Notes under the pieces: model-generated
Databases searched by the model: none
What the model was told of the DNA's origin: nothing
Seen by the model: only the letters and a program-made list of their open reading frames with translations
Made by a program: the position numbers and the translations under genes
Assembly: GCF_024347615.1 (NCBI RefSeq)
Contig: NZ_AP025509.1
Span: 1,674,001-1,738,000 of the forward strand
DNA from: Vibrio splendidus
GTDB lineage: Bacteria > Pseudomonadota > Gammaproteobacteria > Enterobacterales > Vibrionaceae
Direction: 5' to 3'
DNA length: 64,000 bases
Shown here: positions 1 through 64,000 of the stretch, in pieces
How the letters are laid out: each line of letters opens with the position of its first letter
How positions within the stretch are numbered: the first letter of the stretch is position 1

Positions 1-1260
1 GCCATCACATTGACCAGGGCGCATGAAGTTACCGCAGTTGAGTGCTGTTTGGTGACCTAACACGTTGTTAAAACCGCCGTAGAAGTCGTAAGTCATTGCG
101 AAGATGTAATCCATGTATTGGATAGCATCGCCGTAGTTCACGTCTTCAATCTTATCGTGACCAACACCGATCGCTGATGTTAGCTCGTAAGTACGGCCGT
201 TGTCAGCTTCTAGCTCATCCAACATAACGCGCAGTTCTGCCATCAGTGCAATGTATGCTGGGCCATCATTTTCTGGGTCACCAAGCTCTGGCGCAGCACC
301 GCCACCACCTTGGTATTCCCAGTCGATATCTACACCATCGTAGAATTTCCATGTGTTGAGGAATTTCTTAACAGACGCAACGAAGGTGTCACGGTTGGCT
401 TTGGTTGTGAAATCAAAGAACGGGTCAGACAGCGTCCAGCCGCCAATCGATGGGATGATTTTCAAGTCTGGATTACGCTGTTTTAGCGCCATCATCATCG
501 CGTAGTTACCCTTGATAGGTGAGCTGTATTCGTGACCTGCTTGAGGGAAACTCTTCTGGAAAGCCGCCCAAGGGTCATGAATCACCACTTCGTAATCGTT
601 AACGCCCTGACACGCTGTCATGAGTGCGTTGTAGCTGTTACCGCCTACTGATTTCACTGATTCATTAGGACCACAAATTGGGATGAAGCCGTAAAGGATA
701 TGGGTCAAGTTGTCAGCGGGTAGGTTATCGACTGTGTAATCACGGCCATAGATACCCCACTCAACAAAGTAAGTGCCTACTACCGTGTTTGGGTCGGTGT
801 TGTATGACTTGTTGTTCGGGTCAACGTTCATCGCAAGTGGCGCTAAGTGTGAACCATCGGTATCTGCAATCGTGATCTGAGCAGGAGCACTCTTGGCGCA
901 GCCTGTTTCGTCACACGCCTCGATTTCCATCTGAAATAAGCCGCCTTGGCCGTATTCGAATGAAGCTGTAGTTTGGCTGCCAGTAATAGGGCCAGTGGCC
1001 ACTTTAACGCCATCGAAGTAGATGTTGTACGTGTTTCCTGACGTTCCGCTCCATTGGTTGAACTTGACGTCGACCTTTGCTTTGTCGTGATATTTAACCA
1101 TCTGGTTGTAGCCTGATGTGGTTTCCATCGCGAGTTCAATTTTAGAAAACTGCAGGTTGTTGGAACCGTACATGTCGATGCTAGGTGCTGTTGGATCAGC
1201 TAATGCTGTACCAGATAGCGCTAGAGCAATGCTCGCCGCACAGGTATTTATACGAATCAT
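1..1260 (-). CDS. chiA: Chitinase A, GH18 (3' part beyond window edge)
   Basis: Secreted endochitinase that cleaves chitin to chitooligosaccharides. The first 420 codons are present; the frame is open to base 1, so the gene continues left of the window (Vibrio ChiA is usually about 850 residues). Residues 1-21 are a signal peptide ending TALA before DPTAP. A chitin-binding beta-sandwich domain follows, then the GH18 barrel. The catalytic motif DGVDIDWE is intact, with its glutamate at residue 315, the same number as the catalytic Glu of V. harveyi ChiA. The barrel motif SIGGWTLSDPF is also visible. The ATG at 1258-1260 is chosen because it begins the signal peptide. No clear promoter was identified upstream. 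Confidence 0.94.
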   Translation of the reverse strand, partial: MIRINTCAASIALALSGTALADPTAPSIDMYGSNNLQFSKIELAMETTSGYNQMVKYHDKAKVDVKFNQWSGTSGNTYNIYFDGVKVATGPITGSQTTASFEYGQGGLFQMEIEACDETGCAKSAPAQITIADTDGSHLAPLAMNVDPNNKSYNTDPNTVVGTYFVEWGIYGRDYTVDNLPADNLTHILYGFIPICGPNESVKSVGGNSYNALMTACQGVNDYEVVIHDPWAAFQKSFPQAGHEYSSPIKGNYAMMMALKQRNPDLKIIPSIGGWTLSDPFFDFTTKANRDTFVASVKKFLNTWKFYDGVDIDWEYQGGGGAAPELGDPENDGPAYIALMAELRVMLDELEADNGRTYELTSAIGVGHDKIEDVNYGDAIQYMDYIFAMTYDFYGGFNNVLGHQTALNCGNFMRPGQCDG

Positions 1261-1714
1261 ACTTTTTCTCTCATTCCTTGAAGGTTACGAGAACCAAATG
1301 GCCCCATAAACGGCTCCAGTCAGTTTTGAAGGAGCTTCCCAGTCAGTATTCGAGAGAGTTTTAATTTTATAACTGAAAATAAATACGTTTTCGATGGACA
1401 ACTAAAAAATAGTATTTCGTTACAATTCTGTTGCTTAATGAGTGAGAGGCTGAGTCCATGTTTTATAAAATAAAACACCCTTCAGAAGTAAAATCTCATA
1501 AGTGAAAATCCACGACATGAAGTTATGAAAAGATGCGACAAACGATAAGAAAGTATCGCAAGTTGAAGCAGTATCACAAAGCGAAATGTGTTGGGTGAGC
1601 GGCGCAGATCGGTAGGTAAATATGAAAGTAGTGATGCGGAGAATACTTTTTACGGAGAAGATTATTATTTAGATGACTGTTATTTAGACGACTGAAGAAG
1701 ACTGAGAAGGGGGG
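1261..1714. other. Gene-free interval upstream of chiA
   Basis: This 454-base stretch lies between the start of chiA and the end of the DUF2850 gene, so it should hold the chiA promoter (minus strand). I see no confident promoter hexamers, operator or RNA. A short tandem duplication lies at 1665-1694. Confidence 0.5.
1665..1694. repeat. 15-bp tandem duplication (x2)
   Basis: Two adjacent copies of TTATTTAGAYGACTG differing at one base (T or C). They lie just downstream of the DUF2850 gene in non-coding DNA, and are one of several short tandem duplications in the window. Confidence 0.8.
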
Positions 1715-2179
1715 TTATCTTTTGAATTGCTCGGCTAAAGAAGCCCGTCTTTGTTGCATCACACTGTGGGTATCACCAACTGCAGTATCCTCGTAGCCTT
1801 CTTTAATAAATTGCTGAGATGGTACGCTTGGCTCTAATCGCTTCAAGCGAGGCGAATCGTAAGTACCACTGATGGTGTAAACGGTGGTTCCAGAGCCAGT
1901 GTTGATCGTGACGATCTTCCCGTCAAAATCGAATGAGGTAGTGATAAGACGATGATTCATCATCACACCGTTTTCTGAAAGTGTCAGGATGTCGGTGTTG
2001 TAAGGTGGCGCCGCAATCTCTATCCATGTGCCATAGACGTTGCTTGGGCTGACAGATTGCTGGTGGGCTTGGTAAGCAAAATAGCCCGCGGTGAGGGCAA
2101 CCATAAAGCCAGCTAATAGGAAGCTGTAGAGTAACGAGTTGGCAAATAGATCTCTGCTTTTAGTCGGCTTTTTTGCCAT
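1715..2179 (-). CDS. DUF2850 family membrane-anchored protein
   Basis: A 154-residue protein. One hydrophobic segment at about residues 14-36 follows a basic N-terminus (KKPTKSR), giving a signal-anchor topology with the C-terminal domain outside the cytoplasmic membrane. The soluble part contains VYGTWIEIAAPPYNTDI, which I recognise from the DUF2850 family of Vibrio proteins. Function is unknown. The gene stands alone, convergent with nothing obvious and divergent from ppnP. Confidence 0.75.
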   Translation of the reverse strand: MAKKPTKSRDLFANSLLYSFLLAGFMVALTAGYFAYQAHQQSVSPSNVYGTWIEIAAPPYNTDILTLSENGVMMNHRLITTSFDFDGKIVTINTGSGTTVYTISGTYDSPRLKRLEPSVPSQQFIKEGYEDTAVGDTHSVMQQRRASLAEQFKR

Positions 2180-2486
2180 TATCTCTTCATTTTTCGACTG
2201 ATATTGTTTTAGATTCTATTAACTAAAACCTTAGTTTGCAAAAATTGTTCTAAGAGTTAGAAGCAGGATCGAATGTTCTAATAAATTTGGTTGCGTTAGT
2301 GGTTTTTAGCCTTGCTCCTCAGTATTTACGTTGTCAATGAAAGCGAATTCCAGAAATGCTTAAGCTATGCGTATTTATTTCTTGTAGGAAAGTCTCGAAT
2401 TGGTTAAAACAATTATCACCTAAATTTACGCATAGGCTTACTCGGTGAGCTCAATAATTGCAATTTGAAGATAACAAGGAAGTACA
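2180..2486. other. Intergenic interval between divergent DUF2850 and ppnP
   Basis: This 307-base AT-rich interval must carry the promoters of the DUF2850 gene and ppnP. I could not place a convincing -35/-10 pair or operator. Confidence 0.4.
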
Positions 2487-2768
2487 ATGATTAAAGAAAA
2501 CACATACTTTGAAGGTGGCGTTAAGTCGTTAGCGTTTAACCAGTCTGGTGCTGATGTGAGTGTTGGTGTAATGGCGGCTGGTGAGTACACGTTTGGTACT
2601 GCGGCTCCAGAAAAGATGACGGTTGTTAAAGGTGCTTTGATTGTAAAGCGTGTTGGCGATGATGACTGGACGACATATCAATCTGGTGAGTCTTTTGACG
2701 TTGCAGGTGATTCTTCATTCGACCTACAGGTAAAAGAAGCGACAGCTTACCTGTGTGAGTATTTGTAA
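2487..2768 (+). CDS. ppnP: Pyrimidine/purine nucleoside phosphorylase PpnP
   Basis: A 93-residue single-domain cupin (formerly YaiE/DUF1255) that phosphorolyses several nucleosides to free base and ribose-1-phosphate in nucleotide salvage. The length matches the family (about 94), and the sequence is typical throughout (EGGVKSLAF, GEYTFGTAAPEKMTVV, GESFDVAGDSSFDLQV). The ATG follows a Shine-Dalgarno-like aaggaag. It is a single-gene unit followed by a hairpin. Confidence 0.9.
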   Translation: MIKENTYFEGGVKSLAFNQSGADVSVGVMAAGEYTFGTAAPEKMTVVKGALIVKRVGDDDWTTYQSGESFDVAGDSSFDLQVKEATAYLCEYL

Positions 2769-2818
2769 CTCGCTCTAAATTCGTTTAATCAGGGCATCGT
2801 TTATCTCTGATTAAATAG

Positions 2819-2846
2819 AAAAAAACCACGCTCTAAGAGCGTGGTT
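2819..2846 (-). terminator. Rho-independent terminator
   Basis: The arms AACCACGCTCT and AGAGCGTGGTT form a near-perfect stem. The A-run at 2819-2825 gives a U-tract on the minus strand, so it best terminates the pirin transcript arriving from 2999. It may also stop ppnP transcripts weakly. Confidence 0.8.
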
Positions 2847-2934
2847 AAATAAGTGATAGTAACCGGCAGTGGATAGTGTCACTTGTTTTTGCAGTCATCA
2901 AATGGATGACCAAATCGTTGTTCGTTGCAAAATC

Positions 2935-2981
2935 TCTTCAATCTTCAATCTTCAATTCAAAGCTCAAAGCTCAAAGCTCAA
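2935..2981. repeat. Two adjacent heptamer arrays
   Basis: Three copies of TCTTCAA (2935-2955) are followed, after five bases, by three copies of AGCTCAA (2961-2981). The arrays lie just past the 3' end of the pirin gene, in non-coding DNA. Confidence 0.85.
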
Positions 2982-2998
2982 AGACAGACATTGGTAAA

Positions 2999-3871
2999 TC
3001 AGTAAGTCTCAAATACGCCGTCGTTGTAATCCTGAATCGTCTGTTCAATCTCTTCCATTGAATTCATGACGAACGGACCATAGTGCACAACAGGTTCATT
3101 AATCGGTTCACCAGAAAAAACCAGCACACCTGAATCTTCTAAGCTGTCTAAAGAAAGCCAGTCAGCTTTGGTGAGCAGGGCAAGCTGACCTTGCTTGATC
3201 ACTTTGTCGCCAATCTTAATGCTGCCTCGGTACACATAAGTCATGGCATTGTGATTAACATTAGTCCCTAACGTCACTTTTTGCCCAGCATGAGAGCGCC
3301 AATCCGCAACGCTTAATGGCACACCTGTTTTCTGCAATGGACCTTGCGCTCGTAAAGCCTCTGAATCATCGTTAGTTTGGTTATGCAGTTCAAACCCACC
3401 GGCTATCACTCTCAATAAACCACGTTGTTCGCTTTGGTGTTCTGTAATGCTTTCACTCTGGAAGTCGTGATATTGCGCGGGCAGCATTTTGTGTGACGCA
3501 GGCTGATTTATCCAAATCTGAAAGCCATGCAGTGCGCCTTCTTCCATCATTGGCATTTCGCTGTGAATAACACCACGACCCGCGGCCATCCACTGTACGC
3601 CACCGCTGCGTAGCTCTCCAACATTCCCCATGTGGTCTTTGTGTTGAAAGTGACCTTGGAGCATGTAAGTGAGCGTTTCTATCCCACGGTGAGGGTGCGG
3701 AGGAAAGCCACCAACATAGTCTTTGCTTTCATCCGACTTAAGTTCATCAATCATCAAAAATGGAGAGAAACGCGTGTTATTGAAGCCAGCGAGCCTTTGG
3801 ATTTTGACGCCATCACCATCGGAGGTCGCATGTGCTGCAATCACATGATCTACTGTTCTTACACTCGTCAT
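2999..3871 (-). CDS. Pirin family protein
   Basis: A 290-residue bicupin. The N-terminal pirin cupin carries the metal-site motif HPHRGIETLTYML, with further histidine and glutamate in the VIHSEMP region; a C-terminal pirin domain follows. The length is normal for bacterial pirins. Bacterial homologues have been reported as quercetin dioxygenases or as regulators of metabolic enzymes, and the sequence does not show which applies. It is a single-gene unit, with a minus-strand terminator at 2819-2846. Confidence 0.88.
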   Translation of the reverse strand: MTSVRTVDHVIAAHATSDGDGVKIQRLAGFNNTRFSPFLMIDELKSDESKDYVGGFPPHPHRGIETLTYMLQGHFQHKDHMGNVGELRSGGVQWMAAGRGVIHSEMPMMEEGALHGFQIWINQPASHKMLPAQYHDFQSESITEHQSEQRGLLRVIAGGFELHNQTNDDSEALRAQGPLQKTGVPLSVADWRSHAGQKVTLGTNVNHNAMTYVYRGSIKIGDKVIKQGQLALLTKADWLSLDSLEDSGVLVFSGEPINEPVVHYGPFVMNSMEEIEQTIQDYNDGVFETY

Positions 3872-3959
3872 TTTGAAATCCTCATAAACTTGAATAGCTG
3901 TAGTTTATGTAATTTGATTTTAAAAGAAGATGGCATAGCGTTGAGTGACTTATTCGAAA

Positions 3960-3999
3960 ATTTTGAACAGGTAACAATAATTTTGAACAGGTAACAATA
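3960..3999. repeat. Perfect 20-bp tandem duplication
   Basis: The unit attttgaacaggtaacaata occurs twice in perfect tandem, between the divergent pirin gene and the small membrane-protein gene at 4049. A change in copy number would alter the spacing of any promoter here. Confidence 0.9.
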
Positions 4000-4048
4000 T
4001 GAAATTATGTCTATACTCAATATAGAGTAGACCGCCAAGGAGGCCGCT

Positions 4049-4330
4049 ATGGCAGTACAGCAAAAACATGGCGAAAGGCAAGGTCGGATGGGCTTTGATA
4101 ACGACTTTACAACGGAGCAAGGGCAGCGTTTTACCGAGGTTGCGAACAGCGCCGTTAAACGTCGCGTGAAAAAGCGTGCAATTGAAGCGCCGTTTATTCA
4201 GTCGGCTAAGCAAGCTGCTTTTAAAACGGTAGTGAGACCTAGAGGCAATAACCCAAACCGAACACGACAAGTCGTATGGATGATTGTGATCGGGTTAGTG
4301 AGCCTATGGCTTATGTATATGGCAGGTTAG
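4049..4330 (+). CDS. Hypothetical small membrane protein
   Basis: A 93-residue protein that I do not recognise. The first 70 residues are very basic (for example KRRVKKRAIE and RPRGNNPNRTRQ). The last 20 form one hydrophobic helix, so it looks tail-anchored with a cationic cytoplasmic domain. A strong ribosome-binding site (caaggagg, 7 bases before the ATG) and an intact frame support a real gene. The opposite-strand frame in the same place has no such signal. Confidence 0.55.
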   Translation: MAVQQKHGERQGRMGFDNDFTTEQGQRFTEVANSAVKRRVKKRAIEAPFIQSAKQAAFKTVVRPRGNNPNRTRQVVWMIVIGLVSLWLMYMAG

Positions 4331-4358
4331 TGCGTTTAGCCGTCAGCGATATTAATGG

Positions 4359-5582
4359 TTAACGTTGACGCGTTTTTAACAGCGTAACATTGTTCCCTTC
4401 GACTTTTGCTTCAAGACAATCTTCAAGCTCAGATGAATCCGATTCTGAGAAGGTTAGGTTCGTCGGTAGTTCTTCGATCAATGTCGATACTGGATTGTCG
4501 TGATAATAAGCGTATCGGTTTTTTCCTGAATGCTTGGCAACATACATCGCTTTATCAGCACATCTCGTCAGTTCATGTAGCTCTTGAGCATCTTGCGGAT
4601 ACAAAGACACCCCAACACTGAGCGTCAATTCCTTGATTCTCTCGTTTGTCTGGCAACCACTTTCGAATAACCCACAAATCCTATCTAAAATACCGTCTAG
4701 ATCTTTACGAGTTGGTACATCGTAGAGCATCAAAACAAACTCGTCGCCAGCAAAGCGCGCAATCGAATAGTCGTATTCATGGCTTTTTCTGTCTCTGGTT
4801 CGAATGTTGTTACTCAAGCGATTGGCAAAGTGCTGTAAGACACTGTCTCCTACGTCGTGCCCGTAGCTGTCGTTAATGCCTTTAAAGTCATCAATATCTA
4901 AAAAGACCAATGCCGTAAGTGATCGCTCACTATCCACTGTCGCAAGCTTTTCCACCGCCCAGCGCTCAAAGCTCCAACGGTTGGCCAATCCGGTAAGTTG
5001 GTCTCTGTAGGCGAGATCTTCAATGCCTTCTTTATAAAGGCGTTGGATATAACTGACGGCTTTTGTGTAGTAATAAGCGGATGTGTGACACACCAAGCTC
5101 ATGGTAAATAGGCTAAGAATAAATCGGTGTGTACTGTTAAATGGCAAAGAAAAGTTATTGGGCATCGCCGTAATTAAGGTGCTGATAAACAGACAAAATG
5201 AGGTGCTGAAGATAATGCCAATTCTGAAATCGTTAATGAAAATGACGGCTGCCAGAATAGGGTAGAGCCAAAGTATCCGGTCGGGAATAGCGTGACTGTA
5301 CAAGAATAGGATAACCCCTTGTACCAGAAGAACACCACTCAGAATCAATTCTGAATATTCAGGGTTAATGACTTTTCTTACGTAAAATGCATTGGAGATA
5401 GCGATCAGTGCAAAACACAATTCGAAAACCGACAGTGTGTAATGTTGGCCTTGGAAGTAAGCCCAAGTGTAGAAAATGAATAACGCAGCGGCAGTCAGTG
5501 AAAAGGAGTGGACAATTTTTTGCTTGCGGGTGGACCGTATGTCCGCCATTTCTTCTAGGTGTCTGCCGACCAGCCTTTTCAT
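4359..5582 (-). CDS. Membrane GGDEF protein, probable diguanylate cyclase
   Basis: A 407-residue protein. About six hydrophobic segments (roughly residues 25-190) form an uncharacterised membrane sensor; a C-terminal GGDEF domain makes cyclic di-GMP from two GTP. Visible motifs are DQLTGLANRWSFE, the metal-binding FLDIDDFKGINDSYGHDVGD, and the signature as AGDEF (residues 278-282). AGDEF has been shown active in V. cholerae VCA0965, so activity is plausible. The usual RxxD product-inhibition site before the signature is absent (HEYD region), suggesting no canonical feedback inhibition. Gene stands alone. Confidence 0.88.
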   Translation of the reverse strand: MKRLVGRHLEEMADIRSTRKQKIVHSFSLTAAALFIFYTWAYFQGQHYTLSVFELCFALIAISNAFYVRKVINPEYSELILSGVLLVQGVILFLYSHAIPDRILWLYPILAAVIFINDFRIGIIFSTSFCLFISTLITAMPNNFSLPFNSTHRFILSLFTMSLVCHTSAYYYTKAVSYIQRLYKEGIEDLAYRDQLTGLANRWSFERWAVEKLATVDSERSLTALVFLDIDDFKGINDSYGHDVGDSVLQHFANRLSNNIRTRDRKSHEYDYSIARFAGDEFVLMLYDVPTRKDLDGILDRICGLFESGCQTNERIKELTLSVGVSLYPQDAQELHELTRCADKAMYVAKHSGKNRYAYYHDNPVSTLIEELPTNLTFSESDSSELEDCLEAKVEGNNVTLLKTRQR

Positions 5583-5830
5583 GTGATTTGTGCCAAAGAT
5601 TTTGATAATGGAGTTAATAGTAGATTAGATAATAAGCTACGCGGAGATTTAGAGGGCTATTTAGTGTGATTGTTATCAAGGTTTTATACTAAAAACTAAT
5701 CAACCGATAATAAATAGTGATGTGTATCACTGATGGCGCAAGCTTGTCCGAGAGTGAGATAATCAAGGTTCGAATTGGCAAAAGCGATTTAGTTATTATC
5801 TACTTGCTTTCCAATGATTTACTCAACATA

Positions 5831-5902
5831 GTTTATAGATAGCTAAATGTTTATAGATAGCTAAATGCTTGTAGATAGCTAAATGTTTATAGATACCTAA
5901 AT
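5831..5902. repeat. 18-bp tandem repeat, four units
   Basis: Four head-to-tail units of GTTTATAGATAGCTAAAT (5831, 5849, 5867, 5885), the first two identical and the others with one or two changes. The array ends 16 bases before the DUF1840 start codon, within the 336-base interval 5583-5918. I see nothing else certain in that interval. Confidence 0.93.
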
Positions 5903-5918
5903 TTGATAGAGGCTCATT

Positions 5919-6257
5919 ATGTTAATTACCTTTAGTTGCAAGGCTCATGCTAGCGTCACTATGTTTGGTGAGGTAGGTCTTCAGTTCATTAAGATGCTTG
6001 GACATAGTGGCGCGATCCCAGGAGCCATTGATGCTTCAGCGGTCCCTCAAGCACTAAACAACTTACGTGCTGCGATCGCCGCTGAGCAGAGCAAACCGGT
6101 AGAGCAAGAAAATGCGGATGACGACAATGAAGAAGAGGTTGTTGAAGCGCCTGTTAATATCGGTAGCCGAGCTTTTCCGCTAGTCGAACTATTGAAAGCA
6201 GCTATCAAAGATGAATGCGAAGTTATGTGGGAAGACGGCAGCGGTAAACGATTGTAG
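5919..6257 (+). CDS. DUF1840 domain-containing protein
   Basis: A 112-residue protein with the compact DUF1840 features: an N-terminal MLITFSCKAHASVTMFG segment, a central acidic stretch (ENADDDNEEEVVEAP) and a C-terminal LVELLKAAIKDECEVMWE segment. Function is unknown. The start follows an AT-rich repeat array and lacks a strong ribosome-binding site (only gaggc at -13). A terminator hairpin follows at 6318. Confidence 0.8.
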   Translation: MLITFSCKAHASVTMFGEVGLQFIKMLGHSGAIPGAIDASAVPQALNNLRAAIAAEQSKPVEQENADDDNEEEVVEAPVNIGSRAFPLVELLKAAIKDECEVMWEDGSGKRL

Positions 6258-6317
6258 TTCGATTCGCGCAAAACGTAACAAGCCTATCGAATCTATTTTA
6301 ATAGGAATGAATGTTGA

Positions 6318-6377
6318 GCCAGTGTCGGGCATACCATGGAGTTTGATGGTGATGAATCGACACTGGCGCTTTTTTTA
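6318..6377 (+). terminator. Terminator after DUF1840 gene
   Basis: The arms GCCAGTGTCG (6318-6327) and CGACACTGGC (6358-6367) are perfectly complementary, with a 30-base loop, followed by GCTTTTTTTA. It insulates the uhpT promoter from upstream transcription. Confidence 0.85.
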
Positions 6378-6479
6378 GGCGAAGTGTTTCACTTGTGTCT
6401 GTTCGTTTACAAAGTTCATCAGCCTTGAAATGAGTAACTTTTGTTATCGTAATATCAATACATAACAGACCGTAAACAA

Positions 6480-6591
6480 AGTGATGCTGTTCACGCTTTC
6501 TTGACTCCCAATTCTGAACTAGGAATTTTTCCTAGTTATTCTAAGACCCTCTCTCATGCGGTCGATTTTTAGACTCCTTATTATTTCACGG
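6480..6591 (+). promoter_or_regulatory. uhpT control region: CRP-like site, candidate UhpA boxes, -10
   Basis: The CRP-like site GTGATGCTGTTCAC (6481-6494) is centred at 6487.5. The 17-bp palindrome CTAGGAATTTTTCCTAG (6519-6535), a second box CTAAGACC (6541-6548) and CTCATG (6553-6558) follow. TATTAT (6579-6584) is a -10 candidate giving a start near 6591, which puts the CRP centre near -103.5, the position known for E. coli uhpT. The same boxes with identical spacing occur before manA. Assigning them to UhpA is inference. Confidence 0.72.
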
Positions 6592-6659
6592 TCAACTAAC
6601 AAAGAATGCATGGTCGCAATTATGCCGTGCAGACCTCATAAATAATAAGAGAGTTCACA

Positions 6660-8054
6660 ATGTTAAAGTTCCTAGATCAGGTTCGAAAACCGACACTGGA
6701 TCTTCCGGTCGAAACCAGAAGAAAAATGTGGTTTAAACCCTTCCTACAATCTTACCTAGTCGTGTTCATTGGCTATCTAACCATGTATTTGATCCGTAAG
6801 AACTTCAATGTCGCGCAAAACGACATGATTTCTACTTATGGGTTATCAATGACGGATCTAGGTCTTATCGGTCTTGGTTTCTCAATTACTTATGGTATTG
6901 GTAAAACCGTCGTTTCCTATTACGCCGATGGTAAAAATACCAAACAGTTCCTGCCATTCATGCTTGTCCTTTCTGGTATTGCCATGTTGGGCTTCAGCTT
7001 CAGTATGGGTGGCGGCAGCGCTAGCTTATTCATGATGGTTGCCTTCTACGCACTGAGTGGTTTTTTCCAAAGTACGGGTGGCCCTTCAAGTTACTCAACC
7101 ATCACTAAATGGACGCCTCGCAATAAGCGTGGTTCATATTTAGGTCTTTGGAATATGTCACATAACGTGGGTGGTGCGGGTGCAGCTGGTGTTGCTCTGT
7201 TTGGCGCAAACTACCTATTTGATGGCAACGTAATTGGCATGTTTGTTTTCCCATCTATCATCGCGATTGTGGTTGGTTTCATTGGTATGCGCTTTGGTAA
7301 CGACTCTCCAGAAGCATACGGCTTAGGTACGGTTGAAGAGTTGTTTGATGAAGAAATTAGCGAAGAAGATACTATCGCTGAAGAAAATCAAATGACCAAG
7401 AAAGAGATCTTTGTTGAATACATTCTAAAAAACAAAGTGATCTGGTTACTCTGCTTCGCGAATATCTTTTTATACATTGTTCGTATCGGTATCGATCAAT
7501 GGTCTACCGTTTACGCGTATCAAGAGCTAGGTCTATCAAAGGAAACTGCGATTTCAGGCTTTACTCTGTTTGAAGTCGGTGCTCTGGTTGGTACATTGAT
7601 GTGGGGTTATTTATCAGACCTTGCGAACGGACGTCGTGCTTTAGTTGCTTGTGTATCGCTTGGATTGATTATTGTCTCTCTAGAGTTCTACCAAAATGCA
7701 ACGAGTGAGTTCATGTACCTAGCGTCACTATTCGTACTGGGCTTCCTAGTGTTCGGTCCTCAACTGTTGATTGGTGTTGCTGCAGTAGGTTTTGTACCTA
7801 AGAAAGCAATCAGTGTTGCTGACGGCGTGAAAGGCACATTTGCTTACCTAATTGGTGACAGCTTTGCCAAACTTGGTCTAGGTATGATTGCGGACGGAAC
7901 GCCAATTTTCGGCTTAACGGGTTGGAAGGGGACATTCGCAGCACTCGATACGTCAGCTGCCATTTGTATCGTGTTATTGCTATTCGTTGCGGTTGCGGAA
8001 GAGAAGAAGATTCGTCACGCGAAGAAGATGCACCTAGCGGCTCAAAACGCGTAA
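6660..8054 (+). CDS. uhpT: Hexose-6-phosphate:phosphate antiporter UhpT
   Basis: A 464-residue, 12-helix major facilitator (organophosphate:phosphate antiporter family) of the inner membrane, which imports glucose-6-, fructose-6- and mannose-6-phosphate in exchange for inorganic phosphate. Near-identity to E. coli UhpT (463 residues) is visible from the N-terminus ([19 protein letters not shown]) onward, including [34 protein letters not shown] and [20 protein letters not shown]. Unlike in E. coli, it lies upstream of uhpABC. It has its own control region and is followed by a terminator. Confidence 0.96.
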
Positions 8055-8146
8055 TTAGTCTCTCGTGCTTTATTTGATTAAAGCACGTGAGATCATACCA
8101 ATCGTTAGTTCGATTCAGTATCATCTCTATCAATAAATTTAATAAT

Positions 8147-8177
8147 AAATAGCTCCTGTCGGGGCTATTTTTCTTTC
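8147..8177 (+). terminator. Terminator between uhpT and uhpA
   Basis: AATAGCTCC-TGTC-GGGGCTATT forms a short stem followed by a T-rich run (TTTCTTTCTT). It should uncouple the strongly induced uhpT transcript from uhpABC. Confidence 0.75.
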
Positions 8178-8201
8178 TTACTCTTAATTCTGGTTAATAT
8201 C

Positions 8202-8810
8202 ATGATTAATGTTGCGCTTGTTGATGACCACGTCATTGTTCGTTCGGGCTTTGCTCAATTACTCAGTCTTGAAACTGATATTACGGTCGTGGGTGAATTC
8301 AACTCTGCGGCAGAAGCGCGCCTCGGATTGCCAAGTTGTCACCCTGATGTCGTTATCTTGGATATTTCAATGCAGGATGAAAGTGGCTTGAGCTTATTGG
8401 AAGAAATTCCATCAGGCATTGCCAGTATCATGCTGAGCGTGCATGACTCTCCGGCAATGGTTGAGAAGTCATTAGAGTTAGGAGCCAAAGGTTATCTCAG
8501 CAAGCGCTGCAGCCCAGATGAGTTAATCCAAGCCGTACACACGAGCGCAAATGGTGGCTGTTATCTCACGCCCGATATCGCTATAAAGCTTGCGACACCA
8601 ATGAAGAATAAAGCCTCTTTAAATCAACTCACCCGCAGAGAAAGCGAAGTGTGTCAGTTATTGGCAACGGGGCTCGATGTGAAATCTATCGCCGTTGAGC
8701 TAGGGGTTAGTCATAAAACGGTGCATGTACACCGTGCCAATGCGATGGACAAACTCAATGTTAAGAACAACGTTGAGTTAGCTAAATTGTTCACTCAAGA
8801 TCAGTACTAA
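8202..8810 (+). CDS. uhpA: UhpA response regulator (NarL/FixJ type)
   Basis: A 202-residue transcription factor activating hexose-phosphate uptake genes. The receiver domain (1-120) shows the acidic pair DDH near the N-terminus, the phospho-acceptor Asp in VVILDIS and the conserved Lys in KGYLSKR. The LuxR-type helix-turn-helix (about 138-195) contains [15 protein letters not shown] and [13 protein letters not shown]. It is the first gene of uhpABC; its stop codon overlaps the uhpB start by one base. Confidence 0.94.
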
Positions 8811-10306
8811 TGCGCTCCTATCTAGCCACTTCACTATGTGGGGTTTTTATGGCTGGCTGTGCATGGTTTTGTTTATGGGTTATTGCCTTCTATTTTATTA
8901 ATGACCCTGAGTTAGCCATTCTGCTTTTCCCATTCTCACTTCGATTGGGAATGACGCTGCACACTCGCAATCACTATTGGCCTGCTATCTATATTGCAGA
9001 GTGGGGACTTGCGATCGCGTTAGCGTTATTGCTTGATGAACCCCAATGGCTGACCATACTAGTCGCCAGTGGATTAAGTATTCCTGCCACTCTATTTGCC
9101 AAGCGTTATTACTATGGTGATCAAAATCGTCACTTGTTAGTGATGGCGAGCTTAATCATGGTTACCGCATTAATTAACGTTGCCGTGGTGGATTCTCATG
9201 TTCCAGCCGTTTACATGGTGTGGTTAGCGAGTATCACGGGTGGATTGATGCTGGTACCTATGTGTTATCTGGTCTGGAACTATCTATTCCAAAATAAGTG
9301 GGCGCCACTGAGCTCTTACTTAATCCATAATGTTGTAGAGTTCAAAATCCGTCACATCGCTTTATACAGTGTGTTGCTGGTGGCCAGTATTTTGATACAA
9401 ACCAGCTTGCCTGATGAACTAAGGCGCTTCGCCCCATTTTGTATGGCGATCCCTATTATCTTGCTGGCCGTACGTTACGGATGGCAAGGCGCTTTACTGG
9501 CGACCCTGTTAAACAGTGTTGCGCTGATTGCTGCTCATAGCGGAACGTCCAAACTCGAAATTACCGACTTACTCTTGTCTCTATCGGCTCAAACTATTAC
9601 CGGTATATTGCTGGGCCTTGCGGTTCAAAAGCAGAAAGATCTCAACTCCAAATTGCGAAGCGAGCTTTCCAGAAACCAAAACCTTTCACGCCAGCTAATA
9701 ACAGCTGAAGAGTCGGTTCGTCGTGATATTGCGCGTGAGCTGCATGATGAAATTGGCCAAAACATCACGGCAATTCGTACGCAGGCAAGCATTATTAAAC
9801 GTGTCGATGCGGCTGAGATGAGCGTTCGCTGTGCGGGGACGATTGAGTCATTGTCTTTGAATGTTTATGACACCACCAAACGTCTACTTACAAAACTAAG
9901 ACCTAAGATGTTGGACGATCTTGACCTAAAAGATTCTGTGGAACAGCTTATTCGAGAGATGGAGTTTTCGGATCATGGCGTTGATATCCAGTTAAATTGG
10001 CAAGGTGATTACTCGTGTTTGAGTGACACGCTCAAGGTCACTATCTTCAGGCTGTGCCAAGAATCCTTAAACAACGCCTCTAAATACGCCAACGCGAGCG
10101 AAATCAGAATTGAACTGATTCTAGGTGACCAGGCTTATCTTCAGGTATCAGATAATGGCATTGGTTTTACAGCGCAAGATCTTCTCAAAGGAATGGGGGT
10201 TCGCGGTATGCAAGAGCGTGTTCAGGCGCTCGGCGGCAAGATGACAATCAACGCTAATGGCTCGTCTTCGGGTACCAATATCAGCGTTACATTACCCAAA
10301 GTGTGA
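8810..10306 (+). CDS. uhpB: UhpB sensor histidine kinase
   Basis: A 498-residue membrane kinase that phosphorylates UhpA when UhpC senses external glucose-6-phosphate. The N-terminal half has about eight hydrophobic helices (MASE1-like). A HisKA_3 dimerisation domain follows, with the phospho-accepting His near residue 312 in RDIARELHDEIGQN, then an HATPase domain with NNASKYANAS, DNGIGF and GMGVRGMQERV. Coupled start with uhpA, and 4-base overlap with uhpC. Confidence 0.94.
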   Translation: MRSYLATSLCGVFMAGCAWFCLWVIAFYFINDPELAILLFPFSLRLGMTLHTRNHYWPAIYIAEWGLAIALALLLDEPQWLTILVASGLSIPATLFAKRYYYGDQNRHLLVMASLIMVTALINVAVVDSHVPAVYMVWLASITGGLMLVPMCYLVWNYLFQNKWAPLSSYLIHNVVEFKIRHIALYSVLLVASILIQTSLPDELRRFAPFCMAIPIILLAVRYGWQGALLATLLNSVALIAAHSGTSKLEITDLLLSLSAQTITGILLGLAVQKQKDLNSKLRSELSRNQNLSRQLITAEESVRRDIARELHDEIGQNITAIRTQASIIKRVDAAEMSVRCAGTIESLSLNVYDTTKRLLTKLRPKMLDDLDLKDSVEQLIREMEFSDHGVDIQLNWQGDYSCLSDTLKVTIFRLCQESLNNASKYANASEIRIELILGDQAYLQVSDNGIGFTAQDLLKGMGVRGMQERVQALGGKMTINANGSSSGTNISVTLPKV

Positions 10307-11655
10307 GAACGAATATGTTTGGATTTCTGCGCTCAACAACGTCCAAGAGTGATGCTCTGACAGATGATGAAGTCAATCAGAGTTATCGCTACTGGCGCCT
10401 CCACATCATGATAGGAATGTATGTCGGCTATGCAGGTTTTTACTTCACTCGTAAAACCTTTAATTATGCCGCGCCAGCCATGATCACCGACCTTGGTTTG
10501 GACAAAGGCGATATCGGCTTAATTGGCACGCTCTTTTATCTTTCTTATGGCTTATCGAAATTTATATCAGGCACGATATCGGATCGGTCGAACCCGCGTT
10601 ACTTCATGGGGCTCGGCCTAATCGCGACAGGTTTGATCAATATCGCGTTTGGCTTTTCTAGTTCGTTGGCGGCTTTTATCTCGCTGTGGGTACTGAACGC
10701 ATGGTTCCAAGGTTGGGGCTGGCCATCGTGTTCCAAGTTATTGACGACTTGGTATTCTCGCTCCGAAAGAGGCTTTCGCTGGGCTATATGGAATACAGCA
10801 CACAACGTTGGTGGGGCGCTAATTCCTATTCTCGTGGGTTATCTAACGCTGCAATTCAGTTGGCGGGCTGGGTTTATCTGGCCGGGTGTGATTGGTGTAT
10901 TTATCGGTCTTATCGTTTGCTGGCGCTTACGTGACAAGCCCACCACCATGGGACTCCCGACGGTAGGGAAGTGGCGCAGTGACCATCTAGAGTTGGCGCA
11001 AGAGAACCATGGACAAGGGTTAAGCTATCGAGAAATATTGAAAACCTATGTGTTCAGCAATAAGTACATTTGGTTGCTCGCCTTTAGCTATGTGCTGGTT
11101 TACATCGTAAGAACGGCGGTTAACGACTGGGGTAACTTATACTTAACCGAAGAACACAATTACAGTTTGATAAACGCCAACGCTGCCTTGTCTCTGTTTG
11201 AGATTGGCGGTTTCGTTGGTTCACTTGTTGCTGGGTGGGGCTCGGATAGGCTGTTTGGTGGCAACCGCGGTCCAATGAACATCTTGTTTGCCATCGGCAT
11301 ATTTCTTTCAGTTTCAGCATTGTGGTTAATGCCTTTAACCAACTTTGTGTTTCAAGCGGCTGGGCTGTTTTGTGTCGGCTTTTTTGTTTTTGGTCCTCAA
11401 ATGCTTATTGGCATGGCGGCGGCAGAATGCTCGCACAAAGACTCTGCTGGGGCGGCGACAGGTTTTGTTGGCTTGTTTGCTTACATGGGTGCAGCACTTT
11501 CTGGTTACCCATTAGCGCTCGTTCTAGAAACTTATGGCTGGAGTGGATTCTTCATTACCATCTCGACTTGTGCGGCCGTTATTGGCTTGCTGCTACTGCC
11601 TTTCCTACAAGCTCAATCACCTCAGAAAAGTGCAGAGGCTCGCTCTGGTTTTTAA
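10303..11655 (+). CDS. uhpC: UhpC hexose-phosphate sensor (UhpT-like)
   Basis: A 450-residue, 12-helix major facilitator homologue that serves as a sugar-phosphate receptor interacting with UhpB. It shares the family signature with UhpT (for example YAGFYFTRKTFNYAAPAM and FGPQMLIGMAAAE). Either GTG 10303, overlapping the uhpB stop as GTGA, or ATG 10315 could be the start; overlap favours the former. The following hairpin has arms GATAGCTGC (11675-11683) and GCAGCTATC (11705-11713), with a T-run 14 bases further on. Confidence 0.93.
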   Translation: MRTNMFGFLRSTTSKSDALTDDEVNQSYRYWRLHIMIGMYVGYAGFYFTRKTFNYAAPAMITDLGLDKGDIGLIGTLFYLSYGLSKFISGTISDRSNPRYFMGLGLIATGLINIAFGFSSSLAAFISLWVLNAWFQGWGWPSCSKLLTTWYSRSERGFRWAIWNTAHNVGGALIPILVGYLTLQFSWRAGFIWPGVIGVFIGLIVCWRLRDKPTTMGLPTVGKWRSDHLELAQENHGQGLSYREILKTYVFSNKYIWLLAFSYVLVYIVRTAVNDWGNLYLTEEHNYSLINANAALSLFEIGGFVGSLVAGWGSDRLFGGNRGPMNILFAIGIFLSVSALWLMPLTNFVFQAAGLFCVGFFVFGPQMLIGMAAAECSHKDSAGAATGFVGLFAYMGAALSGYPLALVLETYGWSGFFITISTCAAVIGLLLLPFLQAQSPQKSAEARSGF

Positions 11656-11674
11656 GGGGCTTCTTCGTCAATAA

Positions 11675-11731
11675 GATAGCTGCTAATGGTCCTCTGGTTA
11701 TTGTGCAGCTATCCTATCTTCAGCGTTTTTT
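11675..11731 (+). terminator. Probable terminator after uhpC
   Basis: GATAGCTGC (11675-11683) pairs with GCAGCTATC (11705-11713) around a 21-base loop. A T-run (GTTTTTTAT) starts only at about 11725, so this is a weaker candidate than the others in the block. Confidence 0.5.
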
Positions 11732-11747
11732 ATACGTAGCATTCAAA

Positions 11748-11826
11748 TGTGACTCTTTTCACGCTTTTCATCGTTCTCACCCGTTTCTAAGAATTTTTCC
11801 TATTGCGTCTAAGACCTCATCTCATG
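11748..11826 (+). promoter_or_regulatory. manA control region matching that of uhpT
   Basis: The CRP-like site TGTGACTCTTTTCACG (11748-11763) is followed by CTAAGAATTTTTCCTAT (11787-11803), CTAAGACC (11809-11816) and CTCATG (11821-11826). Measured from GTGA of the CRP-like site, the three downstream boxes lie at +38, +60 and +72, exactly as before uhpT. The -10 is less clear than at uhpT (TAGTCT at 11847 or slightly later). Confidence 0.72.
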
Positions 11827-11922
11827 TGGGTTCTAGCTGCTCTCTGTAGTCTTTCTAATTATTTACGTTATTAGAAATCAGCTCTCTGAATTGTGTTCAA
11901 AGAGCTCACTACGGAAAACGCC

Positions 11923-13128
11923 ATGTCACTCAGTCACTTCTCAGAACACTCATTTTTCCCAATGGAAAACACCATCCAAAATTATGCATGGGGGAGCATT
12001 TCTTCGATACGTGAGCTGTTTGGCTTTAAGAATGAGACACAAGAGCCGCAAGCGGAAGTTTGGATGGGAGCGCATCCGAAGGGTTGCTCAATGGTTAAGC
12101 TTGACCAACATTTGGTGCCTCTCTCTGAGCTGATTAACAAGAATAAACCCGCTTATCTATCAAGCGATATTGCGCAGGAGTTCGGTGAACTGCCGTTCTT
12201 GTTTAAGATCTTGGCTGCAGAAAAAGCTTTGTCTGTTCAGGTTCACCCAAACAAGCGCCAAGCTGAAATTGGCTTTGCTAGAGAAGAGCAAGCAAGAATC
12301 CCCCTAAACGCAGGGCACCGTAATTACAAAGACTCTAACCACAAACCTGAATTGGTTTACGCGATCACTGAATACCAAGCGATGAATGGCTTTCGAGAAT
12401 TCGATGAAATATTAGGTCTGTTCAGAAAGTTGGATTCGAGCGAGCTGGCTGGTTTGGTTGAAGAGTTTGGTAACCACCTTGATTCTCTAGGTTTAGAAGC
12501 ATTTTTCCGCGATCTGCTAACGCTAAATGACCAACGTAAACACCGAGCATTAGAGCAACTTCTGACTTACGCAGCATCTCATCAAGACCAAGCTGAGTTT
12601 GCTTTGGTTACTGAGCTTAGCCATCAGTACCCGAACGATATCGGTTTGTTTTGTGTTCTGCTGCTTAACTTGATCACACTAAAGCCAGGTGAAGCTATGT
12701 ATTTGAATGCGAACACTCCGCATGCTTACATTAAGGGAACCGGGCTTGAGATTATGGCAAATTCAGACAACGTGCTCCGAGCCGGTTTAACGCCAAAACA
12801 CATTGATGTCGCTGAGTTAGTCGCCTGCACAAAATTCACGCCAATTCCGTTCGAACGCTTGTTGTTGGCGCCCTCAAAACTGGGGCAATGTGATAACTAT
12901 GATATTCCTGTCAGTGATTTTGATTTCAATATCTTTCATCGCCCTCATCAAGAAGAAGTCATCACAAGCGGTGCTGAAATTTTAATGGCGATAGACGATG
13001 ATTTAACGTTGATGAGTCAGAAAGGTGAGCATTTAACCCTTACTAAAGGGCAATCGGTATTTATCCCAGCCTATATTGGCCATTATGAATTGAGCAGCAA
13101 CGGGCGAGTGGCTAGGGCGTTTAATTAG
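11923..13128 (+). CDS. manA: Mannose-6-phosphate isomerase, class I
   Basis: A 401-residue cytoplasmic zinc enzyme interconverting mannose-6-phosphate and fructose-6-phosphate. Type I motifs are present: NYAWGS, the zinc-site segment QVHPNKRQAEIGF, NHKPELVYAI and LNANTPHAYIKGTG. The ATG at 11923 is preferred over an upstream in-frame GTG (11893) because neither has a strong ribosome-binding site and the extra residues are not family-like. The promoter module shared with uhpT ties it to imported hexose phosphates, since UhpT can bring in mannose-6-phosphate. Confidence 0.93.
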   Translation: MSLSHFSEHSFFPMENTIQNYAWGSISSIRELFGFKNETQEPQAEVWMGAHPKGCSMVKLDQHLVPLSELINKNKPAYLSSDIAQEFGELPFLFKILAAEKALSVQVHPNKRQAEIGFAREEQARIPLNAGHRNYKDSNHKPELVYAITEYQAMNGFREFDEILGLFRKLDSSELAGLVEEFGNHLDSLGLEAFFRDLLTLNDQRKHRALEQLLTYAASHQDQAEFALVTELSHQYPNDIGLFCVLLLNLITLKPGEAMYLNANTPHAYIKGTGLEIMANSDNVLRAGLTPKHIDVAELVACTKFTPIPFERLLLAPSKLGQCDNYDIPVSDFDFNIFHRPHQEEVITSGAEILMAIDDDLTLMSQKGEHLTLTKGQSVFIPAYIGHYELSSNGRVARAFN

Positions 13129-13330
13129 GGGAATAGCTGTCGTCTAACATTAGAAAGCTTTCGGGCTTTGGGTATGCGGTAAAGTCGTAGAGATATTAGT
13201 AAGAATGAACATTTCATAACAATAAGAGCTCTTCGAATCAGAAAACAAACGTTTTCATAGGTTGACTAATAAATGCAAACTGAAACAATAAGTCGCATTT
13301 ATAGAAGTGTGTTGATCTAAAGGAAATTTG

Positions 13331-16246
13331 ATGAGCTCTTATTCTCACGTTCGCAGTTACGCCAGTTTATTCAGTGTCTTATCGTTGGCGGTTACGTCAG
13401 CTCCGAGTGCCGCTGATATATCAACAACGCCCGTCATTGGTGGCGTTTTTAGCTCCAGTGAAGTGTTGAAAAATGAGGTGCTTTCAAGCCTAAGTTATTC
13501 AGCCAAACTCACTCGTGATGCAGCTCTTTTCACGATTGGTGGCGTTACATTAGATGCGTATATTCTCGCTCTCCCTTTAGATGTCAAAACAAAAGCCAGA
13601 GTCGTTGCTCAGTTATCTAACCCGACGTACTCAATTCCTCTGGGTTATTTTCTCTATAGTTATTACGACCGCTATTCAGGCTTGGGCAGTGAAGATGTGT
13701 TCAAATCTTACTTGTCGACGGTTTATGATAAGCAGGCGCTAAAGGGCTTTGAACATAGCCTCTATCATGTTGGAGATAAGCCAACCTCAGAGCATCACGA
13801 GCCAGATACCTCGACTGAAGCAACGGGACATCATGAAGGTATTCGTATCGATGAACAGTTCATTGCTAACATGGTGGTTATCTACGATGCGTTATTCGAA
13901 ATTGGTGTTTGGCAGGATATGGACACGCTCCCTGCGAATTACACATACTTAACCAATAGCCCTGAAGATCTAGCGATCATCGCTCAGATTCAACCGATCA
14001 TCGTTGATTTGATCGGTAAAGCGGCATTGGGAATGGATGAGGGTGACATGAAGTCTGCAATGTTAGCGATTGCAGAAGATGGCAAACCAGAAAACGCTGA
14101 TAAGCCGAATAACAAAGCACAAGCCCTTACCATCACTCTCATTGATTTTGTACGCTTAAACTTGCTTAAAGCCTACCGACAGTTTGTGTTTAAAGAAGAA
14201 CGTGCAGAAGCGCTCGATGATTGGATGCAACAAGCGTTCAGTGACCAGCCTGATGCGCTAATACAATTCTTAGAATCCCAACAGCACAAACGTTTTGCGG
14301 TCCAAGTGACCGTCGATGGTTTACAGCAAGGGTTGCTCGAAGGCTTGGTCGATGAAAATTCACCTTTCATTTCGGTTGCTTATCAGAATCATAAAAACCG
14401 AGCGCAATATAAACCTCAGCTAGAAAAAGTGATTGAACCTGAACACCAACAACAGGTGAGGTTCATGGAAGTTCTGTCAGAACAAACCTACCGTGATCCG
14501 AATTATCTTCCGTTCTTCAAAAAACTTTATCAAGAGAATCGAAATAATATAAGCCGAGTGGGTATCTCTTCTACTCCGACGATCAGCGTACGCAACCTAC
14601 CGATCATTAAAACGGGCGCAAAAGTATCGGGGCAAGGTGGCACTGGTATCCCTAATTTCCACTTTGTTGACCGAGAGATCGACCGAGCGTATTACTTCTT
14701 CGGTAATGATGCCCTACAGCTGGATGTGTTGATGGCAAACAACAAGGTGCAAACCATGTTTGATCGCCTTGATTACCTCAAAACGCTGAACTGCAACGCT
14801 CAATATGATTGGAATGCTCACACCACTTACGATGGGCTAGTAAACCTAGGTTTGGGTGAGTCACTGCGTGATTATGGTGAGAAACGCTGCGTTAAAGAGC
14901 TTCAAGAACGTTCAGAAGTCGAAGTGGTTTTGCAAGAAAAGCGTCAAGCCTTGATTGAAGATATTGAAGCGTATCAGTCTATATCTGGCTTTGATTTTTT
15001 CACTAAGTTTTCAAAGAGAGCTCAGGTTAAACAATTGATTACTCAGTTTGCCGAGTTAGATGGAAAAGGGATGCCCGACTACACCTTGGTTTATAATCCA
15101 TGGCCGGATCACTTCGCACACTTTACCGGTCCTTTTAGTGACGAAATTCTGATGCCGACTGGAGAGCTTAACCGACTGGACTATTGGATTCGCCAGATTG
15201 AAGCGACCTACCGCAGTGCCGGCGTTTACGATAAAACGCTATGGGGCATGGCAGGAGATCATGGTTTAACGCCAGTGTTCTACGCGCTCAACCCCGAAAA
15301 GCAGGTATTCGAAGGCTTACAAGCAGAGCTAGAGTATCCAATTGTGGTTAAGAAAATATCTTCAGACGAGGGGGAAGGACCTAAAATCACCAATGCCCTA
15401 AGCTACCCAAGCTCGAAAGAATTGGATGTGGTGGTCGCCTCGACGGCTGGTGGTAACTTCATGATGGATTTCTTTAATTCGGCTCAAGGGTGGCAGGTTC
15501 AGCCTGTTTACCAAGAACTCACGCAGTGGTCTCCGATTGCAGCGTCAGCTGGTCAGAACATAGACATCATTAATCAGATAGCGCAACGCTTGCCTGAAAG
15601 TCTTGATTATATGGTCGTAAGAGAAAGCACATGTGATCAACAACGTTGCGCTGTTCGTGTGATTGGCAACCGTGATTTAAAACGGGTCGATGAATTGATC
15701 ACACGTGAAGGTGACAAGCTTTTCTATGAGTCATTGGAAGACAATCGAGCGCCGATTTTGCTCAATACGCAAAGGTTAAATCCATACCTAGCATCACCAA
15801 GCGAAGCTGATTTTTCACAATATTCTCAATTGGTCGACAAGTGTATTAACCGAGCGGTTAAAGCGGATGTGACAACGTGGTGTAGCAGTGCTGAGTGGAC
15901 TTCATTGACGCAGCCAACACCTCGACCAGATTCAGTGAATCAACTGTCTAATATCTACCTTGAAGATAGGGCTGGCACGGTTAACTTGTTCCCTAAAGCG
16001 GGAATTGGCTACAACACCAAGGTACCGGGGCGTCATGCTGGTGAGGATTACTTAGAGAAAGATGCCTTCATCGGATTCTGGGGAGCGCCAATTGGCGATA
16101 AGTCTCAGCAATTGAAAATCGAAGCTAACGGATCTTTAGCGCCAACGCTGTTTGAGTATTTGACCGGAGAACCTGTGGTCGAAGGCGAGAACGGTTGGGG
16201 TTTTCCGTCGTTGATTGAGAAATTAGATATTTCAAGCGCGCGCTAA
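13331..16246 (+). CDS. Large secreted alkaline-phosphatase-superfamily protein
   Basis: A 971-residue protein with a signal peptide (about 1-29, ending SAPSAA). The C-terminal half resembles type I phosphodiesterase/nucleotide pyrophosphatase folds: YNPWPDHFAHFTG and the metal-binding GDHGLTPV (Asp643, His644), then GRHAGEDYLEKDAFIGFWG near the end. The first 400 residues are helical and unrecognised. Substrate unknown; hydrolysis of a phosphate ester or diester is inference. ATG 13331 follows an aaagga ribosome-binding site. Its size is well above that of typical alkaline phosphatases. No Pho box was recognised upstream. Confidence 0.7.
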   Translation: MSSYSHVRSYASLFSVLSLAVTSAPSAADISTTPVIGGVFSSSEVLKNEVLSSLSYSAKLTRDAALFTIGGVTLDAYILALPLDVKTKARVVAQLSNPTYSIPLGYFLYSYYDRYSGLGSEDVFKSYLSTVYDKQALKGFEHSLYHVGDKPTSEHHEPDTSTEATGHHEGIRIDEQFIANMVVIYDALFEIGVWQDMDTLPANYTYLTNSPEDLAIIAQIQPIIVDLIGKAALGMDEGDMKSAMLAIAEDGKPENADKPNNKAQALTITLIDFVRLNLLKAYRQFVFKEERAEALDDWMQQAFSDQPDALIQFLESQQHKRFAVQVTVDGLQQGLLEGLVDENSPFISVAYQNHKNRAQYKPQLEKVIEPEHQQQVRFMEVLSEQTYRDPNYLPFFKKLYQENRNNISRVGISSTPTISVRNLPIIKTGAKVSGQGGTGIPNFHFVDREIDRAYYFFGNDALQLDVLMANNKVQTMFDRLDYLKTLNCNAQYDWNAHTTYDGLVNLGLGESLRDYGEKRCVKELQERSEVEVVLQEKRQALIEDIEAYQSISGFDFFTKFSKRAQVKQLITQFAELDGKGMPDYTLVYNPWPDHFAHFTGPFSDEILMPTGELNRLDYWIRQIEATYRSAGVYDKTLWGMAGDHGLTPVFYALNPEKQVFEGLQAELEYPIVVKKISSDEGEGPKITNALSYPSSKELDVVVASTAGGNFMMDFFNSAQGWQVQPVYQELTQWSPIAASAGQNIDIINQIAQRLPESLDYMVVRESTCDQQRCAVRVIGNRDLKRVDELITREGDKLFYESLEDNRAPILLNTQRLNPYLASPSEADFSQYSQLVDKCINRAVKADVTTWCSSAEWTSLTQPTPRPDSVNQLSNIYLEDRAGTVNLFPKAGIGYNTKVPGRHAGEDYLEKDAFIGFWGAPIGDKSQQLKIEANGSLAPTLFEYLTGEPVVEGENGWGFPSLIEKLDISSAR

Positions 16247-16290
16247 AGTAAACGCTCTCTACCTACTCGCTATCTGTATTTTCTCTATGG

Positions 16291-16815
16291 TTAGCGAGGC
16301 TGAGAGTTAGCTAGGTTGAGAGCCAATCCCACAAAATCATCATCTCCTTCATCAACAACTCGGTAGCCAAGTGAACGATAAAAGCTAATGGCGCGAGTGT
16401 TACTTCTAAAGCTCGACAAGGTGACTTGCTCACGTCGCTCTTCCGTGGCTCTCTTATGTATGAGAGTCATGACTTGCTTGCCAAGTGAGCGGCCTTGGTT
16501 TTGAGGGAAAATGATCAGCAGATGAATATGGTATGCGTTGTCATAAGGCTTAAAACACACAAGTCCAATCCTCTCTTCTCCTCGGTATATCCAATGAAAC
16601 CAAGAGGGGTGGTAATCGTTTAAAAGTCGCTTACGTTGGAAGTCGTCGTCCCACACGAAAACGTTATCTACGTGTATGAAAAGACCTTGTTTAACACACG
16701 TAAACCGTTCTTCGAATTCAGAATTTGAAACGAGCTGGAATTGTATATTCTCTTCTTGTCTTGCCACAGTGTCCGCTTCCTTATCAAACGCCTTTGAATA
16801 AGCAAACAGTAACAT
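16291..16815 (-). CDS. GNAT family N-acetyltransferase
   Basis: A 174-residue protein. The C-terminal half has the GNAT acetyl-CoA-binding pattern (IIFPQNQGRSLGKQVM, with a Q-G-R-S-L-G-K loop) followed by NTRAISFYRSLGYRVVDE. The acceptor is unknown. It is convergent with the phosphatase-like gene. The true start may lie some residues inside the given frame, because the first 25 residues are not family-like. Confidence 0.78.
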   Translation of the reverse strand: MLLFAYSKAFDKEADTVARQEENIQFQLVSNSEFEERFTCVKQGLFIHVDNVFVWDDDFQRKRLLNDYHPSWFHWIYRGEERIGLVCFKPYDNAYHIHLLIIFPQNQGRSLGKQVMTLIHKRATEERREQVTLSSFRSNTRAISFYRSLGYRVVDEGDDDFVGLALNLANSQPR

Positions 16816-16864
16816 AATTGAAGAAGCCGAATTAGCTTAGATTTGCGATGTGATGAAACCAAAA

Positions 16865-16885
16865 AGCCATGCGTGATGCATGGCT
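16865..16885 (-). terminator. Terminator after DUF465 gene
   Basis: AGCCATGC-GTGAT-GCATGGCT forms an 8-bp stem. On the minus strand it is followed by TTTTTGG, so it terminates the gene ending at 16912. Confidence 0.78.
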
Positions 16886-16911
16886 TAGAATAAAGTCTTG
16901 GACTGATTTTT

Positions 16912-17169
16912 CTATACGATCTTAAGTGCGTGGTGGCGCGTGAGCTGTTTGTGTAGCGAGTCTTTTAGCTCCATGCGTTCTACTTTGAGATTGTGCATGC
17001 TGTCGTCATCGATAGGGCTGCCAGAGATTTCTAGCTGACGGATGTCGTAGTCAAGTTGGTGGTACTTCTGCATGTCTGCTTTGAATTTTTCGTCGTCGTG
17101 GTTTAGCTGAACAATGTCTAATTTAAGATCTGGGAAATCTAAGATAAAGGCATGGTTTTCATTGAGCAT
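16912..17169 (-). CDS. DUF465 (YdcH-like) small coiled-coil protein
   Basis: An 85-residue, helical, highly charged protein with the DUF465 pattern: an N-terminal 25-residue segment, then YHQLDYDIRQLEISG, then a second helix ending LHKQLTRHHA. Function is unknown. The ATG at 17169 is preferred to the GTG two codons upstream because gaggaag lies five bases before it. Confidence 0.82.
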   Translation of the reverse strand: MLNENHAFILDFPDLKLDIVQLNHDDEKFKADMQKYHQLDYDIRQLEISGSPIDDDSMHNLKVERMELKDSLHKQLTRHHALKIV

Positions 17170-17263
17170 TGGCACTTCCTCTCTAGTCGAATTATTAACA
17201 GTATAGAAGTAATTTTTCGAAAGAAATGTGGCTCAAAACACAAAGCGAGAACAGGATCAAAAA

Positions 17264-17303
17264 AGGGCATTGGCGTTCCATTATGGATTCGCTGATGCCC
17301 TTT
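17264..17303 (-). terminator. Terminator after trhO
   Basis: AAGGGCAT...ATGCCCTT closes an extended stem-loop, with internal GGCGTTCC/GGATTCGC pairing. On the minus strand it is followed by a run of T. Confidence 0.8.
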
Positions 17304-17325
17304 GTTATTTTAGTAATATTAAAAA

Positions 17326-18315
17326 CTACTTCGCTTTCTTACCAGAGCGTTGCTGCTCTTTGTGTGCAAGCTTTTCTTTCTTACGTTGATCGATAAGGTG
17401 AGCAGCATCGCCGCCTACGTGGGTTTCGCCACGAGCATTCGACAGTTGAACTTGCTTTTCACGTTCACGGAAACGCGCTTTCTGCTCATCGCTGTGCTTA
17501 TCAACACACTTAGGGCAGCTTACGCCTTTCTCAAAGTGCTCAGACGCTTTGTCTTCGTCAGTGATTGGCAAACGACATGCGTTACACACATCGTAACCGC
17601 TCTTCTCTAGCTGGTGGTTAACTGCAACACGACCGTCAAATACGTAGCAGTCGCCTTCCCACATGCTCTCTTCTTCTGGTACTTCTTCTAGGTACTTAAG
17701 AATGCCGCCTTCAAGGTGGTAAACCTCATCAAAGCCTTGCTCTTTCATGTAGGCTGTTGATTTTTCGCAACGAATACCGCCAGTACAGAACATCGCAACT
17801 TTCTTGTGCTTCTTAGGATCAAGATTTTCTTCAACGTATTGAGGGAATTCACGGAAGGTTTCTGTGTTTGGGTTTACAGCATTTTTGAATGTGCCGATGT
17901 CCACTTCGTAGTCGTTACGGGTATCAACCAGAATTACATCAGGATCAGAAATCAGAGCGTTCCACTCGTTTGGTTTCACGTAAGTGCCGACAACGTGGCG
18001 TGGGTCGATACCCTCAACGCCCATGGTTACGATCTCTTTCTTAAGCTTAACCTTGGTGCGGTTGAATGGTTGTTCTTCGTTGAACGACTCTTTGTAAACA
18101 ACATCAGCCAAACGAGAATCTTGTTTGAACCATTTAAGAAGAGCGTCGATAGATTCGCGCTTACCTGCAACGGTGCCGTTGATACCTTCATTCGCAAGTA
18201 GCAAAGTACCGCGGATTTGGTTAGCTTCTAACACGTCAGTGAGTGGCTGGCGAATTTCTTGGTAATCATCAAGTGCTACGAATTTATACAAAGCACATAC
18301 AACATATTGAGACAT
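17326..18315 (-). CDS. trhO: tRNA uridine(34) hydroxylase TrhO (rhodanese-like YceA)
   Basis: A 329-residue protein that makes 5-hydroxyuridine at the wobble position of certain tRNAs, independently of the prephenate route. An N-terminal ferredoxin-like domain (about 1-100) is followed by a rhodanese domain (about 125-220) with the catalytic Cys in [12 protein letters not shown], then a C-terminal Cys cluster ([16 protein letters not shown]) and a basic tail. The length fits the family. It is a single-gene unit. Confidence 0.93.
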
Positions 18316-18583
18316 GGTTTTTCCTTTCTGCGAGCTGGAACGTAAATCCAGAGCGGTTGCCTTTTATGATACAGACTGAGTTCGATTTACTCAGGTTTGC
18401 CCATATTGGCTAATTAAAATCCGCCGCAGTATAACCAAGCCAAGGAAGGACAAAAACCAACCAAAAGTAGGGCTATTTAGCATTATTACCAGTGTGGTTT
18501 TAGGTGTGTGGAGGTGGTAGCTATTTGATAAGCAGTTTTAGCTCAGATAAGTAGTGATATCTTGTTGTTTATTGAATATTTGG

Positions 18584-19015
18584 CTACGAACTTATGTTGT
18601 ATCTCATTTCAATGAGCTGGTGTTCCCCGACGATTTCTACTTCACGAATGAACTCAAAGCCAAACTTTTCATAGTAATTCTTTAGGTATTGATGGGCGTG
18701 GATTTCAATTACTTTAGCACCATGTTCAGAGGCATGTTTTAGAAGTGCCGTGACAATTTCAGATGCGATACCAGATCCTCGATAAGGCTGTAGAACAGCA
18801 ACACGCGCCATAGTTGAGCGTCCTGATTCATCAATGTGCAAGCGTGCAGTCGCGACTAAATTATCTTCATCGGTGATGAGTGCATGATGTGAGACAGGAT
18901 CGAGCCCATCAAGATCCAATATGTGCGGTATGCCTTGTTCAACAACGAAGACTTGATGACGAATGGATTGTACTTTCATTATCAATTCAGGGTTGTTACC
19001 AATCACCACTTCCAT
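18584..19015 (-). CDS. GNAT family N-acetyltransferase (ElaA-like)
   Basis: A 143-residue single-domain protein with IRHQVFVVEQGIP near the N-terminus and the acetyl-CoA loop RVAVLQPYRGSGIASEIV, then YEKFGFE. The layout resembles ElaA and related small acetyltransferases; the substrate is unknown. It is followed in the transcription direction by the 268-base interval before trhO. It lies 73 bases downstream of the CHMI-like gene on the same strand. Confidence 0.82.
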   Translation of the reverse strand: MEVVIGNNPELIMKVQSIRHQVFVVEQGIPHILDLDGLDPVSHHALITDEDNLVATARLHIDESGRSTMARVAVLQPYRGSGIASEIVTALLKHASEHGAKVIEIHAHQYLKNYYEKFGFEFIREVEIVGEHQLIEMRYNISS

Positions 19016-19088
19016 TTATTGCTCCATGCTGTCTAACTAATGCTTTGAAAACACTCTATTTGAGAGGCTGTTCGTTTGTGACTTGCCT

Positions 19089-19424
19089 TTAAACTAAGGC
19101 TTTTGAATAGCTACTTGTCTCTATATCAATGATCTCTACGGTCAGCGAAGCATTGGATAGTGGAAGAGTCAGTAATTGATCCAAAATGGACTTGGAGAGC
19201 ATCGTTTTAATGCTTTCGTTACGCCCAGACAAAATACGCACAGAGACATGCACGAAGTCTTCTTTTACTTCACCAGTTTGGTAATGCTGGTAGGCAAGGC
19301 TGCGTACTTTGATGTCTTCTCCTGTTGGTGAGAACAACTGAGATTCCATCGCGCCGAGAAACACTTTCTGATTGAGTTGCTGACCATCAATAGTGGATGA
19401 GTGTTCGATAATACAATGAGGCAA
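19089..19424 (-). CDS. CHMI-like isomerase (tautomerase fold)
   Basis: A 111-residue protein resembling 5-carboxymethyl-2-hydroxymuconate delta-isomerase. It starts MPHCIIEHS, so the catalytic Pro2 is retained after Met removal, and it has the family spacing VHVSVRILSGRNESIKTMLS. No other homoprotocatechuate-pathway gene is present, so the physiological substrate is uncertain. Probably transcribed with the GNAT gene downstream. Confidence 0.75.
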   Translation of the reverse strand: MPHCIIEHSSTIDGQQLNQKVFLGAMESQLFSPTGEDIKVRSLAYQHYQTGEVKEDFVHVSVRILSGRNESIKTMLSKSILDQLLTLPLSNASLTVEIIDIETSSYSKALV

Positions 19425-19460
19425 ACTGAAGTCCTTTCTGTGTTTTATAGCGACCTAAAA

Positions 19461-19506
19461 TTAAGGCCAATGTGACTCTCTTGTTGAGAATGACATTGGC
19501 CCTTAA
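19461..19506 (-). terminator. Probable terminator after the aminotransferase gene
   Basis: TTAAGGCCAATGT (19461-19473) pairs with ACATTGGCCCTTAA (19493-19506), with one bulged base. On the minus strand it is followed by TTAATTTTAGG, a weak U-tract. Confidence 0.55.
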
Positions 19507-19578
19507 TGCTGATTCGTTGCGGCTTTCTCGGCAATAAGCCGATCAGGCTATCACCAAAGCGGTCAGTATCGTCAGCGA

Positions 19579-20727
19579 TTACGCTTGGTTAAGTACTTCC
19601 GCTAAGCGTTTCACCGCTTCTGTTAATTCTTCTGGGTTGGCGTTGGTGAAGTTTAAGCGCAGTGCAGCTTTAGCTTCATCAGCCTTTGGATAGAATACAG
19701 GGCTTGGTACAACCGCGACGCCATTCGATAGCAAAGTCTTAGCTAATTCGAAGGTATCGCACTCTGGGATCTCAACCCAAATGAACATCCCGCCATCTAC
19801 GGCTTTTAACACACAATCTGCAGGCAGTTGTTTTTCTAGCTCTGAAAACAACACTTCATAACGAGACTTGTACAGTGTGCGAATGTTTTCCATATGTACG
19901 TTGAAGTCTTCATGTTTCAGAAGACCGACAAGCAGCGCTTGCATGGGTACACTTGAGTGCAAGTCAGCGCCTTGTTTCACTTTGATCAGTGGCTCAAGGT
20001 AGCTGCGTTTGCCTGTTACCGCGCCAATACGTAGACCTGGCGATGCAATCTTAGAGAATGAACGAAGAACGATAGAGTTATCAGGGCAGAACGAAGAAAC
20101 CAACGGCAGTTCCGTACCTGTGAAACGTAGCTCACGGTATGGTGCATCTTCAATGAATGCCACGTTGTATTTGATACACAGCTCAGCCACTTTTTGACGA
20201 GTTTCTGTTGCCCAGCACACACCGGTCGGGTTGTGGAAATCAGGCACGGCATAGAACATTTTTGGCGCTTGCTCGGCAAAGCATGTTTCCAGTTCATCTA
20301 AGTTCGGGCCAAATTCAGTTTGAGACACGGTAGCGATGTTTGCTTGAACTAGGCCAAACACCTGCATCGCACCTAAGTAGCTTGGCGCTTCCATCACAAC
20401 CACATCACCCGGGTCAACATACGCACGCGCAATCAAATCCAAACCTTGCTGAGAGCCAGTACAAATCATTGCCGTGTGAGATTCTGGCAATTGGTAGCTT
20501 TGTGTTAGGTGATCAAGCAACGGGCCATAACCGGCGGTCGAGCCGTATTGGAAAACTTCAGGCATGTTCGCTAGGTTTTCTAGCGTAGGCTTCATTAAAT
20601 CGATAGGGAATGTTTTCGCATCGGGTAAACCACCGGCCAACGAAATAACATTAGGATCGCTTGCGGCTGCGAGGATCTCTCGAATGTATGAAGATTGAAT
20701 CTGTTGTAATGACTGTGCGATTTCCAT
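19579..20727 (-). CDS. PLP-dependent aminotransferase, class I/II
   Basis: A 382-residue fold-type I aminotransferase of the 2-aminoadipate/MocR-like group, lacking a DNA-binding domain. Landmarks are SLAGGLPDAKTFP, the cofactor-contact motifs YAVPDFHNPTGVCW and EDAPYREL, and the Schiff-base lysine in SFSKIASPGLRIG. Amino donor and acceptor are unknown. ATG 20727 is chosen because family homology begins at MEIAQSLQQI; the longer frame to 20826 would run into the divergent promoter. The adjacent AraC gene may regulate it. Confidence 0.88.
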   Translation of the reverse strand: MEIAQSLQQIQSSYIREILAAASDPNVISLAGGLPDAKTFPIDLMKPTLENLANMPEVFQYGSTAGYGPLLDHLTQSYQLPESHTAMICTGSQQGLDLIARAYVDPGDVVVMEAPSYLGAMQVFGLVQANIATVSQTEFGPNLDELETCFAEQAPKMFYAVPDFHNPTGVCWATETRQKVAELCIKYNVAFIEDAPYRELRFTGTELPLVSSFCPDNSIVLRSFSKIASPGLRIGAVTGKRSYLEPLIKVKQGADLHSSVPMQALLVGLLKHEDFNVHMENIRTLYKSRYEVLFSELEKQLPADCVLKAVDGGMFIWVEIPECDTFELAKTLLSNGVAVVPSPVFYPKADEAKAALRLNFTNANPEELTEAVKRLAEVLNQA

Positions 20728-20842
20728 GTGTTGTGTCTCGTCGTTTATCGTTTTTATTCTATCGCTTGATATTACACGGCAATTGTAAAAACTGGCGTGT
20801 CCGTTTATGCTCTTAAACATGTCCATTTATGCTATTTGAACG

Positions 20843-21712
20843 ATGTCACGACAACACATATCCCGAATCAATGATGTTTTGTTCCATATTCACCAAGACA
20901 TCAGTCAGCCTTTGTCGGCAAAAGCGCTCTCTGAGATTGCTGCGTATTCAGAGCAACACTTTCATCGCACGTTCAAAAGTGTGGTTGGGGAGTCGTTGCA
21001 TCAATACATTCGACGCACTCGAATGGAGTATGCGGCTAATCAATTGATGTTCGATACCAGCTCGTCTGTGGTTGAGATCGCCCATAAATGTGGCTTTAGC
21101 TCTGTGTCTTCGTTTAGCCGAGCATTTAAAGCGACCTTTAATATGTCGCCCGGAGAATGGCGTAAGCATGATTTACAGATTGCAGAAAAACCTTACCTGA
21201 AAGATCCCGAAGTGGCGGCAGGCTATTTGAATGTGTCGCAGCGGGAGTTACCGGAACCTAAAATTGCTGAAGTATCAGACCGAATGGCAGCTTATGTTCG
21301 ACATACTGGCTATAACCGATCCATTCGTAATGCGTGGTTGATATTGAAAGCATGGGCGAACTCTGAACAGCGTGATTTTTCGAGTCAGTTCGGCTTGCAT
21401 CACTCTAACCCTGCTTGGGTTGAAATGGATCAGTGTCGTTATGTAGCGTGCATCGCGATTGATGAGCCGATTAAGTATCGCAGTGTCGTGAACCAAATGG
21501 TGATTCCAGGCGGTTTGCATGCCGTATTTCGACTTAATGGTCGTTATGGTGAGCTGCTACCACAGATCAGTATGGTATTGGAAAAATGGTTGCCGGCTTC
21601 TGGTTTCAAACAGCGTTCGACTCCTGCGTATGTGCATTATCATCGGAACCATTTTCTCAATAGTGATGAAGTGTTTGAGCTTGATTTCTACCTCCCTGTG
21701 AGTTTTTACTGA
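20843..21712 (+). CDS. AraC family regulator with GyrI-like domain
   Basis: A 289-residue protein. The N-terminal AraC double helix-turn-helix (about 8-108) includes ALSEIAAYSEQHFHRTFK and VVEIAHKCGFSSVSSFSRAFKATFNMSPGEWRK. The C-terminal 150 residues resemble the GyrI-like small-molecule-binding domain (ending FELDFYLPVSFY). The order matches the Rob/SoxS-like subgroup, often linked to efflux. It is divergent from the aminotransferase gene and upstream of a MATE exporter, either of which could be a target. Confidence 0.87.
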   Translation: MSRQHISRINDVLFHIHQDISQPLSAKALSEIAAYSEQHFHRTFKSVVGESLHQYIRRTRMEYAANQLMFDTSSSVVEIAHKCGFSSVSSFSRAFKATFNMSPGEWRKHDLQIAEKPYLKDPEVAAGYLNVSQRELPEPKIAEVSDRMAAYVRHTGYNRSIRNAWLILKAWANSEQRDFSSQFGLHHSNPAWVEMDQCRYVACIAIDEPIKYRSVVNQMVIPGGLHAVFRLNGRYGELLPQISMVLEKWLPASGFKQRSTPAYVHYHRNHFLNSDEVFELDFYLPVSFY

Positions 21713-21957
21713 GCCTTTATCAGGCTAACTAATGAATTGGCTCGGTAATTGGTTTTGTTGTTTTTTATCGAGCGTGGCTTTACTCATTTGTTGTGGCTAA
21801 TTTGCTCACTCAATGGCTGAAAGGCATCTTATGTTGGTGATGTAATGAAGAGAAAGCTTGTTGATAATTTACCTTAGTAATTAATGACAACGTACGGATT
21901 AAGCGATAGCATTCCGTTCTAATTGCAAATAATTCTTAATATCACTCGATAGAATAT

Positions 21958-23292
21958 ATGACCATTACCCATAAAGATTATCTGAAAATCGCCTTCCCCT
22001 TCATCATCTCTACGGTGACACAGCCTCTGCTTGGTGCTGTCGATACCGCTGTAATTGGGCAACTTGGCATTGCTGAATTGATTGGTGGCGTGGCGATCGG
22101 CACCATCATTATGAACACCATGTATTGGCTGTTTGGTTTTTTCCGTGTTAGTACCACGGGACAAAGTGCGATGGCACTGGGCAAAGGGAATCGTTCTGAT
22201 TTAGCGGGCAGCTTGATGCGTCCGTTCGTATTGTCTGGTTTGGTGGGTTTGATCTTTATCTTAATACAACCACTCATCTGGCAAGGCGCGATGTGGGTGA
22301 TAGAACCTGAAGCGAAAGTGGCTGAGCACGCGCATATCTACTTCAGTATTTTGATTTATGGTGCACCTTTTGTACTGCTCAACTACACCATTATTGGTTG
22401 GTTAATGGGGCAGGCGAAAGCCAAAGAAGTTCTTTACACACAAGTGTTTGGTAACGTGTTGAACATTGTATTGGATGCGGTGTTTGTACTTTATTTCGAC
22501 TTGGGTGTTGCGGGTGTGGCCTACGCAAGTTTGATTGCACAAGTCACCACCTTCGCTATTGGTATGACACTGGTGATTAAGACCAGCAATATCTCGATCT
22601 CTGAGTTCCTACAAGGTTCGAAGATGACCAAGAAAGACCTATCGACAATCATCTCTTCAAATACTGATCTCTTACTTCGTACCATCTGTATTTTAGTTTT
22701 CTTCAACATGATGGCGCGTACTGGTTCTAAACTGGGTGCCGATGTTCTGGCTGCTAACGCGATCTTGATGCAGGTGACCTTCATTGTCAGTTACATGTTT
22801 GACGGCATTGCCAATGCATCGAGTGTGTTCGCGGGTAAAGCGGTAGGTCAGAAAAACCCTTCAATGTTGAATCGTGTATTAAGACTTAACTTCCAATGGA
22901 CGGCGAGCTTTATTGCCGCACTGACCTTCCTCACCTTGGTATTCAAAGACAGCATTGTCTTCTTGTTTACCGATATCCCAACGCTTGTCGCTCTATATCA
23001 AGAGATGGCTCCGTGGTTGATTGTGTTCCCGCTGGTGTCTGGCTTTGGCTTAACGGTTTACGGCATCTTTACCGGAACGGGTACCACGCGTCCGGTTAGG
23101 GACTCTAGCATCGCTACTTTGTTGGTATTTTTAGCGGTACAGGCATTATCAATCGATATGTGGGGCAATCATGGTTTGTGGTTGGCGTTTACCTTGTTTT
23201 ATCTTGGACGTATTGCATTCTTGTATCCGTTCATCGCACAAGTTAAGCAGAAGTGTCTTCCAACAGAAGGTGCATCCGCGGCGTGTCATTAG
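21958..23292 (+). CDS. MATE family efflux transporter, DinF-like
   Basis: A 444-residue inner-membrane protein with 12 predicted helices. The DinF-branch MATE pattern is clear from the start (IAFPFIISTVTQPLLGAVDTAVIG, STTGQSAMALGKG) and in the second half (NAILMQVTFIVSYMFDGIANAS). It should export drugs or metabolites using an ion gradient; the substrate is unknown. The start has only a weak ribosome-binding site. A terminator follows, separating it from the ABC operon. Confidence 0.88.
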   Translation: MTITHKDYLKIAFPFIISTVTQPLLGAVDTAVIGQLGIAELIGGVAIGTIIMNTMYWLFGFFRVSTTGQSAMALGKGNRSDLAGSLMRPFVLSGLVGLIFILIQPLIWQGAMWVIEPEAKVAEHAHIYFSILIYGAPFVLLNYTIIGWLMGQAKAKEVLYTQVFGNVLNIVLDAVFVLYFDLGVAGVAYASLIAQVTTFAIGMTLVIKTSNISISEFLQGSKMTKKDLSTIISSNTDLLLRTICILVFFNMMARTGSKLGADVLAANAILMQVTFIVSYMFDGIANASSVFAGKAVGQKNPSMLNRVLRLNFQWTASFIAALTFLTLVFKDSIVFLFTDIPTLVALYQEMAPWLIVFPLVSGFGLTVYGIFTGTGTTRPVRDSSIATLLVFLAVQALSIDMWGNHGLWLAFTLFYLGRIAFLYPFIAQVKQKCLPTEGASAACH

Positions 23293-23326
23293 GTTAGAAG
23301 CACAGTCGTTCTTGCCAGTAGCTTTG

Positions 23327-23364
23327 AAAGCGCCTGACAGCAGTATGCTAAGGGCGCTTTTTCT
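23327..23364 (+). terminator. Terminator after the MATE gene
   Basis: AAAGCGCC (23327-23334) pairs with GGCGCTTT (23353-23360), followed by TTCT. Confidence 0.75.
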
Positions 23365-23463
23365 ATCTAATGACCTAGTAAAAATGGTCAATCAAACAGC
23401 AAATAAAATGCGATACGGTTCAATGTTCGCTTTTCATCATGTAGGCTTAATGATAGAGTTGTT

Positions 23464-23475
23464 ATGTTATAACAT
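23464..23475. promoter_or_regulatory. Palindromic candidate metal-regulator operator
   Basis: ATGTTATAACAT is a perfect 12-bp palindrome ending seven bases before the start codon of the ABC operon. Its half-sites resemble Zur boxes (ATGTTATA), although the usual gamma-proteobacterial box has a longer centre. Binding by Zur is inference only. Confidence 0.35.
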
Positions 23476-23481
23476 CCATTT

Positions 23482-24252
23482 ATGAGTATCTGCGTGAACA
23501 CCCCACTTCTGTCTGTTGACCAATTCACGATCAAAACCTCTTCGAGAACACTTTTTCAAGATATTCATTTCGATGTATATCGAGGAGAGCTGTTGGCGAT
23601 CATGGGTCCATCAGGCATTGGTAAGTCGATGCTTTCACGCGCGATTGCGGGTTTTCTGCCAGATACGGTTGAGGTTGAAGGCCATATTTCTCTTTCTGGC
23701 GATGCAGTATGTGGCTTGCCTATGTTGCAAAGAACCGCAGCACAGCGCCCCGCAGTTATCTTTCAAGATGCGCTTCAAGCATTAAATCCTCTGGTTTCCA
23801 TTGAAGGTCAACTCAGTTTGGCATTGACGGGGACGCGCACTAAGCTTAAATCACAAGATAAGATCAAACTCACTGAATTGTTAGTGCGGCTTGGATTTCC
23901 TAACCCTGAAACCATATTGCCGTTATATCCGAGCCAAATTTCGGGAGGGCAACGTCAACGGATTTGTATTGCGATTGGCTTGCTGAGTAACGCCGATCTC
24001 ATCATCGCCGATGAACCAACCAGCGCGTTAGATCCGGTGACAGAGCAAGAGATACTTAAGCTGATTCGAGACAATGTTAAACAGCGACAAATCGGTGGCT
24101 TGTTGATTACGCATGACCTGCACAGCGCATTAGCGTGTGACAAGTTGTTGGTCATCGATGATGGTGGAGTGGTGGCTTACGGCGCACCAAAACATGCGCT
24201 TGAATCAAGCTCTCACGCTTTCTGTTGTTCATTGAGAGACTTAATCGAATGA
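23482..24252 (+). CDS. ABC importer ATP-binding subunit 1 (NikD/DppD-like)
   Basis: A 256-residue nucleotide-binding protein of the peptide/nickel importer family. Walker A is GPSGIGKSM, the signature ISGGQRQRI, Walker B LIIADEPTSALD, and the switch His follows in LLITHDL. First gene of a four-gene operon (ATPase, ATPase, binding protein, fused permease). No clear ribosome-binding site precedes ATG 23482; a GTG lies 12 bases downstream (23494). The stop overlaps the next start as ATGA, so translation is coupled. Cargo unknown. Confidence 0.88.
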   Translation: MSICVNTPLLSVDQFTIKTSSRTLFQDIHFDVYRGELLAIMGPSGIGKSMLSRAIAGFLPDTVEVEGHISLSGDAVCGLPMLQRTAAQRPAVIFQDALQALNPLVSIEGQLSLALTGTRTKLKSQDKIKLTELLVRLGFPNPETILPLYPSQISGGQRQRICIAIGLLSNADLIIADEPTSALDPVTEQEILKLIRDNVKQRQIGGLLITHDLHSALACDKLLVIDDGGVVAYGAPKHALESSSHAFCCSLRDLIE

Positions 24253-25100
24253 GCCCGACCTTACCACTAAATTCAGAAGTCTCGCCGTTAATGCCAGTGA
24301 TAGATTCAGAAACACAAACACCGATCGAGATTAAGTTCGAGAATGTCGGAGTTCATTATTACTCAGTGCCAAGTTGGCAGGGTGGTAAGGCGTTCAAAGC
24401 GCTACAGAACATCGACCTCAATGTTGAAGACAAAAGCTTAGCCATTGTTGGCCGTTCTGGTGCCGGAAAATCGACACTGATTGAGCTGTTATTTGGCCTA
24501 AAATCACCGACTGTTGGCCGAATCAGCCTATTTGGCCATTCGCTGCCGATTCGCAATAGCAAAACGCAGGCAAGGGTGTGTCGCTTGATCCAGTTGGTAC
24601 CACAAGAGCCTCATACCAGTCTCAACCCTTACTATACCGTTCGACAGATCTTAGCCGAACCGCTAAGCAACTTAGACGTTTCTGGTAATCATGAAAGCAT
24701 TATTGAAGAGACGCTATTGGACGTGGGCTTACCTGCCAGTTTGCTCTCATTGAAACCTAGTCAGCTTTCTACTGGCCAAGCTCAACGTGTGGCTATCGCT
24801 CGGGCTCTTGTCGTTAGACCCGCAGTGTTGGTGGCCGATGAGCCGACTGCCAGCCTTGACCCTGTGAACCGTCAAAGGTTGCTGGATTTACTTAACTCAC
24901 TGAAGAATAAGCGCGACATGCGAATCGTTTTGGTGACGCATGATCTCGGTGCGGCAAAGGCGCTTTGTGAAGAAATTCTGGTTCTTGACCATGGCGAGAT
25001 GGTGGAGCATGGACCGACACCTCAAGTGATGAGCACACCTGCTCATCCTGCGACTCAGTTGCTGATCGAATCTCAGCCACTTTCGAAATCTACTTGTTAA
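24249..25100 (+). CDS. ABC importer ATP-binding subunit 2 (NikE/DppF-like)
   Basis: A 283-residue ATPase partner. Walker A is GRSGAGKST, the signature LSTGQAQRV (LSTGQ rather than LSGGQ), and Walker B VLVADEPTASLD. The start at 24249 overlaps the preceding stop by four bases. The first 30 residues are an unstructured extension before the ATPase fold. The C-terminus fits the oligopeptide/nickel ATPase family. Confidence 0.88.
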   Translation: MSPTLPLNSEVSPLMPVIDSETQTPIEIKFENVGVHYYSVPSWQGGKAFKALQNIDLNVEDKSLAIVGRSGAGKSTLIELLFGLKSPTVGRISLFGHSLPIRNSKTQARVCRLIQLVPQEPHTSLNPYYTVRQILAEPLSNLDVSGNHESIIEETLLDVGLPASLLSLKPSQLSTGQAQRVAIARALVVRPAVLVADEPTASLDPVNRQRLLDLLNSLKNKRDMRIVLVTHDLGAAKALCEEILVLDHGEMVEHGPTPQVMSTPAHPATQLLIESQPLSKSTC

Positions 25101-25118
25101 CACAACCTTATTTATTAC

Positions 25119-25154
25119 GAAATACTGCTTATTAACGAAATACTGCTTATTAAC
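25119..25154. repeat. Perfect 18-bp tandem duplication
   Basis: GAAATACTGCTTATTAAC occurs twice in tandem in the 82-base spacer between the second ATPase gene and the binding-protein gene, ending 28 bases before the latter's start. Confidence 0.9.
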
Positions 25155-25182
25155 ACAACACAGCTTACAGAGAAAAATAACT

Positions 25183-26694
25183 ATGCGTTTTAATTCAATC
25201 AAACTGGCTTGCGCGCTTGCGTTGGCTCTGCCTTTGACGGGCTGTTTTGACTCTCAACCAGAGTCGAGCGATGCGGCGGTCAAATCTGAAATTCGTGTTG
25301 CGATGATGCAGCCACCAAGAACGGGCCTATCGCCACTTTCTGATGACGCGTTCAAACTATCACGTTGGAGCACGGCTGAAACGTTAGTGAACTTGAGCCC
25401 AATCTCAGAAGCAGAACCAATGCTAGCGACTGATTGGAAACATCTTGATCCACTGACCTGGCAGTTCACGATTCGCCAAGGCGTTAAATTCCACGATGGC
25501 TCTACATTAACCGCAGAATCCGTAGTGAACTCTTTGCAGAAAGCGCTTGAGGCGGCACCGAAGCCACGCATTCTAGATGGTGTCGATCTCGAAGTGAAAG
25601 CGATGGACAACTACCGCGTAGAGATCAAGACCAGCTTTGATGACCCTCTTTTACCAAGCCGTTTATCAAGCCCTCAATTAGCGATTCTTGCAGCAAGTGC
25701 TTACCAAGAAGATGGCCGTGTTAGCCCAATGGGTGCAGGTACAGGACCGTTTGAGTTGACTGAAATTAACGGTACAACAAGTGCGAAACTGAAACGTTTT
25801 GATGGCTATTGGGGTGAAAAAGCGCAAGTTGAATCTGTGATTGCAGAATACGTCCCTAACGGTTTTGCTCGTGCTGCAGCTCTAAGAACAGGCACGGCAG
25901 ACATCGTTGAAGCAGTACCCGTTTCACAAATCGCGACCATTGATCCGAACCTACTTTATGAAGTGGCGATGCCTCGTACCAATACGCTTTACTTAAATAA
26001 CAAGTCAGGCGTATTCAGCGATATTAACTTGCGTAAGGTTGCGGCGGCTGCGGTAGACCGAGAGCAAATCGTGAATACCGTTTATGAGAACCACGCGGAT
26101 ATCGCACAAGGTCTATTAGGTCCTGCTCTTGCTTGGGCTGAACCAATTCGACCTGAAGGTCAGGCAATCGACAAGACTCTCAAAGCGAACGGCGAAAGCA
26201 TTGTTATCGGTACCTTTACCGATCGTGCAGAGCTTCCAGAAGTAGCAGCACTGCTTAAACAACAACTTGAAGCGGCTGGTTTCAAGGTTGAGCTGGATAT
26301 CCGTGAATACGCTCAGATTGAAAACGATGCACTGTCAGGCAAGTTTGATGCGTTCATCCTTTCTCGTGCAACCGTTCTAGATTCGGGTGATCCAGTGGCT
26401 TACATGATGAGTGACTTTGGCTGTAAGGGTTCATTCAATCTTGGTCAATTCTGCTCTCAAGAAGTAGACCAAGCGCTGACTCACGCTGATTTGCAACCAC
26501 TAGGTGCACTGCGTCAGCAAGCGATCATCGAAGCTGAGCAAAAAATCCTTAACGACTTCGCTGCTATTCCACTGCTTCACGAACGCGTGATTCAAGGTGA
26601 AAGCGAGCGCGTGAGCAATGTGGTTCGTGACCCAAGTGAGCGTCGCTTGGTTGACCAAACTACACAGATCAAACAAGCGAAACAGGCTAACTAA
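25183..26694 (+). CDS. ABC importer solute-binding lipoprotein (family 5)
   Basis: A 503-residue periplasmic binding protein of the SBP_bac_5 (DppA/NikA) family. A lipoprotein signal ends in the lipobox LTGC, with Cys21 as the acylation site. The family landmark WQFTIRQGVKFHDGSTLTAESV is present. The N-terminus after the Cys does not show a classical peptide-binding signature, so peptide, metal chelate (NikA-like) and opine-metallophore are all possible. Third gene of the operon, four bases before the permease gene. Confidence 0.88.
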   Translation: MRFNSIKLACALALALPLTGCFDSQPESSDAAVKSEIRVAMMQPPRTGLSPLSDDAFKLSRWSTAETLVNLSPISEAEPMLATDWKHLDPLTWQFTIRQGVKFHDGSTLTAESVVNSLQKALEAAPKPRILDGVDLEVKAMDNYRVEIKTSFDDPLLPSRLSSPQLAILAASAYQEDGRVSPMGAGTGPFELTEINGTTSAKLKRFDGYWGEKAQVESVIAEYVPNGFARAAALRTGTADIVEAVPVSQIATIDPNLLYEVAMPRTNTLYLNNKSGVFSDINLRKVAAAAVDREQIVNTVYENHADIAQGLLGPALAWAEPIRPEGQAIDKTLKANGESIVIGTFTDRAELPEVAALLKQQLEAAGFKVELDIREYAQIENDALSGKFDAFILSRATVLDSGDPVAYMMSDFGCKGSFNLGQFCSQEVDQALTHADLQPLGALRQQAIIEAEQKILNDFAAIPLLHERVIQGESERVSNVVRDPSERRLVDQTTQIKQAKQAN

Positions 26695-26698
26695 ATAG

Positions 26699-28435
26699 AT
26701 GCTATCTGCTGAGACTCTGCGTCGAACCTTATTTCTCTTGACGCCTTGGTTATCAAGAATCGCCTCACTGATTGTGGTGGTGATTCTTGTTGGCTTGATG
26801 CCTGACATTGCAGGCATCGACCCAAGCCAATCCATTCTGCGTGCGAGGGCGGGGCAACAACACCTGCTTACGCCTGAAGCTTTAGCAGCGGTACGCGCTG
26901 ATCTTCAGCTTGACCGTTCGGCAAGTGAGCGCCTGATCGACTGGGTAGGAAGTGCTTTTTCAGGCGACCTAGGTAAGTCATGGATTGATGGCTCTTCGGT
27001 TGCATTAGGCATTCAAAAGACAGCGTCGACGTCTCTGTTTCTGATGTCGAGTGCACTTGTGATGACTTTCGTGCTGTGCGGTGCAGGCTTGCTTGCCACC
27101 TTGCGTAGCTGGAAGAGGGGCAAACTGGGGCAGAGTTACAGCAGTTTAAGCACCGTATTAATATCCTTGCCAGAGTACGTGGTGGCCTCGGTATTAATAC
27201 TGGTGTTCTCTATCTGGTTAGGTTGGCTGCCGCCGTATGGTTGGCAAAGTTGGCAAGATATCTGGCTACCGAGTTTAGCGCTCGCACTGCCCGCCAGTGG
27301 CCTATTTAGTCGCCTACTCAGAGACAGTTTACAACGCGTTTTAAATGAGCCTTGGGTGATTACTTGGCTCAGTGCCAACGTTCACTCTAACCAAATTATT
27401 CGCTTTGCGCTGAAAAGAGCGCTGAGCAGCCTGATCCCACAAATCGCGATGATCGTGATTGGTTTGACTGGTGGCGCGGTCGCGGTTGAGCTTATCTTCT
27501 CGATTCCGGGTATCGGGCGCATGATTCTAGGCGCTGCTAAGGCGCAAGATTTACCAATGTTGCAAGGCGGCCTATTGGTATTGCTGCTATTTTCAATTGC
27601 CGTGAGCAGCATGAGCTTGTTTGTTCAACAGCTGATTCTGGGTCACAGTCTGAAAAGCGGTAAGCTCATTAGCAGCCACTCTTCGTTTCGCTTTACACAG
27701 AGCCGTACCAAGCGTGCTGTTGCTTTTTCAATATTTTCATTCCTGAGTGCAATTGTAATTTGGGCGGCATTTCGTGACCCATACACCAGTCAGTTTGCTC
27801 GCTTAGCGGACCCTAGTTGGCAAGCGCCTTTGGGTGCGGATGGCATTGGCCGAGACTTACTGGCGAGAATCGGCTCGGGCATGGTCTCGACCTTCCAAGC
27901 GGGCATCTTAGCAACGTTCTTGAGCTTGGTGACGGGCATCATAATGGGCTTCAATACTCGCTTTAGCCAAGGTCTTATCGAGATAACTAAGGGTATCCCT
28001 TACATCATTGCTGGCCTGTTGGTTGCTGGCTTAACGGGGATGAATCCGAACAGCGCATTAATCGCGATTGTATTGGTATCTTGGGCACCATTAGCAGCTC
28101 ACTGTTCAAGCTTGATCGTGGAAGCAAAGGCTCAACCTTATACGCATCTCGCGCCATTGTGGGGCACCAGCAAGCTTCGAATCTTCCGTTTCTACTTGCT
28201 TCCTTATGTATTGCCACCTTTGCTAAGGCACGCGATGTTGAGGCTGCCAGTAATTACATTGAGCCTGACCTCACTGAGCTTCATCGGTTTAGGTGCGAAA
28301 CCGCCTGCACCGGAATGGGGTTTGATGATTGCAGAAAACTTGCCCTACATCGAGCGCGCGCCATTGGCTGTCATGGGGCCAATCGTTGGGCTGATTCTGT
28401 TAGGTGCGGCCATCAACATGATGTTTGATGATTAA
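26699..28435 (+). CDS. Fused ABC permease (NikB-NikC-like in one chain)
   Basis: A 578-residue membrane protein combining two permease domains that are usually separate. Residues 1-310 resemble the DppB/NikB half (IVVVILVGLMPDIAG; VAVELIFSIPGIGRMIL). About 335-578 resemble the DppC/NikC half, including the coupling segment and LTSLSFIGLGAKPPAPEWGLMIAEN. Each half shows five to six hydrophobic helices. No frameshift is seen at the join (near 27660-27730), so it reads as a true fusion. It completes the importer; the operon ends here. Confidence 0.85.
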   Translation: MLSAETLRRTLFLLTPWLSRIASLIVVVILVGLMPDIAGIDPSQSILRARAGQQHLLTPEALAAVRADLQLDRSASERLIDWVGSAFSGDLGKSWIDGSSVALGIQKTASTSLFLMSSALVMTFVLCGAGLLATLRSWKRGKLGQSYSSLSTVLISLPEYVVASVLILVFSIWLGWLPPYGWQSWQDIWLPSLALALPASGLFSRLLRDSLQRVLNEPWVITWLSANVHSNQIIRFALKRALSSLIPQIAMIVIGLTGGAVAVELIFSIPGIGRMILGAAKAQDLPMLQGGLLVLLLFSIAVSSMSLFVQQLILGHSLKSGKLISSHSSFRFTQSRTKRAVAFSIFSFLSAIVIWAAFRDPYTSQFARLADPSWQAPLGADGIGRDLLARIGSGMVSTFQAGILATFLSLVTGIIMGFNTRFSQGLIEITKGIPYIIAGLLVAGLTGMNPNSALIAIVLVSWAPLAAHCSSLIVEAKAQPYTHLAPLWGTSKLRIFRFYLLPYVLPPLLRHAMLRLPVITLSLTSLSFIGLGAKPPAPEWGLMIAENLPYIERAPLAVMGPIVGLILLGAAINMMFDD

Positions 28436-28595
28436 CGAAAAAGTGCAGGCTGCTTAAGTTTTCGATGTGCTATTCGATTGAGTGTTCGATTTGCTTTTTA
28501 TGTTGTAACCTTGAGCCTGTTTTTTTGAATTGGCTTTCGGATCGGTTGTCGAACGGTTTTTAGCTTAGTTAAGTGTTCAGCGTTAAGGATTCAAC

Positions 28596-28838
28596 ATGTA
28601 TCTCGTTTTGTATTGCCACAATATTGGTATGACCGACTTTTCCTTCTTTGAAACGGAAGATTTCGATAAAGAAGAGGGCTATATCGTGCGAGGTAAGTGG
28701 CCGAACGAGAAAGCGTTTCGTGATTACTTAACCAAAGAGTTTGGTGACATGAGCGAATTTCAAGTGATCGACTTAATCGCCAAAGGTACAGAAGCAGAAC
28801 ACTACTCGCCCGAAGAGTTGATGCGCTTAGCTTTGTAA
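28596..28838 (+). CDS. Conserved hypothetical small protein
   Basis: An 80-residue acidic protein, probably cytoplasmic, with no signal peptide. It has no motif I can name (FFETEDFDKEEGYIVRGKWPN in the middle). An aaggat element lies seven bases before the ATG. Family and function are not recognised. Confidence 0.6.
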   Translation: MYLVLYCHNIGMTDFSFFETEDFDKEEGYIVRGKWPNEKAFRDYLTKEFGDMSEFQVIDLIAKGTEAEHYSPEELMRLAL

Positions 28839-28907
28839 TATCTAGTTTAATAACGGTTAGCTTATCAGCATCCAGTTAAGTAGCATCTTTCGAACAAACG
28901 AATAAAG

Positions 28908-28936
28908 AAATGGCAGCCTGATTCGGCTGCCATTTT
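28908..28936. terminator. Bidirectional terminator
   Basis: AAATGGCAGCC-TGATTC-GGCTGCCATTTT lies between the convergent small gene and the D-lactate dehydrogenase gene. T-rich flanks occur on both strands. Confidence 0.85.
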
Positions 28937-28978
28937 CGTTTTAGGTTAAAGCTAATACCTTTTGCATCGTGAATGGTG

Positions 28979-31834
28979 CTACTGCGCCACTTCGTCCACC
29001 AAGTACAAGATTGACTGATACGGAATGCCACTGTGATGTGACAAACCGATCTCACAGGTTCGGCTGTTGCTGAATCCACGAGTACAGTTGCTTGGCACTT
29101 GTTCTTTGAGTGGGTGTACCGCCGCTTCATTCAGCTCTGGCGTGGTAAAACCTTTATCACCCGCCCAACCACAACATTGAATATGCTCAGGAACAATCAC
29201 CTCTTCGGTACAGGCTTTAGCAAGGCTCAACATCGCGCCTTCCAAACCCATTCGACGAGAGCTACAAGTTACATGCAGCATCACGGTTTCTTGCAGCGGC
29301 TCAAGTGTCAGGTGCTCAAGCAAGTATTGGTTCACAAACCCTGTCGGCTCTAATACCTCTAACGGTTTGGTGAACTGTTCAATACTGCGTTTAGCACAAG
29401 GGCTGGTATCCATTAATACTGGGTATTCACCCTGACGACTGGCCTGCCACAACACTTCTTCGAGCTGTTGAGCTTTAGATTGGGCTAAATCGGTCATCCC
29501 TTTACTGTCGTAAGGCATGCCACAACATTGGTCATCGAGCTTCTTCGGAAGAATTACCTCAAATCCTGCTTTGTTAAGCAAAGACATGGTCACTTCAGTT
29601 AGAGGACGTTGGTCGCCCGCATCGCTTTGCTGTCCCATGGTGCGACTGGCACAGGAAGGGAGGTAAACCACCTTCTTATGATTGCTTGAGGATTCTGCCG
29701 TCACTGGTGATGAGACTAGCGAGTGGCTATTGGATTGCGGCATCTCAGGCATCCAAACGGGTGTCGCGCCTTTAGTTATTGAGCGCAAGCCATTGGTTAG
29801 CTTGCCGACTGTAGTTGCGCCTAATACTTTGCTCGCCACTTGGTTGGTTTTGAGGCTAGCCTTGGTGAGTTTTGTGGTGGTCGAGAAATGATCAGCTGTC
29901 CATTTGGCGATTGGTGTAAATTTCTCGTATTTGGCAATACGAAGCTTCTTGATCAAATCGCCGGTGTTGATTCCCACTGGGCAACGCTCGGCACACAGGC
30001 CAGTTGCGGCGCAGGTATCGATACCTTGGTATTCGAAGGTTTTCTCTAGCTCACTTGCTTCTATCTCTTCACCTGCGGCACGGCGGCGTTGTAGCTCGCG
30101 ATATAAAACAATACGTTGGCGTGGTGATAGAGTGAGCGTACGAGACGGACAAACAGGCTCACAGAAGCCACATTCAATACAGCGGTCGACAAGGTCATCG
30201 GCAGCAGGCATTGGCTTCAAATTGGTGATGTGTGAATTCGGGTTGTCGTTGATGATAACGCCGGGGTTGAGCAGCCTTTCTGGATCAAACAGCGCTTTGA
30301 TCTGTTGCATCAAGGCATAGCCGTCTTTGCCCCATTCCAATTCTACATAAGGCGCCATGTTACGACCAGTACCATGCTCTGCTTTTAGAGAACCTTGGTA
30401 TTTCACCGCAACCAGCTCGGCAACATCGTCCATGAAACCGCCGTAGCGATCGATTTCTGTTTGACTGTCGAAGCCTTGAGTAAATACAAAGTGCAGGTTG
30501 CCTTCGAGGGCGTGACCAAAAATGATCGCTTCGCTGTAGTCGTATTTGTCGAACAGCTCTTGTAGCTCTCGAATACCGTTAGCGAGGTTTTCGACAGGAA
30601 AAGCAACGTCTTCGATGATAACGGTTGTGCCAACTTCACGAACGGCTCCAACGGCAGGGAACATGCCTTTTCGGATGCCCCACAGAGTTGCGACTGTCTT
30701 TGGATCGGAAGTGAAAGGCACCGATTCAACAATCGTGTATTCAGTCAATGCGTCCAAAATTGATTTACATTGTAAATCTAAGTCCGGCTGGGAGCTGGCG
30801 TGTGATTCAACCAAAATCGCTGCGGCTTCTAAATCCAAGTTCGGCATGAATGCAGGCATACCTGGTTTGTCTGCGACAGAACGTAGTGCTCTGCCATCCA
30901 TCAATTCAACCGCAGCAACCGGCGTTTTTGATAGCGTAGTAACGGCTTTACTGGCTTGTTCGATGTCGGCAAACACCAACAGAGCAGAGGCTTTGTTCGG
31001 ATGTTCGATAACCGTGTTGTAGGTGATTTCGGCGATGAAGCCTAGTGTGCCTTCTGAGCCAATCATCAGATGTTTGATGATCTCGATTGGGTCGTGGTAA
31101 TCAACCAAGGCATTCAAAGCGTAGCCAGTGGTGTTTTTTAGGCGGTACTTGTGGCGGATTCTGTCTGCGAGTTCTTGGTTTGACGCTGTCTGTTGATGTA
31201 ATTCGACAATGCCTTCAAACAGATCTTTATGTGATAGCTTGAATGCTTCAACGCTGGCGTTATCTGCGGTATCAAGCAGGGAACCATCACTCAATACGAT
31301 TTTCATGCTCTCAACGGTGCGATAAGAGTTTTGCGCAGTACCACAACACATGCCGCTGGCGTTGTTCGCGGCGATACCACCGATTTTACAGGTATTGATT
31401 GAAGCTGGATCTGGGCCGATTTTACGTTGGAAAGGGGCAAGGTATTTATTAGCATCAGCGCCAATTACCCCTGGTTGTAGGATGATCTGATTGCCGTTAT
31501 CGATAATTTCGTGGCCACGCCAGTCATCGGTCAGTGTGATGAGTACCGAGTCTGAAACCGCTTGTCCTGACAGGCTGGTGCCCGCGGCGCGAAAGGTAAA
31601 ATGAATACCGAGTTCACGGCAACTTTGAATGGTGAATATCACTTCGTCTAAGTTCTTGAGCCTTAGAACCATTTTCGGCACCAAGCGATAAAAACTCGCA
31701 TCGGTGCCGTAAGCCAAGCGCTTTGCCTCTTGAGTGACAATGCGTTCCGTTTCTATTTTTTGAGCCAGTATCGCTTCAAGCTGCTGATAAGCTTGTGCGT
31801 CTATTACTCGCTCATGGGATGTGGTTGTCTCCAT
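28979..31834 (-). CDS. FAD/Fe-S D-lactate dehydrogenase (Dld-II type)
   Basis: A 951-residue respiratory enzyme oxidising D-lactate to pyruvate. Domains in order: FAD-binding type 4 (about 30-250, with FRAAGTSLSGQAVSDSVLI and NNASGMCCGT), FAD-oxidase C-terminal (about 250-520), 4Fe-4S motifs CIECGFCEPVCP and CAATGLCAERCPVG, then cysteine-rich CCG segments (DQCCGMPYDSKG and QCCGWAGDKGF). This is the architecture of Shewanella Dld-II. ATG 31834 is preferred to the GTG ten codons upstream because aaggaag precedes it. Third gene of the lactate set, separated from lldD by an inverted-repeat element. Confidence 0.88.
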   Translation of the reverse strand: METTTSHERVIDAQAYQQLEAILAQKIETERIVTQEAKRLAYGTDASFYRLVPKMVLRLKNLDEVIFTIQSCRELGIHFTFRAAGTSLSGQAVSDSVLITLTDDWRGHEIIDNGNQIILQPGVIGADANKYLAPFQRKIGPDPASINTCKIGGIAANNASGMCCGTAQNSYRTVESMKIVLSDGSLLDTADNASVEAFKLSHKDLFEGIVELHQQTASNQELADRIRHKYRLKNTTGYALNALVDYHDPIEIIKHLMIGSEGTLGFIAEITYNTVIEHPNKASALLVFADIEQASKAVTTLSKTPVAAVELMDGRALRSVADKPGMPAFMPNLDLEAAAILVESHASSQPDLDLQCKSILDALTEYTIVESVPFTSDPKTVATLWGIRKGMFPAVGAVREVGTTVIIEDVAFPVENLANGIRELQELFDKYDYSEAIIFGHALEGNLHFVFTQGFDSQTEIDRYGGFMDDVAELVAVKYQGSLKAEHGTGRNMAPYVELEWGKDGYALMQQIKALFDPERLLNPGVIINDNPNSHITNLKPMPAADDLVDRCIECGFCEPVCPSRTLTLSPRQRIVLYRELQRRRAAGEEIEASELEKTFEYQGIDTCAATGLCAERCPVGINTGDLIKKLRIAKYEKFTPIAKWTADHFSTTTKLTKASLKTNQVASKVLGATTVGKLTNGLRSITKGATPVWMPEMPQSNSHSLVSSPVTAESSSNHKKVVYLPSCASRTMGQQSDAGDQRPLTEVTMSLLNKAGFEVILPKKLDDQCCGMPYDSKGMTDLAQSKAQQLEEVLWQASRQGEYPVLMDTSPCAKRSIEQFTKPLEVLEPTGFVNQYLLEHLTLEPLQETVMLHVTCSSRRMGLEGAMLSLAKACTEEVIVPEHIQCCGWAGDKGFTTPELNEAAVHPLKEQVPSNCTRGFSNSRTCEIGLSHHSGIPYQSILYLVDEVAQ

Positions 31835-31869
31835 CTTTGCTTCCTTGTGCTTCTTATTTGGCACTGTTC

Positions 31870-32149
31870 AGGGCGTGTTGACCTTTCGTGGTTAAATTTT
31901 GTTCGAGATAAAAGCGTTTTAATCGCGGCGAGGGGGAAGTAGCCTAGTCACTCTAAGCAAATCCCCCTCAACAAAGAGTAAAACGCTTTTTGCGGGGGCG
32001 CCCAGCTCGAACCCTTCGGGCAGCGTTTGCTGGCCATTTCTACTACGTTATCGGCTTCTCATGTAGGCTAGCTACACATCGACGCCTCTGCCTTGTATAA
32101 ATACCCAGCAACTCGCTGCAAAAATCAGCTCGAAAGATCAACACGCCCT
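31870..32149. repeat. 280-bp element with 19-bp terminal inverted repeats (MITE-like)
   Basis: The left end AGGGCGTGTTGACCTTTCG (31870-31888) is the inverted copy of the right end (32131-32149), with one mismatch. The interior is strongly structured: AAAAGCGTTTTA pairs with TAAAACGCTTTT (31910-31921/31979-31990), enclosing GAGGGGGA/TCCCCCTC (31930-31937/31962-31969). There is no open frame of note and no convincing target-site duplication. It sits between lldD and the D-lactate dehydrogenase gene. Confidence 0.75.
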
Positions 32150-32179
32150 AGTTTTTTATTTTATTTTCCAGTGCTTAAA

Positions 32180-32215
32180 CGGTGTCACAACGGCAGTGGA
32201 ATTGCTGTGACACCG
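32180..32215 (-). terminator. Hairpin after lldD
   Basis: CGGTGTCACA pairs with TGTGACACCG around a 16-base loop. On the minus strand it lies about 60 bases after the lldD stop but lacks a strong U-tract, so termination is uncertain. Confidence 0.5.
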
Positions 32216-32277
32216 ATTGAACTTCAGTCTAAGTAGACCAAAGCATTAGTCCGAATCCGAACCTAAATCGTTGAGGT

Positions 32278-33417
32278 TTAATCTAGCCCTACCAAAGATT
32301 CGCGAGTTAAGTCTTTGATTGTCTTAGCGCCTGTTAATGTCATTGCAACGCGCATTTCTTTGTCATATAGGTCGAGCAGGTTCTCAACACCTGCTTGTCC
32401 TTGCGCTGCTAACGCGTAAACGAAAGAGCGGCCAAGCAAGGTGCAGTCTGCGCCCATCGCCATCATGCGAACTACATCTAAGCCAGTACGAATGCCAGAG
32501 TCGACCAGAATCTTGGTGTCGCCTTTTACCGCATCTGCAATCGCAGGCAGTGCTTTAGCACTTGATAGAACACCATCAAGCTGACGACCGCCGTGGTTTG
32601 AAACTACGATACCGTCTGCGCCAAATCTCACGGCGTCTTTTGCATCTTCTTCATCAAGAATGCCTTTGATAACCATTGGGCCATCCCAGAAATCACGGAT
32701 CCACTCTAGGTCTTTCCATGAAATTGATGGGTCGAAGTTATCACCTAACCAACCGATGTAGTCTTCCAGTTTGGTTGGAGAACCGCGATAAGTCGAAATG
32801 TTGCCAAGGTCGTGCGGTTTACCAAGTAGGCCAACATCAACGGCCCAACTAGGATGACGCATAGATTGGAATACACGACGTATTGCTGCATTTGGACCAC
32901 TCATTCCTGAGTGCATGTCACGGTAGCGAGCGCCAGGTACAGGCATATCAACCGTGAAGACCAGTGTTGTTACGCCTGCCGCTTTGGCACGTTCCAATAC
33001 GTTCTTCATGAAGCCACGATCTTTTAGCACGTAAAGTTGGAACCACATTGGGCGCTCAATCTTAGGTGCCACTTCTTCGATCGGGCATACCGATACGGTC
33101 GACATGGTAAAAGGGATGCCCTTGTTGTCAGCCGCTTTAGCCGCTTGTACTTCGCCACGTCGTGCGTACATGCCTGTTAGTCCAACCGGAGCTAAGGCAA
33201 TCGGCATCGCCAGTTTTTCGCCAAACAATTCGGTTTCCAAATTTAGGTCCGACATGTCATTAAGTACACGCTGCTTGAGTGCGATCTCTGCAAGATCGGC
33301 CGTGTTGCGGCGTAGGGTATGTTCTCCGTAAGAACCGCCGTCAATGTAGTGAAAAAGAAACGGTGGCAATTTTGCTTTTGCTGCGGCGCGGTAATCAGTC
33401 GATGCGGATATGATCAT
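32278..33417 (-). CDS. lldD: L-lactate dehydrogenase (FMN, respiratory)
   Basis: A 379-residue flavoenzyme oxidising L-lactate to pyruvate and passing electrons to the quinone pool. The alpha-hydroxy-acid oxidase signature [10 protein letters not shown], with the catalytic His, and [21 protein letters not shown] are intact. The N-terminus begins [20 protein letters not shown], as in E. coli LldD (396 residues). It lies downstream of lldP across a 328-base spacer full of repeats, so it may have its own promoter. Confidence 0.94.
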
Positions 33418-33542
33418 AATTTCAGTCCTAAATTCTTGGGATGTTGCCCTTCTATGAGAGCTTGGCTTGGGCTGCTTTAATTCTTGAAAAGTAAGTGTTT
33501 GTTGTTTCTTAATCGGTGAAGCAACTCATCGATAAATAAAAT

Positions 33543-33606
33543 AACCTGTGAAGCAATTAATCTATGAAGCAATTAACCTGTGAAGCAAATAAACAGTGAA
33601 ACAGTT
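33543..33606. repeat. 16-bp tandem repeat, four units
   Basis: Units of AACCTGTGAAGCAATT start at 33543, 33559, 33575 and 33591. The first three are nearly identical and the fourth is degenerate. Confidence 0.88.
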
Positions 33607-33617
33607 AAGCAATAAAA

Positions 33618-33721
33618 TGGCGTTAATACCCGGGGTGTTGATGTGTTTTAGTATCCGTTCCGAAACTCATCAACTGTCTTATTAGACGGTGTTACAGTCG
33701 GGGAATTGAGTATTAACGCCA
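33618..33721 (-). terminator. Long-range inverted repeat downstream of lldP
   Basis: TGGCGTTAATAC (33618-33629) and GTATTAACGCCA (33710-33721) are perfectly complementary, 80 bases apart. On the minus strand the closing arm is followed by TTTTATT, so it may terminate lldP transcripts. Its size is unusual for a terminator, and a small inserted element is the alternative. Confidence 0.45.
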
Positions 33722-33745
33722 AGTGCTTTTGTAACGACTTATGGT

Positions 33746-35452
33746 TTACATAAGTGCGTCTGTCATTTTGAAGCCGTAGATAACCACTAGGCCGATGATT
33801 CCTGTCATCACCAAGTAGTAGAACGTTGGGATGATAGTCTTACGTAGTGTTGCGCCTTCGCGTCCTAATAAGCCTACGGTCGCCGATGCGGCTACCACGT
33901 TGTGAATCGCAATCATGTTACCTGCTGCAGCACCAACGGCTTGCAGAGCAACAACCACAGCACTAGAGATAGACAGAGTTTGTGCTACTTCGAATTGGAA
34001 CTGGCTGAACATCATGTTTGAAACGGTGTTTGAACCTGCAATGAAGGCACCTAACGCACCCACCGTGGCACTTAATGCTGGGAATGCGCCGCCGACTAGG
34101 TCAGCTGCAAAGTTGGCAGTGGTTACTGGCATACTTGCTAAATCAGCGCCGTTCACACCTGAGTTAATGAAGATACGAACCATTGGGATGGTGAACACCA
34201 ACACAAAGCCAGCGCCTATTAGAGTCTTGCTCGACTCACCAAAAGCTTTAGCCAGTGGTGTTGCGCTGCGTGATTGCATTAGAACCGCGACTAGTGCGAC
34301 GAAGACCAAGATACCGCCAGGTAAATACAGAGGTTGAATCGCTGTGCTTACACCGGTCTCGCCAAGGATGTTGCTGAAAGAAAGGCTAACGCTCTTAAGT
34401 AGGCCTTTGAACTCAGGGCTCACACGGCTAGCAACGAGAGTGACAGCGAGCAGCACGTAAGGTGCCCATGCCATCGCCATGCTCATTTTCTTATGACCTT
34501 GCTTACTGTTTGAATGAGTGTCATCAAGATCGATCTTCAAAGAACCTAGCCATTCTGCTGGCCACTTGTCTTCGCTTTCAAAGTCCCATTTTGATTTAGG
34601 TACTAGGAAGCCGCGTTTTGCTGCTGTTACAACAATCGCAAGGCCAACCAAACCACCAATCAGTGATGGGAACTCAGCACCTAGGAAAACACCTGTTAGT
34701 GCGTAAGGAATGGTGAAAGCGGCACCTGCGAACAGTGCGAACGGCAGGATATCAAGACCTTCAGTCCAGCTTTTGTTCTTACCGAAGAAGCGAGTCAGCA
34801 TCATCGCCATCAATACAGGAATCATCACACCAACGCAGGCGTGGATGATCGCAACACTTGATGTGATCTGTTGTAGGTAAGCATCCCATGTTGAACCATT
34901 GGCAATCAGGCTTTCACCAATGTTGTGCGTATCCAAACCTTTGTTTACGCCAACAATGATAGGTGTACCAACCGCGCCGAACGATACCGGCGTAGATTGA
35001 ATCATCATGCCCATCAGTACCGCAGCTAATGCTGGGAAGCCGATTGCAACGAGTAAGGGAGCGGCGATTGCTGCGGGTGTGCCGAAGCCGGATGCACCTT
35101 CAATGAATGAACCAAAACACCAAGCGATGATGATCGCTTGCACACGACGGTCTGCTGATATGTCAGTAAAGCCGTTACGGATGGTGGTGATGGCTCCGGT
35201 GTGTTTCAAAGTGTTTAATAAGAAGATGGCGCCAAACACAATCCAGAGAACCGACACGGTAATGCCGAAGCCTTGGAATACTGAAGCCAGCACGCGAGTG
35301 CTAGACATATCCCATGCGAATAGGGCGATAGCAACGGTTAATGCAAATGCCACTGGCATCGCTTTTTTTGCAGGCCAGTTAAGGCCAACCAGCAGAATCG
35401 CTGCAACAACTATTGGCGAAAAGGCCAATAATGCTAGTAGAGTTTCACTCAT
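33746..35452 (-). CDS. lldP: L-lactate permease
   Basis: A 568-residue inner-membrane lactate:proton symporter of the LctP family, with about 13-14 hydrophobic helices. Family segments are clear: [37 protein letters not shown] and [18 protein letters not shown]. The length fits (E. coli 551). A gaggaag ribosome-binding site precedes the ATG. First gene of the lactate set, divergent from a LysR regulator. Confidence 0.94.
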
Positions 35453-35699
35453 GGGTACTTCCTCGTACTTGTTTTCAAACGTTCATGTTTGAAGTGAATA
35501 ACACGTCATTAGTTTTGTAGGTGTAATCTGAATCTCGAGGATTCAATTGTTGTAATTAGAGTCGCTTTATTTGTAACCGATGTGATTGCAAAAGCTGTTT
35601 TTGTAATTGTTTTGTTAATTTGGCGTGAATTTACCCCTTTATTTTTTATTGATATAGGGAAATAATGAAAATAATTAATTCCAAAATTGGCATAATCAA

Positions 35700-36617
35700 A
35701 TGCGAGCAGACGATTTGATCCTGTTTTCACAGGTAGTAGAACTGGGCAGTTTTAGTAAGGTGGCAGAGCAAAATAACCTTACAAATTCGGTAGTTAGCAA
35801 GAGAATTGCGCGTTTGGAAGAAGAGATTGGCGTGCAGCTATTATATCGAACCACGCGTAAATTGACGCTTACCGAGGCGGGTAAGGCAATGTTACACGGA
35901 GCCAAAAATGTGAAGCAGGCGGCTCAAGAGGCTATGGACGCAGTTTCAGGCTTTGGTGAAAATGTTAGTGGTCATATCAAAATGTCAGTGCCTACTATCT
36001 CCGGAGATTTGATTCTGGCAGACGCTGTTGCCGAGTTTTGTAATATGCACCCAGGTTTAACGGTCGATATGTCTCTTAACAATCGCTTTGTGGATCTGGT
36101 TGATGATGGCCTCGACTTAGTGATTCGAACCGGTTACTTGGAAGACTCCAGCTTAATTGCCCGTCATATATTGGATTCACAATGGGTGGTATGTGCCTCG
36201 CCGTCTTATATCGCCAAGAATGGTAAGCCGATGCAGCCCAAGGATTTGGTTGAGCACAATTGTCTGCAATACGCTTATCAAACAACGGGTGCCAGTGAGT
36301 GGCAATTTCTGCATAGTAAAGATGGCTTTACTGATAATGATAAATACATAGTGCGCGTCTCTGGATCTTTTTCTACCGATAACGCGACGGCATTAAGAAA
36401 GGCGGCGTTGGGCGGTCATGGTGTTGCGTACGTGCCACGTTGTCTGGTGTATCACGATATTCGCAATGGTCAGCTGGTGGACATCTTCCCTGATTTAGTC
36501 GGCAAGAAGCTCGGTATTTATGCGGTGTACCCCTTTACGCGCCAGCCACCGAACAAGATTAAGTTATTGATTGAACACATCAGAACACGTTACCTGACGA
36601 TTTCACATTATTTTTAA
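35700..36617 (+). CDS. LysR family transcriptional regulator
   Basis: A 305-residue protein with an N-terminal winged helix (DLILFSQVVELGSFSKVAEQ, then SVVSKRIARLEEEIGVQLLYRTTRK) and a substrate-binding domain of the CrgA-like group. It is divergent from lldP and 12 bases upstream of the prolyl oligopeptidase gene, with which it may be co-transcribed. Control of lactate genes is inferred from position; the FadR/GntR-type LldR known from E. coli is absent. Confidence 0.87.
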   Translation: MRADDLILFSQVVELGSFSKVAEQNNLTNSVVSKRIARLEEEIGVQLLYRTTRKLTLTEAGKAMLHGAKNVKQAAQEAMDAVSGFGENVSGHIKMSVPTISGDLILADAVAEFCNMHPGLTVDMSLNNRFVDLVDDGLDLVIRTGYLEDSSLIARHILDSQWVVCASPSYIAKNGKPMQPKDLVEHNCLQYAYQTTGASEWQFLHSKDGFTDNDKYIVRVSGSFSTDNATALRKAALGGHGVAYVPRCLVYHDIRNGQLVDIFPDLVGKKLGIYAVYPFTRQPPNKIKLLIEHIRTRYLTISHYF

Positions 36618-36628
36618 TAAGGATCACG

Positions 36629-38689
36629 ATGAGCTATTTAAAAGAGTATCAATATCCAGTCACCAACAAACAGATCGTCAGCGATGACTATTTTGATCAC
36701 ATAGTTGAAGACCCTTATCGCTGGTTAGAAGACGACAGAAGCGACGAAACCGCGCAGTGGGTGGCGAGCCAAAATGAAGTCACGTTCAGTTACCTTGCTC
36801 AAATTCCGTATCGCGCAGAACTGCGAGAGCGATTAGCAAAAGCGCAAGACTACAAAAAGAGCTCGCAGCCGTTTGTACGAGGAGATTACACCTACTTCTA
36901 CAAGAACGATGGCTTGCAGAATCACAGTATTCTCTATCGTCAGAAAGAAGGGCAACAAGAAGAAATTTTCCTAGATCCGAATACCTTCTCGGAAGATGGC
37001 ACTACATCACTGGGTTCGGTGTCGTTTTCTAAAGATTACAGCCTAGTGGCGTACAGTATTTCAGAGGGTGGTAGCGACTGGCGCAAGATTTTTGTTATCG
37101 ATACCGAGACCAAACAACAGCTCGAAGCCGAAATCACTGACGCGAAATTTACTGGCATCTCTTGGTTGGGTAATCGTGGCTTTTATTACTCTAGCTACGA
37201 CAAGCCTGACGGTAGCCAGCTTTCTGCACGTACCGAACAGCACAAACTTTACTTCCATGAGTTGGGTACAGAGCAAGCTAGCGACAAAGTGGTTTTTGGT
37301 GAGAACAACGCTGAGCAGCACCGCTATGTATCAGGCTATACCACCGAAGACGACCGTTACTTGATCATTCTAGGGCGAGAGTCGACATCGGGTAACAGGC
37401 TGTTCTATATCGATTTAAATTCACCAGAACAATCGCTGAACACGCTGATTGATCATGTGGATAGCGATACGTACCTCATCGATAACCAAGATGAAGTCTT
37501 TATTTTATACACCAATCTCGATGCGCCTAATGGCAAGGTCGTGAGCTTTGATACTCGCAGTCAACAGTGGCTCGATATCATTCCTGAAAAGCCACAGCCG
37601 TTAGATATCAGCACTGGCGGTGGTTACTTGTTTGCTCATTACATGGTCGATGTGGTGTCTAAGATTGAGCAGCTGGATTACCAAGGTAACCTAGTTCGTG
37701 AAATTCATTTACCCGGGCTAGGAACTGCTAGTGGTTTGGGTGGTAAAAAAGAGCAAACCCAGCTTCATTACACCTTTACCAACTATGTAACGTCGCCAAC
37801 GATTTTCTCTTTCGATGTCGAATCTGGCAATTCTGAAATCTACCAACGCTCTGAGTCTCCGTTTGAGTCGGATCAATTTGAGTCTAAACAAGTCTTCTAT
37901 ACCTCGAAAGATGGCACCAAGGTTCCGATGCTTATCTCTTATAAGAAGGGATTAGTGTTAGATGGCAATAATCCAACCATGTTGTACGCCTATGGTGGCT
38001 TTAACGTTAGCCTAACGCCTTCTTTCTCGGGCACGGTTGGCAGTTGGCTGGAACTGGGTGGTGTGTATGCAGTGCCGAACTTACGTGGTGGTGGCGAATA
38101 CGGTAAGGCGTGGCACAAAGCGGGTACACAACAACAAAAACAGAATGTATTTGATGACTTCATTGCTGCTGCGGAGTTCTTAATTGAAGAAAACTACACC
38201 TGCAGTGATAAGTTAGCGATTCGCGGCGGTTCTAACGGCGGTTTGTTGGTAGGCGCTTGCATGACACAAAGGCCTGAGCTGTTCCAAGTGGCTTTACCTG
38301 CGGTTGGGGTGTTGGACATGTTGCGTTACCACACATTCACGTCTGGTGAAGGCTGGGCGTACGACTACGGTACATCAGCGCAGAACAGAGAGATGTTCGA
38401 ATATCTGCTTGGCTATTCTCCGGTTCATAATGTGGTGCGCGGCACGGATTACCCTGCGACATTGGTTACTACAGCTGATCACGATGATCGCGTGGTACCT
38501 GCTCACTCTTATAAATTCATTGCAGAGCTGCAAGATAAGCATGAAGGCGGTGCCCCCGTGATGATTCGTATCGATGTTAATGCGGGCCATGGTGCTGGAA
38601 TGCCGCTGAGTAAAGCGATCGATCTCACTGCTGATATCTACGCATTTACCCTGTTCAATATGGGAATTGAGTCCCTAGATTCATTTTAG
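36629..38689 (+). CDS. Prolyl oligopeptidase family serine peptidase (S9A)
   Basis: A 686-residue, probably cytoplasmic peptidase cleaving short peptides after proline; no signal peptide. An N-terminal segment (VEDPYRWLEDDRSDETAQWV) and beta-propeller (about 75-410) precede the hydrolase domain. The triad is visible: Ser535 in GGSNGGLLVG, an Asp in DHDDRVVP (residues 617-620) and His654 in NAGHGAG. An aaggat ribosome-binding site precedes the ATG. A damaged copy of its 3' end lies at 57738-57881. Confidence 0.93.
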   Translation: MSYLKEYQYPVTNKQIVSDDYFDHIVEDPYRWLEDDRSDETAQWVASQNEVTFSYLAQIPYRAELRERLAKAQDYKKSSQPFVRGDYTYFYKNDGLQNHSILYRQKEGQQEEIFLDPNTFSEDGTTSLGSVSFSKDYSLVAYSISEGGSDWRKIFVIDTETKQQLEAEITDAKFTGISWLGNRGFYYSSYDKPDGSQLSARTEQHKLYFHELGTEQASDKVVFGENNAEQHRYVSGYTTEDDRYLIILGRESTSGNRLFYIDLNSPEQSLNTLIDHVDSDTYLIDNQDEVFILYTNLDAPNGKVVSFDTRSQQWLDIIPEKPQPLDISTGGGYLFAHYMVDVVSKIEQLDYQGNLVREIHLPGLGTASGLGGKKEQTQLHYTFTNYVTSPTIFSFDVESGNSEIYQRSESPFESDQFESKQVFYTSKDGTKVPMLISYKKGLVLDGNNPTMLYAYGGFNVSLTPSFSGTVGSWLELGGVYAVPNLRGGGEYGKAWHKAGTQQQKQNVFDDFIAAAEFLIEENYTCSDKLAIRGGSNGGLLVGACMTQRPELFQVALPAVGVLDMLRYHTFTSGEGWAYDYGTSAQNREMFEYLLGYSPVHNVVRGTDYPATLVTTADHDDRVVPAHSYKFIAELQDKHEGGAPVMIRIDVNAGHGAGMPLSKAIDLTADIYAFTLFNMGIESLDSF

Positions 38690-38731
38690 CGAATACTTGA
38701 TTTTAGATAACTGGGTATTTTACTCAGACCA

Positions 38732-38768
38732 AAAAGCCTCAAAATCTGCCTTAGATTTTGAGGCTTTT
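38732..38768 (+). terminator. Strong terminator after the peptidase gene
   Basis: AAAAGCCTCAAAATCT and AGATTTTGAGGCTTTT form a 16-bp perfect stem with loop GCCTT, then CATAT. Confidence 0.9.
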
Positions 38769-38858
38769 CATATATATGAAAACCAATCAAAGCTGCATCG
38801 TATTTCCTTCACTTTCACACTCTGTTTTCCGTGATAGCCGCCACCATTACTGATGAAA

Positions 38859-38872
38859 TGAAAGCGATTTCA
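38859..38872. promoter_or_regulatory. LacI-type operator upstream of the porin gene
   Basis: TGAAAGCGATTTCA is a near-palindrome with the central CG typical of LacI-family operators. It is closely related to TGTAAGCGCTTTCA upstream of lacI1 at 42932. It lies about 190 bases before the porin start, in the 373-base interval 38690-39062. The porin promoter itself was not placed with confidence. Confidence 0.55.
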
Positions 38873-39062
38873 AGCTGATATTTCACGTATTTTTGTTCAT
38901 AACTTATTGATCTCAATGCAGTAGTTTTCTCCGTGAATTTTCTAAAAGTTTCATGGCATTTAAGCTGATTTATCAGTGTGAACAGCGACCAACTTTTCAA
39001 CTCTTTCATTGCTTAATATTTCCCTGTTCGATGAAAACTCAAAAAAATAATAGGGAAATACA

Positions 39063-40403
39063 ATGCAAAAATTTAAGCTTTTGCCAATAACGGTCGCAGT
39101 GGCGGCATCGCTTGCTTCACTCTCTTCTTTTGCTGCTGATACTAATATCGAAGCATTAGAAAAACGAATCCAAGAGTTAGAATCTAAGGTTGTGGATATT
39201 GATTATGTCAACGATCAACAGCCTGCTGTCCTAACTGCAGAAACTAAGGTGCCAGAAGGCATCGTCTTCTCTGGTTATGCTCGTTACGGCGCTCACTACA
39301 AGAGCGGTGATGAGCGTTACGTAGACATCGGTACAACAGGTCGTTCTGTCGGTCGTTTGGGTAACGAAGCTAATGGTGGTGAGGTTCAGCTAGCTAAGCT
39401 TTTCCAAGCTGACAATGGTGCGATTTGGGACATCGTATTCATGGCTGACCACTGGGAAGCAGACGCTTGGGCTGACGACGGTGGCTTGAGCATGAAAAAA
39501 ATGTACGCTGGTGTAACTAACGTATTTGAAAGCCAACCAGAACTTTACATGTGGGCTGGTCGCGACTTCCACCAACGTCCGCAACAAGGTTTGAATGATT
39601 ACTTCTGGATGACACACGATGGTCAAGGCGCTGGCTTTAACAACCTAGATTTCGGCGGCGCGAAGCTGGATATGGGCTTTGTAGGCCAAGTGAAAGGCGG
39701 CCTCGTCAATGATAATGGTCGATACGCTGTAACCGCGAAGCTACACAGTATTGACGCAGGTATTGGTAATCTGGATTTTTACGCGAACTACGGTTTTGCA
39801 TCGAGCGAAGCGGATACGTCTACGACGACTGAGTACGTATACGATCCAGTGACAGATTCAATGCAGCCTGTCGTGACTCAAGGACAAAAAGTCAGTGATG
39901 AAACGGCCTACCTAGTAGGTGCAACATTAGGCTTGGGTGAGTCTAACAAGTTGGTTGTTAAGTACGGTGACGGTGCCGATTCATCGGTATATGACCTTAA
40001 AGGTGATTACCAGACTTTGTATGCAAGTGTTGAGGGTAGCTACGCTGCATCTGAACAGTTCATCATTGATTACTTAGTGTCTTACAAAGACAATTCTGGC
40101 TCAGACTTAGATCGTGAGAATACTGAATACGCTGGTATCGTTCGTCCACAGTACCAATGGGATGATGTTCACTCTACATGGTTAGAAGCTGGCTACGGCA
40201 TGGTTGATTACGATGACGACGGTGAAGAGAATGCGTGGAAAGTCACTCTGTCTCAAAACGTTTCTCTAGGTGGCTTACCTTGGAGCCGTCCAATGCTTCG
40301 CTTCTACACAACTGTGGGTGATGTAGAAACGAAAGGCAACACAGTGAAGACAACCAATGTTGATACATTGTCGTTCGGCGCAATGTTTGAAGCTTGGTGG
40401 TAA
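39063..40403 (+). CDS. LamB-type carbohydrate porin
   Basis: A 446-residue outer-membrane protein. The signal peptide is about 1-24 (SLSSFA before ADTN). A short N-terminal coiled coil (EALEKRIQELESKV) follows, as in ScrY/BglH-type sugar porins, then the maltoporin barrel (IVFSGYARYGAHYKSGDERY, MWAGRDFHQRPQQGLNDYFW) ending in the aromatic FEAWW sequence typical of the barrel terminus. The substrate is inferred to be a beta-glucoside oligosaccharide, from the neighbouring genes and the related operator. Confidence 0.88.
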   Translation: MQKFKLLPITVAVAASLASLSSFAADTNIEALEKRIQELESKVVDIDYVNDQQPAVLTAETKVPEGIVFSGYARYGAHYKSGDERYVDIGTTGRSVGRLGNEANGGEVQLAKLFQADNGAIWDIVFMADHWEADAWADDGGLSMKKMYAGVTNVFESQPELYMWAGRDFHQRPQQGLNDYFWMTHDGQGAGFNNLDFGGAKLDMGFVGQVKGGLVNDNGRYAVTAKLHSIDAGIGNLDFYANYGFASSEADTSTTTEYVYDPVTDSMQPVVTQGQKVSDETAYLVGATLGLGESNKLVVKYGDGADSSVYDLKGDYQTLYASVEGSYAASEQFIIDYLVSYKDNSGSDLDRENTEYAGIVRPQYQWDDVHSTWLEAGYGMVDYDDDGEENAWKVTLSQNVSLGGLPWSRPMLRFYTTVGDVETKGNTVKTTNVDTLSFGAMFEAWW

Positions 40404-40554
40404 TCACAGGTATAGAAAGCGCTGCTCTTTGAATTTGGCATATTTTCAAGGAGCCATGCTTTCAAATATCTATGCTTGTTAAGAGCACGTAATACTGTCC
40501 ATTTTAGCCCTAAAGGCAGATTGATTAGGGCACGTTTCAATTAACTCCATTCTT

Positions 40555-40580
40555 GGGCACATTTTTGTGCCCTTTTTTTT
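40555..40580 (+). terminator. Terminator after the porin gene
   Basis: GGGCACA-TTTT-TGTGCCC followed by eight T. It shows that the upstream extension of the next frame (to 40553) is not translated. Confidence 0.93.
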
Positions 40581-40603
40581 CGCCACTAGATCAAGGAATA
40601 ACG

Positions 40604-42622
40604 ATGAGACTTTCTTCCATTGTGTCTCGAGTCTATTTAGGTTTCTTCACGCTGATAGTAATCATGCTGGGTAGCGCATGGTTGAGTATTAGCAGTAACA
40701 AGAACATAACCTCACACATCGAAACCATCACTCAACAAGCCACCCCTTTAATGCTCCAATCCTCCACGCTCACCATTCGTTTCTTGGACATTAATCGCAG
40801 CACTACTCCCTATTTATCCGCCAACTACATTGATGAGCTCGAACCGCTGAAACAAACCGTCGTGAGTAACATCGCGCAATATCAGCAGCAGTTAAATTGG
40901 TTTGATGGCAAGGCTGAATCGGGCTCACCACTTGAACCCATACTCCAAAATATTGAAGAAACGGGCGTTGCCACCATCAATAAGATAGAACAGTCCTTGA
41001 ACTTATACGTCTCTTATTTGGATAGTAAAGATCTCGGTTCGATGGATCAGGAACAATTTCAATCTGTGGTAGGACAACTCAATAACACCTTGGTTAATCA
41101 ATTGGCGAGTACGAGTTCGGGTAACACGCAAAAAGCGGTAGAAGCCTTGTTGGTTCAGTTGAGTTTGATTGCCGCAGAAGCGAATGAAGCTTTCTCTCTG
41201 CAAACGTCATCGGAGGTTCGTGGTGTTGAGCGTCGTCTACAAAGTCGTAAAGAGCGATTCGAACAAGCTGTATCAGACTTGGATAATCTGGACTCATCTT
41301 TGTTACGCCGCAGTAAACAGTCTTTATCACTGCTCGCTTCACATGTATTTTCAGCGCAAGGATCTGTGTCAACGCATATGGAAACCGTGAAGCTACATGA
41401 GAGCATTGCTCAGCAAAGAGTGGAGATCGAACAGCTCATTGATGTGCAGTTAAGCCATTTTGATGAGCTTTCTATGTACGCGGAAGATACGGCTAAACGT
41501 TTATATCACGAGTCGATGGACTTCTCTCATCAAGCACTGTTGATGCAGGCCATCATTGCTATTGGGTCGGTTTTTATTGCGCTGCTAATCGGGCTGAACA
41601 TCGCTAAAGGGATTCGCAAGCCAAGTAAATTACTGCAAAGTGCACTAGACCAAGTCGCCAAAAAAGACTTGAGCGTGATAGTTCGTTATCAAGCCAATAA
41701 TGAATTTGGTTTGGTGAGCGATAAAGTCAATTTGGTGATCAGTCACCTGACCCAAATGATTGACAACATGCGCCACTCCTCAATACGTTTAAAGGAAGCT
41801 TCCCTTGAGAACCAAAGCACCAGTCGTTCTTTGAATGAAGCGATGCAAGAACAAACCAATCAAACGGTGATGGTAGCGACAGCGATGGAGCAAATTGAGT
41901 GCTCAGTGACGGAAATCACTCAGGCGGCCAACCAAACGCTAACGCTAGTGACCGACGCGGTATCCAGTTCCAGTGATGGGCAGAAGACCATGGATAAAAG
42001 CGTCGAATTGATGGGCAGCTTAGAAAATAAGCTGGCGGAATCAACGGCGACCATTGGTCAGCTTGAAAGCGAAAGCGCCAGTATTGGGTCCATTCTGGAT
42101 GTGATATCTGGGATCTCTGAGCAAACCAATCTACTGGCGTTGAATGCGGCCATAGAAGCGGCGCGAGCTGGAGAACAAGGGCGCGGTTTCTCTGTGGTGG
42201 CTGATGAAGTTCGCGTGTTAGCGGCCAAAACCAATGCGTCAACGCAAGAGATACACAATAAGATTGAACAGCTGCAAACCAGTTCCAAATTGGCGGTGGA
42301 ACAAATCAATCAATGTGTGGTGGGGATGGTTCAATGTGTTGAGCAAACGGGCGAAGTGAATCACTCGATATCGACGGTGTCTGATCTTCTCAACGAAGTA
42401 GAGCAACGAAGCCATCAAATTGCGACCGCGACGACAGAGCATCAAGTCGTTGCCTCTCAAGTCACTCAAAATATCAGCCAGATACACACCTTGGCTGAAG
42501 ATAACTCGCAACGTTCCCAAGTGCTTTTTTCCCACGGTCAACAGCTTGAAACTATGTCGCAACAGCAATTCTCATTAACTCAAGAGTTTAAGTTAGCGGA
42601 ATCATCTAATCACAAAGATTAG
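40604..42622 (+). CDS. Methyl-accepting chemotaxis protein
   Basis: A 672-residue transmembrane chemoreceptor. TM1 is at about residues 8-28, then a long helical periplasmic domain (about 30-310), TM2 near 315-335, HAMP, and a cytoplasmic signalling domain with the conserved hairpin tip [24 protein letters not shown] 40604 follows an aagga ribosome-binding site; the longer frame begins in the preceding terminator. The ligand is unknown, but position between the sugar porin and the importer suggests sugar sensing. Confidence 0.92.
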
Positions 42623-42648
42623 AGCCAGTTAATTTCTTCCATGTTTTC

Positions 42649-42676
42649 ACGCCCAGCCTTCCGCTGGGCGTTTTCG
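42649..42676 (+). terminator. Terminator after the chemoreceptor gene
   Basis: CGCCCAGC-CTTCC-GCTGGGCG followed by TTTTCG. Confidence 0.9.
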
Positions 42677-42899
42677 TATCTGGTTTTTTGATGAAAAGGC
42701 TTTGAGCTAAAAATCACCGTGAAATGTTCTCATACAATTTCGAAAGGCCATTGAAATAACAAGGTCACTTCCCCCGTGTATATTGCCGTCAGCTGCGGAT
42801 TCATCATCAAATGACGTTTAAAAAAAATGGATTTAGGCGGACTTGTTTGACCTGACGAACAAGTAACCGAGCGCCATCTTGATAATATGAACAATAATC

Positions 42900-42918
42900 C
42901 CATGAAACAGTTTCATGG
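42900..42918. promoter_or_regulatory. 19-bp perfect palindrome upstream of lacI1
   Basis: CCATGAAACAGTTTCATGG is a 9-1-9 palindrome. It resembles the arms of the nearby LacI-type sites (TGAAA/TTTCA) but has an odd centre, so a different regulator is possible. It lies in the 446-base interval 42623-43068. Confidence 0.55.
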
Positions 42919-42931
42919 CGTGAAGTTAATC

Positions 42932-42945
42932 TGTAAGCGCTTTCA
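42932..42945. promoter_or_regulatory. Upstream LacI-type operator
   Basis: TGTAAGCGCTTTCA has the central CG and arms of a LacI-family operator. Its centre is 99 bases upstream of the operator on the predicted start site, so repression by looping is possible. Confidence 0.55.
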
Positions 42946-42983
42946 TGATTTCCACAACTGGCCTTTTTACCTCCAACTTTAGT

Positions 42984-43045
42984 GTGATGACACTCACTTC
43001 AACTAAAACGTAATTTCTTAATAATCGTTTTGTAAGCGGTTACAA
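42984..43045 (+). promoter_or_regulatory. Class II CRP promoter with LacI operator at +1
   Basis: The CRP site TGTGATGACACTCACT (42984-42999, centre 42991.5), a consensus -10 TATAAT (43020-43025) and operator TTGTAAGCGGTTACAA (43030-43045). The start predicted from the -10 is about 43032-43033, which puts CRP at -41.5, the class II position, and the operator on the start site. The GTG start of lacI1 is 23 bases after the operator. Confidence 0.75.
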
Positions 43046-43068
43046 GCTAATGAAGTATCGAGGTTCGA

Positions 43069-44076
43069 GTGGCAACAATTAAACACGTATCAGAACATGC
43101 AGGTGTGTCTCAGGCGACAGTGTCTAGGGTTATTAATGGCACTAGCAGAGTCAGTCATGACAAGAAATTAAAGGTTGAAAAAGCGATCAAAGAATTGGGT
43201 TATCGCCCGAACTCTATCGCTCAAGCCTTGGCTTCAAGTCGTACTGGTAGTGTGGGTGTTGTTGTTCCAGAACTTGGCGGTTCTTTCTATTCAGGCATTT
43301 TGCATTGCATAGAAGAAAACCTACGCCGCTTTGGTTACCACGCTGTGGTTACAGCGGGTTCGAATACTGAGCAAGGGCAACGTGAGTCGGTGGAGTTTCT
43401 GTTGGGGCGTCGTGTTGATGCTTTGATTCTTCATACTCAACTGCTCAGTGATGATTATTTAATTGAATTGGAAGAACAGGGGACCCCTGTGGTTTTAATT
43501 AACCGCTTCATCCCAGAAATGGCGATGAGTTGCATTGATATTGATAACGAAGTCGGGGGGCTACTCGCTACTCAATATCTTTTGCAAAAGGGACATACAG
43601 ATATCGCGTGTATTACCGGGCCTTTAGATAAAGCAGATGCTAGGGGGCGTTTGCAGGGGTATCGAAAGGCCTTGGAAGAAGCGGGTGTGCCATACGATGA
43701 AGCCTTAGTCTCGGAAGCGGGCTTTACTGAAGAGACGGGCATCAGTGCTATGAAGAAGCTGATTAATCGTAAGTGTCATTTCACAGCAGTATTTGCTTCG
43801 AATGACCACATGGCATTTGGCGCCTTCGAGGTGTTGCATCAAGAGGGACTGTCTGTTCCGAAAGATGTATCACTGGTGGGCTTCGATAACACCATCTTCG
43901 CGCGCTATCTGACCCCTAGTTTGACCACCATTAATTTCCCTATTGAAGAGATGAGCGTTGAAGCAGTACAGCTCACTCTACAGAAGCTAAAAAAAATAAA
44001 ACATGACGTGAACTTTAAATTGCTGCCGACGTTGGTCACTAGAAACTCGGTATCGGATTTACCAGTTACCCTATAA
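43069..44076 (+). CDS. LacI family transcriptional regulator 1
   Basis: A 335-residue repressor. The N-terminal helix-turn-helix (ATIKHVSEHAGVSQATVSRVINGT) and hinge are followed by a sugar-binding domain (about 60-335) with the usual segments VGVVVPELGGSFYSGIL and VSLVGFDNTIFARYLTP. GTG is the start, with gaggt five bases before it. First gene of the ABC/glycosidase operon (18-base gap to the binding-protein gene), so it probably represses its own operon through the sites at 43030 and 42932. Effector inferred to be a beta-glucoside. Confidence 0.92.
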   Translation: MATIKHVSEHAGVSQATVSRVINGTSRVSHDKKLKVEKAIKELGYRPNSIAQALASSRTGSVGVVVPELGGSFYSGILHCIEENLRRFGYHAVVTAGSNTEQGQRESVEFLLGRRVDALILHTQLLSDDYLIELEEQGTPVVLINRFIPEMAMSCIDIDNEVGGLLATQYLLQKGHTDIACITGPLDKADARGRLQGYRKALEEAGVPYDEALVSEAGFTEETGISAMKKLINRKCHFTAVFASNDHMAFGAFEVLHQEGLSVPKDVSLVGFDNTIFARYLTPSLTTINFPIEEMSVEAVQLTLQKLKKIKHDVNFKLLPTLVTRNSVSDLPVTL

Positions 44077-44094
44077 AAATATTAAGGATAGAAC

Positions 44095-45342
44095 ATGAAA
44101 TTTAAGACCTTAGCGCTTTCATGCGCGGTTGCTTTAGGATTAGGTACAACAGCTGCAAATGCAGCAGACAAAGAAATTCGTTTCGACGGTTTCCCTGATT
44201 TCGATAGCAGCCTGAAGGTATTACTGCCTGATTTCGAAAAGGAAACGGGTATCAAAGTTGATTACCTTATGAACAACCACGGTGACCACCACACGAAACT
44301 CACAACGAACCTTGCAACGGGTTCTGGTGCCGGTGATGTGATTGTTGTCGACGTTGAGAAAATTGGTCCATTTGTTGGCTCTGGCGGCCTAGTTAACCTG
44401 TCTGAAAACTACGGTGCAGATAAATACGAAGAACGATTCGCACCTTACGCATGGGCACAAGGCAAAGGCGCTGACGGCGATATGTATGGTATCCCTGTCG
44501 ACCTAGGTCCTGGTGTTATGTACTACCGCACCGACGTATTCGAAAAAGCGGGCATTGATGTAGAAGAAGCAATCAAAGATTGGGATTCATACATCGCTGC
44601 TGGTGAAAAACTGAAAGAGCAAAACGTACAACTTATCGCTTCGGCAGCCGACGTGGCACAAGCGATTATCTTCACGACCGTTCCTGAAGGTGAAGGTCTG
44701 TACTTCGATAAAGATGGCAACCCAGTGGTGACATCAGAGCGTTTTGTTCACGCTTTTGAAGTAGCAAAAGAGATTCGCGACAAAGGCTTAGACGGCCGCA
44801 TTCTGGCTTGGTCTAACGAATGGTACGAAGGCTTCCGCAACGGCACATTTGCAACTCAACTTTCTGGCGCTTGGCTTCTTGGTCACCTAAACAACTGGAT
44901 TGCTCCTGAAACCAAAGGTAAGTGGGCAGTAGAAAACCTACCTGATGGCATCTACGGCAGCTGGGGTGGTTCATTCCTTTCTATTCCAACTCAATCAGAA
45001 AACCCAGATGAAGCTTGGGCGCTTATTGAATACATGACGACGGATCGTGAAGTACAGCTTAAACACTTCGAAACGATTGCTGCCTTCCCTGCGAACATCA
45101 CCACGTATGACGATGAGCTTTTCCAAGAAGAGATGGAATTCCTAGGTGGGCAAAAAGCGCGTCTACTGTTTGCTGAAGTAGCACAGAACATCAAACCAGT
45201 ATCTCCAGCACAAGGCGACCACGTTGCACGTTCTATTATCTTAGAGAACGCATTGATGGAAGTACTTGATGAAGGCAAAGACATCAAGACTGCGCTTAAA
45301 GAGGCAGAGCGTCTAATCAAGCGTCGCACGCGTAATCTTTAA
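44095..45342 (+). CDS. ABC sugar-binding protein (family 1)
   Basis: A 415-residue periplasmic binding protein delivering oligosaccharide to the permease pair downstream. The signal peptide is about 1-24 (TTAANAA before DKEIRF). The MalE-type core is visible in DFEKETGIKVDYLM, YGIPVDLGPGVMYYRTDVFEKAGID and SGAWLLGHLNNW. No lipobox is present. An intercistronic hairpin follows at 45366. Confidence 0.92.
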   Translation: MKFKTLALSCAVALGLGTTAANAADKEIRFDGFPDFDSSLKVLLPDFEKETGIKVDYLMNNHGDHHTKLTTNLATGSGAGDVIVVDVEKIGPFVGSGGLVNLSENYGADKYEERFAPYAWAQGKGADGDMYGIPVDLGPGVMYYRTDVFEKAGIDVEEAIKDWDSYIAAGEKLKEQNVQLIASAADVAQAIIFTTVPEGEGLYFDKDGNPVVTSERFVHAFEVAKEIRDKGLDGRILAWSNEWYEGFRNGTFATQLSGAWLLGHLNNWIAPETKGKWAVENLPDGIYGSWGGSFLSIPTQSENPDEAWALIEYMTTDREVQLKHFETIAAFPANITTYDDELFQEEMEFLGGQKARLLFAEVAQNIKPVSPAQGDHVARSIILENALMEVLDEGKDIKTALKEAERLIKRRTRNL

Positions 45343-45365
45343 TTTGTTTTTACTTTAAGTAAGTG

Positions 45366-45395
45366 AGGAAGCGTGGATAACGCGCTTCCTTTTTA
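45366..45395 (+). terminator. Intercistronic attenuator/terminator
   Basis: AGGAAGCG (45366-45373) pairs with CGCTTCCT (45383-45390), followed by TTTT. It lies between the binding-protein and permease genes. Partial termination or 3'-end protection here would give more binding protein than permease, as in many sugar ABC operons. Confidence 0.75.
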
Positions 45396-45408
45396 AGAGG
45401 TCGTTACT

Positions 45409-46395
45409 ATGAATCATACAGCGAGCACAACGATAGAACCTGCGGACAAAAGCCTTTTTTCTCGTCTAAATTTGAAAGCGCTTACACCGTATGGATTTCT
45501 TCTGCCGTTTCTGATCATTTTTTCTGTATTTGGGATCTTCCCGCTGTTGTTCTCTGTTTACCTGTCGTTCCACGAGTGGAACCCGGTAAGAGGCATGGAT
45601 GCGATGGAGTTCGTTGGTTTTGAGAACTATCACATTGCTTTAACGGACCCATGGCTATGGCGTTCATTGAAGAACACGCTTTGGCTAGCGATCACTTCAG
45701 GCGTGGCTCAGCACTTAGTCGCTATTCCAGTAGCTTACATGTTGGTTTCAATGGGTGACCGTATGCGTCACTGGCTAACATCGGCGTACTTTCTACCGTT
45801 CATTACATCAACGGTCGCAGCGTCACTGATTTTCTTCAATATGTACTCTCCTAACTCAGGAATTATTAACCAAACGCTAATGGCACTAGCCGATAGCACG
45901 CTGTTTGGTTGGGCATTCGCTTGGGTTAACGATTTCCAACCCATCCGTTGGTTAGACGATGCCACTATGGTGAAGCCGTCTATCGCAATCATGGTTTTCT
46001 GGAAATACACCGGTTTTAACATCGTCCTTTACACCACAGGTTTAATGACGATTCCTAAAGACATCTTAGAAGCTGCACGTATGGATGGTGCCAATGCCTT
46101 CCGCCGCTTCTGGAACATTTCACTACCAATGATTCGTCCATTCATCTTCTTTGCTATCACGATGACCATCATCGGTAACCTGCAAATGTTTGAAGAACCG
46201 TTCGTACTAACACGTGGTACAGGTGGTACTGGCCAATCTGGTTTAACTATCTCGATGTACCTCTACAAAGTGGGTTGGGAATGGCTAGAAATGGGCACAG
46301 CATCTGCTATCTCGTGGTTACTGTTTGCACTCATCGCGACTTGTACATTGGTTCAATTTTTACTCTTCGGTAAGAAAGGCTTAGGGGAACATTAA
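45409..46395 (+). CDS. ABC sugar permease 1 (MalF-like)
   Basis: A 328-residue inner-membrane subunit with about six helices and the EAA coupling loop DILEAARMDGANAFRRFWNI. It belongs to the MalF/UgpA family. It overlaps no gene; the partner permease starts two bases after its stop. Confidence 0.93.
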   Translation: MNHTASTTIEPADKSLFSRLNLKALTPYGFLLPFLIIFSVFGIFPLLFSVYLSFHEWNPVRGMDAMEFVGFENYHIALTDPWLWRSLKNTLWLAITSGVAQHLVAIPVAYMLVSMGDRMRHWLTSAYFLPFITSTVAASLIFFNMYSPNSGIINQTLMALADSTLFGWAFAWVNDFQPIRWLDDATMVKPSIAIMVFWKYTGFNIVLYTTGLMTIPKDILEAARMDGANAFRRFWNISLPMIRPFIFFAITMTIIGNLQMFEEPFVLTRGTGGTGQSGLTISMYLYKVGWEWLEMGTASAISWLLFALIATCTLVQFLLFGKKGLGEH

Positions 46396-46396
46396 G

Positions 46397-47290
46397 ATGT
46401 CGACATCAATTAAGACAAATACCTCACCACTAAGTGGACTGATGCCAAGCGAACGCAGCATGTACATTCTGACTAAGATCTTGATGGTCATGTTAGGCAT
46501 CTTACTGGTTGTTTCAGCGCTGATTACAGTCTTTCCATTTGTATGGTCGGCACTGCTATCAACGCGTGACCGTTCTGAAATTTTTGGCACGGGCATTAGC
46601 TTTGCGATTGGCGATAGCCTGGCGATTAACTACGCCAAATTGCTTGAAATCATGCCGTTTTGGAAAGCGATGTTTAACTCGATTTATGTGGCTTTCTTAG
46701 GCACCACCATCTCGCTGCTGTTTTGTAGCATGGGTGGCTACGCGTTTGCTGTGTTTAAGTTCCGCGGTAAGAACGTGTTGTTTGGCATGCTGGTTGGCTC
46801 AATGGCGATTCCGCCGGTGCTTAGCTTGATCCCTTACTTCATGATCGTGAAATTCTTAGGCTTGTTGGATAACCACATGGCGGTATGGCTACCGTTCACT
46901 ACGACACCATTTGGTATCTTTTTGATGCGTCAGCACGTGATTGCATCGATTCCAAAAGAGCTACTTGAAGCGGCGAAATTGGATGGTGCTGGTGAGTTCA
47001 GAACGTACTGGAGTGTGGTATTGCCACTGATGAAGCCTGCCTTAGCAACACTGGCTATCGTTCAGTTCGTTTTCTTCTGGAACATGTTTATGCAGCCTCT
47101 CGTGGTGCTTAACAACCCAGATAATTACGTGATTACACAGGCGTTACGAAGCGTTCAAGGCATTCCGAATACGCCATGGGGCGCGGTAATGCTAGGCACC
47201 ACAATTTCTATTTTACCACTCGTGATTACTTACTTGTTCGCATCGAAACAGATGATCAGTGGTTTAACGTCCGGCGCAGTCAAAGGTTAG
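46397..47290 (+). CDS. ABC sugar permease 2 (MalG-like)
   Basis: A 297-residue partner permease with six helices and the coupling loop KELLEAAKLDGAGEFRTYWS. The MalG-type C-terminus ends SKQMISGLTSGAVKG. The GH1 gene follows after 17 bases. Confidence 0.93.
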   Translation: MSTSIKTNTSPLSGLMPSERSMYILTKILMVMLGILLVVSALITVFPFVWSALLSTRDRSEIFGTGISFAIGDSLAINYAKLLEIMPFWKAMFNSIYVAFLGTTISLLFCSMGGYAFAVFKFRGKNVLFGMLVGSMAIPPVLSLIPYFMIVKFLGLLDNHMAVWLPFTTTPFGIFLMRQHVIASIPKELLEAAKLDGAGEFRTYWSVVLPLMKPALATLAIVQFVFFWNMFMQPLVVLNNPDNYVITQALRSVQGIPNTPWGAVMLGTTISILPLVITYLFASKQMISGLTSGAVKG

Positions 47291-47307
47291 GTTTAAGGGT
47301 TATAACA

Positions 47308-48657
47308 ATGAATAAATATCAACTTCCAAGTGATTCAAAGTTACGCAGTAAGGAATTTGTATTCGGTGTCGCGACATCTTCATACCAAATTGAAGGCGGC
47401 GTTGAAGAGGGCGGTCGTACACCGTCTATCTGGGACACTTTCTGTAAGACGCCGGGTAAGGTCGATAACGGCGACAATGGTGATGTGGCGTGTGACCACT
47501 ACCACTTATGGAAACAAGATATCGAGATGATTCAAGGCTTAGGCGTTGATGCTTACCGTCTCTCTATTGCATGGCCGCGCATCCTGCCACAAGACGGTGT
47601 CGTGAACCAGCAAGGCCTAGAGTTTTACGGTCAGATCATCGACGAGTGTCATGCTCGCGGCATGAAAGTGTATGTGACTTTGTACCACTGGGATCTACCG
47701 CAATATCTTGAAGATAAGGGTGGCTGGTTAAACCGCGAAACGTCTTACAAATTCGCAGAATACGCAGAAGTGGTGAGCAAATACTTTGGTGACAACATCG
47801 ATGTGTACACCACGCTGAATGAACCGTTTGTGTCTGCATTCCTAGGCTACCGCTGGGGCGAACATGCGCCAGGCATCAAGGGCGAAAAAGAGGGCTACCT
47901 AGCATCTCACCACCTAATGCTGGCACATGGTTTGGCAATGCCGATCCTTCGCAAGAATGCACCTCACGCTAAGCATGGTGTGGTATTCAACGCGACGCCA
48001 GCTTACCCGCTGACGCCACAAGACCAAGCGGCAGCAGATTACTGCGAAGCCGAGAATTACCACTGGTTCATCGACCCAGTATTAAAAGGCGAGTACCCAC
48101 AGCTGGTGGTTGAACGCCAAGCGATGAACATGCCTATGATCCTTGAAGGTGACTTAGACATCATCAGTGCTCCTGTTGATTACATCGGTATCAACTACTA
48201 CACACGCAATGTCGCTCGCTTTAATGAGAACGGCGACATTGAATCGGTGAAACAAACCGATGCTGAACACACTTACATTGGCTGGGAGATCAACCCACAA
48301 GGTCTAACCGACTTATTGGTAAGACTGGATGCTCGTTACGAAAATATGCCACCTATCTACATCACAGAAAATGGTGCAGCGGGCAACGATGAACGAGTAA
48401 ATGGACAAGTGATGGACGAGCAACGAGTTCGTTATTTCCAAGGTCATATCGAAGCGGTTCACAACGCCGTTGAAGCGGGCGTGAAAGTTGATGGCTACTT
48501 CGCTTGGAGCCTGATGGATAACTTTGAGTGGGCATTCGGTTACTGCCAGCGTTTTGGCATTGTCCATGTTGACTACACCACCCAAGAAAGAACATTGAAA
48601 CAGAGCGCAATTGCGTACAGAAATATGCTTCTAGAGCGCGCTGAGGAGAACAGATAA
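47308..48657 (+). CDS. GH1 beta-glucosidase
   Basis: A 449-residue cytoplasmic enzyme hydrolysing aryl- or oligo-beta-glucosides. GH1 motifs: FVFGVATSSYQIEGG at the N-terminus, the acid/base in TLNEPF and the nucleophile in YITENGAA, plus SLMDNFEWAFGY. There is no signal peptide. The length is standard. ATG 47308 is chosen because homology begins there; the longer frame overlaps the permease gene. The stop overlaps the ATPase start by one base. Confidence 0.95.
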   Translation: MNKYQLPSDSKLRSKEFVFGVATSSYQIEGGVEEGGRTPSIWDTFCKTPGKVDNGDNGDVACDHYHLWKQDIEMIQGLGVDAYRLSIAWPRILPQDGVVNQQGLEFYGQIIDECHARGMKVYVTLYHWDLPQYLEDKGGWLNRETSYKFAEYAEVVSKYFGDNIDVYTTLNEPFVSAFLGYRWGEHAPGIKGEKEGYLASHHLMLAHGLAMPILRKNAPHAKHGVVFNATPAYPLTPQDQAAADYCEAENYHWFIDPVLKGEYPQLVVERQAMNMPMILEGDLDIISAPVDYIGINYYTRNVARFNENGDIESVKQTDAEHTYIGWEINPQGLTDLLVRLDARYENMPPIYITENGAAGNDERVNGQVMDEQRVRYFQGHIEAVHNAVEAGVKVDGYFAWSLMDNFEWAFGYCQRFGIVHVDYTTQERTLKQSAIAYRNMLLERAEENR

Positions 48658-49748
48658 TGGCTAAAGTAGAATTTAAGAACATCAAAAAATCATTCGGTGA
48701 TGTTGAAGTCGTCAAAGAGTTTGATTTTACGGTTGAAGACGGTGAGTTCGTGGTTTTCCTTGGCCCATCTGGCTGTGGTAAATCGACAACGCTACGCATG
48801 CTAGCTGGCCTTGAAAGCATCAGTTCTGGTGACATTGTAGTTGGCGGCAAGCTGATGAATAAAGTCGACGCGAAAGACCGTGATTTAGCGATGGTATTCC
48901 AAAGCTACGCACTGTATCCGCACATGACGGTATACGAGAACATCGCATTTGCTCTTAAACTGAAGGGCATGCCAAAAGCAGAAATCGACGTAGAAGTGCT
49001 AAAAGCGGCGAAAATGCTAGAGCTTGATCCGCTACTGAACCGTAAGCCAAAAGAGCTTTCTGGTGGTCAGCGTCAGCGTGTAGCAATGGGCCGCGCAATG
49101 GTTCGTACACCTAAGGTCTTCTTGTTTGATGAGCCGTTATCTAACCTAGATGCAAAACTTCGTGGCGTAATGCGTGAAGAGATCAAACACCTACACCGTG
49201 AACTAAAAACCACAACGATCTACGTAACACATGATCAGATCGAAGCGATGACACTGGCGGATCGCATCGTGATCCTAAAAGACGGTTATGTTGCTCAAGT
49301 TGGTACACCAACCGAGGTGTTCCAGCGTCCTGCAAACAAGTTCGTCGCGCAATTCATTGGTAACCCATCAATGAACATGTTGGAAGCAAAACTGATTGAA
49401 AAAGAAGGCGAGTACTTCGTTGAAATCGGTGATGTTCATATCCCACTGCCTGAACGCTTTAAGTCTCTGGCATCTAAGAACCTAGCGCTGCATTTTGGTG
49501 TTCGTCCAACAGACATCCACCTACGTGCCGAGCAAGTTGACCACGACCGCGTGCTGCCATTCCCTGTGAAAATCAAAGACAAGGAACTACTGGGCGCAAG
49601 CATTCTTCTGAAAACAGAAATTGGCGGTCAACCGCTGATGGTTGAAACCCAAGCAGCTGAAGTGGATGTAAAAGATCTGACGCTTTACTTGGATTTGGAT
49701 GCTTTCCACTTGTTCGATGCATTGAGTGAGAACTCGCTAGCGAGCTGA
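48657..49748 (+). CDS. ABC sugar importer ATPase (MsmK/UgpC-like)
   Basis: A 363-residue ATPase energising the two permeases. Walker A is GPSGCGKSTT, the signature LSGGQRQRV, and Walker B VFLFDEPLSNLD. A C-terminal regulatory OB-type domain (about 240-363) is typical of MalK/UgpC proteins. Start overlaps the GH1 stop (TAATG). Confidence 0.94.
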   Translation: MAKVEFKNIKKSFGDVEVVKEFDFTVEDGEFVVFLGPSGCGKSTTLRMLAGLESISSGDIVVGGKLMNKVDAKDRDLAMVFQSYALYPHMTVYENIAFALKLKGMPKAEIDVEVLKAAKMLELDPLLNRKPKELSGGQRQRVAMGRAMVRTPKVFLFDEPLSNLDAKLRGVMREEIKHLHRELKTTTIYVTHDQIEAMTLADRIVILKDGYVAQVGTPTEVFQRPANKFVAQFIGNPSMNMLEAKLIEKEGEYFVEIGDVHIPLPERFKSLASKNLALHFGVRPTDIHLRAEQVDHDRVLPFPVKIKDKELLGASILLKTEIGGQPLMVETQAAEVDVKDLTLYLDLDAFHLFDALSENSLAS

Positions 49749-49793
49749 TTTGCAAGAGCTAGTTAATTTGCAACAGCCAGTTGATTTGCAAGG
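49744..49793. repeat. Three degenerate 18-bp direct repeats
   Basis: Copies of a gctagttaatttgcaaca-like unit start at 49744 (partial), 49758 and 49776. The first overlaps the ATPase stop codon. Confidence 0.75.
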
Positions 49794-49884
49794 GCGACTG
49801 AAAGAAGCCTGACTCAAACGGCTAATTAAAGTGGCTAAGTCAGTCATTGAGCTGACACCAACCAACTTACGACAAATTGTTTTG

Positions 49885-49907
49885 GCTCCTCCTGATTTGG
49901 GAGGGGC
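49885..49907 (+). promoter_or_regulatory. Hairpin covering a purine-rich GH94 leader
   Basis: GCTCCTCC (49885-49892) pairs with GGGAGGGGC (49900-49907 region) around a 7-base loop: eight pairs, one of them G-U. It has no U-tract. The 3' arm GGGAGGGG is Shine-Dalgarno-like and ends 12 bases before the GH94 start, so the hairpin could mask a ribosome-loading site. Confidence 0.45.
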
Positions 49908-49918
49908 TAGGGATAGTG

Positions 49919-52333
49919 ATGATGAAATTCGGATATTTTGACGATAAAAACAAAGAATACGTAGCAACCACGCCGTGCACACCGATCAAATGGTGTAACT
50001 ATGTCGGCACATTAGATTTCGGTGGCATTGTTGATAGCAACGGTGGTGTGCTGTTGTGTAAGGGCGATCCTGCACTCAACCGCATCACTAAGTACATTGC
50101 TCAATTGCCAAACTCAGATTTCAAAGGCTCGACCATGTACCTCAAGGTACGTGACGAAGCGGGCAACGTAGAGGTGTTCTCACCTTTCTACACGCCAACC
50201 TTGAAGCCGTTAGATAAGTTCGAAAACCACACCGGTTTGTCATACACCACCATTATTGCAGAAGCCTTTGGTGTGCGTTGTGAAGCGACGTTCTTTGTAC
50301 CAAAAGCTGACCAAGTACTGCTACAAGACATCAAAGTGACCAACATTTCAGACAAAGCGCTACACGTTGATGTGGTGCCTGTTTACGAATTCACACACTT
50401 CGATGCGCTTAAACAGCTACTCAATGCGGACTGGGTTCCACAAACCATGACGCTAAAAGCACACCAGCAAGAGTCGGGTTATACCGTGCTTGAGCAGTAT
50501 GCTTTCATGAAGCGTGACTACGCGGTGAACCTGATGACAGCGGATCGCCCTGCGACGTCTTTTGATGGTGATCGCCAATCGTTCCTAGGGAATTTGGGCT
50601 ACGGCACATGGGCAGCACCAGAAGCACTAAACAATGATGAATTAGGCAATACTGAGTGTTTGCGTGGCGACAACATTGGTGCACTTAACCTGCGCCTAGG
50701 TTGGTTATCTCCAGAGCAGACAGAACGTACGATTGTACAAATTGCGCAAGAACAGAGCCTAGAAGCTGCACTTCCTCTGCTGGCTAAATATCGTGACCAT
50801 CAAGTGGTCGATTCTGCTTTCGCTGAACTGGCTGAACATTGGGATGGTTACCTACAAGCGGTTCAGGTTGAAACGCCAGATCCGGCAATGAACTCAATGC
50901 TTAACGTACATAACCCACGTCAGTGTCACACAACCAAAAACTGGTCTCGTTACCTGTCTCTGTACCAGCTTGGTTATGGGGCTCGTGGCATCGGTTTCCG
51001 TGATTCTTCGCAAGATACTTTAGGCGTAATTACTCACATGCCGGAAGAGGCGCGTGAGTTCATTGAGCGTCTGTTATCTGTGCAAAACACCAACGGTTCT
51101 GCGATGCACCAGTTCTTCCCATCAACGATGGAAGCGAACGCGGGTGACTCACGTGAAGAGGAAGATCGCCCTGATTATTACGGCGATGATCACCTGTGGA
51201 TCATCTACGCGGTGACGCAATATGTGAAAGAAACCGGCAATGCAGACTTCTTGAATAAAGATATTCCGTTCTATCAAAAAGACAAAGCGGGCAACCCAGT
51301 CGAAACGGGAACCGTGTGGAATCACCTGTGCCGTACGATTGAATTTACTTACTGCAATACTGGTGAACACGGTCTACCGCTACTGGGTTTTGCTGACTGG
51401 AATGACACGGTGAACCTGCCAACGGGTGCTGAATCGATGATGGTGGCGAACATGTACGGCAAAGCACTGCTCGACATGTTGGACTTGTGTGAGCTGCGTG
51501 GTGAAGCGCAACTGACGGCTAAGTTTAAAGATCAGTACCAACAGATGCAGAGCACAGTCAATGAATGCGGCTGGGATGGCGAATGGTTTGTTCGTTACTT
51601 TGATGAGCAGGGCTTGCCGATCGGTTCTCATAAAAATGAACAAGGGCAGATCTACACCAACGGTCAAAGCTGGCCTGTAATCTCTGGTTTCGCGACTCAA
51701 GAACGTGCAACGCAAGCGCTAGATTCGGTTTACAACAAACTGAACACTACCAATGGCATCAAGCTTTCAACTCCGGGTTACAACGGCTTTGATCCTCAGC
51801 TAGGTGGCGTATCGACTTACCCACCAGGTGCGAAAGAGAACGGCGGTATCTTTTTGCATTCAAACCCATGGGTGATGATCGCAGAAGCGAAAATGGGCAA
51901 CGGTGAGCGTGCTTACGAGTACTACCGTCAAATCAACCCAGCTTCCAAAAATGATGACATCGATACCTTTGAATCTGAACCTTACTGCTACCCACAAAAC
52001 ATTCTGGGTGACGAGCACAAACAGTTCGGTTTAGGACGCAATGCGTGGCTTTCTGGTACTTCATCTTGGACTTACGTGGCGGGTACGCAGTGGATTCTGG
52101 GTGTTCGCCCTGAAGTGGATGGCTTGCTGGTGGACCCATGTATTCCGGCGGATTGGCCTGAATTTAAAGTCCGTCGTCAGTTCCGTGGTGCGACTTATCA
52201 TATTCATGTCACTAACCCGAATAACGTGTGTAAGGGCGTGGTTGAGATGAAGGTCAACGGTGACCTAATTTCAGGTAATAAAGCGCCAGTGTTTACCTCT
52301 GGTGAGCACACCATCGAGGTGATTTTAGGTTAA
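49919..52333 (+). CDS. GH94 glycoside phosphorylase (cellobiose phosphorylase-like)
   Basis: An 804-residue cytoplasmic enzyme that cleaves a beta-glucosyl disaccharide with phosphate to glucose-1-phosphate and free sugar. The GH94 layout is clear: N-terminal MKFGYFDDKNKEYV beta-sandwich, helical linker, catalytic (alpha/alpha)6 domain with GIGFRDSSQDTLGV and GLPLLGFADWNDTV (catalytic Asp493 by position), and a C-terminal domain with VDPCIPADWPEFKVRRQFRG. Length matches cellobiose and chitobiose phosphorylases. Context favours cellobiose or laminaribiose; the linkage is not decided by sequence. ATG 49919 or 49922. Confidence 0.88.
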   Translation: MMKFGYFDDKNKEYVATTPCTPIKWCNYVGTLDFGGIVDSNGGVLLCKGDPALNRITKYIAQLPNSDFKGSTMYLKVRDEAGNVEVFSPFYTPTLKPLDKFENHTGLSYTTIIAEAFGVRCEATFFVPKADQVLLQDIKVTNISDKALHVDVVPVYEFTHFDALKQLLNADWVPQTMTLKAHQQESGYTVLEQYAFMKRDYAVNLMTADRPATSFDGDRQSFLGNLGYGTWAAPEALNNDELGNTECLRGDNIGALNLRLGWLSPEQTERTIVQIAQEQSLEAALPLLAKYRDHQVVDSAFAELAEHWDGYLQAVQVETPDPAMNSMLNVHNPRQCHTTKNWSRYLSLYQLGYGARGIGFRDSSQDTLGVITHMPEEAREFIERLLSVQNTNGSAMHQFFPSTMEANAGDSREEEDRPDYYGDDHLWIIYAVTQYVKETGNADFLNKDIPFYQKDKAGNPVETGTVWNHLCRTIEFTYCNTGEHGLPLLGFADWNDTVNLPTGAESMMVANMYGKALLDMLDLCELRGEAQLTAKFKDQYQQMQSTVNECGWDGEWFVRYFDEQGLPIGSHKNEQGQIYTNGQSWPVISGFATQERATQALDSVYNKLNTTNGIKLSTPGYNGFDPQLGGVSTYPPGAKENGGIFLHSNPWVMIAEAKMGNGERAYEYYRQINPASKNDDIDTFESEPYCYPQNILGDEHKQFGLGRNAWLSGTSSWTYVAGTQWILGVRPEVDGLLVDPCIPADWPEFKVRRQFRGATYHIHVTNPNNVCKGVVEMKVNGDLISGNKAPVFTSGEHTIEVILG

Positions 52334-52340
52334 CAAAGAG

Positions 52341-52367
52341 AAGGGCGCTTTATGCGCCCTTTATTGC
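52341..52367. terminator. Bidirectional terminator
   Basis: AAGGGCGC-TTTAT-GCGCCCTT followed by TATTGC lies between the convergent GH94 and epimerase genes. Confidence 0.88.
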
Positions 52368-52462
52368 TTCTTTAGTTTGGTTCTTTCGTTGCAGTTGTTT
52401 CGTTAGCAATGCGTTCTCCGGGGGCTGATTTCGCATACAGCAGTTGCTTTACTTTGCTTTCT

Positions 52463-53410
52463 TTATGTTGGCTGATAGGTGGCTTGGCATTGCCAAGTAA
52501 AGGTTTGAGATTGGTTCGGGCTAAGCGTCAATAAGCCAATCTGGTTATTGAATGCGTCGGCTGGGCAAGTCATTGGTTCTATTGCAATACTTTGCTCGCT
52601 AGTCGGCGTGTACAGCTGAACGAATGGGTAGCTTTCATCTTGTTGGTAGCGAATTGCGGCAGACGAATCTGAGCGCGTAAATGCAAGTTGATTGGTTGTC
52701 TTGGAATCAAATTCAAAGCAATGATTTAAGCTTTGATTGGTGAGTGAATCGTCCAAAGACAAACGATCAAAAGCGTGCTTTTCACCATTGGGTAGGTCGT
52801 TTTCGTGTATGACCTCAGAGCAAGGCGACATAGCGAGTCCACATTGTGCTAGCTCAGTGCCGAGTGAAAAATAAGGGTGCCAAGCATCACCGAATGGGAA
52901 AGCTGAATCACCAAGATTAGAGACGGTCGTTGAGGAAGTGAGTCTACCCGTGACGTCAATCGTGAAGGTGACTTCAAGGTTGAGAGCAAACGGGAAAGCA
53001 GGGTGCAAAGACGATGTTTGATACTGCAACGTCACACTGGCGGATTCTTCAGTGGCTACGTTGTTTGTGATTGAAAAAGGTTGGTTGTAGAGCAGGCCGT
53101 GTACGGCGTGATCAGACCAAGGAAAATTAGCTGGGAGTTGATGGTTTTGGTTATCGAAACTGTAACGACCTAAGTTTAAACGGTTTGGAAAAGGGAATAA
53201 TTTAGCACTGCGGGAAAAGAACGGATGTTGGTTGATCAGTTCATCATAATTCTGATAACCACAAATAAAAGAGAATGGACTGTTATTTACGATATACTTA
53301 TTAATAACAGCACCAAATCCATTGATTATTTGAAGTTCTATACCATGTTGGTGGTTTATTAATGTGACAGAGTCAATATTTCCAAATTTTTCATTTATAA
53401 TTTTAAACAT
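52463..53410 (-). CDS. Aldose 1-epimerase (galactose mutarotase-like)
   Basis: A 315-residue protein of the galactose-mutarotase fold. RLNLGRYSFDNQNHQLPAN and HGLLYNQPF give the conserved substrate-contact region, and GDAWHPYFSLG contains the conserved His. It probably interconverts anomers of the sugar released by the glycosidases, which matters because phosphorylases act on one anomer. ATG 53410 is chosen (ggag eight bases before). Divergent from the GH116 gene. Confidence 0.85.
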   Translation of the reverse strand: MFKIINEKFGNIDSVTLINHQHGIELQIINGFGAVINKYIVNNSPFSFICGYQNYDELINQHPFFSRSAKLFPFPNRLNLGRYSFDNQNHQLPANFPWSDHAVHGLLYNQPFSITNNVATEESASVTLQYQTSSLHPAFPFALNLEVTFTIDVTGRLTSSTTVSNLGDSAFPFGDAWHPYFSLGTELAQCGLAMSPCSEVIHENDLPNGEKHAFDRLSLDDSLTNQSLNHCFEFDSKTTNQLAFTRSDSSAAIRYQQDESYPFVQLYTPTSEQSIAIEPMTCPADAFNNQIGLLTLSPNQSQTFTWQCQATYQPT

Positions 53411-53474
53411 GTTGATGTCTCCATTTTTAAAAGATATTAACAAGAAGAAAAAAATATTCAATGGCGGTTTTAAA

Positions 53475-56400
53475 ATGAATAATAAAATTCCATATACGAG
53501 CTACTCAGGAAATTCAGAACACTTGTGTAAAAAAGGTGATGCAGTTGAATTTATTCAACCTTGGTACACGCCAATTTCGACTACACCAGAAAATACCGGT
53601 ATGGCAGTCGGCGGAATTGGTAACACATTTACACTCACACCAAACGGCAACACGCCTAACTTCAGCTTTATTCCGGGAATTTTTGTCGATTGTTCAGAGC
53701 AAGTTATTAATTTTAATGATTTTTATGCGTCAGTGATGAATGTGCCAACCATCGACACGCTGCAAGTTCTTAATGAACAAGAGCTAAGCGTTCACCTGAA
53801 CTTCTATCCTGCTTTGTTTGATGGAAAAAAGATTGAAAGTAGAGAAATGTCGAATGCGATTAGTCTCATTCAAACAGCATTAAAAAATGGTCGATTCTAC
53901 CAAGAAAATAAAACTAACTTTACAAAATGGAACGTTGAATTTTCAAATAAGACTCAATTGTTGATTGCAGAAGATTCAGGTTCAACTATTTGTCAATTAT
54001 ATGTAGCCTTAGATTTCTTTAATGGTTTATTAATAAATGATACAACGAGATTATTATCACTCACTGCGGGTGATAATAATGATATGGATAGTATCAGTGG
54101 CAGTGATATAGATAGTATCAATGGCAGTGATATAGATAGTATCAATGGCAGTGATATAGATGGTGTTAATGGCAGGGATATAGAATACCAAGCTTTATAT
54201 CCACTGGCTGAATATAAATACAATAGCTTCGACGATATTAATATAAAGCGTAAGGTAGTCTCTCCGATCGTTAAAGAGAACAAACGCCTGTGTTCTTTAC
54301 CGATGCACTGGAATCACTTCGAATTAACCAATAATTCATCACAACCACGCGTGATTACGCTTGCTCAGCCGCTTCAAAACTTGATTGGTTCAACCTACCA
54401 AAAAGGCCGTGATGGTATTCAGGATTCGGCATGTACCTTGTCTCAAAATCCGATTGCTCAGCAGCATGAAGTGGTTAACTTAAAGGGCGAAAGCCACAGC
54501 TTTACGGGTGTTCAATTGTCTAGCCAATCGCCTTATCAAAGCGATATTGAAGGCGAAGTGGTGTTTGGTGTTCAAGCGGATAACCATTTGACTGAATCTG
54601 GTAAGGTTTCGATTTCTGTCAAACCAACGCTTTATACCTCTAAGACAGCTCAGCAAACAGAGTTCGCACTGAAAACAGGCCGTACCAACGCGGAATTCCA
54701 AACAGGAATTTACACGGGGCGTGAAGCATTGAGCGCATTGGTGGTGGTTCAGGTTGAATTGGAACCTGGCGAGTCTGTTGACCTGCGTTTTGCACAGGTG
54801 ATGGCTCACAGCAAAGTCATGCTTAATGGTTGGCACTCAGATAAGGCTTACACGCAATTCTACCCGCAAGTAAAGCCTGCATTACCTATGTTAGAAGACA
54901 TGTTGCCTAAGCTCGAAACCATTGAGCAGCAGATCGTCGAACAACAAACAACTTTCCTAGAGCAAGCTCAAAACAAGATCTCGCAGCCTGAATCGGCACT
55001 TCGCTATGCAACGATGGCGATGAACTCATTGTCCTTCCTAGCGGAATCAACGGTATGGGATAAAGAAGATAAATTCTTGGTTAAAGAGTGTGTCGACTAC
55101 CCATTCTTTAACTCTCTTGATGTGTACTTCTATGGCTCATTCTCGCTGCTTTATTTGCTGCCTGAGCTTGATGGCTGCGTGATGAAAGAATTCTCGAAAG
55201 CCATTTTGGCGGAAGACTTTACCGAGCGCCGATACTGGGAATACGAAGCGACGCCTAATGCCGAATTGATTGATGACAAGTACCAAGGTGTGCGTGCTAT
55301 TCGAGGTGCGGTAATCCACGACTTAGGCAGCCCATTCGACATCCAGCCCGATGCTTATAGCTGGCACAACGTGAAAGAGTGGAAGGACTTAGCGCCGAAA
55401 TACATTCTGATGGTGTACCGCCATTACCAAAACACCCAAGATATCTCTGTGGTTAAAGAGTGCTGGCAAGCAGTAACTGAAAGCATCGATTTCTTATCGA
55501 ATTTGATCGCTGAAGGTGACGATTTACCACTAACCCGAGGTACAGACGATACCTTTGATAACCTAGCTTCTCATGGCATTTCAATTTACTGTGCGAGTCT
55601 TTGGGTTGCTGGCTTGCAAGCGGCGAGTGAACTTGCACAATTGATGGGTGAAAGCGAGCGAGCTAACGGTTACTTAACACGTTCTAAAAAGGCGTTGGCA
55701 ACCGTTGAGCAAAGCTTGTGGGATGACAAAGAGGGTTACTACCACTTCTTCGTGACGCCAGTTCAGGCCAAGCATCTAACCGGTGCGGGCTATCAAGCTC
55801 TGGAAACCTTAGGACTTTCATTGACTGGCGATGCGATTGCTGACAAGAACACGCTCAATACCTATCTCAATGAAACGGATACTTCCATCAGCATCAGTAA
55901 GGTATCTCAAAGAGTCTCTAAGAAACGCTTGCTGAGTGAGGCGGCGCCACAAGCCTTTACTCAAGAATACTTAGATTTAGTGCCAGATTCTGACAACAGT
56001 TTTGGTGATGCCTTGTTGGCCGACAGTTATCTAAAACTCATCGGACTCGAGGGTATTTTTCCGCAAGAGAACATCCAACGCGCACTAGACTATGTTTATA
56101 AGCACAACTTTGAGATTAACAGCCCTAAGCTTGGGGTTGCGAATATGACGTTGGCTGATGGTTCACCGCATGAAGCGTTCCAAGCTCAAGATGTGTGGAT
56201 TGGTGTGCAGTTTAGTGTTGCAACGGCGTTGAGTCTGGCAGGTAAAAACCAGCAAGCAGAAACATTGATGGATACCGTGTATACCGCACTCTATGACTAT
56301 TCAAAAATTCCATTTGCAGCGCCAGAAGGGTTCAATTGCTCTGTGTCTGTCCATGAGGAAGATCTTATAGAAGCATTTAAATTGACGCAAAATGATGCGA

Positions 56401-56621
56401 AAAACTGGCTAAGTGTACTTAAATGTCAAAACTGTGTGCTGTCTGACGGTCGTATCAGCCCAACCTTGACGAAAGATACTGATAATTTTGTTAAAATGTT
56501 GAGCGGTGAAATCCCGCTAGAAAAGCTGGCTGGCTTGCACAAATGGCTACTGAGTACTGGCTTGAAATACACGGCTGGTCGCTACTTTAGACCGGGGATG
56601 ATCTTCGCCTACTTGTATTAA
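53475..56621 (+). CDS. GH116 beta-glucosidase (GBA2-like)
   Basis: A 1048-residue enzyme without signal peptide, so probably cytoplasmic. It has the N-terminal GBA2-type beta domain (GMAVGGIGNTFTLTPNG) and C-terminal (alpha/alpha)6 domain. The presumed nucleophile is Glu538 in LVKECVDYPFFNSLDVYFYGS; the acid/base is probably an Asp in RGTDDTFDN (691-692). Likely releases glucose from beta-glucosides. Residues 205-236 are a repeat insert. ATG 53475 is chosen because upstream codons overlap the epimerase gene. Its first 800 bases are noticeably AT-rich. Confidence 0.82.
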   Translation: MNNKIPYTSYSGNSEHLCKKGDAVEFIQPWYTPISTTPENTGMAVGGIGNTFTLTPNGNTPNFSFIPGIFVDCSEQVINFNDFYASVMNVPTIDTLQVLNEQELSVHLNFYPALFDGKKIESREMSNAISLIQTALKNGRFYQENKTNFTKWNVEFSNKTQLLIAEDSGSTICQLYVALDFFNGLLINDTTRLLSLTAGDNNDMDSISGSDIDSINGSDIDSINGSDIDGVNGRDIEYQALYPLAEYKYNSFDDINIKRKVVSPIVKENKRLCSLPMHWNHFELTNNSSQPRVITLAQPLQNLIGSTYQKGRDGIQDSACTLSQNPIAQQHEVVNLKGESHSFTGVQLSSQSPYQSDIEGEVVFGVQADNHLTESGKVSISVKPTLYTSKTAQQTEFALKTGRTNAEFQTGIYTGREALSALVVVQVELEPGESVDLRFAQVMAHSKVMLNGWHSDKAYTQFYPQVKPALPMLEDMLPKLETIEQQIVEQQTTFLEQAQNKISQPESALRYATMAMNSLSFLAESTVWDKEDKFLVKECVDYPFFNSLDVYFYGSFSLLYLLPELDGCVMKEFSKAILAEDFTERRYWEYEATPNAELIDDKYQGVRAIRGAVIHDLGSPFDIQPDAYSWHNVKEWKDLAPKYILMVYRHYQNTQDISVVKECWQAVTESIDFLSNLIAEGDDLPLTRGTDDTFDNLASHGISIYCASLWVAGLQAASELAQLMGESERANGYLTRSKKALATVEQSLWDDKEGYYHFFVTPVQAKHLTGAGYQALETLGLSLTGDAIADKNTLNTYLNETDTSISISKVSQRVSKKRLLSEAAPQAFTQEYLDLVPDSDNSFGDALLADSYLKLIGLEGIFPQENIQRALDYVYKHNFEINSPKLGVANMTLADGSPHEAFQAQDVWIGVQFSVATALSLAGKNQQAETLMDTVYTALYDYSKIPFAAPEGFNCSVSVHEEDLIEAFKLTQNDAKNWLSVLKCQNCVLSDGRISPTLTKDTDNFVKMLSGEIPLEKLAGLHKWLLSTGLKYTAGRYFRPGMIFAYLY
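54087..54182 (+). repeat. In-frame 24-bp tandem repeat in the GH116 gene
   Basis: Four 24-base units encode DSISGSDI, DSINGSDI, DSINGSDI and DGVNGRDI (residues 205-236). The middle units are essentially identical at the DNA level, which fits recent slipped-strand expansion. The frame is kept by any whole-unit change. Confidence 0.93.
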
Positions 56622-56672
56622 CTTAATGACACGATTTTCAGCTAAAGCAGTGGTATGCAGGTTGAAACTGAT

Positions 56673-56691
56673 GGGGAGCTTAAAGCTCCCC
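56673..56691 (+). terminator. Hairpin between GH116 and lacI2
   Basis: GGGGAGC-TTAAA-GCTCCCC, a strong stem without a U-tract, 26 bases before the lacI2 start. It may limit readthrough or stabilise the upstream mRNA. Confidence 0.5.
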
Positions 56692-56717
56692 GAATGTCAC
56701 TTGATTAGGGATTCGAG

Positions 56718-57731
56718 ATGCGCACTAAAACAAAAAAAACAACAGTATACGATGTAGCAAGACTGGCTGGTGTTTCTCCCAGTACCGTGTCTCGCTTCCT
56801 TAATCGAACCACTTATGTGTCTGACGATAAAAGCCAAAATATTGAGCAAGCGATTAAAGACACGGGCTACAAACCTAATTTTCAAATGCAAGAAAACACC
56901 AACCGACGCTCGCTCACTATTGGTGTATTGGTACAACACCCTGACAGCCCTTATACCAGCCGTATTCTCAATGACATGGAGAAAACACTGATCGCTCAAG
57001 GTTATTCGTTAGTAATCGCGACAGGGCATTGGCAGAAAAAGTTAGAAATGCACGCGTTGGAGTATCTCGCAAAAAGTAACGTGGATGGCATGATCATCGT
57101 GACAGGAAGCATTACTCAGGAAGAGATTGCCAAGTATGCACAAGACATTCCTATCGTGATGGTTGGCTACGATTTTGTTGAGAATAACGTCCGCTCCATC
57201 AATATTGATAACATGTTGGGCGGCTACATGGCAACATTACATTTACTGCAACAAGGGCATGTGAATATTGCTCATATTAAGGGGCTTTTAAGTCAACCTG
57301 ATTCGGGAAACCGCTTTGAAGGCTATAAGAAAGCACTTCAAGAAGCGGGCATTAAAGTGATGCCAAAACTCGTTAAACAGGGTGATTTCAGTAGTGAGTC
57401 TGGCTACGAGAAAACGGTGGAGTTGATTGAATCTAAGGTTCACTTCTCTGCCTTGTTTGCTGCAAATGACCAAACGGCTTACGGTGCGATTAAGGCGCTG
57501 TCTGACCACGGTTATAAAGTGCCAGAAGATGTGTCTGTGATTGGCTTTGATGATTTGCCGACCTCTAAGTATTTCACGCCAGCCCTGACGACGCTGAGAC
57601 AGCCGATTGAAGAGATTGGTGAAGTGTGTGCTCAGTCGATTTTGAACCTGTTATCTGGCGAGCGGCATGAAGCTCGACTACCACCCATTGATTTAATCGT
57701 CAGAGAGTCGACCAAATCATTGTATCGTTAA
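56718..57731 (+). CDS. LacI family transcriptional regulator 2
   Basis: A 337-residue repressor: helix-turn-helix TTVYDVARLAGVSPSTVSRFLN, then a sugar-binding domain with IGVLVQHPDSPYTSRIL and VSVIGFDDLPTSKYFTPALT. It lies 96 bases downstream of the GH116 gene and is probably co-transcribed with it. Its targets likely include the epimerase/GH116 pair; no operator was recognised in the 64-base divergent region 53411-53474. Confidence 0.9.
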   Translation: MRTKTKKTTVYDVARLAGVSPSTVSRFLNRTTYVSDDKSQNIEQAIKDTGYKPNFQMQENTNRRSLTIGVLVQHPDSPYTSRILNDMEKTLIAQGYSLVIATGHWQKKLEMHALEYLAKSNVDGMIIVTGSITQEEIAKYAQDIPIVMVGYDFVENNVRSINIDNMLGGYMATLHLLQQGHVNIAHIKGLLSQPDSGNRFEGYKKALQEAGIKVMPKLVKQGDFSSESGYEKTVELIESKVHFSALFAANDQTAYGAIKALSDHGYKVPEDVSVIGFDDLPTSKYFTPALTTLRQPIEEIGEVCAQSILNLLSGERHEARLPPIDLIVRESTKSLYR

Positions 57732-57737
57732 TTTCAA

Positions 57738-57881
57738 GACAAGCCTCAAGGTGGTGCGACCGTGATGGTTCGTATTGATGTCAATACGAACCATGGTGCA
57801 GGAATGCCGCTGAGTAAAGCTATCGATCTCACTGCCTATATTTGCGCGTTCACATTGTTCAATATGGGGCAGGTAAGCTAA
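57738..57881 (+). pseudogene. Remnant of a prolyl oligopeptidase 3' end
   Basis: It reads DKPQGGATVMVRIDVNTNHG and continues AGMPLSKAIDLTAYICAFTL then FNMGQVS before a stop. By hand alignment about four-fifths of bases match the 3' end of the peptidase gene at about 38534-38670. The catalytic His is kept but the Gly before it became Asn, and everything upstream is missing. It abuts the lacI2 stop codon. Degraded duplicate or recombination scar. Confidence 0.85.
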
Positions 57882-58034
57882 AACATTTCTGCCCCAATCC
57901 AATTCTGGATGATTTTTATCACATTTCAAGGCTGGCTATTTGACCTACATTTTTAATCAATGCAGTGTCTAGTGAAGTGGGGTCTAACATGCTATACCTA
58001 GGTTCTGCCACTAAGTACTAGCTACTTATAATTT

Positions 58035-58068
58035 CTTGCCTTGCCTTGCCTTGCCTTGCCAGTATAAT
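58035..58068 (+). promoter_or_regulatory. Acyltransferase promoter containing a CTTGC x5 repeat
   Basis: Five perfect CTTGC units (58035-58059) directly precede a consensus -10 TATAAT (58063-58068). A -35-like TTGCCT falls inside the array at 58041-58046, with 16-base spacing. The predicted start lies about 20 bases before the acyltransferase ATG. Repeat number could change expression by slippage. Confidence 0.65.
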
Positions 58069-58095
58069 TACTTTCAATCAATTAAATAATCGTGA

Positions 58096-60084
58096 ATGTT
58101 CATGTCGTCTTATCGTAGAGAGCTTGATGGTCTTCGAGCTTTAGCTGTTATCGCAGTAATTATTTATCATGCTAATTTGGAGATCTTTGGTTTTCAAATA
58201 TTTCAAGGAGGATTTTTTGGTGTTGATGTTTTCTTCGTTCTGTCGGGATACTTGATTACAGGAATAATTCGTAGTCAGATGGACAACGGTACATTCACAT
58301 TTAGAGATTTTTATTGGCGAAGAGCTAAGAGAATAGTGCCAGCATTGGTCACAATGTTGTTAGTTACTTCAGGATTAGCATTCCTAATTTTACTACCAAG
58401 TGATTTAGTAACTTATGCTAAGTCGCTCCAATCCACGTTGTATTTTGGTTCAAACCACTTCTTCTACGGTGAAGAGAGTTATACAGCGGCTGCAAGTATT
58501 TATCGCCCCTTACTGCATACTTGGAGTCTATCCGTTGAGTGGCAGTTCTACGTAGTATTTCCGCTTATTGTTTGGTGGATCAATACGTTTTTCCCTCGAT
58601 ACTTTTTCGGAGTACTTCTTGCTTTAGCGCTAATATCATTACAGGCATCTAGCTTCATCGTAAAAGTGAACCCTGAGATGGCATTCTATCTTCTTCCTAC
58701 GAGATCTTGGGAATTAATATTAGGAGGTTTAGTTAGCTTTTATAATAGAAGCAATCTTGAAAATGCTATTAAAGGTAGTTTACTATCTTTTGCATTTAAA
58801 TCCTTGCCTATTATCGGGTTATTTCTTGTCGTGCATTCTATGATTTTTGTTGGACACGAAGTTAAACACCCTTCATTTATTACATTACTTCCTGTTTTAG
58901 GGACTTGCCTTTTCATAATGTTTGCTCATAAAGGTGAGCTTTCTAATGATCTCCTATCCCTAAAGCCATTTGTTGGTGTTGGTTTAATTTCTTATTCTTT
59001 ATATCTATGGCATCAACCAGTATTTGTTTTTTTTAGATTTATCAAGCATGATTATTTTAGGATAGAACAATTTATCTTACTAGTAACTATTAGTCTTTTG
59101 CTTTCATACTTCACCTACATCTTTGTAGAAAAAAAATTCAGGAAAACAAATGTAGGGTGGATTCACTTAACAGTGATGGTTTTTTCTGTGATGTTTCTAT
59201 TCTTATATTCCTTTGGAATGAAACATTACATCGAAGAATATTTTAACAAGCCAATGGCAATCGCTTCTATGGAAGCTACTAATAAAAACCCTTATGAATG
59301 CATGGTAGGACAGAATGTAAAACTAAGTGAACTATCATACTGCTACATTGGTAATAAAGATAATATTAAGGCCATTGTCGTCGGTGATAGTCATGCAGAT
59401 GCATTAACTACGTCAATATCAAGTGTGTTAAATTTAGAAAAAGAAGGTCTTATCGCACTTACTCGAGCATCTTGCCCCTTTGTTATTAATGCAAAAAGTA
59501 ATGTAGATGGAGATTCTTGCTATAAAGAAAATTTTCTTAGACTGAAAGAACTTAAAAGTAATTTCCTTGACGTGCCTATATTTATTATTGCGAGATGGTC
59601 AGCATATATTTATGGCCAATCTAATCCCAAAAGAATTATTGGTGATAATCGAGCTTCTATGTATTTTGGTGAAAATGATGATATGAAGGAACTAGACTTA
59701 ATATCATCGTTTCGTGAAAACTTAGTGCTTTCAGCATGTGAAGTAAACAAAAAATCCCCAGTTTACATTACTCAGCCAATACCTGAAATGAGAAAAAATA
59801 TACCTAAAACAATGGCTGAAAACATTCGTTTAGGTCGAAAAAATATCGATTACTCACTTGATGAGGATATGTACTACGAGAGAAATGATAAAATAAGAGA
59901 GGTGATCTCTAGTCTTTCTACTTCATGTGGTGTGCATGTGCTAGACCCTACAAAATATCTTTGTAATGAAGGTAAATGCATTGCTGAAATTGATGGAAGG
60001 CCAATTTATTATGATGGGGATCATTTGAGTGAATTTGGGAATAAATTACTCAGTCCTTTATTTGAAAAAGCCTTATATCATTAG
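58096..60084 (+). CDS. AT3 membrane acyltransferase with SGNH domain (OafA-like)
   Basis: A 662-residue protein that probably O-acetylates surface polysaccharide or lipopolysaccharide. The N-terminal AT3 domain (about 1-350, about ten helices) starts with YRRELDGLRALAVIAVIIYH. A C-terminal periplasmic SGNH domain contains the nucleophile block VVGDSHADA (near 433) and YYDGDHLSEFG. Base composition is clearly more AT-rich than in the neighbours, suggesting lateral acquisition. ATG 58096 or 58102. Single-gene unit. Confidence 0.9.
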   Translation: MFMSSYRRELDGLRALAVIAVIIYHANLEIFGFQIFQGGFFGVDVFFVLSGYLITGIIRSQMDNGTFTFRDFYWRRAKRIVPALVTMLLVTSGLAFLILLPSDLVTYAKSLQSTLYFGSNHFFYGEESYTAAASIYRPLLHTWSLSVEWQFYVVFPLIVWWINTFFPRYFFGVLLALALISLQASSFIVKVNPEMAFYLLPTRSWELILGGLVSFYNRSNLENAIKGSLLSFAFKSLPIIGLFLVVHSMIFVGHEVKHPSFITLLPVLGTCLFIMFAHKGELSNDLLSLKPFVGVGLISYSLYLWHQPVFVFFRFIKHDYFRIEQFILLVTISLLLSYFTYIFVEKKFRKTNVGWIHLTVMVFSVMFLFLYSFGMKHYIEEYFNKPMAIASMEATNKNPYECMVGQNVKLSELSYCYIGNKDNIKAIVVGDSHADALTTSISSVLNLEKEGLIALTRASCPFVINAKSNVDGDSCYKENFLRLKELKSNFLDVPIFIIARWSAYIYGQSNPKRIIGDNRASMYFGENDDMKELDLISSFRENLVLSACEVNKKSPVYITQPIPEMRKNIPKTMAENIRLGRKNIDYSLDEDMYYERNDKIREVISSLSTSCGVHVLDPTKYLCNEGKCIAEIDGRPIYYDGDHLSEFGNKLLSPLFEKALYH

Positions 60085-60501
60085 ATATAACTGCTGATAA
60101 TGCGAGCTGCCAAGCCTTTTAAATCAAAGCCTAATCAAGCGCAAGTTTGCGACTTGCGCTAACCCTTGGTAACTCAGGCTGACAATACTTAAAGTTATTC
60201 ATGAATTACTAATTTAGCAAAGGCACTATCAAGTGTTTGTCCAAAAACGAGATGAACGAAGCCGCTCTTCGACTGTGACCCAACTACCAGCTAACCCTGT
60301 TTAAAGTCCGTCAATTTTAGCAAACCTTCATAATCGCTGAGTTGATTTTTCATATACGCCAGAAAAGAAAAATGTCGCATCCATGCGACATTTTTCTTTT
60401 GGCGGCCAAACCAGTTTTGCTATATCCATTCTAGATTTCAATCCATTAGGAGATTATTCAGAATGTACTTATAAGACGCTGTTAATGTTGATTAGTTCCC
60501 G
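60085..60501. other. Gene-free interval after the acyltransferase
   Basis: This 417-base interval contains a 9-bp hairpin, AGCGCAAGT-TTGCG-ACTTGCGCT (60138-60160), without a U-tract, and the strong terminator at 60363. A 20-codon minus-strand frame at 60291-60353 lacks support. The sequence looks like decayed DNA; no mobile element was recognised. Confidence 0.45.
60363..60400. terminator. Strong bidirectional terminator
   Basis: AAAAGAAAAATGTCGCAT and ATGCGACATTTTTCTTTT are perfectly complementary over 18 bp. It ends the dual-ATPase transcript (minus strand) and can also stop transcription from the left. Confidence 0.93.
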
Positions 60502-62130
60502 TTACGCCGCATTTTTTTTCGATTTATTTTCTAAGTCGAATGACGCTGCGATTAACTTCTTGGTGTAGTCATTTTTTGGTGCATTGAAAATCTCTTCTGC
60601 AGACCCTTCTTCCATCACTTCACCCTTCTGCATCACCAATACACGATCCGACAGTGCTTTCACTACCGAGAGGTCATGGCTGATGAACAGGAAGCCGATA
60701 TTGTGCTTGGCTTGAATGTCTTTCAGCAGGTCAATCACGGTCAGTTGTACTGAGCGATCGAGTGCTGAAGTAGGTTCATCCAGCAAAATGAAAGAAGGTT
60801 CAAGAATCAGCGCGCGAGCAATCGCGATACGTTGTCTTTGTCCGCCAGAGAACTCATGCGGATAACGGTTTATTGAATTCGGCTCTAAGCGAACTTCAAT
60901 CAATGCTTTGCGCGCTCTTTCTAAACGTTCTTGCTTGGATAGATGAGGTTGATGCACCGTTAAGCCTTCGGTGATGATTTCCCCAACTGTCATGCGTGGT
61001 GACAAAGAACCATAAGGATCTTGGAACACCATTTGGACATCTTTCTTGAGCTTGTGACGCTCTTTATCACTTAATAAGCTAACGTCTTGGCCTTTGTAAA
61101 CAATACGTCCGGTACTTGGCAGCAAGCCGATTAACGCTCGTCCCAGTGTTGATTTTCCTGAACCGGATTCACCAACAATACCCAAGGTTTCGCCCTGTTT
61201 AAGATTCAACGAAATGCCTTTTACGGCTTCGAAATACTGACTTTTACTCTTGATGAAATGTGATTTAACCAAGAACTGAACTCGGATATCGTCAGCACAC
61301 AATAGCTCTGGGGCTGACGCCTCAACAGGAACCTTAGCGCCTTTAGGAATCGAGTTAATCAGCATGCGTGTGTAATCGTGTCTTGGATTCTCGAATAAGG
61401 CTTGAGTCATCCCTTCTTCAACTAGCTCACCTTTGCACATCACCAGAACACGGTCGGCAAAATGTTTTACTACGCCAAGGTCATGGGTGATGAACAAAAT
61501 TGCCATGCCCATTTTGTTTTGGATTTCTTTGATAAGAGAAAGCACTTCCGCTTGTACGGTCACATCCAATGCGGTGGTGGGTTCGTCGGCAATCAAAATG
61601 TCGGGCTCGTTGATCAAAGCCATCGCAATCATGATGCGCTGCAACTGACCGCCTGAAAACTCATGCGGATACTTGTTGTAAGCCTGCTCTGGCATTGGTA
61701 AATGCACAAGATTGAAGAGCTCTAGCACACGCTGTTTTGCTTTTGATTTCGATACATTGCGGTGACACATAATGGCTTCCGCCACTTGTGTGCCCACGCG
61801 CAGGTATGGGTTGAGAGAGGTCATCGGTTCCTGAAAGATCATGCCGATTCTGTCGCCACGAATCGACTGCATTTCTCGTTCAGTCTTGCCAAGTATTGAT
61901 TGCCCCTCAAATTCTATTTCAGATTGAGCATCAATGATGGCGTTATCAGGGAGCAAACGCATGAGTGCGTTAGAAGAGACTGATTTGCCTGAACCTGATT
62001 CACCAACAATGGCCAAGGTTTCGCTAGAATTAAGGGTAAAGTTAACCTTTTTTACCGCATCAATGATTCCATCATTGGTTGTGAAGCTAACGGAGAGGTT
62101 ATTGACTTTAAGAATGGCCCGGTCCGACAT
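60502..62130 (-). CDS. Dual-ATPase ABC protein (YejF/GsiA-like)
   Basis: A 542-residue cytoplasmic protein with two complete ATPase domains of the peptide-importer family. Domain 1 (about 5-260) has GESGSGKSV, FSGGQLQRI and LIADEPTTALD. Domain 2 (about 275-530) has GESGSGKST, FSGGQRQRI and ILLDEPTSALD. Such fused ATPases serve YejABEF-type peptide importers, but no permease or binding-protein gene is adjacent. It starts 12 bases after the small upstream gene, with a Fur-box match before that gene. Confidence 0.92.
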   Translation of the reverse strand: MSDRAILKVNNLSVSFTTNDGIIDAVKKVNFTLNSSETLAIVGESGSGKSVSSNALMRLLPDNAIIDAQSEIEFEGQSILGKTEREMQSIRGDRIGMIFQEPMTSLNPYLRVGTQVAEAIMCHRNVSKSKAKQRVLELFNLVHLPMPEQAYNKYPHEFSGGQLQRIMIAMALINEPDILIADEPTTALDVTVQAEVLSLIKEIQNKMGMAILFITHDLGVVKHFADRVLVMCKGELVEEGMTQALFENPRHDYTRMLINSIPKGAKVPVEASAPELLCADDIRVQFLVKSHFIKSKSQYFEAVKGISLNLKQGETLGIVGESGSGKSTLGRALIGLLPSTGRIVYKGQDVSLLSDKERHKLKKDVQMVFQDPYGSLSPRMTVGEIITEGLTVHQPHLSKQERLERARKALIEVRLEPNSINRYPHEFSGGQRQRIAIARALILEPSFILLDEPTSALDRSVQLTVIDLLKDIQAKHNIGFLFISHDLSVVKALSDRVLVMQKGEVMEEGSAEEIFNAPKNDYTKKLIAASFDLENKSKKNAA

Positions 62131-62142
62131 GATATATCCTTA

Positions 62143-62637
62143 TCAATTTAAGACATTAGGTGAAGATTTCACTTCTGACGTGGTTTTAAGTTGCCCAAAA
62201 TGGTGATGAGCACGTTGAATTTGTTCTAGTTCGAGCATCCAATACGAACTGCGTTGAGCACTGCAAAAAGCGATCAAGTGATTGAGTAGATCTTCACTCT
62301 GTTTTTCCAGCAGTGAATAGGTGCGTTGGATCAGTTCTGTGCTTTCGAGAGAGATAAATTGCATCAGTGCGTAAGACTGATTCAAGGTGTCGAAGGCTTG
62401 CTGATGATGGCCTAAACGGTTGAAAATCTCTGATTGAGCGACACTTGCGTCTCTAAGCCCTGCAAGTAGACAGGCAAATTGGCAGGGCTTGATGTCGCTT
62501 TGGTATGCAGCATCTTGGATGTGGTGAGGAAGAGACGTTAGAACATCACCATACAGGCGCTGTGCTTCTGGCCAGTGACCTTGTTCCATTAACTGTTCAG
62601 CTTTTAGGTAGTGCATCCAGCATCGTTCAATTTCCAT
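62143..62637 (-). CDS. Hypothetical helical protein (TPR-like)
   Basis: A 164-residue soluble, helix-rich protein. WMHYLKAEQLMEQGHWPEAQRLY has the spacing of a tetratricopeptide repeat, and RLGHHQQAFDTLNQSYALMQF is a second possible unit. It is not recognised as a named family. ATG 62637 is preferred over the GTG two codons upstream because gaggat lies at the right distance. Probably the first gene of a two-gene, possibly iron-regulated unit with the dual-ATPase gene. Confidence 0.65.
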   Translation of the reverse strand: MEIERCWMHYLKAEQLMEQGHWPEAQRLYGDVLTSLPHHIQDAAYQSDIKPCQFACLLAGLRDASVAQSEIFNRLGHHQQAFDTLNQSYALMQFISLESTELIQRTYSLLEKQSEDLLNHLIAFCSAQRSSYWMLELEQIQRAHHHFGQLKTTSEVKSSPNVLN

Positions 62638-62672
62638 ATCCACATCCTCAATTTATAATATCTGAAAATGTT

Positions 62673-62691
62673 AATGATATTTATTATCAAA
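62673..62691 (-). promoter_or_regulatory. Fur-box match upstream of the TPR-like/dual-ATPase pair
   Basis: The core TGATATTTATTATCA (62675-62689) matches the 7-1-7 Fur consensus TGATAATnATTATCA with one mismatch. It lies about 36 bases before the TPR-like gene start and about 190 before the Lon-like gene on the other strand. The closer gene is the likelier target. Confidence 0.65.
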
Positions 62692-62877
62692 TGCAAATTA
62701 AAATCATTCACATGTTAAGTTGGTAAATAAAGTGGCCGGTTATTCTTAAAAATGGCTCAAATTGTGCGTTATTTGCTCAGTTGAACAGCGATGTTGCGTA
62801 AGTCACTAAATTTATAGGAAATTACATCTACACTGATTTTATCTACACCCAAGTAATGAAGGACTAAGGAGGCGGCG

Positions 62878-64000
62878 ATGGCGATGCAAAGACTCAATAC
62901 AGAACAGCTGTATAAGGTAGCGGAACTCGATAAGCTACCATGTAAGTCGACCAAAGAACTGGCTCCAATTGACGAAATCGTCGGGCAAGAACGTGCACAA
63001 AAGGCCGTTGAGTTCGCGATGTCAATCAAGGAAAAGGGTTACAACATTTATGCGATAGGGCGAAATGGTTTGGGTAAGCGCACCATGATTTTGCGCTATC
63101 TAAACCGACACACTCAAGAGGTCCAAGAGCTTTTTGATTGGTGTTATATCGCGAACTTTGAAGATATTCGTACACCGAAGGTACTCAAGTTGCCACGTGG
63201 CGTGGGCAGCAGCTTAAAGCAAGACATTGAAAAGCTGATGCGTAAATTGCTTAAAGCCATGCCGCTCGCATTCGACAATGAGATGTACTTTAGCCGTGCA
63301 GATAGGCTTAAAAACCAATTGGCCACGAAGCAACAAGCTGCACTCGAAACAATTAGCCAAGAAGCGAAAGACAAAGGCATCAACCTGACGATTACTACTC
63401 AGGGTGATTACCAGTTTGTCGCAATGAATGGGGATGATCTTCATACCGAAGAGAGCTTCGATCTGCTTTCGCCGGAAGAGCAAGACCAGTTCGATAAAAC
63501 CATTGATGGATTGGAGGTGGGTCTACGAACCATTTCTCGCGAATTGACCGAGCTTGAAGAGACGTATACAGAGAAAATTCAAAAGCTTAATGATGATACG
63601 GCGCGAGATGTGATCACGCATTTCATCAAGCAGTTGAAGCAAGATTACAGCCAATATCCAGATATCAAAAAGTACCTGACGGCACTGCGTAAAGACATTG
63701 TCGACAACGCAGATATTTTCTTGGAAGAGAGCACAGAGCAAGCAGAAGTTGCGACCGCCTCTTTGGATAAGAAAATGCCGCGTCGCTACAAGGTTAACGT
63801 GATTGTGAGCCAGAAGGAGGAGACGCTGCCGATCGTGGTTGAAGAGAATCCGAATTATCACTCTCTGTTTGGCTATGTCGAGACGGCAACTTTTAAAGGC
63901 ACTGTATTTACGGACTTCTCATTGATTCGCGCAGGTAGCTTACACAGAGCCAATGGCGGTGTGTTGTTGATGGATGCGGTTAAAGTCCTCGAACAGCCTT
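62878..64000 (+). CDS. Lon-family ATP-dependent protease (5' part)
   Basis: The first 374 codons are present and the frame stays open to the window edge. It begins MAMQRLNTEQLYKVAELDKL with a good aaggagg ribosome-binding site. IVGQERAQKAVEFAMSIKEKG precedes the Walker A-like GRNGLGKRTM. A long helical segment follows, then SLHRANGGVLLMDAV, the N-terminal layout of the YcbZ-type Lon-like AAA proteases. The Lon catalytic domain would lie to the right of the window. Its role is presumably protein quality control. Confidence 0.85.
   Translation, partial: MAMQRLNTEQLYKVAELDKLPCKSTKELAPIDEIVGQERAQKAVEFAMSIKEKGYNIYAIGRNGLGKRTMILRYLNRHTQEVQELFDWCYIANFEDIRTPKVLKLPRGVGSSLKQDIEKLMRKLLKAMPLAFDNEMYFSRADRLKNQLATKQQAALETISQEAKDKGINLTITTQGDYQFVAMNGDDLHTEESFDLLSPEEQDQFDKTIDGLEVGLRTISRELTELEETYTEKIQKLNDDTARDVITHFIKQLKQDYSQYPDIKKYLTALRKDIVDNADIFLEESTEQAEVATASLDKKMPRRYKVNVIVSQKEETLPIVVEENPNYHSLFGYVETATFKGTVFTDFSLIRAGSLHRANGGVLLMDAVKVLEQP

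Follow-up and report, generated by a model that had tools for sequence, protein, structure and literature searches.

The promoter of the uhp-linked manA gene of V. splendidus is very probably a second promoter of the uhp locus that is activated by UhpA and CRP; to judge from the promoter sequences, sugar-phosphate import and use in this marine group of Vibrio are probably switched on together by a single external signal. The copy of the uhpT control module that precedes manA is complete, stands in the same register as the original, is conserved among relatives and is specific within the genome. To our knowledge, UhpA is usually described with a single target, uhpT. Two published accounts are consistent with this (PMC5352689; PMC11077982), and no link between UhpA and manA was found in the literature at the level of titles and abstract openings. 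If true, the UhpA system would become a small regulon, its second target being metabolic and having the same promoter architecture, and the mannose-6-phosphate route would gain an inducible isomerase of its own; the manA promoter would be an extension of a one-target system, made from known parts.

The uhp locus and its manA gene

The window, which is the whole stretch of 64,000 nucleotides analysed here, contains the following genes of the locus:

6660–8054, + strand: uhpT, hexose-6-phosphate:phosphate antiporter (NCBIfam NF007107)
8202–8810, + strand: uhpA, response regulator (NF007685, above cut-off; 65% identical to E. coli UhpA)
8810–10306, + strand: uhpB, sensor kinase/phosphatase (NF008649)
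10303–11655, + strand: uhpC, glucose-6-phosphate receptor (NF008661)
11923–13128, + strand: manA, predicted class I mannose-6-phosphate isomerase (TIGR00218, Pfam PMI_typeI_cat)

The recognition region of UhpA is near-identical to that of E. coli, with KTVHVHRAN unchanged. manA is the gene adjoining uhpC, on the same strand. Its product is predicted to have the catalytic domain of type I phosphomannose isomerases, as both PF20511 and PF20512 were found, and it scores 307.7 bits against TIGR00218 (cut-off 116.2) and 438.3 against the narrower NF011710, which is below the cut-off of 571 for that family.

Three class I manA genes are present in the 5.88 Mb genome, the uhp-linked one being 50% and 58% identical to the two others. 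Of these others (L116 and L118, at ~758 kb and ~1870 kb of C2), one comes after a glycerate kinase gene and one is flanked by EIIC genes of the fructose-type PTS. Given this PTS-flanked manA elsewhere in the genome, a separate manA for each uptake route makes sense; the genes present would suit a shared-out task, with one manA beside the PTS, for mannose-6-phosphate made on import, and one beside UhpT, for mannose-6-phosphate imported directly.

Downstream of manA, positions 13328–16246 encode a type I phosphodiesterase-like protein of 972 amino acids (PF01663); in Splendidus-type relatives where this gene was seen it lies behind manA or upstream of uhpT, and no UhpA module belonging to it was detected by profile search of the source genome. 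A terminator between uhpC and manA was considered and rejected: a hairpin is possible at 11671–11717, but its z is only -1.9 and there is no immediate U-run.

A copy of the uhpT control module before manA

The control elements of the uhpT promoter are:

6480–6495, + strand: CRP-like site AGTGATGCTGTTCACG, read directly, in the same register as at E. coli uhpT; its centre lies 103.5 bp before the predicted start
6519–6535, + strand: putative UhpA box I, the palindrome CTAGGAATTTTTCCTAG with arms CTAGGAA and TTCCTAG
6541–6558, + strand: putative UhpA box II, CTAAGACC....CTCATG (sub-blocks CTAAGACC at 6541–6548 and CTCATG at 6553–6558), beginning 22 bp after the start of box I
6579–6584, + strand: -10 hexamer TATTAT, at +98

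Those of the manA promoter are:

11748–11763, + strand: CRP-like site TGTGACTCTTTTCACG, read directly and matched by the profile described below
11787–11803, + strand: putative UhpA box I, CTAAGAATTTTTCCTAT, an imperfect palindrome that shares 15 of 17 positions with box I of uhpT
11809–11826, + strand: putative UhpA box II, CTAAGACC....CTCATG (sub-blocks CTAAGACC at 11809–11816 and CTCATG at 11821–11826)
11847–11852, + strand: -10 hexamer TAGTCT, at +98; weaker than the uhpT hexamer

The initial annotation had proposed that four blocks are common to 6480–6558 and 11748–11826, and direct reading of both stretches found all of them. With the register counted from the G of GTGA in the CRP site, the block starts at +38, +60 and +72 are identical in the two promoters, as had been claimed, and the distance between the copies, put at about 5.3 kb, was measured as 5268 bp. 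The -10 hexamer at +98 is a fifth common element that the four blocks had not included; relatives have it in this register too. Transcription is predicted to start at ~6591 for uhpT and ~11859 for manA. The -35 position of manA, 17 bp upstream of its -10, reads ATGTGG, which by eye is a poor match to the consensus, as expected of an activator-dependent promoter. The manA promoter has the CRP spacing, both UhpA boxes and a -10 without a good -35, in a genome that encodes UhpA.

The same arrangement is found in the E. coli K-12 uhpT promoter, which aligns without gaps: GTGA at 0, CTAAGAAATTTTCCAGG at +38, CCTGGACG at +60, CTCAGGC at +72 and TACAAT at +98, with the CRP centre at -103.5 when counted from the -10. 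This promoter shares 36 of 54 block positions with the manA copy of L012. In EHEC, the CRP inverted repeat of uhpT is reported to be centred at -103, with the UhpA site 30 bp downstream and UhpA essential (PMC5352689).

Several comparisons addressed the specificity of the match. When the 79-mer of uhpT was slid ungapped along the 64-kb window, the best other match fell at 11748, where 52 of 79 positions agree; the runner-up had 40, and 100 sequences of 64 kb simulated with a first-order Markov model peaked at 41. The box I motif CTARGAATTTTTCCTA occurs with no mismatches at the uhpT and manA sites and nowhere else in the genome; with up to two mismatches there are seven genome matches versus eight for a backward-read control, so the short box says little once mismatches are allowed. 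A sequence-only profile was built from 29 uhpT promoters, that of E. coli and 28 taken from the 38 named promoters that do not belong to the Splendidus/Aliivibrio group; they align gap-free over 112 columns, and no manA promoter is among them. In the 5.88 Mb source genome this profile found two significant sites, uhpT (E 5.5e-18) and manA (E 2.8e-16), and no further copy of the module; the third match had an E of 0.365 and covered model positions 33–73 only.

Distribution and conservation of the manA module

A strict pattern, GAATTTTTCCTA-gap-TAAGACC, was searched for in 296 Vibrionaceae genomes with gaps of 2 to 10 nt permitted; 33 of them contain it, each time with a gap of 7 nt. UhpA matches at E 1e-60 or better were found in 109 of the 296, including 32 of the 33 with the strict pattern. 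We examined 101 of these 109 UhpA loci (100 plus the window), taking a position-weight score of more than 12 bits to define a module. uhpT was found at 95 of the 101 loci and is preceded by the module at 94 of 95, a count that is partly by construction since many of those lineages went into the profile. In seven genomes the profile match starts after the CRP site, from model positions 13–15 onward.

Among the genomes covered, the copy at manA was seen in Splendidus-type Vibrio and certain Aliivibrio-type genomes and nowhere else. In these relatives the module is kept at both uhpT and manA, which answers in the affirmative the check for conservation at both genes that the initial annotation had proposed. 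Where UhpA is at least 95% identical, all 27 loci have the module at manA; where UhpA is 90–93% identical, two of four do, the other two having no manA in the stretch. At 17 loci with UhpA 81–85% identical, manA (57–65% identical) lies behind uhpC and the module is absent, so that manA can belong to the uhp locus without it. Apart from G043 (see below), the other uhpA loci had no manA within the fetched stretch, which in some cases was cut short by the end of the contig. Of the 21 uhp-linked manA genes in the named genomes, 11 have the module; the carriers are V. splendidus (three), V. tasmaniensis, V. lentus, V. crassostreae, V. methylphosphonaticus, two more Vibrio, Aliivibrio sifiae and one Aliivibrio species.

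Other arrangements were also seen. In another genus, manA genes of 48–49% identity lie upstream of uhpT (G043, L169; 48%, this manA showing no module) or upstream of a uhpT-type module (G048, L288), and they possibly represent a separate association of manA with uhp. Two uhp loci are on contigs that have the length of known plasmids and nearly or exactly their uhpA coordinates, namely L193 (G225 contig 3, 94062 bases), which matches NZ_AP025474.1 of V. cortegadensis and has manA, and L208 (G231 contig 3, 160294 bases), which matches NZ_AP018682.1 of V. casei and in which no manA was seen; the uhp locus can therefore be plasmid-borne.

The position of manA directly behind uhpC, on the same strand, raises the alternative that the module is bound but adds little, most manA transcript coming from read-through of uhpABC or uhpT, and the 17 module-free loci, where manA follows uhpC after 103–124 nt, fit such an arrangement. 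Where the module is present, however, the gap is longer, at 215–302 nt in 28 loci (267 nt in the window, the module lying inside it) and 3434 nt in one. That one, G049, has kept the module adjoining manA across its 3.4-kb gap, and the boxes are conserved relative to the spacers (see below). We consider it improbable that read-through is the main source of manA expression, and favour activation at the module itself.

The 24 distinct manA modules (from 29 loci) differ, per pair and column, by 0.032 in the core boxes versus 0.233 in the spacers, and none of 20000 random column sets was as conserved as the core boxes. The corresponding values for uhpT of the same genomes are 0.051 and 0.159, with seven of 20000 sets as conserved; these counts come from related sequences and are not probabilities. 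Likewise, the uhpT and manA copies of the 11 named genomes are identical at 48–53 of 54 block positions and at 15–23 of 54 spacer positions. The -10 is more variable at manA than at uhpT (mean pairwise difference 0.146 versus 0.029), which is a point against strong constraint on the manA -10.

The persistence of boxes amid diverged spacers over these 24 modules argues against the manA copy being a functionless relic of promoter duplication, as does the weakening of the module in two genomes where manA is broken or lost. In G092, manA is in two pieces and the profile E is 1.1e-13 compared with ~1e-16 in relatives; in G061 the weakened module (E 6.1e-13) has altered CRP and boxes; neither manA nor any uhp gene was matched in the fetched 12 kb, where by eye just the leader of manA and several codons remain, and the genome has no UhpA match. 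This joint decay concerns two cases and carries no statistical test. On the other side, the uhpT and manA copies within Aliivibrio resemble each other closely, with 70 and 73 of 102 positions shared in the two comparisons, and G053, the sole strict-pattern genome with no UhpA match at E 1e-60, has retained the manA module; uhpT, uhpA and uhpB were absent from the two stretches of G053 that were examined, which lie 26 kb apart. Taken together, we regard a relic as very improbable and a functional manA module as the better reading. A complete uhpT promoter module was also seen in G053 (L161, 8558–9191), directly before an ORF that by eye is transposase-like.

The module at manA may have arisen by duplication, transfer or convergence, and it was either gained in the Splendidus/Aliivibrio-type genomes or lost in the type represented by the 17 loci. 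In a manA tree of 47 rows, from which G092 and G175 (manA in two pieces) and G049 (cut by the stretch end) were omitted, 26 Splendidus-type copies group together (100/97); the tree gave no firm placement for the sole Aliivibrio-type copy (G044) or for the manA of L118. We put at even chances the scenario in which one lineage of Vibrionaceae widened the UhpA importer switch to import plus catabolism, the manA paralogue that already stood behind uhpC having received a complete uhpT control region of ~105 bp. The 17 module-free loci are still extant, so that the states before and after can be compared directly.

Proposed regulation and comparison with known systems

UhpT carries mannose-6-phosphate, and ManA converts mannose-6-phosphate to fructose-6-phosphate. 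From the promoter architecture we infer that UhpA and CRP occupy the manA promoter, that glucose-6-phosphate induces it and that there is a metabolic reason for this. External glucose-6-phosphate would be sensed by UhpC, and UhpB would then phosphorylate UhpA, a chain described in this order (external glucose-6-phosphate, UhpC, UhpB, UhpA) for Salmonella (PMC11077982). In both promoters UhpA would occupy the two boxes, I and II, which together span roughly -72 to -32; CRP-cAMP at -103.5 would assist UhpA under glucose scarcity; and RNA polymerase would initiate ~7 bp past a -10 hexamer with no good -35 upstream of it. The importer UhpT and the isomerase ManA would thereby be induced jointly, with the consequence that imported mannose-6-phosphate would enter glycolysis as fructose-6-phosphate and not pile up. 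The co-activation of uhpT and manA by UhpA and CRP that was first suggested from the window is supported, at the level of sequence, by the conservation of the module, by its E. coli register and by the fact that a profile of uhpT promoters alone finds manA.

A regulator of the NarL type other than UhpA might instead use the boxes, at manA or at both genes. This idea draws on profile matches of intermediate strength, which identified paralogous UhpABC' systems; their UhpA' proteins are ~50% identical to UhpA, and a very similar palindrome stands at their own loci, before uhpC' or the gene of a substrate-binding protein. Against it, the box is tied to uhpT across the Vibrionaceae (94 of 95 uhpT genes at uhpA loci) and matches that of E. 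coli uhpT, of which UhpA is the activator; in addition, the source genome (G000) has a single UhpA match at E 1e-60 and no afu-type profile site. Of the alternatives weighed here we find this the least credible, and we retain UhpA as the probable regulator of manA.

Loci with a UhpA-type palindrome, a box II-like stretch and a -10 before uhpC' or an afuA-like gene are L152–L156, L158, L159, L272, L274, L275, L277–L286, L289 and L290. The substrate-binding protein of L155 is a close relative of AfuA (PDB 4r72–4r75), and the other loci were called afuA-like by eye; AfuA is described as a sugar-phosphate binding protein (PMC4546632). These loci are likely to form a second box family, for ABC import of hexose phosphates. 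UhpA-type boxes thus do serve further genes besides uhpT, presumably controlled by paralogues of UhpA, and manA is not the only non-uhpT gene to have one in its promoter.

For UhpA proper, no third target in the Vibrionaceae was found among the placed matches listed at E 1e-12 or better, all of which lie before uhpT, manA or remnants; at the G048 site 361 bases of contig follow downstream and the gene is unreadable. The survey of more than 40 genomes ran with stricter filters, by which weak targets can be missed. The weaker matches that were fetched lie mostly at uhpC' or afuA-like genes, G135 and G206 aside, and one in G060 lies before a 70% identical uhpT. The spacing conserved between E. 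coli and Vibrio gives a working consensus for the UhpA box of approximately CTAGGAATTTTTCCTAG, 5 bp, CTAAGNCC-N4-CTCANG, which can be used to find more targets.

Three known arrangements can be set beside the manA promoter. The AfuA-linked UhpABC' systems, which occur in certain Photobacterium-type and Vibrio genomes, resemble it in having a UhpA-type palindrome, a box II-like stretch and a -10 before genes other than uhpT, but differ in having their own regulator, other target genes and, in most, no match to the CRP part. The uhpC-manA loci of the V. harveyi, V. diabolicus, V. nereis and V. europaeus type have a related manA (57–65% identical) behind uhpC, but lack a UhpA/CRP module before it. 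The E. coli uhpT promoter has the CRP site, box I, box II and -10 at the same spacing as both uhpT and manA of V. splendidus; the box and -10 sequences vary in detail, and the second V. splendidus copy is placed to drive an unrelated gene, manA.
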